DNA of 41,542 bases, taken from contig QMSP01000017.1 in assembly GCA_003650925.1 (NCBI GenBank), positions 1 to 41,542 on the forward strand, written 5' to 3'. The stretch is from Thermoprotei archaeon. Lineage in GTDB: Archaea > Thermoproteota > Thermoprotei > QMSL01. Below the pieces are notes generated by a model. The model had not been told where the DNA came from. It saw only the letters and a list, made by a program, of their open reading frames with translations, and made no database searches. The translations under genes were made by a program, and so were the position numbers. Below, piece by piece: positions 1 to 41,542 of the stretch (position 1 is its first letter; every line of letters starts with the position of its first letter).

Positions 1-82
1 GCTTCTCTTCAAGAAGCAGGTCTCTGTATTTCTCAGGCTCCTTTCTAGCTTTCTCTAATAGCTTTTCAAGGGCCCCGCCCAT
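1..82 (-). CDS. unidentified protein, N-terminal fragment
   Basis: The start of a minus-strand gene that runs off the left edge. The ATG at 82-80 follows a GAGGTG ribosome binding site at about 88-93 with normal spacing. The 27 visible residues begin MGGALEKLLEKA and are charged and helical (Lys, Glu and Leu rich). No family can be named from so short a piece. It lies just downstream of the decayed ATPase on the same strand. Confidence 0.55.
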   Translation of the reverse strand, partial: MGGALEKLLEKARKEPEKYRDLLLEEK

Positions 83-141
83 TAGAACACCTCAATAAAA
101 GTAGGCTAGAGGGATAAAAGATGTAAAGAGAAAGAAGGGCT

Positions 142-850
142 TTATCTAATCACAAAGCCCTTACCTTCAACTATATCATAGTCAAAGACTTTTGCGGTAA
201 TGATTTGTTAAGCGCATCTTCTTAATGATACCATGCCTTCTTATCTCGCTAGCTCTTTGAACATCATCCATCCAAAGCATTATAATACCATCAGCTATAT
301 GTTCTGCACCAAAGCCAAAGCTAGAGCCAGTAGTCACAGCATATTGCAGAGTGCCTATCACTGTTGGCCTTAATCTTGCTAGTCTAAGCTTTAGCCTATA
401 CGTTATCCTTCTAGCCATGGCAGGTTTTTCAACCCTAAAATGCTGACATAACTCCCTAAGATAGTTCGCTAAATTGTCTGAGTCTAGTGGGTCAGCGATT
501 TTAAGCTTATCATTCTTTTTGCTTCCCAAGCATGCTCATAGAGGTCAAAGATATCAATCGCATGTAGAGACTCCTTTGCATATTGTGAAAGGCCTAGGCT
601 AAACTGTTTCGCTTGTTCAAGCAAATCCTTGAAAGGCTTCTGTTAAGATAAAGATATATGATGTCTGGCGAATAGCCTTGCACCTTCATCCACTTATAGA
701 ACCTTTCAAGCATTTCAAGATGCTCTTTAATCTTAAGCTCTCTCCTCGCTCTACTCTAAGTAGTGCTTGTATTGATGATTCTGTATGATGTCTAATCTCC
801 ATCACTTCACTAGACAGCCGTGTATAAAAGGTGGACTCTTCACCCTTGTG
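142..850 (-). pseudogene. decayed RecA/KaiC-superfamily ATPase
   Basis: The longest open piece (182-529) ends in text typical of the C-terminal part of KaiC/RadA-like ATPases: HIADGIIML, then a Arg-rich stretch and IIKKMRLTNHY. A one-base shift near 190 (CAAAAG run) restores the expected tail (FDYDIVEGKGFVIR, stop at 144-142). Further shifts are needed at the A-run at 516-520, near 630 and near 740 to join upstream helical segments such as KEHLEMLERFYKWM and LSSEVMEIRHHTE. I found no Walker A motif, so the N-terminal ATP-binding part is missing or unreadable. Four breaks indicate a dead gene, although homopolymer assembly errors could explain some of them. The family assignment rests on the last 60 or so residues. 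Confidence 0.6.
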
Positions 851-978
851 GGTCAGGCGTCCTGGCCTTCTTCACTTCTCCGAAGTTCCAGCGGTCATCA
901 TCCCATCCTAGTATGGCATTATCGCAGTTATAAGCTTTCGCTAGCAGTATCACTAATAAGCCTCCTACTCATGACTTC

Positions 979-1040
979 TACGGGATGATGAGACCACTGG
1001 GAGCATTGAGTGATGATGTATGAGGGGGCTGCCTGACCTT
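979..1040 (+). ncRNA. candidate box C/D sRNA
   Basis: The order of elements fits an archaeal C/D guide RNA. There is a C box ATGATGA at 985-991, a 14-nt spacer, a weak D' box (TTGA, 1006-1009), a perfect C' box GTGATGA at 1010-1016, a 16-nt spacer and a perfect D box CTGA at 1033-1036. Only a short G/C clamp flanks it. I could not match the guides to an rRNA or tRNA target from memory, so this is a motif-based candidate. Confidence 0.4.
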
Positions 1041-1099
1041 CATCATTATTCATTGGCCTTGGAGCAAGAGTTTAAAGAGGCTTGTTGTCCAAGAATAAT

Positions 1100-1156
1100 G
1101 ATAGATGAAGAGACCAGCTATCGCTGAGAGGTGATGAGAACTCCCCGGCTTGACAC
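1100..1156 (+). ncRNA. weak candidate box C/D sRNA
   Basis: A second C/D-like arrangement lies 65 bp after the first: imperfect C box TAGATGA (1102-1108), D' CTGA (1124-1127), perfect C' GTGATGA (1131-1137), a 12-nt guide and an imperfect D box TTGA (1150-1153). The 12-nt C'-D spacing is canonical. Two of the four boxes deviate, so it could be chance. Confidence 0.28.
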
Positions 1157-1183
1157 TAATGTGTAAAGACTAGGTGGTCAGTC

Positions 1184-1498
1184 ATGGAGAAGCTCATAGG
1201 ACTTAGCTGGGCTCTAGTGCTGGTATTGGCTGGTCTCTCGATCATTCTCTGGTCTTTGAAGATCTTAGCTATGCATGGAGCAATTTCACTTTTCCTGATG
1301 TTCCTTGGAGTCTGGCTTATAATCATAGGCATCAAGATGAAGTTTCATACGCTAGTCATGGGAACTGGCCTTGTTCTCTTCGCAATGGGGCTTCTATGGA
1401 TAAGTGGAGTTCTTAATCTATGGCTAATGGTAGGCATCATCCTCGTGATGATGGGTCTCATATACTCGATAAATATCCTAAAGAGTAGACATTCCTAA
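1184..1498 (+). CDS. small four-helix membrane protein, unknown
   Basis: This 104-residue protein is almost wholly hydrophobic and should form about four transmembrane segments (roughly residues 7-25, 28-50, 53-74 and 76-97) with a short basic C-terminus (KSRHS). A weak GGTGG-type ribosome binding site precedes the ATG. No catalytic motif or family was recognised. It stands alone between the sRNA candidates and another small unknown gene on the same strand. Length, composition and a clean frame support a real gene. Confidence 0.6.
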   Translation: MEKLIGLSWALVLVLAGLSIILWSLKILAMHGAISLFLMFLGVWLIIIGIKMKFHTLVMGTGLVLFAMGLLWISGVLNLWLMVGIILVMMGLIYSINILKSRHS

Positions 1499-1532
1499 AG
1501 CTTCTCTTCATGACAATTCATGCACTCACATC

Positions 1533-1973
1533 ATGCCTCAGAGCTATGGTAGGTATGATGCCTACGAGCCTCCCTGCTATTTTCGTCCATGCCCTGCTCT
1601 CTCTCAGATTATTCAGTTGGAACCTCTTCGCGATAAGATTATATACCCCTGTCTCTCTCCTCAGAAATGTATCGAGGAAGATGGGAGAATCATGTCAGTC
1701 AATAATGATAGTAGTGGTCCTCCTGAGAGGGGTAGTAGAGAAGAAGAGCTAGAGGAGATATGCCTTGACCTTGACGTAAGGCTCGATGAGCTGATAAAGG
1801 CGACAGGAAAGGTTTCTCCATCTCATGGAGGCTACAAGATAGAAATAAATGACCCCCTGAAGTTCCCCTGGACTGAAGTCATAGTTACGCTAATCTGTAA
1901 TGGCTATAGGCTGACGATTGAGAGGATTAACGGTAAATATGTCATCGAAGCATATTTGCATATGAGGAAGTAA
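1533..1973 (+). CDS. hypothetical acidic protein
   Basis: This frame encodes 146 residues. The first 50 contain several Cys and Pro residues (for example EPPCYFRPCPAL). The last 90 are soluble-looking, with an acidic helix (EELEEICLDLDVRLDELIKA) and a probable beta-rich end. No family was recognised. The start is uncertain: the ATG at 1533 has no good ribosome binding site, whereas the internal ATG at 1692 follows GGGAGA at good spacing and would give a 93-residue protein. The C-terminal part is the better supported. A second frame at 1510-1752 overlaps it and looks less protein-like. Confidence 0.5.
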   Translation: MPQSYGRYDAYEPPCYFRPCPALSQIIQLEPLRDKIIYPCLSPQKCIEEDGRIMSVNNDSSGPPERGSREEELEEICLDLDVRLDELIKATGKVSPSHGGYKIEINDPLKFPWTEVIVTLICNGYRLTIERINGKYVIEAYLHMRK

Positions 1974-2054
1974 ATATATAATAGTTTTAATACCGAATAG
2001 TATATGGCATAAAGTTTAATAGTAGTCTCTAATATATTTTATGCTTGTGACATT

Positions 2055-3467
2055 ATGCTCACCAGAAGGCATCTTCTGAGACTATTGAAGACTTCAATAA
2101 TGGTCGTGGCTCCGACGACTGTAGGCATGGTATCATGGACATCAGGCTTAAACTTAAGGCAGATCATAGCCTTAGTGGCTTTTACCTTTGAGATAGCTGG
2201 GATAACCCTGTACTGGGAGCATAAACTAGCTTTCGCTGCCCTTGGCTTATTCCTTCTCTTCTCAAGTGGGGTATTGGATATATCAAGCTTCGTGAACTCG
2301 GCTTTCATAGATGTCATAGTCTTCCTCATGTGCATGATGATCGTTGTGTGGTACCTAGAGGAGAGAGGCTTCTTCGAATACATGGTAGATAAGCTGGTGG
2401 AAAAGGCTGGTGGTGACGCTTATAAACTTACTGTGTTCATAATGATCCTCTCAGCAGTCTTCTCAGCTCTAGTTGATGTAGTAACAGCTTCTCTCTTCAT
2501 GATCCCAATAGTACTTCGTGTAACTCTAGGCTTCAGAGTAAACCCCGTTCCCTTCATATTTATGACCGTATTCGCCGCCAACATAGGCAGTAGCGCTACG
2601 GTAGTAGGTAATCCTGTTGGTGTAATATTAGCTCTTAAGGCTGGTCTCTCCTTTTATGAGTTCCTCAGATGGGCTACTCCCATAACCATCTTATCTCTTT
2701 TGTCAATCATGCTGCTCTGCCTTAAGGTCTTCTCTAGGCATATTAAGCTTCTTGACAGGAACTTAAAGGCTCTTGGCGCTATAGGATTGGAGGAAGGTAG
2801 CGAGCATAAGGTTCGTGATCCTAGGGAGATGGTAAAGTGCTGGTTGATATTTATAGGAGTAATCTTGCTCATCCTACTTCACAGAACCATTGAGGACATG
2901 CTACATCTAGAAGAAGGAGTCATGTTGATAAGTGCATCTCTTTTTGGTGCTTCCATAATACTCTTCATTGAGAAAGAGCGAATAAGGGATATTCTTGAAA
3001 GAGGCGTTGATTGGTACACTCTCATATTCTTCATGTTCCTCTTCGCCTCAATTGGTGCTCTTGAGCATGCTGGAATAACTGAGATAATGGCCCATAGCAT
3101 AGCCCTTGTCTGCGGAGGTGATATATTTCAGCTCATATTCATAACTGCTTTTCTCTGTGGCATCCTTAGTGCACTGATGGATAATGTTCTAGCCATAGCC
3201 CTCTTCATATCAGTGATACATGGCCTTGAAGCCATGGGCGTTAATGCATATCCACTATGGTGGGGCATACTCTTCGCCTCAACGTACTTTGGCAACTTCA
3301 CAATAATCGGCAGCACAGCCAATATAGTGGCCATAGGAATGCTTGAGGCGAGAAAGATAGGTACTATATCGTTCACTCACTGGGTGAAGTATGGTGCTAT
3401 AGTAAGCCTCCTCTCTCTAACTCTGGCCTTGATCCTACTATATGCTCAGCTCCCTCTCATATCGTAA
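2055..3467 (+). CDS. ArsB/NhaD-type ion permease (IT superfamily)
   Basis: This 470-residue polytopic membrane protein has about 11-12 hydrophobic segments. The motif NIGSSATVVGNPVG (around residue 178) matches the conserved NIGGxAxxxGxPxN-type signature of ArsB, NhaD and P-protein permeases, and a related motif recurs in the second half (STYFGNFTIIGSTANIVAIG), as expected for the inverted-repeat fold of this superfamily. The substrate cannot be read from sequence: arsenite, Na+/H+ exchange and organic or inorganic anions are all possible. No arsenic genes are nearby. AT-rich TATA-like sequences lie at about 2000-2040. It converges on the radical SAM gene with a 4-nt gap. Confidence 0.8.
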   Translation: MLTRRHLLRLLKTSIMVVAPTTVGMVSWTSGLNLRQIIALVAFTFEIAGITLYWEHKLAFAALGLFLLFSSGVLDISSFVNSAFIDVIVFLMCMMIVVWYLEERGFFEYMVDKLVEKAGGDAYKLTVFIMILSAVFSALVDVVTASLFMIPIVLRVTLGFRVNPVPFIFMTVFAANIGSSATVVGNPVGVILALKAGLSFYEFLRWATPITILSLLSIMLLCLKVFSRHIKLLDRNLKALGAIGLEEGSEHKVRDPREMVKCWLIFIGVILLILLHRTIEDMLHLEEGVMLISASLFGASIILFIEKERIRDILERGVDWYTLIFFMFLFASIGALEHAGITEIMAHSIALVCGGDIFQLIFITAFLCGILSALMDNVLAIALFISVIHGLEAMGVNAYPLWWGILFASTYFGNFTIIGSTANIVAIGMLEARKIGTISFTHWVKYGAIVSLLSLTLALILLYAQLPLIS

Positions 3468-3471
3468 GTTT

Positions 3472-4449
3472 CTAACTACTCGAAATGGCTCTGTAGACCA
3501 TTTCTCCTCGATAAACTACCTCCTCCACTAGCCCTCTTCTCAGCAGCCTCCTGACGACCTCTACTGTGGCCTTCTCCTCGAGCCCTAGAATCCTCGAAAG
3601 ATAGGCTACACTGCATGGCCTCCTCTTCAGTACCTCATAGATCTCATTTTCAACATCTTCTAGCGTAAGCTTGCCTCTGATGAGAGGACGGGAAGAATAA
3701 GGATCCTTTACATCTATTCTGAGCTCTTCTCGAAGCACTCTTGCGAACTCGTTCATCTCCTCCTTGCTTATGGCCTTCACCTCTTCAATCTGAGGAGGTC
3801 GTGTGACAGTATTGGCCTGTACCATGTCAAAGCCTATGTACCTTATAAGTTCCTTATATTCATCAACTTTTTCAATTAGATTAAGGCCCTTATATTTGAG
3901 TAGCATGATCTCAACTGCTAGAACTCCCCTATACCTTCTTCTGAACTCCTTCAAAGCCTCTACAACATCATCATACCTTATCGCCTCGTGAGGCCTATTC
4001 ACAACCTTGAACTCTTCTTCCGAAGGAGCATCCAGCTTAGCTATGACCAGGTCAAACATGGCTAGAGTGCTCGCAACCCTTTCATCACATATAAGACTTG
4101 AGTTCGTCAGTATTGCAACAGGTACTAGGCCCTTGGTGACATCCCTTACTCTGAGCACAAGCTCTCTGAGATTAGGTGAGAGAGTAGGCTCTCCACATCC
4201 CGAGAAGGTTATGAAGTTTATGAAGCCTAAGGCGCAGGTCCTCAATTTCCTCTCAAGCTCCTTCCTCAACTGTTCAGCCGATGGAAAGGTTCTCAACCTA
4301 TAGGCTTCATCAAGCGAGCCTATCTTGTACCGAGTAGGGCCTAGTTGGCAATAGATGCAATCATAAGTACAAATCTTGGGAGGCTGGACTGGATCTACTC
4401 CTAGAGACCTACCCAGCCTCCATGACATCACAGGACCGTAGAGTATCAC
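3472..4449 (-). CDS. COG0731-like radical SAM protein with winged-helix tail
   Basis: The 325-residue protein has the radical SAM cysteine motif CTYDCIYC (about residues 27-34) that binds the 4Fe-4S cluster and S-adenosylmethionine. It also has the flanking text YGPVMSWRLGRSLGVD and FSGCGEPTLSP, typical of a family related to the wyosine-synthesis enzyme TYW1 (COG0731) but of unknown substrate. The last 75 residues (from about 250) look like a winged helix-turn-helix, suggesting nucleic-acid contact. The GTG start at 4449 has no ribosome binding site, but a TATA element lies about 29 nt upstream, so the mRNA is probably leaderless. Radical SAM membership is certain; the role is not. Confidence 0.8.
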   Translation of the reverse strand: MILYGPVMSWRLGRSLGVDPVQPPKICTYDCIYCQLGPTRYKIGSLDEAYRLRTFPSAEQLRKELERKLRTCALGFINFITFSGCGEPTLSPNLRELVLRVRDVTKGLVPVAILTNSSLICDERVASTLAMFDLVIAKLDAPSEEEFKVVNRPHEAIRYDDVVEALKEFRRRYRGVLAVEIMLLKYKGLNLIEKVDEYKELIRYIGFDMVQANTVTRPPQIEEVKAISKEEMNEFARVLREELRIDVKDPYSSRPLIRGKLTLEDVENEIYEVLKRRPCSVAYLSRILGLEEKATVEVVRRLLRRGLVEEVVYRGEMVYRAISSS

Positions 4450-4472
4450 ATGCTCAATTAGTAGTCATTCTC

Positions 4473-4482
4473 ATTTTAAAAT
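4473..4482 (-). promoter_or_regulatory. TATA box for the radical SAM gene
   Basis: TTTTAAAAT on the minus strand is centred about 29 nt before the GTG at 4449, the distance expected for a leaderless archaeal transcript. Confidence 0.5.
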
Positions 4483-4826
4483 TTCTATCATGAGAATACA
4501 CTCCAACCTATATAGCACTTGGCTTAGCTAGAGCCTTCAAAGCTGCGATGGCCTGGTGAAGAGCCTGATGAATGATGCCTTCCATATCCTCCGAGTCGTG
4601 ATGAGGTCAAGGCATAGGTTGATGAGATTAACGACTAGAGTCTACGCTCAGCTGCTAAAATTCCTGTTGATGTCGCCAGATACATTCTTAAGTTGATTTC
4701 AGAACCCGACCGCACTCATCATTAGTCAGTCTTCCCGCAGGGAAGTTCATCACCAGTGCATTCATTAATGCACCTCTCTAAAAACTTCATCCCATTACCT
4801 CTCACGAGGACTACATTGAGGAGAGC
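4483..4826. other. 340-bp intergenic region
   Basis: No convincing protein gene is present. The distal half holds the minus-strand C/D sRNA candidate. The proximal half (4555-4640) has scattered TGATGA strings on the plus strand without matching D boxes. Confidence 0.5.
4696..4757 (-). ncRNA. box C/D guide sRNA candidate
   Basis: Read on the minus strand, all four boxes are perfect and in order: C box GTGATGA (4753-4747), a 17-nt spacer, D' CTGA (4729-4726), a 3-nt gap, C' ATGATGA (4722-4716), a 13-nt guide GTGCGGTCGGGTT and D box CTGA (4702-4699). In the established rule the target nucleotide pairs with the fifth guide base before a D box, so the D guide would direct methylation within the target AACCCGACCGCAC. 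I did not recognise that target. The first spacer contains the inverted repeat CTTCCC/GGGAAG, which is unusual for a guide. Confidence 0.62.
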
Positions 4827-5780
4827 CTAGCTTACTTTCCTTCCACAATACGGACAATATGCAGCTCCTGGAGGTACTTCTCTTCCACATCCAGGACATC
4901 TCTGAGCAACTAGGGCTTGTCCACAATAGGGACAGAACTTCGCATCAGGAGGCACAGGCCTCTTGCATCTTGGACATGTTCTTGTAGGTGGAGTTACAGC
5001 AGGAGCTGCTGGAGGGTACGCCAAGGGTGGTATTATGGCTACACCAGCTCCAACTGCAGCTCCTGGGCTTTTGCCCAGCTCTTTGGCTACTGACCTCAGC
5101 GTATCCATTTGAAGAACATAAGCTGCAGCCTCGGGTCCCATCTGTCTTAGCCAAAATATCCTCTGCCTCCATTCATCAGTTGTATCCACTCCTTCAAACT
5201 TTACATCTACCAGTTCAAGACCTATCCTCCTGAAGTCATCCATGAGCTTGACCTTGACCTCCATTGATACTCTATCAAGATTTCTGAAGACATCATATAT
5301 GCTGTAGGAGCTTAAGTACTTCATCATGTGCTCATTGAAATATCCTCTTAAGAACCTAGACACTGAGGTGCTATCATAAAGGCTTTGCCCACCTACGACC
5401 TCAACGAGAAAGAGCTTAGGATCAGCTACTCTAAACCAGTAGGTGCCATGGAACATCAGTGGAGCAAGCTCCCTTGTCTGAGTCCTGCCTCCGAACTTGC
5501 CTTGAAATTGCTTGAGGCTTACGAAGATCACCGTGGCTCTGAATGGGATCTTGTCGAACCCTGCCACTTTGCTCAATACCTTAGTAAGCAGTGGAAGTGC
5601 AAGAGTAGTTATGGTATGTCTTCCTGGTCCGAATACATCATATAGCTTGCCGTCCCTCATGAAAATCGCTACTTCATACTCATGGACTATAAGCTGACTA
5701 CCCCACTCAATGACCTCATCAGGATATCTCCATATGATCTCATCCTCTCTAGGGTTTATCCACTCTATTACCTTAGGCAC
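4827..5780 (-). CDS. SPFH-domain protein with C-terminal zinc ribbons (YdjI-like)
   Basis: Residues 1-240 of 317 match the SPFH/virion-core-like family: an N-terminal strand region with FGPGRHTITT, then LRQMGPEAAAYVLQM near the end of the helical part. A Pro/Ala-rich linker follows, then two double-cysteine ribbons (CPRC..CPYC and CPGC..CPYC, residues 268-316) that should bind zinc. No membrane helix is evident, so it probably attaches to the membrane through partners. The GTG start has a strong AGGAGGTGAT site 5 nt upstream. It is the last gene of a four-gene operon (11-nt gap to the preceding gene). The bacterial relative YdjI recruits PspA to stressed membranes with help from YdjG/YdjH; a similar scaffold role is inferred here. 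Confidence 0.78.
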   Translation of the reverse strand: MPKVIEWINPREDEIIWRYPDEVIEWGSQLIVHEYEVAIFMRDGKLYDVFGPGRHTITTLALPLLTKVLSKVAGFDKIPFRATVIFVSLKQFQGKFGGRTQTRELAPLMFHGTYWFRVADPKLFLVEVVGGQSLYDSTSVSRFLRGYFNEHMMKYLSSYSIYDVFRNLDRVSMEVKVKLMDDFRRIGLELVDVKFEGVDTTDEWRQRIFWLRQMGPEAAAYVLQMDTLRSVAKELGKSPGAAVGAGVAIIPPLAYPPAAPAVTPPTRTCPRCKRPVPPDAKFCPYCGQALVAQRCPGCGREVPPGAAYCPYCGRKVS

Positions 5781-5791
5781 CTCATCACCTC

Positions 5792-6289
5792 CTAACCTTC
5801 GACTTTAAACATCCTGTCTCTCCTAATAATCAAATCGTCTAACTCACCGATCATCAATGTTAGACTCAACACCTCAGAGAGCATTCTCCCTTTGTCTCCT
5901 AGACATTTCCTCAGCTCTTTCACTCCTCTTAATATCTGCTTAGCTTGCTTAATGAGTTTATAGTCGTATTCATAGAGTTTCATGAGCTCACGCTCCTCCA
6001 CCTTTATGCGGTCAAAGTAACCTGCATATCCATGCTCAGCATGTCTTATCTTGCTTGATACCATCATAAGCTTTTTTCTAAGCCTGTCCATCTGTTCTAC
6101 ATCTGCTCCCATCAATGGAAGAGCTAGAGGCATTATCCTTTCAAGCTCTCTTCTGGCATCATCAAGCATAGAAGCGACCTTCTCTCTGACTAGCTTATCA
6201 TCCTCCCTTATGAGCTCTCTTTTCTTATAGCCTCTAAATCCTGGTATGACGAGCATGATTTTCTCAAGGAGTTTTAGCTCTTTGCTCAA
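5792..6289 (-). CDS. helical partner protein of the SPFH operon
   Basis: This 165-residue protein has no signal peptide or membrane segment and is predicted to be mostly long amphipathic helices. A conserved-looking N-terminal patch PGFRGYKKRELIREDDKLVR precedes the helices. I believe similar proteins accompany SPFH/zinc-ribbon proteins in bacteria, but I cannot name a family. It starts at a TTG that follows GGTGAG, which overlaps the end region of the upstream gene (6-nt gap). Its place next to an SPFH protein and its helical make-up invite comparison with PspA/ESCRT-III proteins, but it is shorter and I see no clear homology. Confidence 0.65.
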   Translation of the reverse strand: MSKELKLLEKIMLVIPGFRGYKKRELIREDDKLVREKVASMLDDARRELERIMPLALPLMGADVEQMDRLRKKLMMVSSKIRHAEHGYAGYFDRIKVEERELMKLYEYDYKLIKQAKQILRGVKELRKCLGDKGRMLSEVLSLTLMIGELDDLIIRRDRMFKVEG

Positions 6290-6295
6290 TATTGC

Positions 6296-7291
6296 TCACC
6301 ACTTTATCCTTATAGTGCCTAGTAGTCTTAAAAATCTCTCGTGAGCTCCTCTCCTTCTATGCCTCCTTCTGGTTAGGAACTTGCTCACTTGCGAGGCTTT
6401 GAGCACTCTCTTGATAGTCCTCGTAAAGGGAGCCATAGCTGCTACAATGCCAGTTACTGTTCCTGCTGCAAGTGCCAGAGGAGAGCATCTGGTTATAGCG
6501 ATGATCATCGTTGGTATGAGCACGCCTAACAATATGAAGAGCCCCGCTAGTGCCATCTGAACAGCTCTCGCTCTGAGAGCTATTGGATACTCTACCTCAA
6601 TGACCATCCCAGTCGCTCCATCAACATACCCCTTATACTCCTTGCCTTTATAGTGATAATGTAGCTCCCAGACTGGATAATGGACTAGCCCTCTGAATCT
6701 AACCTCCATCCTTCTCTCAATTATCCTGCCTAAGGGTTCAACAGACCTCCTAGCTTCCTCATCTATGAGAATTCTCAGATACTCAAGTGCCATTCTCTCC
6801 GCTCTATCCTTGGCTATGACAGGTTCATAGTATCTGCCCATCTTCATTATCCTCTCCTCGAAGAATCTTCTTCCTCGAATAGGGAAGGGATACTCCCACA
6901 GCATCTTAGCTATGGGAAGTTCAACGGCTGGAAATCCTATGAAGTCCACTTCCTCAACTAGTACTCTCCTTCCATCATCTCTCTCAGCTTCAGCTACACC
7001 GTGTACATAGAAGAAGTACACTGGAACAAAGTGTAGCTCTCTGCCTGTCAGATATGAAGATGTCCTTATGTCAGCAGGGACCCCATATTGCCTCTCAACA
7101 AATCTCATCATTAAGTCATAGGGGTCTCTTCTATCAAGTGGAAAATAGAAATGATCCACCTCTAGTTCCTCAGCTCCTGCGGGGGTTACTCTGAAGGTGA
7201 GACCACAGTAAGGGCATGTAGTCGTGTGACCAGTCTCAGGCACCTTTACCTCAGCAGAACACCCAGGACATCGAATGACCCTGAGGTTCAT
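6296..7291 (-). CDS. zinc-ribbon membrane protein B (YdjG-like)
   Basis: The 331-residue protein begins with a zinc ribbon (CPGC at residues 9-12 and CPYC at 27-30), followed by a long soluble region of about 200 residues with PYDLMMRFVERQYGV. Two hydrophobic segments lie at about 240-285, and the tail is very basic (RRRHRRRGAH). Its ATG overlaps the stop of the upstream gene by 4 nt (ATGA), implying translational coupling. The ribbon and membrane pair resemble the related protein A encoded just before it, so the two are likely paralogues. In the family context it would be the membrane anchor of the SPFH complex. This role is inferred. Confidence 0.7.
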   Translation of the reverse strand: MNLRVIRCPGCSAEVKVPETGHTTTCPYCGLTFRVTPAGAEELEVDHFYFPLDRRDPYDLMMRFVERQYGVPADIRTSSYLTGRELHFVPVYFFYVHGVAEAERDDGRRVLVEEVDFIGFPAVELPIAKMLWEYPFPIRGRRFFEERIMKMGRYYEPVIAKDRAERMALEYLRILIDEEARRSVEPLGRIIERRMEVRFRGLVHYPVWELHYHYKGKEYKGYVDGATGMVIEVEYPIALRARAVQMALAGLFILLGVLIPTMIIAITRCSPLALAAGTVTGIVAAMAPFTRTIKRVLKASQVSKFLTRRRHRRRGAHERFLRLLGTIRIKW

Positions 7292-8268
7292 CGTACCTCC
7301 CTCTCTATCCTTATGTCTTCAAGAGCTTCACGACTTGCCTTATATGCTACTGACAAAAGAAAGCCACAGAGAGCCAGCCATCCGAGAACATTAATCTCTT
7401 TTGCCATTTGAAGTAAAGGGCCATTGAGGATGGACATTAATACAATGACACCTGTTGCCACACCTACTAATAGCAATCTTCTTAGAAAGGTTAGGGGTTC
7501 AGTTCTCGCAATGCAGCTCATATCCCATCCACTGAACACAGCCTGATATATTGAGCCCTTGTACTTGTAGTAGACCCACCAGATGGGTACTAAAAAGAGC
7601 CCAACATTTCTCAGCTCCTTTGTTGTACATGAGAAATACTCTATGCCCTCAGCTTTCTCAAGATATTGTTCCCTTACTATATCAACTGCATCCTCTCTCA
7701 TTCTACTGATGGCGTCTGTCTCATCTATCTCTGTGTTGAGTATCTTTAACCTCATCCTCATCCACTCATCCTCTTCAACATCAGCTAGTCTTCTACTAGC
7801 CACGTTTTCCTCACATACAAACTTCTTAACCAGCTCATCTATGCCGAGTCCTCCAATCTGCCTTCTACCTATGATGGGGACCTTGATAACTCTATCTATT
7901 CTCTCCTTGTATCTTGCCTTAACCCTCGTACTCTCCCCACCGATATTCCTTTCCTCATACCTATAGTACTCTACTTCCCCACTTACCTTAGCCTCTCCAA
8001 GCCATACTGGAATGTAGTAGCCTTCAAGATCTACGATGCTGATATCTCTTTTTAGCCTTCTTAGGTCAAAGTCCCTCTCTATGAGCTTATGAAAAGCCTT
8101 AACTGCATCCTCTCTTCTAAGGGAAGGCACTATGTAGACTCGCTTCAAGTCTAGGGTGCCTGAAATGATGTTAGGAAAGCCACAGTACTCACAGATGGCC
8201 ATTATGGTCTCAGGGCTTACTTCAAGAGGAGCGCCACATCTACTACATCTGTACTCCTCCGTAGCCAT
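7288..8268 (-). CDS. zinc-ribbon membrane protein A (YdjG-like)
   Basis: A CxxC zinc ribbon (CSRCGAPLE, then CEYCGFPN) opens the protein. About 200 soluble residues follow, including a repeated core (YKERIDRVIKVPIIGRRQIGG), a WWVYYKYKG segment and two hydrophobic helices near the C-terminus. I chose the ATG at 8268 (326 residues, MATEEYRC) because GGGGAG lies just upstream; an ATG at 8298 has no ribosome binding site and adds ten residues. First gene of the operon. Protein B shows the same order of ribbon, soluble domain and two helices, which suggests they form a heteromeric anchor. The molecular activity is unknown. Confidence 0.7.
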   Translation of the reverse strand: MATEEYRCSRCGAPLEVSPETIMAICEYCGFPNIISGTLDLKRVYIVPSLRREDAVKAFHKLIERDFDLRRLKRDISIVDLEGYYIPVWLGEAKVSGEVEYYRYEERNIGGESTRVKARYKERIDRVIKVPIIGRRQIGGLGIDELVKKFVCEENVASRRLADVEEDEWMRMRLKILNTEIDETDAISRMREDAVDIVREQYLEKAEGIEYFSCTTKELRNVGLFLVPIWWVYYKYKGSIYQAVFSGWDMSCIARTEPLTFLRRLLLVGVATGVIVLMSILNGPLLQMAKEINVLGWLALCGFLLSVAYKASREALEDIRIEREVR

Positions 8269-8395
8269 AAAGGTCTCCCCTTGGCACGCCCTCTTCATAG
8301 TTTAAGGCTTATCTACACCTCTTCATTAATAGCCTAGGGCTTAAGCTAATATTTGCATATCTCTTCAGATTACCATGCTGCAGAGGTGAGCTCTG

Positions 8396-9148
8396 GTGAA
8401 GGAGTCGGTCAAAGTACTAGGCATTAATGGCTCACCAAGAAAGTATGGAAACACCTATAAGCTCCTAAGATTAGCCCTAGAAGCTGCTAAGATGGAAGGA
8501 GCTGATACAGAGCTAATCCATCTATACGACTATGAGATAAAGCCTTGCATAGGCTGCCTATGCGATGAGCAGACCATATGCCGATATCCCTGCGTAATAG
8601 AGGATGACATGCGTAGCATCTACGATATGATACTTGAAGCTCACGCCCTTATAATAGCCACTCCAGTGTATTGGTACTCTCCTTCAGCTGTCGTCAAGAA
8701 TTTCATAGATAGGCTCACAGCCTTTGAGAACATGATCACTATAAAGGAGTATGGTCGTAGCCTTCTTGAAGGGAAGGTCGCTGGCATCATTGCTTGTGGC
8801 AACGATAGTGGATGTATTCTAGCTATATCACAGCTCTATGCGATTCTAGTCTCCATGGGCCTATCCATACCTCCATGGGCACTTGCCTACTACAATAAAA
8901 TGGGAGATGTCTTAGAAGATGAAAACGCGGTCATAGATGCTATAAATGTAGGAAGGGTAGTAGTCATGATGGCCAGGAGTATCAGAGAAATTGATAAGTG
9001 GTATGATAGTGAGTGGGCTAGGAGAATGGCAGCTAAGCTGAAGGAGAACATAAGAAAGGAGGTGAATAACATGGCTAGAAAACAACTTCCTGAACGTGAG
9101 AAGACCTATAGGAAATTTCTTGCTGAGGATTCCTCTACGCAGCTATAA
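8396..9148 (+). CDS. iron-sulfur flavoprotein-like NAD(P)H:FMN reductase
   Basis: The 250-residue protein has the flavodoxin-like phosphate loop GSPRKYGNT (12-20) and the ATPVYWYSPSAVVKNFIDR segment that shapes the FMN site. Five cysteines at 51, 54, 56, 62 and 66 (CIGCLC..C...C) form a compact motif of the kind that binds a 4Fe-4S cluster in archaeal iron-sulfur flavoproteins; plain FMN reductases lack it. The GTG start follows GAGGTGAG by 5 nt. The last 50 residues are basic and helical. It probably moves electrons between a pyridine nucleotide or ferredoxin and an unknown acceptor. Neighbours give no clue to the partner. Confidence 0.78.
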   Translation: MKESVKVLGINGSPRKYGNTYKLLRLALEAAKMEGADTELIHLYDYEIKPCIGCLCDEQTICRYPCVIEDDMRSIYDMILEAHALIIATPVYWYSPSAVVKNFIDRLTAFENMITIKEYGRSLLEGKVAGIIACGNDSGCILAISQLYAILVSMGLSIPPWALAYYNKMGDVLEDENAVIDAINVGRVVVMMARSIREIDKWYDSEWARRMAAKLKENIRKEVNNMARKQLPEREKTYRKFLAEDSSTQL

Positions 9149-9153
9149 AGGTG

Positions 9154-9423
9154 CTAGCTCCTCAAGGCCCTTCTAATACGCCAAAGCCTGTACTCTATTA
9201 GCAATACGCCTATCAGGAATACTAAGATGAAGAAGGCAGTCATAAGGGCTAAGAACTCCCAAAAGGTGAAGGGTCTTCCAAATATTATGAAGTATACGGG
9301 GAGCTTGACCTTCACCTCAGTAACCTCCTGGCTTTTGACATTGACTACCATGGACAAGGTGCTCAAGACTAATAATGCCGTTAGCCCACAGAACAAGAAC
9401 TTGATACCCCACACCTCTCTCAT
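9154..9423 (-). CDS. small membrane protein with signal-like N-terminus, unknown
   Basis: Of 89 residues, 8-28 form a signal peptide or first membrane helix, about 30 residues (QEVTEVKVKLPVYFI) would lie outside, and 50-75 form a second helix followed by a basic tail (RLWRIRRALRS). A GAGGTGG site precedes the ATG. It converges with the flavoprotein gene (5-nt gap) and is divergent from the S9 peptidase. No family was recognised. Confidence 0.6.
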   Translation of the reverse strand: MREVWGIKFLFCGLTALLVLSTLSMVVNVKSQEVTEVKVKLPVYFIIFGRPFTFWEFLALMTAFFILVFLIGVLLIEYRLWRIRRALRS

Positions 9424-9528
9424 ATATCTTCCACCTCAGGTGATAGTGGCTAGTTGATTAATTTAAGCTTAACACTATGCCAACTCATTGCTGCATACAA
9501 GGTCCTTCAAGAATATTCGTCAGAGTAA

Positions 9529-9538
9529 GTATTAAAAA
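9529..9538 (+). promoter_or_regulatory. TATA box for the S9 peptidase gene
   Basis: TATTAAAAAG lies about 45 nt before the chosen ATG at 9579, leaving room for a short leader that contains the AGAGGAGA ribosome binding site at 9567-9573. Confidence 0.5.
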
Positions 9539-9578
9539 GCTCACTATGCTTCCAATCTTATATCAAGAGGAGAGCAGT

Positions 9579-11513
9579 ATGAAGAAGCCTGTTGAGATAG
9601 AGGACTTAGCTAGGTTTGTGTTCGTATCCAATGCTGACATATCGCCTGATGGAGAACACATTGCCTTCACCGTAACGAAGATAGACCTTGAAGCAGACGA
9701 CTACAAAAGCAACATATGGATTATCAACAGAAGAACTGAGGAGCTAAGAAGCCTAACTACAGGGCCTAAAGACTCCATTCCCCGCTGGTCACCAGATGGC
9801 AAGCACATTCTTTTCACCTCTGCAAGAACTTTCAAGCCTGGAGAGAGAGGTGGCGAGCTTTGGATCATACCAAAGGAGGGTGGTGAGCCTCGCCTAGTGG
9901 TTAAGATGAAGGGAGGAGTAGAGGATCCTAGATGGTCCCCTGATGGACGTCATGTAATATTCAGGTCATGGGTTGGCAAGGAGGAGAAGGACGTCAAAGT
10001 GATAAGGAGAATACCCTTCTGGTTTAATGGCGTCGGCTTCATTCACACTCTCAGAAAACACCTCTTCATAGTTGATGTAATGAGTGGTGAAGTGGAACAG
10101 CTCACGAAAGGCGAAATTGACGTAACACATGCAGCCTTTTCACACAAAGGCGACAGGATAGCCTATATAGCCAAGACTAGTGACATGAAGCCTATGGTGA
10201 GAGACCTATTCATCTTAGACCTCAAGAGTGGTGAAGTGGTTAAGCTTACTGAGAGTAATATGTGGATGGACTATGTATCATGGAGTCCCGATGATAAGTA
10301 CATCATCTTCAGAGGGAATGACCTCAAATATGGATTCTCCACCCACAATCACGTATGGATGATACCTTCAGAGGGAGGAGAAGTCGAGGACTTAATAAAA
10401 GATTTGGACAGAAACATAGAGAATGCTCTTAACAGTGATGTAAGAGTAAGATCCTTAAACAATGGCCCTGAGTGGCATGGAGACTACGTGTACTTCCTAG
10501 TGGCTGATGGTGCTAATGTACATCTATATAGGCTCAACATGAAGACTGGCGAAAGGGAAGTTGTTGTAGGAGGAGATAGGTCTGTGGAAGGGTTCAGTAT
10601 AGCCAAGGATATAGTTGCCTTCATAAGTATGACTGATACGGAGCTCTGTGAGGTATGGGTTAAAGATGAGAGAGGAGTGAGGAAGCTGACAGATTTCAAT
10701 GGGCCTATACTCAAGAGGCTCAAGATAGTCAAGCCTGAGAAGTTCACTTTCAAGGCTAGCGATGGCGTACCCATCGAGGGATGGATCATGAAGCCAGCTG
10801 ATTTTGAGGAAGGTAAGAAGTATCCTGCCATCCTAGAGATTCATGGAGGTCCCATGACTGCCTATGGTCATGCATTCATGCATGAGTTCCAACTACTGGC
10901 TTCTAAGGGATATGTAGTAATCTACACCAATCCCCGTGGAAGTGATGGTTATTCCCAGGAGTTCAAGGATATAAGAAGGAAGTATGGTGATAGAGACTAT
11001 CAAGATCTCATGGAGGCTGTAGACTACGTGGTATCTCACTACGACTTCATAGACCCCAACCGTATAGGCGTCATAGGAGGATCCTATGGAGGCTTCATGG
11101 TCAACTGGATCGTAGGCCATACCGATAGGTTCAAAGCTGCGATAACATGCCGCTCTATATGCAACTGGATATCTGACTTTGGAACAACTGACATAGGATA
11201 CTACTTCAACCCTGATCAGATAGGCGGCACTCCATGGGATAATGAGGAGGAGTATTTGAAGCGCTCACCCATCAGGTATGCGAAGAACGTCAAAACACCT
11301 CTCTTGATAATACATAGCATAGAAGACTATAGATGTTGGCTTGATCAAGCGTTGCAGATGTTCACTGCTTTGAAGTTCCTAGGCAAGGAAGTAGAGCTTG
11401 TGCTCTTCCCTGGAGAGAATCATGACCTATCCAGAACTGGAAAGCCGAAGCATAGAGTAGAAAGGCTTAGGCACATAGTTAGATGGTTTGACAAACATTT
11501 AAAAGGCGATTAG
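9579..11513 (+). CDS. S9-family serine peptidase (acylaminoacyl-peptidase-like)
   Basis: The protein of 644 residues has an N-terminal beta-propeller with repeated SPDG motifs (ISPDGEHIAF, WSPDGKHILF, WSPDGRHVIF, WSPDDKYIIF) up to about residue 370, then an alpha/beta-hydrolase domain. The triad is visible as S502 in GGSYGG, D583 in HSIEDYR and H615 in ENHDL; the oxyanion region HGGP precedes it. This is the order in prolyl oligopeptidases and acylaminoacyl-peptidases, which cut short peptides in the cytosol. I chose the ATG at 9579 because AGAGGAGA lies upstream and the family pattern begins there; the open frame extends 34 codons further up without support. No signal peptide, so cytosolic peptide turnover is likely. 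Confidence 0.9.
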   Translation: MKKPVEIEDLARFVFVSNADISPDGEHIAFTVTKIDLEADDYKSNIWIINRRTEELRSLTTGPKDSIPRWSPDGKHILFTSARTFKPGERGGELWIIPKEGGEPRLVVKMKGGVEDPRWSPDGRHVIFRSWVGKEEKDVKVIRRIPFWFNGVGFIHTLRKHLFIVDVMSGEVEQLTKGEIDVTHAAFSHKGDRIAYIAKTSDMKPMVRDLFILDLKSGEVVKLTESNMWMDYVSWSPDDKYIIFRGNDLKYGFSTHNHVWMIPSEGGEVEDLIKDLDRNIENALNSDVRVRSLNNGPEWHGDYVYFLVADGANVHLYRLNMKTGEREVVVGGDRSVEGFSIAKDIVAFISMTDTELCEVWVKDERGVRKLTDFNGPILKRLKIVKPEKFTFKASDGVPIEGWIMKPADFEEGKKYPAILEIHGGPMTAYGHAFMHEFQLLASKGYVVIYTNPRGSDGYSQEFKDIRRKYGDRDYQDLMEAVDYVVSHYDFIDPNRIGVIGGSYGGFMVNWIVGHTDRFKAAITCRSICNWISDFGTTDIGYYFNPDQIGGTPWDNEEEYLKRSPIRYAKNVKTPLLIIHSIEDYRCWLDQALQMFTALKFLGKEVELVLFPGENHDLSRTGKPKHRVERLRHIVRWFDKHLKGD

Positions 11514-11530
11514 TTCCTCATTAGAATCAA

Positions 11531-11800
11531 TCATATAATATTTTTGATCTCATCTGGGTCAAGCACTATCCATGACCCCTCTTTGTGATGCCAATCGTAA
11601 AGGCACCATCTATACACCTTGACCTGACGTCCCTTAAGGCCTTGAGGTAGCTCCCTCATCCCAAGCCCCCTCTTACTATAGCTCCTCAGCTCCACTATGA
11701 ACTCCCATAGCTCCCATCTATTTCCCTCATCATCTACCATGGTTTCTCCTAGAGGCCTGGCATGGACAATTACTCCTCTGATAGGCCTCTTTCCCCTCAT
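11531..11800 (-). CDS. small hypothetical protein
   Basis: This 89-residue protein is basic and Trp-rich (WELWEFIVELRSYSKRG, YRWCLYDWHH), with a likely all-beta fold; RGVIVHARPLGETMVDDEG looks like an OB-like start but I cannot confirm a family. AGGAGAG precedes the ATG. It lies 40 nt downstream of the PHP-NDT gene on the same strand and may be the last gene of that operon. It converges with the S9 peptidase. Confidence 0.55.
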   Translation of the reverse strand: MRGKRPIRGVIVHARPLGETMVDDEGNRWELWEFIVELRSYSKRGLGMRELPQGLKGRQVKVYRWCLYDWHHKEGSWIVLDPDEIKNII

Positions 11801-11839
11801 AATAGCTCTCCTGATATTATGTCTGAAGGCTGGTCCCTT

Positions 11840-12889
11840 TTATCTCTTCTTTGAGTACACGAGAAGCTTCTTGAGCATATCTCTAAGTTCATCTAGGTCT
11901 TCATACTCAATCTCTATGACCATGGGGGCGCCCAAGACCATATACGACACCTTAGCGTCTCTTCTATAGACTGCTATAACAGGCTTTTTCCTCACTATTG
12001 CATACATAATCTCCGCTCCAACTCCATGACTTGGTGTAGAGACTTCAGCTATGACTAGGTCGCTTTTATCTATGGTGTTGAGATCTCTCAGGTATACTTC
12101 CTCAGGAGATAGCTCTCTGCTGGGCCCCATTGCAACCCATGGAGAGGTTACGACTATACCTAGCGACTCCACTATATTGACTATTGCACGATTGAAGTCC
12201 AAGTCGCTGCTATGAATTATGGGCATGGAGACATAGGCCCTCAATCTCCTCTTTAGCCTCATGAGCTTGACGAAGAGGCTAAGGAGATGGCCTATAGGAG
12301 GTCTAGGTCTGTATACCGCCTTTGTTTTTCCCATCTTAACATCCTTATAGAAGTCCTCTTCACTAGCTCCTGGCGCCACTGTATAAGCCGTTCCAACTTC
12401 AAAATCAAAGTGAGCATCGCTTCCTGCAATCATAGCCTTTCCATAGTCCTCTGCTAGTTTAAATCCTAGTTTCATCCATGGCATCCTGAGTGTCCTACCA
12501 TTATATACCTCTATCCCATCAACTCTACGGGCTATAAGCCTTAGCTTTGCTAGGCTGGCTTTGTGGGCTCTAGGAAATTGATCAGGATGTGCCAAAATGG
12601 AAAGTCCTCCTCTCTCCTTTATCTCATCTATAGCCTCCATGGCATCTGATGTTCTTATGTCCTCCTCCACAAAGAGCCCTACTATGTGGCCAACATCAGT
12701 ACTTAGCTCCACGCCTGGAATTATCACTATGTTTTCTCTTGGCACGCACTTGAAGGCTCCTGCAAGATCATGATCAAGCACTACAGCACCATCTAATCCC
12801 TTCCTCCTGAGAATTTTCGGCATGTTGCTAGGGCGTATCATGGCATCTATTGAAAATATCGTGTGCACGTGTGTATCTATTTTCAGCAT
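11840..12889 (-). CDS. PHP phosphoesterase fused to a nucleoside 2-deoxyribosyltransferase-like domain
   Basis: Residues 1-215 of 349 form a PHP domain with the metal ligands DTHVHT (5-10), LDHD (38-41), the HPD after ILA and GSDAH, so the metal centre appears intact. Residues 225-349 resemble the nucleoside 2-deoxyribosyltransferase/DNPH1 (Rcl) family: an N-terminal strand YVSMPI, then IAEVSTPSHGVGAEIMYA, whose Glu after GVGA corresponds to the catalytic nucleophile, and KKPVIAVY. The start at 12889 follows GGGGGAG; a longer reading from 12940 has no site. It overlaps the UbiA-like gene by 7 nt. The pairing suggests hydrolysis of a phosphate ester together with cleavage of a (deoxy)ribosyl bond, which is inferred. 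Confidence 0.75.
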   Translation of the reverse strand: MLKIDTHVHTIFSIDAMIRPSNMPKILRRKGLDGAVVLDHDLAGAFKCVPRENIVIIPGVELSTDVGHIVGLFVEEDIRTSDAMEAIDEIKERGGLSILAHPDQFPRAHKASLAKLRLIARRVDGIEVYNGRTLRMPWMKLGFKLAEDYGKAMIAGSDAHFDFEVGTAYTVAPGASEEDFYKDVKMGKTKAVYRPRPPIGHLLSLFVKLMRLKRRLRAYVSMPIIHSSDLDFNRAIVNIVESLGIVVTSPWVAMGPSRELSPEEVYLRDLNTIDKSDLVIAEVSTPSHGVGAEIMYAIVRKKPVIAVYRRDAKVSYMVLGAPMVIEIEYEDLDELRDMLKKLLVYSKKR

Positions 12890-13770
12890 ACTCCCCCTCT
12901 TGGAATTGCATAGAGCAGTGTAAGTACCATCAACAGCCATAGGAGCAGCGCTGACAAGAGTGGATGGTCTTTGTAGAGCTTCTCCATAGACCTTGCTATG
13001 GGACTTTTCGAGTAGACTAGGTATAGGTACCTCATGACTATGTATATGACTAAGGGTACAGTTATTATGAGCCTACAATCGCCTATGGGGGAGTATATCG
13101 AATACATGGAGTAGGTCATTATTACCGAGGTGGAGATCATGATGAGGAGCATATCCATCAACTCCTTAGTGTAGGCTTTATAGACCCCTCTGTGTATGAT
13201 CGCACTATCTCCAAGCACTTCAAGCTCAGCCCTTCTCTTACCAAGAGAGAGCATGAGAGCGACAAGGAATATGCCAAGGAAGAGCCATGGACTTATTCTA
13301 ACTCGAATAGCTACTGCCCCAGCTACAGTCCTGAGCACATAGTTAAATCCTATGATGATGACATCTATCAATGGAATTTCGCGAAACACAAAATTGTACA
13401 GCTGGCCTAGTGCTAGGAATGCTAACAACGTAATACTAAAGCTCCTGCCCAAGCACCATCCCATGATAAGGGATAGTATCGAAAGAGCTAGTGCTAAAGC
13501 CAGAGCTTCCCATAGCTTAACTTCTCCTGAGGGAAGAGGTCTCATCCTCTTCTCAGGATGAAGCTTGTCCCTCTCAAGGTCTTTTATGTCATTAATTATG
13601 TAGTTTACGCTTGAGGCTAGACAGAGGGACGTGAAGGCTATGAGGCAGGGAGAGTACAGCTCAATATTCATAGCATTTAAAGAGAATATCAGTGGGACGA
13701 ACACAAGTAGGTTTTTGTACCACTGATATGGCCTCATGAGTCGTAGTATGCAGAGTATGTGTCGTCTCAT
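12883..13770 (-). CDS. UbiA-family prenyltransferase, decaprenyl-phosphate phosphoribosyltransferase-like
   Basis: The 295-residue membrane protein has about eight or nine hydrophobic helices. Its first Asp-rich motif NDIKDLERDKLHPEKRMRP (60-78) binds Mg and pyrophosphate in UbiA enzymes. The opening RPYQWYKNLLVFVPLIFS and the later SLGKRRAEL match the subgroup of mycobacterial Rv3806c, which moves 5-phosphoribose from PRPP onto polyprenyl phosphate rather than prenylating an aromatic ring. Other UbiA enzymes (lipid or quinone synthesis) remain possible. It overlaps the GT-C-like gene by 4 nt and the PHP-NDT gene by 7 nt, so the three are co-translated. A polyprenyl-phosphate-pentose donor for the neighbouring membrane enzyme is a reasonable inference. 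Confidence 0.75.
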   Translation of the reverse strand: MRRHILCILRLMRPYQWYKNLLVFVPLIFSLNAMNIELYSPCLIAFTSLCLASSVNYIINDIKDLERDKLHPEKRMRPLPSGEVKLWEALALALALSILSLIMGWCLGRSFSITLLAFLALGQLYNFVFREIPLIDVIIIGFNYVLRTVAGAVAIRVRISPWLFLGIFLVALMLSLGKRRAELEVLGDSAIIHRGVYKAYTKELMDMLLIMISTSVIMTYSMYSIYSPIGDCRLIITVPLVIYIVMRYLYLVYSKSPIARSMEKLYKDHPLLSALLLWLLMVLTLLYAIPRGGVC

Positions 13771-16094
13771 CTTCTTCTCCTCCGTACTATACTGTAGACA
13801 AACGCTGTTGCTGTTGCTATCATAAGCACTATCATGGCTATTGACGTTATGGTATCTCCATAAGTCCTTCTATTAAATCTAAGCGTTACATCGTTCATAC
13901 CCTTTCTGATCTTGACTTTCATAAAGGGTAGTTTATAATTATAGAAGAGAGCTTCTCCATCAGGCACAACTACCACTGATGGTATTAAAGGATTGTACTC
14001 CTCGATATCAACCTCCTCTCCACTCACATAGCAATGCCATCCTGGATACTTAATCATCCTTATCAGCAGCCATCCATCATCCTCCGCCATGACCTTGATC
14101 CTCAAAATGTTAGGCGCATACTCAAGGATCTGAACGCTTCCATTACAAGTGACCTCTATGATGGGATTCAGCTCTTTCGCTCTATATATTGAGAACTCGT
14201 CTATGTCCTTGACCTTCACGAAGTCCTCTAAGTGATCGAGAATGGTCTTAAGCCTCTCATCGAATACTATGAAGTAGGATATGCCTAGCTCTTGGGCCAT
14301 TCTGGAGACAAGCTCTGGCTTCCTCATGAGCTTGGATATATGCTGCCCAAGTATTATGTCGGTCTCAGTATTAGCTAGTGGATGTGTTATGTATCTAGTC
14401 CCCACAACACCGCCTACTATGGGCTTCTTAGCTATGTAGGAAACTAGATAGAAGTAATGAGACACGGGATATCGCTTCCAATCCCCTAGTTTGAAGAGTG
14501 TATCTTGGAGAAATATGTATGTATTCTGCGTTGTATTCTCTTCAACCCATTTTATCACTGTCTGCAGAGTATGATAGCCCGGGAAGTCCTTATCAAGCTT
14601 AAATACTATGTCCTTTGACAAGGGGTAGTCTATATCAGTGTTGTCAATCTGAGCAGATAGGTTCACATTTATCACAAGGAAAAGTAGGAACATAATCCCT
14701 ATGCTTCCCAAGCTTCTCTCAGCGCTCTTCTTACTTCGAATGAGCTTAAGAGAAGCGTTTACTACGAATGAGAGACCAAGAGCGCTTAGGCCCATAAGTA
14801 AGGCACGAGCCAAAGCTCCAAACTTAGCATATCCATATTCCTTATAGTATGGGAGTATGTCTCCTAGGTTTATCTTCCACCACAGGAATTGGAATGTGTA
14901 GGTTCTAGGCCCTGTGCCTAGTAGTAGCAGAAGTATGGCGGAGGCTAGTAGCGAATAAGTAGCTACATCGCCAGTGCTTAGAGCAGCTACCAGGCACATC
15001 ACGTAGGCGTATAGTAGCCTTAACCCTAGGTAGCCATCATAGGGGTATAGAAGGCTCAACAGCATCATGCCCATTACAGAGATCAGGGATGCTATGGCAA
15101 CAGGTCTCATCTTCTTCTCAGTCTTCAGCACAGGAGCTACAATGCCAACTGGGAGAAATATGTAGTTTATCATTCCCATGGAGATCAGCACGTGGATATA
15201 GAGCCAAGGCCCCACTTCCCAAGTTATTGTCGGGAGATTGTGATAGGTCTTCATGGTTTCAAGAAGGGGTATCATCCAGAAGGCATCCAAGGCCAATGCC
15301 ATCGATACTGAGCATATGAAGAGTGCCATTAACCATGAAGTTTCTGCTAACATCTTCCTTATATTCCTTATATTCCTCTTAACGATGTCCATGAAGGATA
15401 TGAGGATGAATGTCAACAGTGAGAAGGCCAAACCTAGCGTCGCCATGACGTGAGATAGTAGTGAAAAAGCCATGACGGCACCACACCATAGGCTCAACAC
15501 AATTCCCCATACTCTGCTTCTAGCCCTTCTTCCGGCTTCAAAGAGGGCAAGGGCTAGTATAGCAAGCCCTATGCCCAGTCTGTGAGGCCACATTCCTATG
15601 TAGTAGACTTGCCTCAAGCCGGCATCAAGCCACTCTGACTCCTCATTAAACACTGTTAATAGCGACAGAGCAGCCAGAACTGCAGCTACCTTATCCCCTT
15701 TAATTACTCTAAGAAGAGCAAACATAGCAAGAGCAGGCAGGAGATATACTACAATAAGCGCTATCTTATACGTGAGAACTATGTCAAGCGCCTTGCCCAG
15801 CAAGTTATGGATAAAGGCTATGAGTATGTAAGCTCCTGGGTTGTAGTATTGGTTGAAGACCCATCCAAACATATTGTAAGGATCCCAACCCAAAATATTC
15901 AAAGAAGGGAGGAAGTATTCAGCAGTAAGATAACCATTAACAAGGTGAAAAGGATGATCCCATCCTGGCACGATGCCTTCTCTAAATATGGTCTTGAAGG
16001 ATGCAATCCCATATATGACGACTAGGATCAACAATAGATAGTCATATGATCTCTCTAGATAGGCAATGAATCGTCTTCCTTCCCTGCTCCTCAT
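13767..16094 (-). CDS. polytopic GT-C-like membrane protein (PTPS-related membrane family)
   Basis: The 775-residue protein has one N-terminal helix, then GWDHPFHLVNGYLTAEY in the first outer loop (D46 and H47, the usual place of the catalytic Asp in GT-C transferases), and about 12 further membrane segments to residue 470. A soluble outer domain follows (about 480-735), then a final helix and a basic end (RRRRR). WDPYNMFGWVFNQYYNPGAY is reminiscent of the 6-pyruvoyl-tetrahydropterin-synthase-related membrane family, itself thought to be GT-C-like. It would transfer a sugar from a polyprenyl-phosphate carrier outside the cell; donor and acceptor are unknown. First gene of the operon, divergent from the GH2-FtsX gene. 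Confidence 0.65.
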   Translation of the reverse strand: MRSREGRRFIAYLERSYDYLLLILVVIYGIASFKTIFREGIVPGWDHPFHLVNGYLTAEYFLPSLNILGWDPYNMFGWVFNQYYNPGAYILIAFIHNLLGKALDIVLTYKIALIVVYLLPALAMFALLRVIKGDKVAAVLAALSLLTVFNEESEWLDAGLRQVYYIGMWPHRLGIGLAILALALFEAGRRARSRVWGIVLSLWCGAVMAFSLLSHVMATLGLAFSLLTFILISFMDIVKRNIRNIRKMLAETSWLMALFICSVSMALALDAFWMIPLLETMKTYHNLPTITWEVGPWLYIHVLISMGMINYIFLPVGIVAPVLKTEKKMRPVAIASLISVMGMMLLSLLYPYDGYLGLRLLYAYVMCLVAALSTGDVATYSLLASAILLLLLGTGPRTYTFQFLWWKINLGDILPYYKEYGYAKFGALARALLMGLSALGLSFVVNASLKLIRSKKSAERSLGSIGIMFLLFLVINVNLSAQIDNTDIDYPLSKDIVFKLDKDFPGYHTLQTVIKWVEENTTQNTYIFLQDTLFKLGDWKRYPVSHYFYLVSYIAKKPIVGGVVGTRYITHPLANTETDIILGQHISKLMRKPELVSRMAQELGISYFIVFDERLKTILDHLEDFVKVKDIDEFSIYRAKELNPIIEVTCNGSVQILEYAPNILRIKVMAEDDGWLLIRMIKYPGWHCYVSGEEVDIEEYNPLIPSVVVVPDGEALFYNYKLPFMKVKIRKGMNDVTLRFNRRTYGDTITSIAMIVLMIATATAFVYSIVRRRRR

Positions 16095-16128
16095 GAAACT
16101 GTTCCCCTGATCTCTCTCAATGGAGAAA

Positions 16129-16139
16129 GTATAAAAAGA
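16129..16139. promoter_or_regulatory. shared TATA element between divergent genes
   Basis: AGTATAAAAAG can serve the GH2-FtsX gene (start 16170, GGTGAG at 16161-16166), and its complement CTTTTTATACT can serve the GT-C-like gene (start 16094). The 75-bp gap has no better candidate on either strand. Confidence 0.45.
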
Positions 16140-16169
16140 TACTTTATGTAATATGAAGTTGGTGAGCCG

Positions 16170-19100
16170 TTGGCCCCCTCAAGATTGTCCATTATCACCA
16201 CAGTCATAATACTGCTATTAACCCTATTCGTCGTCATATTGCCAGCGATAAACTCCTTGCTTGTCTATGCTGAACGTGAGATCCTCGATGAAGTGCTTGA
16301 TCACTTCATACAGTTCGAGCCCTTCCTCCTCAGCAGAATAGGCCTTAATGGATCCTGGCTCATGAAAATTGATACGTACGAGAATGGTCTTCTCAATGAG
16401 TATTACAGCCCATATTATGAACCCACCGACTGGAGTACAATTCAAGTTCCATTTCAAATGATCGCCACCTATGGCAACTCAACTATATGGCTGAGGAAAG
16501 AGTTCAAGGTCTCGCCAGACCTTCATGGGAAAAGACTACGACTTGTATTCTGGGGCTCATGGATAATAACCGATGTATGGCTTAATGGACGCTATCTAGG
16601 TCGTCATGAGGGGTACTTCTCCCCCTTCTACTTCGATGTATCTGATGTTGTAAGATTTGACGATGTAAACGTTCTGGTAGTCTGTGTACGATCTCCAATA
16701 GAGGAGAATCTAAGAACCAAGAAGTTACTTGAAGGTGTATTCACCGATTCAGACATAAAGCCCTACCCAAGCTGGGCCCTGGGGCGATTGCCTTACAGGC
16801 TTGAGCGTATCAAGCCCATAGGCTTGTGGAGAGGAGTAGAGCTTCTAGTGAGCGAGGACATAACTATTGACCTTACCCTAGTCGATACCAGCTATGACAG
16901 AACCAATGATATAGCATACGTTAAAGTCAAGCTGCTGCTCAATAATAGAGGGTACAGGGAAGCTGATATCAGCGTTACCCTTGAAGTCAGGGGATACAAC
17001 TTCGAATCCAAGAGTATCAAGGATGAGTTCTCCTTAACCCTTGATGCAGGTGAGCGAAAGTGGGTTGAGAGAACCATAACTATCGAGGAGCCTAAGCTAT
17101 GGTGGTCTTGGGACTATGGAGAGCCCAATCTGTATGAGCTTCATGTAAAGGCCTTCGTCGATGATATTCTACAAGGTGAGCAGACAACAATATTCGGCAT
17201 AAGAGAGTTCAAGGCTGACCTTGAGAAGTACTACTGTACCTTTACCCTCAATGGTAAGAAGATCTTCCTACGAGGAGGAGCTTACGTCTCAGAGTTCCTT
17301 CTCATAAGGTCGAATAGAAGCCTATTTGAAAAAGACCTATCACTCTTTGAGGAGGCGGGAATAAACTTCATCAGGGTCTATGCTCATGTAGAGCCCTTTG
17401 AATTCTACAGAACAACAGATGAAAGGGGCTTCATGGTTATGGCAGAATCTCCTCTCATAGGCCTTTATGCCGAGGATCTGTGGGGAGATGAGTACGAACT
17501 CTTCAAGAGAAGTGCCATAAAGCAGATCGTCGAGATGGTTCTTCTCCTCTACAACAATCCTTCTGTAGTAATGTGGTCTTTACATGAGAGAGCTCCATGG
17601 GCCGTAGGAGCTCCTTCAAAGGCAGGTTATAGGCTTAAGCGGCTTGTAGAGATGGCCGCAAATACCATAAGGCTGCTGGGCGATGCTCGCCCTATCCTAC
17701 TCTCCAGTGGTCATAAAGACTCCCACATATTCTATGGGTGGAAGGAAGGAAGCTGGCTTGACTTCAGAAGACTTGAGGTAGGTTTCCTAAGCGAGTTCGG
17801 TGCTCAATCTCTCCCAAGCGCAAACTCTCCCTTCTGGCGACTGGTTAAAGTAGAAAAATGGCCTATCAGGGAAGGTGAGCCCTTGTTCTACGAGTTCATG
17901 TTCAGAGGATTCAATCCTGAACTATGGTCAAGCTATGGAGTGGGCCTGCCTGAAGACTATGAATGCCTAGAGGACTTCATAGAAGCAAGTCAACTATATC
18001 AGGCAAGGATACTGAAGGTGGCCATAGAGCACATGAGGCTACTTAAGTTCAATGTCTCTGGAGGAGTTTGCATATTCACACTTACTGATATGTTTCCAGC
18101 CATATCGTACTCCATCATAGACTACTATCGAGTGCCTAAGATTGCTTACGATGTTGTAAAGATGGCATATAATCCAACCCACATCATAGTGGACTGGAGA
18201 GGAGATTATGGCACCAGACTATATGATGTGGTCTATGATGGCCTGTCTCCCATAACATTCGACCTATGGATAGTCAATGATGATCCAGAGGCACCTCAAT
18301 CAGCTATACTCAGGTGGTACATTCTAGACGAGGATGAGAATAAGACACTGGCTAGCGATAGTCTGGAAATATCAATTCCTAGGGCTGAAGAACCCGCGCG
18401 AAGAGTCTCAAGGATAGACTGGAGGCCACCGATATTTGTGGACAAAGACCATAGGATTGTTCTTAGAACAGAGCTATGGCATGAGGACAAACTCATAGAC
18501 GTGAATGAGCTGGAGTTCATTGTAAGAAGTTCATCTAGAGTAGTGCTAAAGCTTCTCAACATAGAACAGGACCTGGACTTCATAGCGATAGTTCAAGGTC
18601 TTGTACGCAGAGTTAGGTCGCATAATGGATTGCTCGAGATTGCTGTGACTAGAGGAACTTCAGTGTCCATAGCAGGCCCCATCATGGAAGGCAACGTTAC
18701 ATACGTGCCCTTCATATTGGACCTAGGAACCATAGAAGAACCCTTGGTCGAGAGAAATATAACTTTGATAAAAGGAGCAGCAATAATCCTGAAGGGGGTA
18801 TATCCGCCTCTTGAAGCTCGAGAACCTTCTGAGGTTAACATAAAGGCAGTGCCTGAGGTTAACTTCTCAATCCCTCTGATACTGGAGAGAACTGAGGCCA
18901 CCAGAAGAATTCTGCATATTCTAGGAGTCAAGGGCTACTCATTAATAGTTCCTCTCAATGTCTCATTTACGCTTCTCATCGATATCCGAAGAGGTGCTGA
19001 ACACATAACCTCCTCCGTTGGGCCTATGACTCTGGATACTCTAGGCCCTCATTATATAGAAGCTGTCTCCTTGAAGATAGCTAGAAGAGACTTTGAGAGA

Positions 19101-21599
19101 GTTCTCTCCCTATACAAAGGCATAGTTGAAGATGTTAATGTCATGAGAGAAAGAGGCTTCTATCTAGGTTTTGAGGTGGAGACTATAAGGAGCCTGAACA
19201 CCACTCTCGCAGTCACAGAAGACCTTCTTAAAGTGAACAATACTGATGAGGCGGAGTATAATCTAAAGTACGTGTACACAATGGTTAAGGACATGGAAGA
19301 GAGGCTAGGCATGATAATGGGTGAGGCGAGACTTACCTTCCCGCTCATGTTCCTCATAACGTTCATAACCCTTGCAGGTTTAGCATCTGTCGTCTCAGAA
19401 TCAGCTGAAGGGCAGGTAGTGCTTGTTATAGCAGGCTTTGTGGTCTTGCAGACCGTCATATATAGAGCATTCCCCATGGCAGGCCCTGTCTCCATGGCTG
19501 ACATAGCTACAATAGCATATCTCTTCATGATATTCCTCTTCGCCCTCTATCTTCTCCCAAACCTATTAGAGGGCATCAAGACCGAGAAAGGAATACCCCT
19601 GTTCTCAGCCATATCTATGGCGTTGTCGATGGCAGCAAGAAACCTTAGGAGGAGAAGGCTGAGAACAGTTCTAGCTCTAATCGCTATATCCTCTATGGCC
19701 ATAGCCATGACTAATCTGCTCTCCATAATGATAATAGTCAGCCCCTGGGAGCTAGTCACAACAACTGTTAATCCTCCTAGCGCACCCAACATACTCTTAG
19801 TATTCAAGAGCAGAGGAGCTCTTGAGCTAGCTGATATTGAGTGGATAGCTGCTCAACCTGAAGTCGCTGAGATGGCTATCAAAGTGGAAAGTATGCCTCA
19901 GCCTGAACCTCTAGGCACTATAGATACATTCCCCATACTTGGGTTCGTAGGCCTTTCAAAGCATGCTCCCGTGCTAGAGAAGATAAAGCCGCTAGTTTAT
20001 CCTCCAGATGCTCTTGACACACTACTCAATGAAGACTATACAGTTCTCTTAGCCAAGTCTGTTGCTCAAGGCCTTGACCTGAGAATAGGCGACATAATAG
20101 TCATCAGAGGCAGCAAGCTAAGGATAGTTGGATATTTCGATGCTTCACAGATGGTTGATATATTTGATGTGGGTGGCTACACCTGGCTGCCTTTCACAAT
20201 TCTCCCAGGCAGCCCAGGGCCTGCTGTTGTCTCACCAGAACACCTCATCCTAGTAAACGATAGAACAGCCCTAGCTCTTGGTGGTAGCTTAACTAAGGTC
20301 TACGTGTATACAAGGTCTCCTGAGGATGCCTTGAAGCTTGCAAGGAGGCTTAGCCTACTCACCCCCTACGTAGTGTACGTTGCCCCCTCTGGCATGAACT
20401 CAAGAGTCTTCGTTCTTGGCAGAAGGTACGAGGTCAAGGGCTCAGTAGCGCTTATCCCATTCATCATAGCAGCCCTCAACATAGGCTCTATAGTGCTCGC
20501 ATCCGTATATGAGAGAAGAAGGGAGATCTTCACCCTGGCCTGTGTAGGACTTAATCCAACTCACATATTCCTCGTATTCCTCTCAGAGGCTCTAGTGCTG
20601 GGCATGGTTGGTGGCTCGCTTGGCTTCCTCATAAGCATCATACTCTTCAGAGTGATGGACATAGCCTCCATCATAGTCCCTGTTGACATAAAGATAGGCT
20701 TAATGGATGCTCTAATGGTAATTATGACCTCCACGGCCATATCCATAGTCTCCGGAGTTCTCCCTGCCCTCATGGCATCAAAGCTTGCTACTCCATCATT
20801 GAGAAGAAGGTGGAAGCTTGAAGCTGAGGTTATACGTGAGGGCTGGTGGATAATAGACATACCTGCTAGAATACCTCGTGAGAAGGCCGATTCCTTCATA
20901 GACTACGTGTACTGGAGGCTTCGAGAGCTTGAGGGTGGAATAGAAGTCAGCGTATCAAGAGTCTATAAGGGCGTAGAGGAGCTGATTAGCAGAAGAATAC
21001 ACTGGGTGGAGTTCCTCTATAGTAGAGGAGGAGGCAGACCATTCAATGCAGTGTCTAGACTTGAGGTGGAGGAGTCTGCTACTACAGATTTCTGTAAGTT
21101 AACGCTGAAGATCAGGACATCTAGCCCCTATGGCAAAGTGAATAGGTCTCAGGCCTATGAGGTGGCCAACTTCATAAGGACTGTCACATTAGAGTGGGCA
21201 TCCTTAAGAGTAAGGCTCATGGCACCTCTGGGTCGTAACATAGAGCCTCTTGTAGAGGCTATAAGGCACTATAGGCCTCAGCTAGTGGTGATATTCTCAC
21301 GCTATGCCAGCTCTAGGGATGTGAGAGAGCTTAAGAGGAGACTAATACTCATGGGCGTTAGGCCTCCAGCTGTGGAGTTTGTGAGAGTTGGTGATGCAGG
21401 CTTAGACGAACTGGTGACAGCAATGGTAGAGAGAGCTAAGGAGGTAGACACAGTGTTCATAGAATCAGATGATGGCCTCCTAAGCGTGGCTAGCACCATG
21501 GCAGCAATGATGGCTGGGAGAAGGATCTGTATACTTAGAAGAGGTAAGCTTGAGGAGATGACACCTGAGAAGCTTGCTAGGATATCTGAAGGCATCTAG
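16170..21599 (+). CDS. GH2 glycosidase fused to FtsX/MacB-type permease
   Basis: One unbroken frame of 1809 residues. Residues 1-35 are a signal or anchor helix. About 50-680 form a GH2 enzyme: sugar-binding domain (GSWIITDVWLNGRYLGRHEG), immunoglobulin-like domain and TIM barrel with the probable acid/base E473 (NNPSVVMWSLHE) and nucleophile E542 (FLSEFGAQS); the usual Asn before the acid/base is His. A beta-rich region runs to about 1050, then three membrane helices (1055-1135). From 1150 comes an FtsX permease: AARNLRRRRLRT, helix, outer MacB-like domain (1190-1425) and three helices with VYERRREIFTLACVGL. Residues 1545-1809 are a cytosolic tail ending in a Rossmann-like domain. TTG start with GGTGAG upstream. 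No ABC ATPase is in the window. Confidence 0.85.
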   Translation: MAPSRLSIITTVIILLLTLFVVILPAINSLLVYAEREILDEVLDHFIQFEPFLLSRIGLNGSWLMKIDTYENGLLNEYYSPYYEPTDWSTIQVPFQMIATYGNSTIWLRKEFKVSPDLHGKRLRLVFWGSWIITDVWLNGRYLGRHEGYFSPFYFDVSDVVRFDDVNVLVVCVRSPIEENLRTKKLLEGVFTDSDIKPYPSWALGRLPYRLERIKPIGLWRGVELLVSEDITIDLTLVDTSYDRTNDIAYVKVKLLLNNRGYREADISVTLEVRGYNFESKSIKDEFSLTLDAGERKWVERTITIEEPKLWWSWDYGEPNLYELHVKAFVDDILQGEQTTIFGIREFKADLEKYYCTFTLNGKKIFLRGGAYVSEFLLIRSNRSLFEKDLSLFEEAGINFIRVYAHVEPFEFYRTTDERGFMVMAESPLIGLYAEDLWGDEYELFKRSAIKQIVEMVLLLYNNPSVVMWSLHERAPWAVGAPSKAGYRLKRLVEMAANTIRLLGDARPILLSSGHKDSHIFYGWKEGSWLDFRRLEVGFLSEFGAQSLPSANSPFWRLVKVEKWPIREGEPLFYEFMFRGFNPELWSSYGVGLPEDYECLEDFIEASQLYQARILKVAIEHMRLLKFNVSGGVCIFTLTDMFPAISYSIIDYYRVPKIAYDVVKMAYNPTHIIVDWRGDYGTRLYDVVYDGLSPITFDLWIVNDDPEAPQSAILRWYILDEDENKTLASDSLEISIPRAEEPARRVSRIDWRPPIFVDKDHRIVLRTELWHEDKLIDVNELEFIVRSSSRVVLKLLNIEQDLDFIAIVQGLVRRVRSHNGLLEIAVTRGTSVSIAGPIMEGNVTYVPFILDLGTIEEPLVERNITLIKGAAIILKGVYPPLEAREPSEVNIKAVPEVNFSIPLILERTEATRRILHILGVKGYSLIVPLNVSFTLLIDIRRGAEHITSSVGPMTLDTLGPHYIEAVSLKIARRDFERVLSLYKGIVEDVNVMRERGFYLGFEVETIRSLNTTLAVTEDLLKVNNTDEAEYNLKYVYTMVKDMEERLGMIMGEARLTFPLMFLITFITLAGLASVVSESAEGQVVLVIAGFVVLQTVIYRAFPMAGPVSMADIATIAYLFMIFLFALYLLPNLLEGIKTEKGIPLFSAISMALSMAARNLRRRRLRTVLALIAISSMAIAMTNLLSIMIIVSPWELVTTTVNPPSAPNILLVFKSRGALELADIEWIAAQPEVAEMAIKVESMPQPEPLGTIDTFPILGFVGLSKHAPVLEKIKPLVYPPDALDTLLNEDYTVLLAKSVAQGLDLRIGDIIVIRGSKLRIVGYFDASQMVDIFDVGGYTWLPFTILPGSPGPAVVSPEHLILVNDRTALALGGSLTKVYVYTRSPEDALKLARRLSLLTPYVVYVAPSGMNSRVFVLGRRYEVKGSVALIPFIIAALNIGSIVLASVYERRREIFTLACVGLNPTHIFLVFLSEALVLGMVGGSLGFLISIILFRVMDIASIIVPVDIKIGLMDALMVIMTSTAISIVSGVLPALMASKLATPSLRRRWKLEAEVIREGWWIIDIPARIPREKADSFIDYVYWRLRELEGGIEVSVSRVYKGVEELISRRIHWVEFLYSRGGGRPFNAVSRLEVEESATTDFCKLTLKIRTSSPYGKVNRSQAYEVANFIRTVTLEWASLRVRLMAPLGRNIEPLVEAIRHYRPQLVVIFSRYASSRDVRELKRRLILMGVRPPAVEFVRVGDAGLDELVTAMVERAKEVDTVFIESDDGLLSVASTMAAMMAGRRICILRRGKLEEMTPEKLARISEGI

Positions 21600-21698
21600 G
21601 CTACTAATAGCAATTATCTTAACCTACTATCTATCCTATTTCTAAGAACTCAATCAGGAGAATAGGTATGTATAGTTTTACCTGTCTTGATATTTTGT

Positions 21699-21832
21699 AA
21701 AAAGGAGGTCTAGGCCTAGACCGCGGCGGAAGCTATGTAGTGCAGCACGGCCACGATGAGCCTAAGCCCATCGTGGTCCGCGCTTGCTCCTACATAGCTT
21801 CCGTCACGGTCTAGGTTGCCCCCTCCTTTGTC
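21699..21832 (-). ncRNA. long hairpin non-coding RNA, unrecognised
   Basis: The segment folds on itself. Pairs are 21701-21708 with 21822-21829 (8 bp), 21716-21723 with 21807-21814 (8 bp), 21727-21740 with 21790-21803 (14 bp, perfect) and 21751-21758 with 21769-21776 (8 bp), with asymmetric internal loops and a 10-nt terminal loop. On the minus strand a TATA box (21862-21856) is centred 27 nt before 21832, just outside the outer stem, and the other end runs into TTTTT (21703-21699). That supports a discrete minus-strand transcript of about 130 nt. It is not 5S, SRP, RNase P or tRNA by any signature I can see. A mobile inverted-repeat element is the alternative. Confidence 0.6.
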
Positions 21833-21855
21833 GATAAATTCTTAGTCTCTAGGGG

Positions 21856-21862
21856 TATTTAA
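21856..21862 (-). promoter_or_regulatory. TATA box for the hairpin RNA
   Basis: TTAAATA on the minus strand, preceded by AAAGC as a possible BRE, is centred at 21859. The predicted start, 27 nt on, is 21832, adjoining the hairpin's outer stem. Confidence 0.5.
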
Positions 21863-21957
21863 GCTTTACATTATACCTAAACAGATATTACGTTCTTACA
21901 AAGCGTTCTTTTAAAATAAACGATACCTGTATTTATGCTGGTATTAACTTAGGCACG

Positions 21958-22662
21958 ATGGAGAGAAGTAGCAATGAGCTCCTCAGGGTTTTCGAAAGAC
22001 TATCAGCGGAACTTCCTCATCAAGACGTGGTTAAGCTAAGAAGATTGAAGGATAAGCTGGAGCTTCTCCATGCCAAACGCTTAGTGAAGATCAATCACTC
22101 AGTTATGGAGCTAGTAGTGGCTGCACACTTGATAGCTGAAGGCTATGATGTCGATGTTGAGCATAGACTTAATGAGCTACTTATATGTGATGTCTATGCT
22201 ACTAATGAGGACTCCACGCTCATTGTTGAGGTTGAAACAGGGTTTGTACCTCCTGAGAATGCCGAGGATCCCATAGTCTACAGGTCAATGAGAGAGCTGG
22301 CAAAGGTTGCTAGGTATAGCATGTACGCAGATCTCTTCCTCATAGCGGTTCCTCTCCATCATGTGCTCATGATACCTCCTTTCCTTCTGCTCCCTGCTGA
22401 TAAGAGGGTAAAACTTATTGATCACGTAAAAAAGATACACTCAATGTTGTCAAGGTATTATAGTAAGCCGCCTATATCCCTAGACGAGCTTCTCAAATGT
22501 AGACTTGATGGCGTAATGCTGGTTGATGTGGATGAGCTACGAGTCTATAAGATGAGCCTCATCGATTACTATAGCCTGCGCATAGCTGAGCTGCTCTCCC
22601 TCAATACCATGATATTTCCCAAAGAGCTACTTGAGGTGAACGAAAAGGCTTTTGAGTTGTAG
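21958..22662 (+). CDS. probable PD-(D/E)XK-fold protein, unknown role
   Basis: This 234-residue protein starts with a helical region. The core carries an acidic constellation: D78 in LLICDVYA, then E91 and E93 in LIVEVETG, preceded by HLIAEGYDVDVEHRL. A hydrophobic strand with Asp, a turn and a second strand with Glu is the layout of PD-(D/E)XK nucleases, but the usual Lys of ExK is Glu here, so the metal site would be atypical or inactive. The rest is alpha/beta with no other motif. It precedes the phospholipase-D-like gene by 18 nt and probably shares its transcript. The fold call is tentative. Confidence 0.5.
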   Translation: MERSSNELLRVFERLSAELPHQDVVKLRRLKDKLELLHAKRLVKINHSVMELVVAAHLIAEGYDVDVEHRLNELLICDVYATNEDSTLIVEVETGFVPPENAEDPIVYRSMRELAKVARYSMYADLFLIAVPLHHVLMIPPFLLLPADKRVKLIDHVKKIHSMLSRYYSKPPISLDELLKCRLDGVMLVDVDELRVYKMSLIDYYSLRIAELLSLNTMIFPKELLEVNEKAFEL

Positions 22663-22680
22663 TAATATTCTCTGAGGGTT

Positions 22681-23367
22681 GTGAGGTTGAGGAGAGTACA
22701 TCTAATCTCCCTCATGATAATTACATGGGCTCTAGGGCTTCTAAGCGGTTATGTGATATGCTGGTATATGCTATCCCCCTCCCTTGAGGCCTTCGAGTCC
22801 TTGAGTGAACGGTTGTATAAGCTCAGGGAGGAATACTCCGCCCTTTCAGAACGTTATAGAGTTCTCCTAGCGGAGCTCGAGAATATCAAGGAATTGCTCA
22901 AGATAAGGGCTTATGCCTTAGTGGACGCTGAATACTACACCTCGCTGTTGAACTATATCGAGAGAGCTAACAGGTCTATAGCAGTAATGATGTATATGAT
23001 AAAATATGATGTAGATGAACCCAACGATCCCGTCAACACCTTAATAGACGCACTAGGCAGAGCCGTGAAGAGAGGAGTAGTCGTGAGAGTGGTGATAGAT
23101 GATGTAACACTTGATGAGTTCCCTCAGACGATAGAGTTCATGAAAAGCCATGGAATCCTAGTGAGACTTGATGAATCTTCAGCCATCAGAACTCATGTGA
23201 AGTTGGTGATAATTGATGGCTATGTAGTCTTCATAGGCAGTCATAATTGGACGGAAAGTGGTCTCATGTATAATCATGAAGTTACTGCAGTGATTATTTC
23301 AAGGAGCTTCGCTACCAAGCTTGTCCAGTTCTTTGAAGACGTCTGGTCAAAGGGTAGGAGCATATGA
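22681..23367 (+). CDS. membrane-anchored phospholipase D-like (Nuc-type) protein
   Basis: The 228-residue protein has one N-terminal membrane helix (about 7-28), a short coiled coil (35-75), then a single PLD domain. The HxK(x)4D motif reads H172, K174, D179 (THVKLVIID), followed by GSHNWTESGLMYNHE, the usual GS/N pattern after HKD. One HKD per chain is typical of Nuc-type endonucleases, which work as dimers. The topology would put the domain outside the cell, suggesting degradation of external DNA or lipid. GTG start with GAGG close by; 18 nt after the PD-(D/E)XK-like gene. Confidence 0.8.
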   Translation: MRLRRVHLISLMIITWALGLLSGYVICWYMLSPSLEAFESLSERLYKLREEYSALSERYRVLLAELENIKELLKIRAYALVDAEYYTSLLNYIERANRSIAVMMYMIKYDVDEPNDPVNTLIDALGRAVKRGVVVRVVIDDVTLDEFPQTIEFMKSHGILVRLDESSAIRTHVKLVIIDGYVVFIGSHNWTESGLMYNHEVTAVIISRSFATKLVQFFEDVWSKGRSI

Positions 23368-23425
23368 GCTAAACGCAATGAACTCTTAAGTTCAAGAGCC
23401 TTGATAGATATATAAAGGGGCCTTG

Positions 23426-24079
23426 ATGAGAATAGTCGACTTATCCTACAAGATAACACATGGCATGTCAGTCTTCCCAGGATATCCAATACCTGCTATC
23501 ATAAAGTGGGCTAACATCAAGGTTCATGGCTTTTATGCCAATGTGCTCTACGTAGTAGAACATGGCGGCACCCATGTGGATAGCCCAGCCCACTTCATAG
23601 AGGAAGCTCCGACGATAGATAAGATACCCCTTGGGAAATTCTTCGGTCCCTGCATAGCGCTCAAGGTAGAGCCAAGGAGAGGGAACGTAATAGGAGTTGA
23701 GGATATAAAAAGGGCTGAGAATGAACAGGGCCTACGCTTGGAGAAAGACCTCATAGTATTGCTCTATACTGGCTGGGATTCAAAGTGGGGGTCAGATGAG
23801 TACTTCAAGAACTTCCCCGGAATAGATTCCGATGCTGCTGAATACCTGGCTGAGAAGGAGATCAAGGCTGTTGGCATCGATTCACCAAGCATAGACCCTC
23901 CACAAGCTACGGAATTTCCTGCTCATAAGATACTCCTTAGAAAAGGCATCCTCATATATGAGAACCTAAGGTCTATAGGCGAGGTGGTTGGTAAGAGAGG
24001 AACTTTCTATGGAGTTCCTCTAGCCATTGAAAACGGGAGTGCTTCCCCAGTAAGAGCTTTCATAGTACTTGAAGAATAA
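23426..24079 (+). CDS. cyclase/kynurenine formamidase-family hydrolase
   Basis: The 217-residue protein carries the family motif HGGTHVDSPAHF (46-57), whose H46, H50, D52 and H56 bind the metal in bacterial arylformamidases. It begins with the common MRIVDLSYKI; GIDSPSIDP further on is also typical. The family includes kynurenine formamidase, isatin hydrolase and polyketide cyclases, so the substrate is open; no tryptophan-breakdown genes are nearby. I place the start at the ATG at 23426 rather than the TTG at 23423. A TATA-like ATATATAAAG sits too close to the start to be its own promoter. It converges with dph6 (15-nt gap). Confidence 0.8.
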   Translation: MRIVDLSYKITHGMSVFPGYPIPAIIKWANIKVHGFYANVLYVVEHGGTHVDSPAHFIEEAPTIDKIPLGKFFGPCIALKVEPRRGNVIGVEDIKRAENEQGLRLEKDLIVLLYTGWDSKWGSDEYFKNFPGIDSDAAEYLAEKEIKAVGIDSPSIDPPQATEFPAHKILLRKGILIYENLRSIGEVVGKRGTFYGVPLAIENGSASPVRAFIVLEE

Positions 24080-24094
24080 CCTTAATCATCACGT

Positions 24095-24784
24095 TCATTT
24101 TTCTTCAAGTCCAATATCCTCAATCACATATCTCCATGTGTACTCGCCAAGCTTCACGATCCTGCCCTTTCTCACAACCAATCTATAGTGCCTAAAAAGT
24201 GGAGCATCGAGCACCAGAGTTTCAGCCTCTCCTCCTTCAAAAGCAGGATTGAAGCCGTATTTTCTAGCTCTTCTCACGATCTCGTGAACATCACTCTCCT
24301 CTATTATCCTGCCCAAGAATGTGGGTTCAAGCCCATATGCGCTTATAGAGGTTATTATGAATCTTATCCCCATTCTCACTACTTCAAGCATATACTCAGC
24401 CTGATCCTTCCTCCAGAGAGGTGAGAAAACCCTTAGGTCAAGCTCCTCAGCTATTAGATTTATATTCATCCTCTGATAGTCCGAGAGCAGAGCCCCTGTC
24501 ACTATGGCATCAACCTCATATTTCCTAAGGGCAATTTCTAGGGCATTTCTTAGGTCTTCTAGCTCCTTATCCTTTATCCCACTAGTCTCGATGTATATCT
24601 GAGGTAGTCCAAGAGCTTCTGCTTGTAGTTTTGTAAACGCTATGGCTGGTCTATGGAACATCCATGAGTCCTCCCTACGTGGCTCCAGAGTCACTAGACA
24701 TTCAATATCAAAACCTTTGAGGAAGGCCCAATGAAGAGCATAGGTGGAGTCTTTGCCTCCTGAGAAAAGAACACAGGCTCTCAA
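24095..24784 (-). CDS. dph6: diphthine-ammonia ligase
   Basis: The 229-residue protein opens with the PP-loop ATP-pyrophosphatase motif FSGGKDST (7-14) and carries GEAETLVLDAPLF, the hallmark of Dph6/MJ0570-type proteins. The family amidates diphthine on translation elongation factor 2 as the last step of diphthamide synthesis, using ATP and ammonia. TTG start. It follows ridA by 14 nt and seems to be the third gene of the threonine dehydratase operon. In eukaryotes Dph6 is often fused to RidA-like domains, so adjacency to a RidA gene here is notable. Confidence 0.88.
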   Translation of the reverse strand: MRACVLFSGGKDSTYALHWAFLKGFDIECLVTLEPRREDSWMFHRPAIAFTKLQAEALGLPQIYIETSGIKDKELEDLRNALEIALRKYEVDAIVTGALLSDYQRMNINLIAEELDLRVFSPLWRKDQAEYMLEVVRMGIRFIITSISAYGLEPTFLGRIIEESDVHEIVRRARKYGFNPAFEGGEAETLVLDAPLFRHYRLVVRKGRIVKLGEYTWRYVIEDIGLEEK

Positions 24785-24798
24785 GACTTAACCCTCTT

Positions 24799-25179
24799 CT
24801 ACTCCTTGTAGGCTATGAACGATACCTCAAGCAGAGCACCCTTGGGTAGGTCCGCTACTTGAACTGTAGTCCTAGCGGGCGGAGCTTTTCCAAAGTATTT
24901 GGCGTATTCCTCATTGAACTCCTTGAAGTAGGTGAGATCTTTGAGAAACACGAGCACATACACGATGTCATCCATAGTAAACCCTGCTTCCTCAACTATG
25001 GCCTTTATGTTCTCCATAACTCTTCTCGTCTGTTCTCTTATACCTCCCTTGACAACTTCGCCTGTTCTGGGGTCAATTGGTATCTGTCCACTACCAAAAA
25101 GAAACTTCCCTGCTTTTATTGCCTGAGAATAAGGCCCTATGGGCAGAGGAGCTTGGTTCGTCCTTATGACCTCCTTCAT
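24799..25179 (-). CDS. ridA: RidA-family 2-imine/enamine deaminase
   Basis: The 126 residues match the Rid (YjgF/YER057c/UK114) family along the whole length: [21 protein letters not shown] and the C-terminal [12 protein letters not shown] and LLEVSFIA, which hold the Arg and Glu that bind the substrate. RidA hydrolyses 2-aminoacrylate and 2-aminocrotonate, the reactive products of serine/threonine dehydratases, and the gene begins 3 nt after threonine dehydratase. It would form a trimer in the cytosol. Very confident family; function strengthened by context. Confidence 0.92.
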
Positions 25180-25182
25180 GGT

Positions 25183-26403
25183 CTACACCACTCTGAACTC
25201 GTATCCTATTCTCTTAAGCCTAGCTAGTAGCTCACCTACATGTTCCATTGCAGGAACCTCTATAGTTATGGTGACCTCCGCCTTTCCTGGCCTTAGACTA
25301 GGGTTCGCTCTATCGTGCTCTATGGTCACTATATTCGCCTTAGCCTCAGCCAGTACCTCAAGCACTCTCTTGAGCATTCCGGGCCTGTCTGGAAGCACGC
25401 CCCTTATCCTAATCTCTCTCCCCTCTACGAATAGCATTCTCTCAATTATTCTAGCGAGAAGAGCCATATCTATATTACCTCCACTCACAATTGCGACTAC
25501 ACGTTTCCTTCTAGCATCAACTTTCTCACTTAGAAGAGCAGCTACACCTAATGCTCCAGCTGGCTCTGCAACGCACTTACATCTCTCTAATAACATGAAC
25601 ACCGCATATGCTATCTCATTATCATCAACGAGCACTATATCATCCACAAGCTCCTCTATTATGCTAAAAGTTAGCTTTCCTGGCTCTTTGACAGCTATGG
25701 CATCCGCTATAGTGTCTGGATTTTCATACCTTACAATGCGTCCCTCTCTTAGTGAGAGAGCCATAGCAGGTGCGCCTTCAGCTTGCACGCCTATTATCTT
25801 GACCCTTGGATTAAGCCTTTTTAAGGCAATGGCCACTCCAGATATCAGCCCTCCTCCGCCTACAGGGACTAGAACTACGTCAACATTCTTCAGGTCCTCG
25901 TATATCTCGATACCAATAGTGCCCTGCCCAGCGATCACATAGGGATCATCAAAGGGATGTATGAACTCAGCCTTGAGCCTTCTGCACATCTCCAGGGCCT
26001 TGAGGTATGCTTCATCATAGGTTCTTCCGTAGAGCACCACTTCTGCACCATAGCCCTTTGTAGCAGCTATCTTGGCCACAGGAGTATATTCAGGCATCAC
26101 TATTATTGCCTTGACTCCAAGCATTGAGGCTGCATATGCTACCCCCTGGGCATGATTACCTGAAGAAGCTGCAACACACGTTGTGATGCTTTTCTCTCTC
26201 AAGGTCTTCCAAAGCTTATAGTAGGCGCCTCTTATCTTAAAGGATCCTGTCTTCTGAAGGTTTTCTAGCTTCAGAAAGACTTCTCCTCCACACATTCTGG
26301 AGAAGGTGGCTGACCTATCGAGAGGCGTCCTATGTATTATTGGCTTCAGTACCTTGGCTGCCTCTTTTACGCAGCTCCATATGTCCTCTATGGAGCATGT
26401 CAA
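25183..26403 (-). CDS. ilvA: threonine ammonia-lyase with ACT domain
   Basis: The 406-residue PLP enzyme converts threonine to 2-oxobutanoate and ammonia. The PLP lysine lies in KTGSFKIRGAY (about 50-60); SSGNHAQGVAYAA and VPVGGGGLISG form the substrate and phosphate sites. Residues 330-406 form an ACT-like regulatory domain (GVLPDRPGMLKRVLEVLAE). Length and single ACT domain fit the short TdcB/IlvA type of archaea. The start is TTG at 26403, with no earlier or later good alternative. A TATA-like sequence lies at about 26413-26424. The gene heads an operon with ridA and dph6. Isoleucine synthesis or threonine breakdown are both possible. Confidence 0.9.
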   Translation of the reverse strand: MTCSIEDIWSCVKEAAKVLKPIIHRTPLDRSATFSRMCGGEVFLKLENLQKTGSFKIRGAYYKLWKTLREKSITTCVAASSGNHAQGVAYAASMLGVKAIIVMPEYTPVAKIAATKGYGAEVVLYGRTYDEAYLKALEMCRRLKAEFIHPFDDPYVIAGQGTIGIEIYEDLKNVDVVLVPVGGGGLISGVAIALKRLNPRVKIIGVQAEGAPAMALSLREGRIVRYENPDTIADAIAVKEPGKLTFSIIEELVDDIVLVDDNEIAYAVFMLLERCKCVAEPAGALGVAALLSEKVDARRKRVVAIVSGGNIDMALLARIIERMLFVEGREIRIRGVLPDRPGMLKRVLEVLAEAKANIVTIEHDRANPSLRPGKAEVTITIEVPAMEHVGELLARLKRIGYEFRVV

Positions 26404-26447
26404 TAATTCATCCCCATATATCTAAATTGTTTGTACGCCTGAAATTC

Positions 26448-27719
26448 TTAGCTTTTAATCTCTTTCAGCAGGATAACTTCAACTTCTTCACCTACTCCAA
26501 GGCCTTCCTTGCCACGTGGTACAATGACTATGCCACTTGATAGACACAGGCTATGAAGCTTACTACTGCCATGAATGCTTAAGGGCTCCACTACAATTTT
26601 GTCTCCCTCTTTCTTCACAACAACCCTCACATAGTGGTCCACTAAGGGGCTGCTGGATATGGGCTTAACTACGACACCTCTTATAACAGGCTTGGGAACG
26701 CCCTCCTCTAGATTACACACAATTCTCAGTATGGGCTCAGCTAGCGCCATACATCCTATCATGGCTGCTAACGGATAGCCTGATAGCATTATCACGGGCT
26801 TGCCTTCTACTAGGGCTACTCCAGAGGGTCTCCCCGGCCTTATAGCAACTCCTCTTACGAAGTACTCTGGCCTTAGCCTCTTCACGGCCACATAGGTCAC
26901 ATCATCTGGCGATACACCAGTGCCTCCAAGGGTTATCACAACATCGTAGGCCCTTAGCAGGCTCCTTAGAGATTTCTCTAGTATGTCAACATTATCCGGC
27001 AGTATACCTTCATGGAATATCTGCACTGGAAGTGATGAGAGTAGCTCTGTGATTATCATGCTTGAGACCTCAGGAACTCTTCCTCTAAGGAGCTCTTCCA
27101 TGACCTTGCCCTTGACCTCCCTCGGATTGAAGAGTTCGCTCCCTACTGCAATGAGAGCCACTCTTGCCTTTCGATACACCTTGACCTCCTCATGTCCTAT
27201 AAGGAGTAAAAGAGCTACATCCCATGATCTCATCAGATGTCCTTTCCTTAGCAGAACCTCTCCTCTCTTTATGAAGGAGCCTTTTAGGTCCACGTTAGCA
27301 TACTTTGGGAGCTCAGCTAGGATTTCCACCTCATCACCTACTAAGTTGGCATACTCCTCTGGAACGACCACGTCAGCTCCTTCAGGCAATATGCCTCCTG
27401 TTCTAATATAGACGGCCTCTCCTTCTCGCACTTCCACAGTTGGCTTCTCCCCTATCTTCACCTCACCTACTAGCTTTAGCCTCACTGGAGAGGTCAGCCC
27501 TGCTCCTCTTATATCATGAGCTCTGACAGCATAGCCGTCCATAGCGGATACATTGAAGAGAGGATAGTCTATCTTGGCTATCACATCTTCAGCAAGAACA
27601 TGCCCTATAGCATCGCAAGTTCTCACTTCAATTACATCATCTACCCTACATGCCAAACCCTTGACTTCCTCTATAATCCTGTGAGCTTCCTTCAGCTCCT
27701 GAAGGAATCTGCTTCCCAT
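26448..27719 (-). CDS. moeA: molybdopterin molybdenumtransferase MoeA
   Basis: The protein of about 423 residues shows MoeA features: FNVSAMDGYAVRA, IRTGGILPEGADVVVPEE, the MPT-binding fold VVITLGGTGVSPDDVTY, and GKPVIMLSGYPLAA. MoeA inserts molybdenum (or tungsten) into adenylated molybdopterin. I place the start at the ATG at 27719; an in-frame TTG at 27743 is only 11 nt from the TATA box centre. It is divergent from a second MoeA gene 62 bp away. Many archaea have two MoeA proteins, perhaps for molybdenum and tungsten; which is which cannot be told here. Confidence 0.9.
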   Translation of the reverse strand: MGSRFLQELKEAHRIIEEVKGLACRVDDVIEVRTCDAIGHVLAEDVIAKIDYPLFNVSAMDGYAVRAHDIRGAGLTSPVRLKLVGEVKIGEKPTVEVREGEAVYIRTGGILPEGADVVVPEEYANLVGDEVEILAELPKYANVDLKGSFIKRGEVLLRKGHLMRSWDVALLLLIGHEEVKVYRKARVALIAVGSELFNPREVKGKVMEELLRGRVPEVSSMIITELLSSLPVQIFHEGILPDNVDILEKSLRSLLRAYDVVITLGGTGVSPDDVTYVAVKRLRPEYFVRGVAIRPGRPSGVALVEGKPVIMLSGYPLAAMIGCMALAEPILRIVCNLEEGVPKPVIRGVVVKPISSSPLVDHYVRVVVKKEGDKIVVEPLSIHGSSKLHSLCLSSGIVIVPRGKEGLGVGEEVEVILLKEIKS

Positions 27720-27749
27720 GAAGTTCCCACTATAACTGCTCAAAGTTAT

Positions 27750-27758
27750 GTTTAAATT
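27750..27758. promoter_or_regulatory. shared TATA box of two divergent moeA genes
   Basis: GTTTAAATT is nearly symmetric and is the only TATA-like element in the gap. Its centre is about 28 nt before the GTG at 27782 (leaderless) and 35 nt before the ATG at 27719 on the other strand. Confidence 0.55.
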
Positions 27759-27781
27759 CCTTTCACTCCAGCTCTTCTCTC

Positions 27782-29755
27782 GTGAGAAAGATCTTTAGGA
27801 AACTGGTTGAGCTTGAAGAAGCACTTGATCTGCTCAAGAGTCTAGCTCATCATGTTAAATTAGATGTGATAGAGGTCCCCCTGGAGCAGGCTCTTAACAT
27901 GGTTCTTGCTGAAGATGTAGTCTGTATGGTTGACCTACCTCCATTCGATAGAGCAACCATGGATGGCTATGCTGTAAGGTATGAAGACATAGAGGGAGCT
28001 TCAGAGGAGAGCCCAAGGCCTCTCAAGATCATAGGCTCAATTGAAGCTGGAGAATGGCCTAGGAGAGAAGTAGAAAAAGGCACTGCCATGGAGATAAGCA
28101 CAGGTGCTCCTCTACCCTATGGAGCTGACACTGTGGTTCCAGTTGAGCTGTCACATAGAGATGAAGCCAAGAACTTAGTCTACATAACAAAAGCTCTTAG
28201 AAGGGGGGCTTATATCCAATACTCAGGCTCAGACCTTGCTAGAGGTGAGCTTCTCCTTCCCAAAGGCATCTTGTTAGGTCCAAGAGAGATAGCTTCATTG
28301 GCTCTTGCTGGAGTAAGAAAAGTCAAGGTGTACAGAAGGCCGGTAGTGGCAGTCATAACCATAGGCAGTGAGCTCAAGGAACCTGGAGAAAGACTTGAAC
28401 TAGGGCAGATATATGATGGAAATACATATGGAATAATCTCCTCGCTTAAGGAGTGGGGAGCTGAACCACTCTTTATGGGACTTATACCTGATGATGAGCT
28501 AATCCTTGAAGATCTCTTGAGAGAAGCTATCTCCAGGGCTGATGTAGTGTTAACAAGTGGTGGTACTTCAGCGGGTGCTGGCGATGTAACGTATAGAGTA
28601 GTAGAGCGTCTAGGCAAGCTCTACATTCATGGAATAAATGTAAAGCCTGGAAAGCCAACACTGATAGGCGAAATAGGAGGAAAGACCATAATAGGCCTTC
28701 CTGGCTATCCAATGTCATGTCTTGTCATGCTACATCTCCTTGTCAGGCCATTCATAGACTGGATACGAGGAGTTAAAAGCCCTCCATCAGAAGTAAGCGT
28801 GGAAGCCAAGCTTGCAACTAGACTTCACCTTGATGGTAGAAGGTCATTTATCCCCGTCATGTTATCAATTGATAAGGGGCTGTATCTGGCTTATCCTCTA
28901 AGAACTGAGAGCGCTGCCTTTTCATCGCTTCTTCACGCTGATGGCTTCATAGATATTCCAGCGGGTACTATACTGGTCAAAGAAGGATCTATGGTCAAAG
29001 TGAAGTTGATAGCTCCACTTAGAGTTCATGATCTGGTGTTTATAGGTAGCCATGACATCGTAGTCATGGAGATTACGAGAAGGCTCAGAGACTTGGCTGT
29101 GCTCAGCGTAAGGGAGATCTTCATGGGCTCCATGACTGGTCTTCATGCGATATCCTGTAGAGCCTGTGATGTTGCTGGTGTACATATGCTCGACCCTAAC
29201 ACTATGGAGTATAACACGCCCATACTGAAGCGGCTTAAGGTAAAGAACGTTTTGGTCATTAGAGGCTTTATTAGGGAGCAAGGCCTGTTGGTGAGGAAAG
29301 GCAATCCCAAGGGGATTAGAGGCGTGGAGGATCTCCTAAGAGGTGATGTTCGATTTGTGAATAGGAATAAAGGGTCAGGAACTAGAGCTCTATTGGACTA
29401 TTTCCTCAATAAACTAGCTGAGAGAGAAGGCCTAAGCTTTCAAGAGGTTGTACGGAGGATTAGAGGATATGAGCATGAAGTACGCACTCATAGTGCAATT
29501 GCGTTGATGATCATCAGGGGAATGGCTGATACTGGCCTAGCCATAAAACCTATAGCTGACATATATGGTCTAGATTTCATACCTCTAGCGGAGGAGATGT
29601 ATGACTTCCTAGTGCTCAAGGATAGACTTGACAAGCCCTCAGTTCGAGCCTTTCTCGACATGCTGAGAGATAAAGAGTTTCAGAGGGAGATCATATCAAG
29701 GTATAGAGGCATAAAGTTCCTACCAGAGACGGGAGAGGTTGTGTATGAGGCCTGA
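27782..29755 (+). CDS. MoeA fused to a periplasmic-binding-protein-like domain
   Basis: Residues 1-400 of 657 form a complete MoeA (FDRATMDGYAVRYED, ISTGAPLPYGADTVVP, VVLTSGGTSAGAGDVTY, KTIIGLPGYPMSC). From about 420 comes a type-2 binding-protein-like domain (IGSHDIVVMEITRRL, FVNRNKGSGTRALLDYFL, THSAIALMIIRGMADTGLAI), as in known MoeA-LysR-substrate-binding fusions and related to molybdate-binding proteins. There is no signal peptide, so the domain acts in the cytosol, perhaps to sense or deliver oxyanion. GTG start with a TATA box 28 nt upstream. The end overlaps the moaB start by 11 nt, so the two are co-expressed. Confidence 0.9.
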   Translation: MRKIFRKLVELEEALDLLKSLAHHVKLDVIEVPLEQALNMVLAEDVVCMVDLPPFDRATMDGYAVRYEDIEGASEESPRPLKIIGSIEAGEWPRREVEKGTAMEISTGAPLPYGADTVVPVELSHRDEAKNLVYITKALRRGAYIQYSGSDLARGELLLPKGILLGPREIASLALAGVRKVKVYRRPVVAVITIGSELKEPGERLELGQIYDGNTYGIISSLKEWGAEPLFMGLIPDDELILEDLLREAISRADVVLTSGGTSAGAGDVTYRVVERLGKLYIHGINVKPGKPTLIGEIGGKTIIGLPGYPMSCLVMLHLLVRPFIDWIRGVKSPPSEVSVEAKLATRLHLDGRRSFIPVMLSIDKGLYLAYPLRTESAAFSSLLHADGFIDIPAGTILVKEGSMVKVKLIAPLRVHDLVFIGSHDIVVMEITRRLRDLAVLSVREIFMGSMTGLHAISCRACDVAGVHMLDPNTMEYNTPILKRLKVKNVLVIRGFIREQGLLVRKGNPKGIRGVEDLLRGDVRFVNRNKGSGTRALLDYFLNKLAEREGLSFQEVVRRIRGYEHEVRTHSAIALMIIRGMADTGLAIKPIADIYGLDFIPLAEEMYDFLVLKDRLDKPSVRAFLDMLRDKEFQREIISRYRGIKFLPETGEVVYEA

Positions 29756-30266
29756 AGAAGTGAAGATAGCCATAGTCACCATAAGCGATTCCCGCTTCGC
29801 TGCTATGATAAGAGGCGAAAGGCCTGAGGATGAGAGCGGTGATTTGGCTGAGAGCTTGTTTAGGAGGAAGGGCTTCAAGAAGATACTACGTATACTGATA
29901 CCTAATGAAGCCCTCGTGATATCAGGAATAGTCAAGTTTCTTGCAAGAAGAGAGGAGGTGGACATCATGGTCCTCATAGGAGGCACAGGAATAGGCCCTC
30001 ATGATGTCACTCCTGAGGCCATTGAAGGTCTTCTCGAAAAAAGGCTTGATGGCTTTGGAGAGCTCTTTAGAAGACTTTCATATGATGAGATAGGCACAAG
30101 AGCCATAGCGTCTAGAGCCCTAGCTGGGACATATCTTAAGAGCCTAGTATTTTGTCTACCTGGCTCTGTTAAGGCAGTTGACCTAGCTCTAAACAGGATA
30201 ATACTTCCAGAGATAATGCACCTGCTCAGAGTGATTAGAGGCCTTCCCCATGAGGCTGAGCATTAG
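29745..30266 (+). CDS. moaB: MoaB/Mog-family molybdopterin adenylyltransferase
   Basis: The 173-residue protein has IAIVTISDSR, LIGGTGIGPHDVTPEAI and LPGSVKAVDLAL, the molybdopterin-binding motifs of MoaB/MogA. It would adenylate molybdopterin before metal insertion by the MoeA proteins encoded next to it. I place the start at the ATG at 29745, which follows GGAGAGG by 6 nt, inside the last codons of the upstream gene. Its stop overlaps the convergent glutamate dehydrogenase stop by 4 nt. In archaea MoaB does the job of bacterial MogA. Confidence 0.88.
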   Translation: MRPEEVKIAIVTISDSRFAAMIRGERPEDESGDLAESLFRRKGFKKILRILIPNEALVISGIVKFLARREEVDIMVLIGGTGIGPHDVTPEAIEGLLEKRLDGFGELFRRLSYDEIGTRAIASRALAGTYLKSLVFCLPGSVKAVDLALNRIILPEIMHLLRVIRGLPHEAEH

Positions 30267-31546
30267 ATCCAGCCCCTTAACTTCATAGCTCTTACAACCC
30301 TGTCTACAGCCACTACATAGGCTACAGTCCTCAGGTCTTTATCACCATAGCGCCTCTCCCAGAGGTCTATAAGCTGTTTTGCAACATTGGTCATTCTGCG
30401 CTCAAGCCTCTTCATGGCCTCTTCCTCCTCCACCCAGCATCCCATTCTATTGCTACACCATTCTATCCAGCTCATGATAACCCCTCCTGAATTAGCAAGT
30501 ATGTCAGGCACTACTATGACTTCTTTCCTACGCAGCACATCATCAGCTCCTGGTGTTACAGGGCCATTAGCTCCCTCAACTATTATCTTCGCCTTGACCT
30601 TAGGAGCATTACTCTCGTTTATCACATTCTCTATAGCTGCTGGTACGAGTATGTCGACATCAAGGAGTAAGAGCTCCTCGTTGGTTATAACCCTGCCCTT
30701 ATCATAATGTATGACACTCCCTCTAGTCTCCTTTACCTTCACTAGATCTTCAATATTCAGGCCCTTTTCATCGTATACACCACCTCTGCTATCACTTACA
30801 GCAACAATCTTTGCACCCCATTTGGATAGGTATAGAGCAGCATGTCTTCCTACATTTCCAAATCCTTGAATGGCAACAGTTCTATCCTCAAGCCCTCCAA
30901 GGAATCTATCAGCGAATATTCTACAGCATAGAGCTACTCCATAGCCTGTTGAGACAACTCGAGCTCTGAGCCCTCCTAGCTCACTTGGCTTGGATGTTGT
31001 AATACCCCAGGCTGGGATGCCCTTAGCTAAGCTATAAGCATCCACAAACCAGGCCATGACTTGTTGGTCAGTGTACACATCTGGGGCTAGTATGTCCCTC
31101 TCCTCTCCTATGTCATTCATAAGCGCTACTATGTATTTACGCGAGAGCTCCTCAAGCTCTTCTCTGCTTAGAACACGTGGATTCACTCTTATACCACCTT
31201 TAGCACCACCATAAGGCAGTCCTGCCAAGGCATTCTTCCAGGTCATCCACATGGAGAGGGCCACAACTTCTCCCACAGTAACATTTGGATGATACCTTAC
31301 TCCACCTTTGTAAGGCCCAAGGGCACTATTATGCTGGGATCTCCATCCTAAGAATGTAGCTCTTCTGCCATCTCTGAGCCTAATGTTGATTCTCACTTGA
31401 ATGAGCCTTTCTGGATGTCTTAATATATGAAAAACCTCCTCCTCAAGGCCTAATGTATCCACGGCTTTTCTTAGTTGTTGTACAGCCATGCGATAGACTG
31501 AGTCGTCTTCGTACGAGGCTATTGAACTACATGGACTGCATGACAA
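30263..31546 (-). CDS. gdhA: glutamate dehydrogenase
   Basis: The 427-residue protein has the glutamate/leucine dehydrogenase pattern: GPYKGGVRYHP, LPYGGAKGGIRVNP (substrate-binding Lys), APDVYTDQQVMAWFVDAY with the catalytic Asp, GFGNVGRHAALYL (NAD(P) fold) and ANSGGVIMSWIEW. It interconverts glutamate and 2-oxoglutarate in the cytosol. Length is typical of archaeal hexameric enzymes. The TTG start at 31546 follows GGTGTGAG. A TATA-like TTAAAAGG lies around 31588-31595. It separates the moe/moaB genes from moaA/moaC and has no evident functional link to them. Coenzyme preference cannot be told. Confidence 0.92.
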   Translation of the reverse strand: MSCSPCSSIASYEDDSVYRMAVQQLRKAVDTLGLEEEVFHILRHPERLIQVRINIRLRDGRRATFLGWRSQHNSALGPYKGGVRYHPNVTVGEVVALSMWMTWKNALAGLPYGGAKGGIRVNPRVLSREELEELSRKYIVALMNDIGEERDILAPDVYTDQQVMAWFVDAYSLAKGIPAWGITTSKPSELGGLRARVVSTGYGVALCCRIFADRFLGGLEDRTVAIQGFGNVGRHAALYLSKWGAKIVAVSDSRGGVYDEKGLNIEDLVKVKETRGSVIHYDKGRVITNEELLLLDVDILVPAAIENVINESNAPKVKAKIIVEGANGPVTPGADDVLRRKEVIVVPDILANSGGVIMSWIEWCSNRMGCWVEEEEAMKRLERRMTNVAKQLIDLWERRYGDKDLRTVAYVVAVDRVVRAMKLRGWI

Positions 31547-31645
31547 TAACTCACACCTATCTATTCCTAAGCCTAGTCGGGGTAATAACCTTTTAACTTA
31601 TGTAAAAGCTTAAAGCCCTTGAGATGCAGCACTGCAGCTCCTTGG

Positions 31646-32512
31646 CTAGAGAACTTCTCTCATGTACTCGATCTCGGTGTAAGGATATAATCCTCTCTTG
31701 TCCTTCTCATAGGGTTTAACCATGTCCCATACATTGAGGAGTAGGCTGCCTAGCGATATGAGAGCAGCAATTATCACATCACCTCTTCCACGTCCTTGTA
31801 CCATGACTCTAGCTCTCACTCCACGCTTCTTCAGCTCCAAGTAGGGCTCTACATGGTGCACAGTTATGTCAACAATGAAGGGCACTAGGTCATCCGCTTG
31901 CTTAGCCATGTATACTGCGACAGCTCTACTAACCTTTACGACATCCCCTTTTTCAACAGCACCCTTTGCTATAAGCTCAAGCGTAGCTGGCTTGAGCCTT
32001 ATGAAGCCCTCTACAATGCTCTGCCTCTCCTCAGGCTTCCTTGGACTCAAGTTCAACACTGGTATACTAACTTCATTTAGCCCACTGCGAGTGGCCTTTT
32101 CCTCACTAATACCTTTCTTCTTTGCGACAACTCTTATCCCCTTAATCATAATGCTAGCTCTCGTAGTCATTTTGAGATAGGCCCAGGAGGCTATTAGACC
32201 CATTAGAGTACCGAATAGCACGTCCATCTCCACTCCTGTCTTGGCTACTGTCTTAGCTGTCGTCATGAGCTTTAATACGTTGTCATCAATTTTCTGATAC
32301 TCGGTCTTGATGTGGGTTATGGCTATTGGATGCAGAAATGGCATGTAACGCCAAGCAAGCTTAGTAGTCATAATGGCAGTGAACCTCCCAAGGCTTAATG
32401 CTGCATCAAGTATCTTCCTCTCCTTGATATCCTCGAATACCAAACATCCCTCAGCTATAGCCATTCTTGGGATGTCCTCCTTACCGCTTATATCAACCAT
32501 CTTCATCTCCAA
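31646..32512 (-). CDS. moaC: tandem-duplicated MoaC with divergent halves
   Basis: A 288-residue protein made of two MoaC domains (about 1-135 and 165-288). MoaC turns 3',8-cyclo-dihydro-GTP into cyclic pyranopterin monophosphate. Known E. coli catalytic positions map as follows. Domain 1 keeps His77 (H61 in FLHPI), Glu112 (E95 in TGVEMD), Glu114 as Asp97 and Lys131 (K114), but lacks the KGD Lys51 and replaces Asp128 with A111. Domain 2 keeps KGD (188-190) and WDMVK (D263, K266) plus the archaeal YPYTEIE tail, but has V214 for His77 and I247/A249 for the two acids. It overlaps moaA by 10 nt. The complementary loss suggests a fused pseudo-dimer with a composite site (inferred). Confidence 0.82.
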   Translation of the reverse strand: MEMKMVDISGKEDIPRMAIAEGCLVFEDIKERKILDAALSLGRFTAIMTTKLAWRYMPFLHPIAITHIKTEYQKIDDNVLKLMTTAKTVAKTGVEMDVLFGTLMGLIASWAYLKMTTRASIMIKGIRVVAKKKGISEEKATRSGLNEVSIPVLNLSPRKPEERQSIVEGFIRLKPATLELIAKGAVEKGDVVKVSRAVAVYMAKQADDLVPFIVDITVHHVEPYLELKKRGVRARVMVQGRGRGDVIIAALISLGSLLLNVWDMVKPYEKDKRGLYPYTEIEYMREVL

Positions 32513-33420
32513 AATGGCACCCTCCTCAGATTAGCTAGCTCAATAGCTTTAGTCAGCTCCTTATAGTCTCTCTTCCCTACGATCTCAGCTATGTCAACGA
32601 CATTATCATTCCTCATCAGACATGGCTTGAGCTTGAGATCAGGGGTGAGCCTCATGGTGGTGCATGCCTTGCAGAAGTATGGGTTGTGAGTTGGGCTAAC
32701 GACCTCTACCACGGCTCCATCTACTTCATATAAAGGCCTTAAGTTCATATCCCTTCTATACCTCAGTATCTTTCCTTGAGAGTTTATGTAATTGATTATA
32801 GTAGTCAAGTCATCGTGTAATCTCTCATAGTTCAACATCGCCATGCCAAGTGGCTGTAGCTCTATGATTCTGAGGACTACTCCTCTGTCTCTAGCTAGAT
32901 TGATGAAGTCCTTATACTCATCATCATTAAGTCCCTTTAAAACAACATAGTTCACCTTGACCTCTAGGCCTAGGTCTACTGCAAGGTCAAGTCCTTTTAA
33001 TACCTCGCTAAGATAGTCAAAGCCTGTTATTGCCTTGTATCTTGAAGCCTTCAATGAAGGTATCGAAACTGCCAAGGTATCAAGCCCCCTCTTTGCTAAA
33101 GTCTCTACATGCTGAGGTAGTCTGAATCCATTTGTAGTCATGGAAATATGCTCAAAACCCATGTCCTTGAGATGCTCAACTATGTCACTGATATCTTCCC
33201 TCTCAAGGGGCTCCCCGCCTGTCAACTTTACTCTCCTAACTTCATGCTCAAGGAAGGCCTTAGCTATGAAGACTAAGTCGTCAAGTCTAGGCTCAGATGA
33301 TGGGCTGAGGCTTCCCTCTCTGTGACAGAATAGACACTTATATCTACACTTTGTCGTCACGCTGATGCGCAGCCTTCTCAATGGTCTTCCAAAGGTGTCA
33401 ATGAGCACCGAAATTCCCAT
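32503..33420 (-). CDS. moaA: GTP 3',8-cyclase MoaA
   Basis: The 305-residue radical SAM protein has the N-terminal cluster motif CRYKCLFC (cysteines 25, 29, 32), the KLTGGEPL motif, and the C-terminal cluster cysteines in YFCKACTTMRLT and KPCL. It makes 3',8-cyclo-dihydro-GTP from GTP, the substrate of MoaC encoded by the overlapping next gene. I chose the ATG at 33420 because a TATA box is centred 27 nt before it, indicating a leaderless message; the GTG at 33438 is too close to that box. The end (LRRVPFWR) lacks the Gly-Gly seen in E. coli MoaA. Confidence 0.92.
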   Translation of the reverse strand: MGISVLIDTFGRPLRRLRISVTTKCRYKCLFCHREGSLSPSSEPRLDDLVFIAKAFLEHEVRRVKLTGGEPLEREDISDIVEHLKDMGFEHISMTTNGFRLPQHVETLAKRGLDTLAVSIPSLKASRYKAITGFDYLSEVLKGLDLAVDLGLEVKVNYVVLKGLNDDEYKDFINLARDRGVVLRIIELQPLGMAMLNYERLHDDLTTIINYINSQGKILRYRRDMNLRPLYEVDGAVVEVVSPTHNPYFCKACTTMRLTPDLKLKPCLMRNDNVVDIAEIVGKRDYKELTKAIELANLRRVPFWR

Positions 33421-33442
33421 CTGTACATATCGCCCCACTTGA

Positions 33443-33452
33443 GTATTTAAAA
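33443..33452 (-). promoter_or_regulatory. TATA box for moaA
   Basis: TTTTAAATAC on the minus strand is centred about 27 nt before the moaA ATG, the standard distance for leaderless transcription, and decides the start codon. Confidence 0.6.
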
Positions 33453-33489
33453 CTGAGCATTTGTATTCTCCACAAGCTCATGGAGTAGC

Positions 33490-34356
33490 TCACATCAGGC
33501 CCTTTGCTCTATCAGAGAGCACGGCTATGGGAGGAGTTCGTCGCTTATGCTCGCTTCTCCTCATGAGTTCCATTACCCTATCCACTGTAGAAGGCTCTAT
33601 GCCTTTGATCTGCTTGACCTCATCAGGTTTCATACCAAGTTCAAAGAGGGCATAGAGCACTGTATCTATCTCCCTATAGCTCATCCTCAGCTCTCCTTCG
33701 GCTGTCTGTCCTGGCCATAGCCTTGGACTACTTGGTTTCTCATATATCCTGCTTGGTAGCCCAAGATACTTGCCTAGGGCTCTTACTTGAGTCTTGTAGA
33801 GGTCACCAAGGGGGAGTATATCTACCCCACCATCTCCATACTTGGTGAAATAACCTATTAGCAACTCACTCTTATCACCTGTGCCTATCACTAATCCTCC
33901 AACACTATTGGCTATAGCGTAGAGTGTAGTCATCCTAACTCTCGCTATGATGTTTCCATAGGCTTTATGGTCAAGGATAAGACCTTGTCCTTTCAACTCA
34001 TATTTTATTCTCTCACAGGCAGGGCTTACTCTTACAAGCATATGTTTCACTCCCAAGCTCCTAACCAGTGATAAAGCATCCTCTACATCCTCCTCGGGCG
34101 TTATGCCTTCATGAGGCATGATAACGGCTATTACTCTATCCTTTCCAAGGGCTCTTGTGGCCAGGGCAAGAGTAGTCGACGAGTCAATACCACCGCTAAT
34201 CCCTACGATGCCATATCTTGAGCCAGCCTCCTCTATTTTCTCTCTTATGAACTCCTCTATCTCCTTCTCTGCTAACCCCCTGCTGAATGAGAGTATCCTC
34301 CTTAGAATTTCATCCATGCTTATCATGGGGGATCCAGCCTCCATGGACGTGATCAA
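33490..34356 (-). CDS. nadE: ammonia-dependent NAD+ synthetase
   Basis: The protein of up to 288 residues has the PP-loop SGGIDSSTTLALA (about 54-66), GTGDKSELLIGYFTKYGDG and LPLGDLYKTQVRALGKYLGLP, all typical of NadE. It has no glutaminase domain, so it uses free ammonia to convert deamido-NAD to NAD in the cytosol. Start choice is open: the TTG at 34356 gives the full frame, while ATGs at 34344, 34326 and 34317 are also in frame; GGAGG lies about 11 nt before the one at 34326. Same strand as the GH84 gene, 50 nt downstream of it. Confidence 0.9.
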   Translation of the reverse strand: MITSMEAGSPMISMDEILRRILSFSRGLAEKEIEEFIREKIEEAGSRYGIVGISGGIDSSTTLALATRALGKDRVIAVIMPHEGITPEEDVEDALSLVRSLGVKHMLVRVSPACERIKYELKGQGLILDHKAYGNIIARVRMTTLYAIANSVGGLVIGTGDKSELLIGYFTKYGDGGVDILPLGDLYKTQVRALGKYLGLPSRIYEKPSSPRLWPGQTAEGELRMSYREIDTVLYALFELGMKPDEVKQIKGIEPSTVDRVMELMRRSEHKRRTPPIAVLSDRAKGLM

Positions 34357-34406
34357 ACCTTAGAGTCCAAAATAAACTTGAACAAGTGCATTAAAAACAT
34401 CTATAC

Positions 34407-36995
34407 TCATGAGCTTCCCTTTCCAGTGCTCTTGAGCACTTGTATTTCATAGATTACAACTGGCCACTCATGATTATAGTCTGACTCAAGCTTTATGTAT
34501 CTCACCTCATCTGCGTCTAACTTAACCTCTGCATATGGCTCATCTATGATACTCACCAGCTTCCAGTTCTCGCCATCAACTGATGTCAACAGCTTTGCTC
34601 TTATGAAGTGTAGATCCATGTCTTGAAATATCCTCACAAGCTCAATATTGCTCTCTGTTCCTAGGTCTATGAGTATCCAGTCTCCTCTTCTAGGCCCTTC
34701 TCTGCTCCTGAAGGCAGTCAATAGCATGCCATCAACTATATTCTCAATATAATATCCGTATTCTGGAGCCATGTTGGTACTAACCTCTAGAATCGTTCCA
34801 CTCAGTACTTTAAACTCTCTCAGAGATGCTTTGACAGGTTTAACGCCCTTGTAAAGTAGCCTTAGGTATCTACACTCCGTATTGAGACCTCTTACCTCAA
34901 CTTGCCCACTCTTGACTTCATATACCGTCTCCCATCGTCTACCATCTTTGCTTATCTGCAAGTCGCATGGGACTAAGAACCTATGAGGCTCCATGTAGTC
35001 CATTTGCACTATTCTTACACCATCTATCTTGTTTATCTTTAACATGTCGAGCTCTATGTAATCCCCATTTCTCAGGGGGAACTCCGTTCTAAAGCATGTG
35101 GTCAGATTCCCATCAACCATCATCAAGGGAGAGTGCTCATCCTCGTGGTGAGTTATCCTACAGAAGGGCCTGGCTATGACATCTGGCCAATTAAATCTTT
35201 CACACGTGAATTCAATGACGCTCCAGAGGAAGTAATCGACATAGTCATCTTGGCTAGTCATGACCCACTCTGCCTCCTTGAATAGAGGTACGTGTCCCAC
35301 TGCATGAGCAGTTCTCTCAGCCTCCTTCATGAGTTTCCATAGGCTACAGAGAAGCTCCCATGCCTTTTCAGCCTCTTTCACTTCAAGAAGGTCTAAGGCT
35401 GTTAGAATGGCTTTGCCGTATACCTTGACCTTCCTTAGATAGGGTTCTATATCGTGCTTAAATCCTTCCTCTACTATGAGTTCCTCCAGCTTCCTCTTGC
35501 AGATGACCATGTCCTGAGCTAGAAGCCTAATGCTCCTCACTAAGCCCTCTATATCTTCATTTCTCCTAGCTCTGGAAATAACCTCCTTGAGGTAGTCAGC
35601 TATCTTAGGCCGTCTAGGCCATATAGTTGACCATCCTGTGAGGTCAGCTAACATCATGAGATACTTGACTCCCTCCTCCTCTACGACAAGCTTTAGAGCT
35701 CTTCTCCACGACTTCTCAGGATCATAAGCTTCTGGATTCCATGTGTAGTCAGCTATGGTGGCTATTGCAATGATAGAGGCGTAGGCCTCATTCATGGGAT
35801 TTGATAACAGACCTTCAACTTCCTCGTGTAAAGTTCTTTCTCTATTCCTTACTGGACCTAAGTTGATCCAGTTTCTAGCATAGTCGTTAACAGGGTAGTT
35901 GTCCCATATCAAGGGCTTTCTGCCTATTAGCTTAGCATATAAGCGAGCTTGCTCTCTATTTATCTCCACAGAGCATACTGTAGGGCCAGTCCAGAAGACC
36001 AAGATCTCCTTTTCCAAACTTTCTCTTAAATCCTTGAGATAAGTGCTCTCTCTAGCTCCGAAATACTCAGTAGGGCACATTATCAAGGTGCAGTCGGGAT
36101 ATTTCTCCTTGAGGTATTTGTATACCTCATTAAGGAAGTAGGCTTGTGCCTCTCCTAGGCTTTTGAACCTCTTTTTGTCCTCCTCGTGCACTAGGAATGG
36201 AGGTATGTCGTCAAAGAACACTGCAAACCATCTTACACCAACTTTTGCGAATTCATCAAGCTTTTTACATAAGGCGTGAAGGTCTTCTTCGCTGCTATAC
36301 TTCACTGTAAGCCCAGGGCTTATGGCTATTACAAACTCTACTCCATGATCTCTAGCTCTTGTAACGAGTTGCCTGAACTTTTCCATGGTTTCTTTATCGT
36401 ACCCTTCTCTCCATTTAGCCCTATGATAAGGATCCTCCTTAGGAGCATAGATATACAAGTTCATCTTCAAGTTACCCATGATCTCAATAATTCGCATTCG
36501 TTCCTCAAAGCTCCATGGTCTGAAGTAGAAGCCCTCGACAATGCCTCTCAGCTTAAATGAGGGCCAGTCCTTTATGATGCACTTGCATATGCGAACCCCT
36601 TCCTCATCACTCTTCAATAGTTGTCTTAAGGTTCTAGTGGCATAGAAGACTCCCTTAGCCGTTGCTGCTGCGCACAAGATAGTTACCCTATCCTTTACTT
36701 TATCAACCACTAGAACGTATCCCTCATCACCAAGAACTTTCCACTTGACTTCTACGCCTACATTTCTGAGCGTGTTCATAACTACTTCTTCGTCCTTAAA
36801 GCCCATTATAAGAACAGCTTCTTCGCTCTCTCCGGCCCTCAGACTATAGACATACTTAAGTTCTTCGACAACCCTAGCGGCAAGGGCCTCTAGCTCCTTG
36901 GGCTCAGCTATAACTCTCAGTCCCTTGATGAGATACTCCTCATCAAATACCTCGATCTCCTTGGGCATAGGTATTAATTCCACAGGAGTCCCCAT
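34407..36995 (-). CDS. GH84-family beta-N-acetylhexosaminidase-like protein with two discoidin domains
   Basis: Residues 1-140 of 862 form the N-terminal domain common to GH84/GH20 enzymes. The barrel begins at KLRGIVEGFYFRPWS (148-162) and holds NLYIYAPKEDPYHRAKWREGY and the paired catalytic Asp262-Asp263 (AVFFDDIPPF) needed for substrate-assisted cleavage of beta-linked GlcNAc. A helical region (420-600) follows, then two F5/8-type-C-like domains (about 640-745 and 755-855), usual for sugar binding. No signal peptide is visible, so it would act inside the cell or be exported in another way. It lies 7 nt after an MFS gene, implying a shared operon. It could remove GlcNAc from imported glycans or from proteins. 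Confidence 0.82.
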   Translation of the reverse strand: MGTPVELIPMPKEIEVFDEEYLIKGLRVIAEPKELEALAARVVEELKYVYSLRAGESEEAVLIMGFKDEEVVMNTLRNVGVEVKWKVLGDEGYVLVVDKVKDRVTILCAAATAKGVFYATRTLRQLLKSDEEGVRICKCIIKDWPSFKLRGIVEGFYFRPWSFEERMRIIEIMGNLKMNLYIYAPKEDPYHRAKWREGYDKETMEKFRQLVTRARDHGVEFVIAISPGLTVKYSSEEDLHALCKKLDEFAKVGVRWFAVFFDDIPPFLVHEEDKKRFKSLGEAQAYFLNEVYKYLKEKYPDCTLIMCPTEYFGARESTYLKDLRESLEKEILVFWTGPTVCSVEINREQARLYAKLIGRKPLIWDNYPVNDYARNWINLGPVRNRERTLHEEVEGLLSNPMNEAYASIIAIATIADYTWNPEAYDPEKSWRRALKLVVEEEGVKYLMMLADLTGWSTIWPRRPKIADYLKEVISRARRNEDIEGLVRSIRLLAQDMVICKRKLEELIVEEGFKHDIEPYLRKVKVYGKAILTALDLLEVKEAEKAWELLCSLWKLMKEAERTAHAVGHVPLFKEAEWVMTSQDDYVDYFLWSVIEFTCERFNWPDVIARPFCRITHHEDEHSPLMMVDGNLTTCFRTEFPLRNGDYIELDMLKINKIDGVRIVQMDYMEPHRFLVPCDLQISKDGRRWETVYEVKSGQVEVRGLNTECRYLRLLYKGVKPVKASLREFKVLSGTILEVSTNMAPEYGYYIENIVDGMLLTAFRSREGPRRGDWILIDLGTESNIELVRIFQDMDLHFIRAKLLTSVDGENWKLVSIIDEPYAEVKLDADEVRYIKLESDYNHEWPVVIYEIQVLKSTGKGSS

Positions 36996-37002
36996 AACTA
37001 GT

Positions 37003-38172
37003 CTAACTGCCTTTCCCTATTAATGGCTTGAAAAAGGCATGTATCATGAAGAAAGCTATGAGGGACATTATTGCACTATAGGCAAAAGCTATTCGATATC
37101 CAGCAAGATCCCATAGGGCTCCTATTGTGAAGTTGCCTAATAGTCCTCCTAATCCCAAGGCTACGTAGAAGAATCCATACGCAGTACCTCTAGCTTCCCT
37201 AGCTATAGTAGCTATTGAAGCCCTTGATAAGGTCTCAAAGGCTCCTTGAAACACACCATATATTATGGTGACTGCTACGAGTACGACCAAGGATGGTACC
37301 AACAAAGCCATTAGTGAGCTTAAGCATAGCAGTAGGTAGGCTATTGAAAGAGCCATCAGAACTCCCATGGCATCGCCTAGAATTCCAAAGGGAAGGCCTG
37401 ACATCACGTGAAGAATATTCATAAGAGTATATATCAATGGAGTAAACTCAGGCCTTAGCTCGCAGACGTTCATAGCGTAAGCTAGGATGAAGGCGTAGTT
37501 GTAGAGGCCTAAGGAGAATATGAAGGTTACTATAAGGTATCTTGTGAGATCACGAGTCAGAGGGGTTTTTAGCCCTGTTGAGCTATTCATGCTTCTCCTT
37601 GTAGACTTTGGCCTCACCTCCTTAACTACCATGGCCAATATGAGAAGAGCTACTGCTCCAGGAATTGCTGATACAAGAAACACTCCTCTATAGCCTATGA
37701 TGGCTAGAAGCGAAAAAGCTATGACTGGACCCACTATCGCTCCTAGCTGATCAAGAGACCTATGAATGCCAAAAGCTTTTCCAGAAATGCTTCTATCAAC
37801 TGAATCAGCTATCAAAGCATCACGAGGAGCAGTCCTGACAGCTTTACCCAGCCTATCGAACACTCTAACAGTTAAGGCATGAACCCAGGAGGTAGCAAGG
37901 GCTAAGAAAGGCTTCACTACCGTGGAGATTCCATATCCTGTTATCACAAGAGGCTTTCTCCTTCTGAATCTATCCGATACATAACCAAATGGCGCTCTAA
38001 GTATATAGCTCACTGCTTCTGAAGCACCCTCAATTACTCCCAGTATCCGCATAGGTGCTCCCAAGATCCTTATTAGAAAGGCTGGAAATAGCGAAATCAC
38101 CATCTCCGTACTTACATCGTTGAATAAACTGACCAAGCCAAGGGCAATAACATTCCTTAGACCTCTATCCAA
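37003..38172 (-). CDS. MFS transporter
   Basis: The protein of 389 residues has 12 hydrophobic segments and MFS motifs: SLFNDVSTEMVISLFPAFL near the start, GYVSDRFRRRKPLV between helices 2 and 3, and RTAPRDALIADSV in the middle loop. This last text occurs in a subgroup of unknown substrate. The TTG start at 38172 is chosen because GGAGGTG lies 5 nt upstream; an earlier TTG at 38214 would coincide with the expected transcription start. Coupling to the GH84 gene (7 nt) suggests an amino-sugar compound as cargo, which is inferred. Confidence 0.82.
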   Translation of the reverse strand: MDRGLRNVIALGLVSLFNDVSTEMVISLFPAFLIRILGAPMRILGVIEGASEAVSYILRAPFGYVSDRFRRRKPLVITGYGISTVVKPFLALATSWVHALTVRVFDRLGKAVRTAPRDALIADSVDRSISGKAFGIHRSLDQLGAIVGPVIAFSLLAIIGYRGVFLVSAIPGAVALLILAMVVKEVRPKSTRRSMNSSTGLKTPLTRDLTRYLIVTFIFSLGLYNYAFILAYAMNVCELRPEFTPLIYTLMNILHVMSGLPFGILGDAMGVLMALSIAYLLLCLSSLMALLVPSLVVLVAVTIIYGVFQGAFETLSRASIATIAREARGTAYGFFYVALGLGGLLGNFTIGALWDLAGYRIAFAYSAIMSLIAFFMIHAFFKPLIGKGS

Positions 38173-38227
38173 TCTTGCACCTCCTCTGTAAGGCTCAGTC
38201 CTCGTCAATAGCAAGGATCAGAATCCT

Positions 38228-38239
38228 TTTTATATCTAT
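38228..38239 (-). promoter_or_regulatory. TATA box for the MFS-GH84 operon
   Basis: AGATATAAAAAG on the minus strand predicts a start near 38207, giving a 35-nt leader that contains the GGAGGTG site of the transporter gene. Confidence 0.5.
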
Positions 38240-38323
38240 CCGTAGCCAAGGATATCAAGGATGATCGACTAAATCTCTATTCTTTAATTAATACTCAACC
38301 TTTGATTTCGAATGAGCTTCAAG

Positions 38324-39622
38324 TCACTTGGATATCTCCTCAAGTCTTTTGCCCCTGGTCTCCACGCCTAGGAGTAGGACAGCTATTGCAGCTACTAGGT
38401 GTATGAACATGAACTTAATGAATGTAGCGGAGAGGCCAAAGTTGGCGAGTACTAGCCCAGTCAGAGGACCTTGTAGAAAGCCACCAAATCTTCCAAATGA
38501 AGCTGCAGTTCCAGAGCCTGTGCCTCTTATTCTTGTAGGATAGAGCTCTGGGGTGTAAGTATAGAGTCCTGCCCAAGCGCCTAAGTTGAAGAAGCCTATG
38601 ATACAGCTTGATAGAAGAACTGTCATGGGGTCTTTAGAGAATGCGTAAGCTAGGCATCCAATGCCTGCCATTGTCAAGTAGAGCTCTAATACAGCCTTCC
38701 TGCCTATCCTGTCCAGCAAAAAGGTGGCTGAGAAGTATCCCGGTATCTGAGCTAGTGTCACTACAAAGTAGAAGAATAGCGGCGCTACTATAAGGCTTGT
38801 CCTTATGAAGAATGCCTTAAGCCATATGAAGATCCCATGATATGTATAGACGAGTGAGAACCATAAGGTCCATAGCAAAACAGTCCTTGGAAGATACTCT
38901 GGTGTGAAGATCTCCTTGACCTCTACTCTCTCCACCTTCACCTTTGGTGCTTCCTTAAGCTTAACACCAAGCCTCTCAAATATCAGTAGAGCATCAGTAA
39001 CTCTGCCTTTCATAAGCAGATATCTAATGGACTCAGGCAGGTAGGCTAATGCTGGTGGTATGATTGCTAGTGGGATGAAGGCTGTGTAGAACAGAACCCT
39101 CCACCCATATCTTGGGATTATGACAAGGCCAAGGCTCGCTGCAAGCAGTGCTCCAAATACCCAGCTGGTCTCTATGAGCCCGATAAAGAGCCCTCTACGC
39201 CTTGGTGGCGCGTACTCAGACATGTATACACCAGGTAGTGGTAATAGCCCTCCAAGCCCATAGCCAGCTATGAATCGAAGCACGACTAATGACTTGAAAT
39301 CCCAGGCTAGCGCTAACAAGCCTGTAAATATTGAGTGAATAGTCGTTGTGATAACTAGCGCTAGTTTCCTTCCTATGGCGTCTGATAGGTAACCACATGT
39401 GGCGGCGCCAAGCAGCATCCCGAGGTACAGAGAACCCACCACGATGCCTAGGAGGAATGGATCTAGTCTGAACTCCTTTTGAATCAGGTCTAGAGCAGGA
39501 GCTATCAAGACGCAGTTCATGGCCGCGAAGAAGTAGAATAGAATACATATAATGAGCATCACGTAGTGGAATCTCGATATGGGTATTTTGTCAAGAATAG
39601 CTGTCAAGTCAATACTGCTCAT
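38324..39622 (-). CDS. MFS sugar-porter-like transporter
   Basis: The protein of 432 residues has 12 predicted helices and sugar-porter signatures: GYLSDAIGRKLALVI (loop 2-3), GYGLGGLLPLPGVYMSEYAPPRRRG (helix 4 to loop 4-5), LPESIRYLLMKGR (middle) and YTPELYPTRIRGTGSG (second half). Members carry sugars, aromatic acids or other organic acids with protons. I moved the start to the ATG at 39622, which follows GGAGGG by 7 nt; a longer frame to 39700 lacks support. It is separate from the other MFS gene by 150 nt and is divergent from tRNA-Tyr. Confidence 0.85.
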   Translation of the reverse strand: MSSIDLTAILDKIPISRFHYVMLIICILFYFFAAMNCVLIAPALDLIQKEFRLDPFLLGIVVGSLYLGMLLGAATCGYLSDAIGRKLALVITTTIHSIFTGLLALAWDFKSLVVLRFIAGYGLGGLLPLPGVYMSEYAPPRRRGLFIGLIETSWVFGALLAASLGLVIIPRYGWRVLFYTAFIPLAIIPPALAYLPESIRYLLMKGRVTDALLIFERLGVKLKEAPKVKVERVEVKEIFTPEYLPRTVLLWTLWFSLVYTYHGIFIWLKAFFIRTSLIVAPLFFYFVVTLAQIPGYFSATFLLDRIGRKAVLELYLTMAGIGCLAYAFSKDPMTVLLSSCIIGFFNLGAWAGLYTYTPELYPTRIRGTGSGTAASFGRFGGFLQGPLTGLVLANFGLSATFIKFMFIHLVAAIAVLLLGVETRGKRLEEISK

Positions 39623-39838
39623 GAAGAGACCCTCCATATTATCTATCGCAAGATCACATTGGTCACTCATCTTATAAGCCTTCAACTCATCAAGTTTCAA
39701 ACGATCAAGTCACAGGCCAGGATGAGCTGGAGACAGCACATCATTGCAGGTCCTGAATCTCTTGTCCACATGCATCTCGACACTATGCGTTTAAGCCAAG
39801 GCAGAGAAAAGGAGCTCTTAGGGAAAAGCTTAATTGAG

Positions 39839-39848
39839 CTTATATTTC
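39839..39848 (+). promoter_or_regulatory. TATA box for tRNA-Tyr
   Basis: CTTATATTTC predicts transcription from about 39870, ten bases before the mature tRNA end. Confidence 0.55.
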
Positions 39849-39880
39849 TAGTAGATAGACGGGTAGCTATCAGGGCGATC

Positions 39881-40014
39881 CCCGCCGTAGCTCAGCCCGG
39901 AAGAGCGCCCGGCTGTAGACCAACGCGCGCACAACATCCCTCAAGGGGGAGGATGAGTGCGCGTCAGTCGGGCAGACCACCGGGTGGTCGGGGGTTCAAG
40001 TCCCCCCGGCGGGA
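39881..40014 (+). tRNA. tRNA-Tyr (GTA) with 60-nt intron
   Basis: All arms are present: acceptor 39881-39887 with 40007-40013 (7 bp, C1-G72 as expected for archaeal Tyr), discriminator A40014, D stem 39890-39893/39903-39906, anticodon stem 39908-39912/39980-39984, anticodon GTA 39915-39917, a five-base variable loop and T arm 39990-40006 with TTCAAGT. CCA is not encoded. The intron is 39919-39978, between positions 37 and 38. It contains a strong inner helix CGCGCAC/GTGCGCG, and CTGT of the anticodon loop can pair with GCAG near the 3' site, giving a bulge-helix-bulge-like shape; the exact boundary could shift by one base. Confidence 0.93.
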
Positions 40015-40048
40015 TCATAACTTTTCTATTTGAGGTTTATTGTAAGAG

Positions 40049-40930
40049 TTATAGTGGTGGTGATAAGTTTACTATCACCAGGGCTTGGGGTGGCCTTTGG
40101 GGGTTTTTTAGCCTTCTTCTTTGCCTCTCCTCTCTTTCTTTCTTGATTCTTTGATAGTGTGGATCATCTCTTGAATACTTTATTGCTGGCTTGGTTATTG
40201 CCAGGAACCTTGGAACTTCATGTACTGGGATGTACACTATCCACACTCCTTTATATGCTCCTTGATCTTTGAATAAGATGTTGTATTTTATTCTTAGTCT
40301 TTGTAAGCACTCTGTGACTATATCGATATATTCCCTCCTTGTGTTGTAAATCAGGATCTTTCCACTCTTGTGTAGGCATCCTTCTGATTCATAGAATCCC
40401 CTGAGAAATTCCTCCTCATATCCCTTAATCCATTCCCATACCTTCTCTGGGTGATCTTTCAAATCTCTTAAGAATAATACAAATCTCTTGACATAACAGT
40501 AGACGCTGTAATATACTGCCTCATCTCGCCTATCGTAGTACTCTTTAACTTCAGAGCATGGTAATCCTAGTCTTTCAATAACCTTTTTAACCTCCTCCGC
40601 AAACTCTTTATCTCTTACTTTCAGTTTGAAGAAGTATCTCTTACTTTCAGGCCAGTCAATTCTTTTTGTTATTATTAAAGAAGCGTCTCCCAATGCCACT
40701 CCTATAATGTATGCTAGCTCTGGACATCTTCTTGGCTCCCATGGTATCTCTGATATTGCTACATTCTCATCTCCAAGTTTAACTCTGACCAAGTAGTGTA
40801 ATGTTGAATTTGATACTTCAATTCCATATTTTTCCTTTAGATATTTCCTAATCCTCTTATAACCATAACCTCTATCTCTCAGCTCCTTGATTTCTCTCAG
40901 CAATTCATCGTTTAGAACTTTCCTTGGCAT
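40049..40930 (-). CDS. LAGLIDADG homing endonuclease with N-terminal helix-turn-helix
   Basis: The 293-residue protein starts with a basic helix-turn-helix (about 5-50, GYGYKRIRKYLKEKYGI) and then has two LAGLIDADG helices: LAYIIGVALGDAS (about 73-85), with the acidic residue in GD, and LRGFYESEGCL (about 174-184), with Glu. Two motifs in one chain mean it can cut DNA as a monomer. It ends in a very basic tail (KKEREERQRRRLK). The ATG follows GGAGGTGA, which overlaps the end of the upstream small gene. It is free-standing, beginning 35 bp past tRNA-Tyr and in the opposite direction, and is not inside an intron. Its cleavage site is unknown. Confidence 0.85.
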   Translation of the reverse strand: MPRKVLNDELLREIKELRDRGYGYKRIRKYLKEKYGIEVSNSTLHYLVRVKLGDENVAISEIPWEPRRCPELAYIIGVALGDASLIITKRIDWPESKRYFFKLKVRDKEFAEEVKKVIERLGLPCSEVKEYYDRRDEAVYYSVYCYVKRFVLFLRDLKDHPEKVWEWIKGYEEEFLRGFYESEGCLHKSGKILIYNTRREYIDIVTECLQRLRIKYNILFKDQGAYKGVWIVYIPVHEVPRFLAITKPAIKYSRDDPHYQRIKKEREERQRRRLKNPQRPPQALVIVNLSPPL

Positions 40931-40935
40931 TTAAT

Positions 40936-41168
40936 TCACCTCCATAATGGACTGCCCCTCCTAACTATGTACTTCTTTCCTTTCTTGCTCTTCTCAACCC
41001 CGAGCAATCCTTGCTCTGCTAAATAGTCAAGATATGTCGATATCATCATTAGGCTACACCCTCTCCCATTAATCCTAAAACATCCTTAGCTCTGAAAGTA
41101 GCCATATCTCCCCTCTCATTCCTTGTTAATTCTTTTATAGCCTTAAAAACTAGCTCCTCACTAATCAT
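40936..41168 (-). pseudogene. frameshifted small winged-helix protein
   Basis: The ATG at 41168 follows GAGGTGG and opens MISEELVFKAIKELTRN, which reads on to FRAKDVLGLMGEGVA before a stop. A one-base shift near 41065 joins a second frame, CSLMMISTYLDYLAEQGLLG, ending KYIVRRGSPLWR with a stop at 40938-40936. Joined, the roughly 77 residues make a typical archaeal winged helix with a recognition helix (STYLDYLAEQ) and wing (KKGKKYIV). It may be a recent pseudogene, a sequencing error, or two small genes. It is immediately upstream of and coupled to the endonuclease gene. Confidence 0.55.
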
Positions 41169-41542
41169 GCTATCCACCTCACAAAGCTCTTAGCGGGGTA
41201 TGGCTCTACCCTCAGTCGCATCCCCCTGCACCTCTGAGCCTGAGGGCTTCATCGCCTCACCCCTCCCAAGCATAAGCTTGAGGAGATGGTGCTCAGCCCC
41301 CAAGCCCAGAGATGCGGGGAGATGCTAATGTAATGCTGATATGGCTAGTAATTAAGCATAATGGCTTAGGAGGCTATGGGGCTTGCTTTGTATCCTTGTA
41401 TCTTGTATCCCTGTAATCACGAATAACACTCAGCTCCCTCATCGACGCCCCCTCCCGACCACGGTCAGGGGAGAAGCTCATAGGCCTAGGATGGCTGGGC
41501 ACCAGAGGCAGGCGGCATGGCATGGGCTGGCGGCAATACCCC
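41169..41542. other. GC-richer terminal region without a clear gene
   Basis: The last 370 bases are richer in G+C than the coding DNA to the left and contain no convincing gene. A 35-codon minus-strand frame (41374-41481) has no ribosome binding site. A hairpin lies at 41244-41299: GGGCT with AGCCC, CACC with GGTG, CTCC with GGAG and CAAGC with GCTTG around an ATAA loop. It could be an RNA element or part of a mobile element that continues past the edge. Confidence 0.35.

Follow-up and report, generated by a model that had tools for sequence, protein, structure and literature searches.

The window, i.e., the whole stretch of 41,542 nucleotides analysed here from a heat-loving Thermoprotei archaeon, carries on its minus strand a tandem moaC gene (31646..32512, stop included) for a putative cyclic pyranopterin monophosphate (cPMP) synthase, the enzyme that converts 3',8-cH2GTP to cPMP as step two in making the molybdenum/tungsten cofactor. 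The open reading frame runs from 32512 to 31646 as 288 codons without an internal stop, and the product is 288 aa long from a TTG at 32512 or 286 aa from an ATG at 32506; a GGAGG at 32525-32521 is spaced to fit the TTG better. Immediately upstream, on the same strand and overlapping it, lies moaA (radical SAM GTP 3',8-cyclase; 32503..33438), the product of which has radical SAM and Mob_synth_C domains. An earlier note on this DNA, made from the sequence alone, had given the overlap as 10 nt, which holds if translation of moaC starts at TTG 32512 but shrinks to 4 nt (ATGA) with ATG 32506.

The MoaC profile PF01967 was matched twice in this frame, with both halves above the Pfam cut-off, and NCBIfam PRK12343 was also above its cut-off, while TIGR00581 fell slightly below (135.6 vs 141.5). 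All on the minus strand, domain 1 (aa 1-137) occupies 32102..32512 and domain 2 (aa 151-288) occupies 31649..32062, with a short linker of approximately aa 138-150 (32063..32101) between them.

The host genome (2.14 Mb, 98.6% complete) was searched as a whole with the profile, a check the earlier note had proposed, and just these two MoaC domains were found, both in the tandem frame; the second normal moaC that formed one part of the note's condition for refutation is therefore absent. Elsewhere in the genome there are matches to MoaE and two to AFOR_C (aldehyde:ferredoxin oxidoreductase, tungsten-type). A fusion of MoeA with a PBP-like domain lies in the window at 27782-29755 (plus strand, opposite to moaA-moaC), beside a MoaB-like gene. 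Given MoaE, the two AFOR_C matches and the MoeA and MoaB-like genes, the molybdenum/tungsten cofactor is both made and used in this host. The window also holds, at 34407-36995 (minus strand), a gene for an archaeal NAGidase (beta-N-acetylglucosaminidase, PF07555) of 862 aa, in which a GH20 domain 2 and two stretches of F5/8 type C are also present.

Division of the catalytic residues between two domains

Residues are numbered as in E. coli MoaC, and the reference alignment comprised the E. coli protein and 27 single-domain MoaC proteins of archaea. HMMER alignment to the solved E. coli chain 1eks gives identical motifs and numbers to those of the E. coli ruler sequence. The retention pattern described in the earlier note was reproduced for each domain by this alignment. 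Domain 1 keeps H61-P62 and T92-G93-V94-E95-M96-D97, so that His77 and Glu112 are present as H61 and E95 and position 114 is occupied by D97, and it has L41 at Lys51 and A111 at Asp128. Domain 2 keeps K188-G189-D190, W262-D263-M264 and K266, with V214, I247 and A249 at His77, Glu112 and Glu114, respectively. Furthermore, domain 1 retains Lys147 (K131), a position that domain 2 stops short of. The complementary loss proposed for the two halves therefore stands for Lys51, His77, Glu112 and Asp128, but it is not perfect, since domain 1 still has an equivalent of Lys131 (K114). When the halves are pooled, Lys51, His77, Glu112, Asp128, Lys131 and Lys147 are all present in the chain; the complete set is in neither domain, and the protein is therefore a variant rather than a standard MoaC. 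The two domains share 19% identity, and they are 37% (domain 1) and 34% (domain 2) identical to the single MoaC of the sister family.

MoaC is a hexamer with its active site at a subunit interface (PMC3602415). In a superposition of M. tuberculosis MoaC2 on T. thermophilus MoaC with its GTP, the nucleotide is bound by Lys62, Asp137 and Lys140 of chain A and by His88 of chain B (PMC3602415). When the window protein is aligned to MoaC2 (4fdf) with HMMER, K188, D263 and K266 of domain 2 fall at 62, 137 and 140, and H61 of domain 1 at 88, with no gaps. Since the former map to the chain-A contacts and the latter to the chain-B contact, the two domains have kept opposite sides of the interface. We found a published chain assignment for these four residues only, and Glu112 and Lys147 were placed by inference: as they remain with His77, they are predicted to act from the chain-B side, and would thus belong to the His77 side of the site. 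A structure predicted with AlphaFold for the window protein together with four related proteins, from five alignment rows, none of them covering domain 1, folded domain 2 well and left domain 1 mostly at pLDDT < 50, because every row aligns to domain 2. With domain 1 lacking homologues in the fold prediction, the pocket geometry considered here is that of the published MoaC structures.

Relatives and history of the tandem protein

A survey of 81 genomes of the class found the tandem form in the family of the window (f1) and in two others (f3 and f7), while the sister family (f2) and the remaining families that gave a match carry a single, ordinary MoaC domain. From f3 and f7, 39 further tandem loci were retrieved, giving, with that of the window, 40 loci across three families. 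Among the further genomes bearing the tandem form are those we take to be Pyrobaculum aerophilum, P. calidifontis, P. islandicum, Thermoproteus tenax and Caldivirga maquilingensis. The complete genome of Vulcanisaeta distributa (PMC3035369) is also a carrier.

The division of residues recurs throughout these relatives. His77, Pro78, Thr109, Gly110, Glu112 and Met113 are invariant in all 40 first domains, in which position 76 is always Leu and position 114 always Asp, and neither Lys51 nor Asp128 is present in any of them. Lys51, Gly52, Lys67, Trp127, Asp128 and Lys131 are invariant in the 38 second domains, none of which has Glu112. Across the 38 loci where both halves could be paired, Lys51 and Asp128 are exclusive to domain 2 and Glu112 to domain 1 without exception, and Lys147 is exclusive to domain 1 wherever it could be aligned (31 of the paired loci). 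His77 is in domain 1 of all 38 and also in domain 2 of 16, all from one family: most of f7, the Vulcanisaeta/Caldivirga-type proteins, keep a His at 77 of domain 2, never Glu112. In f3, the loop of domain 1 expected to bear Asp128 has been deleted. No paired protein lacks Lys51, His77, Glu112, Asp128 or Lys131 from both halves at once; at the other positions conserved in single MoaC, both halves lack the residue in 146 of 912 cells (16%). All 28 single MoaC proteins retain every catalytic residue. The split is not attributable to chance, because it is the same in 40 first and 38 second domains, against 28 single proteins without any loss. The second acid, at position 114, is an exception: the window protein does have Asp in domain 1 and Ala in domain 2, as had been noted, but 35 of the 38 second domains have Glu there, and a split at this position is absent from the family at large.

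Several loci are unusual in other respects. In one genus of f7 (g28; loci L048, L049 and L050), the tandem MoaC is evolving very fast and the motif region of domain 2 has been rewritten, with the split unchanged. At locus L055 (2216-2955, minus strand) of genome G033, presumably Thermoproteus tenax, the tandem moaC is divided between two frames that overlap close to where domain 2 begins, which may reflect a sequencing error, a real frameshift or recoding. MoaC is fused to a MoaB-like domain in another family of the class (L018, 997-1908, and L020, 997-1929, both minus strand), with the MoaC catalytic residues that were checked being kept. A scan of 300 genomes of the phylum, judged on match counts and scores per genome, recognised no tandem form outside the class; two genomes with extra MoaC matches had them as separate genes or fragments.

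In a tree of 70 domains, all first domains cluster together (100/99), as do all second domains (94/79), and both clusters persist when the catalytic columns are left out (100/97 and 63/73). Such separate clades are the expected outcome of one fusion that preceded the divergence of the copies in f1, f3 and f7. On the tree without catalytic columns, the AU test did not reject a separate fusion event for the lineage of the window (p = 0.29 and 0.34). The first domains of the tandem proteins share Leu for Cys76, Asp for Glu114 and Phe-Gly at 117-118. In the moaA tree, the window gene groups with the Thermoproteaceae-type genes (94/95), and grouping with moaA of the sister family has an AU p of 0.06. 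On account of the shared domain 1 traits and the moaA tree, a single ancient fusion is the favoured history, and the grouping of moaA points to a possible common origin of the moaA-moaC locus, perhaps by transfer. Purifying selection acts on both halves: dN/dS among close relatives was 0.02-0.21 in each, wherever dS could be estimated, although these values are rough as many dS were near saturation.

A probable composite site and its alternatives

The earlier note had suggested that the fusion could build one composite site per chain, and this idea is supported by the sole copy in the genome, by the correspondence of the retained sets to the two sides of the interface and by the conservation of the split in relatives. 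The sole cPMP synthase of this archaeon is very probably a self-fused MoaC, in effect an asymmetric dimer whose chain has a single composite site and has lost the second one. Ordinary MoaC has a pair of equal interface sites formed by two identical subunits, one supplying Lys51, Asp128 and Lys131 to a given site and its partner supplying His77. Once the copies were fused, domain 1 would have become the His/Glu side and domain 2 the Lys/Asp/Lys side, and the pairing of the two would yield a single complete site. The second site, being redundant, would have decayed, e.g., by deletion of the Asp-Met-x-Lys segment in the Thermoproteaceae-type proteins. Besides the placing of Glu112 and Lys147, we infer in this model that the domains pair within the chain, that the protein is catalytically active, and that fused pseudo-dimers form a trimer in place of the hexamer. 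It is conceivable, though decidedly improbable, that the dismantled site has been reused, e.g., as a docking face from which MoaA passes its unstable intermediate to the one adjacent site, which would account for the asymmetry being kept throughout the group.

The composite site could also be formed across chains, domain 1 of one pairing with domain 2 of another, as the partner chain is not fixed by the sequence and the linker varies in length, from approximately 13 aa in the window protein to roughly 60 aa in the Vulcanisaeta-type. We regard such swapping as unlikely, since a covalently attached domain is the partner at the highest local concentration, and the domains of bimodular QueF pair within the chain (PMC5372742). 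A decaying or purely structural half next to a half that is active alone would agree with the strong divergence of either half from single MoaC, of which the 19% identity between the window domains is a measure. However, residues invariant in the 28 single MoaC proteins are incomplete in each half, those retained are invariant half by half and dN/dS is far below 1 in both, making this explanation very improbable.

An equally improbable reading is that the tandem protein no longer makes cPMP, has another role, and leaves cPMP to an enzyme as yet unknown. A literature search yielded no activity measurement for any tandem MoaC, which leaves room for such a role; against it stand the complete catalytic set of the pooled halves, the neighbouring moaA in the window and in Thermoproteus-type loci, and the lack of a second MoaC in a genome with MoaE and AOR. 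Least credible of all, to the point of being negligible, is an artefact of assembly or a frameshift. The Thermoproteus tenax (G033) record is indeed broken by a frameshift, and a survey of archaeal fusions proposes frameshifts as a possible source of MoaC fusions (PMC11237513), but the same tandem and the same split recur at 40 loci from three families, complete isolate genomes among them, and nearly all are single open frames.

Precedents and implications

Single-domain MoaC proteins of solved structure (Sulfolobus tokodaii, 2ohd; E. coli, 1ekr; M. tuberculosis MoaC2, 4fdf) belong to the same family, with the same motifs and a moaA neighbour, and presumably a like interface site. They differ in having all residues in one domain and forming a homohexamer, whereas tandem MoaC has two unequal halves per chain. 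A good precedent for the split is bimodular QueF (V. cholerae, E. coli), in which a small domain has likewise been doubled and the catalytic elements divided: its motif and its catalytic Cys/Glu are carried by separate tandem domains and come together in one site between them (PMC5372742). QueF is, however, an unrelated family (T-fold) catalysing another reaction. Tandem MoaC has the marks of a fused dimer in the manner of QueF, though not by kinship, namely complementary catalytic loss in tandem homologous domains that is conserved in relatives. A looser precedent is the monomeric herpesvirus dUTPase, also a product of duplication, whose single site performs what otherwise takes an oligomeric enzyme (PMC8961515); it differs in being an unrelated, trimer-derived enzyme with reordered motifs.

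MoaC-MoaC fusions have already been catalogued: the archaeal survey reports that they arose several times and suggests frameshifts, and its cluster 625.1 very probably includes proteins of the present kind (PMC11237513). Its accessible part reports the fusion alone, with no mention of residue loss or a shared site. Our literature search, which covered mainly papers open without subscription, found no description of a split site in these fusions, and prior notice elsewhere is possible.

With the tandem protein, nature has in effect experimented on an enzyme that is almost universal: evolution appears to have sorted the catalytic groups, one residue after another, by side of the MoaC interface. 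Beyond the predicted side of Glu112 and Lys147, it implies that one site per dimer is enough, and it offers a covalent system in which to study single-site MoaC mutants. These findings correct the idea that MoaC-MoaC fusions are probably frameshifts. By implication, the sole MoaC found in known hyperthermophiles, e.g., Pyrobaculum, would be a half-of-sites enzyme. Automatic annotation overlooks part of the tandem arrangement in Pyrobaculum-type genomes, where the Pfam model detects just one of the two MoaC domains.
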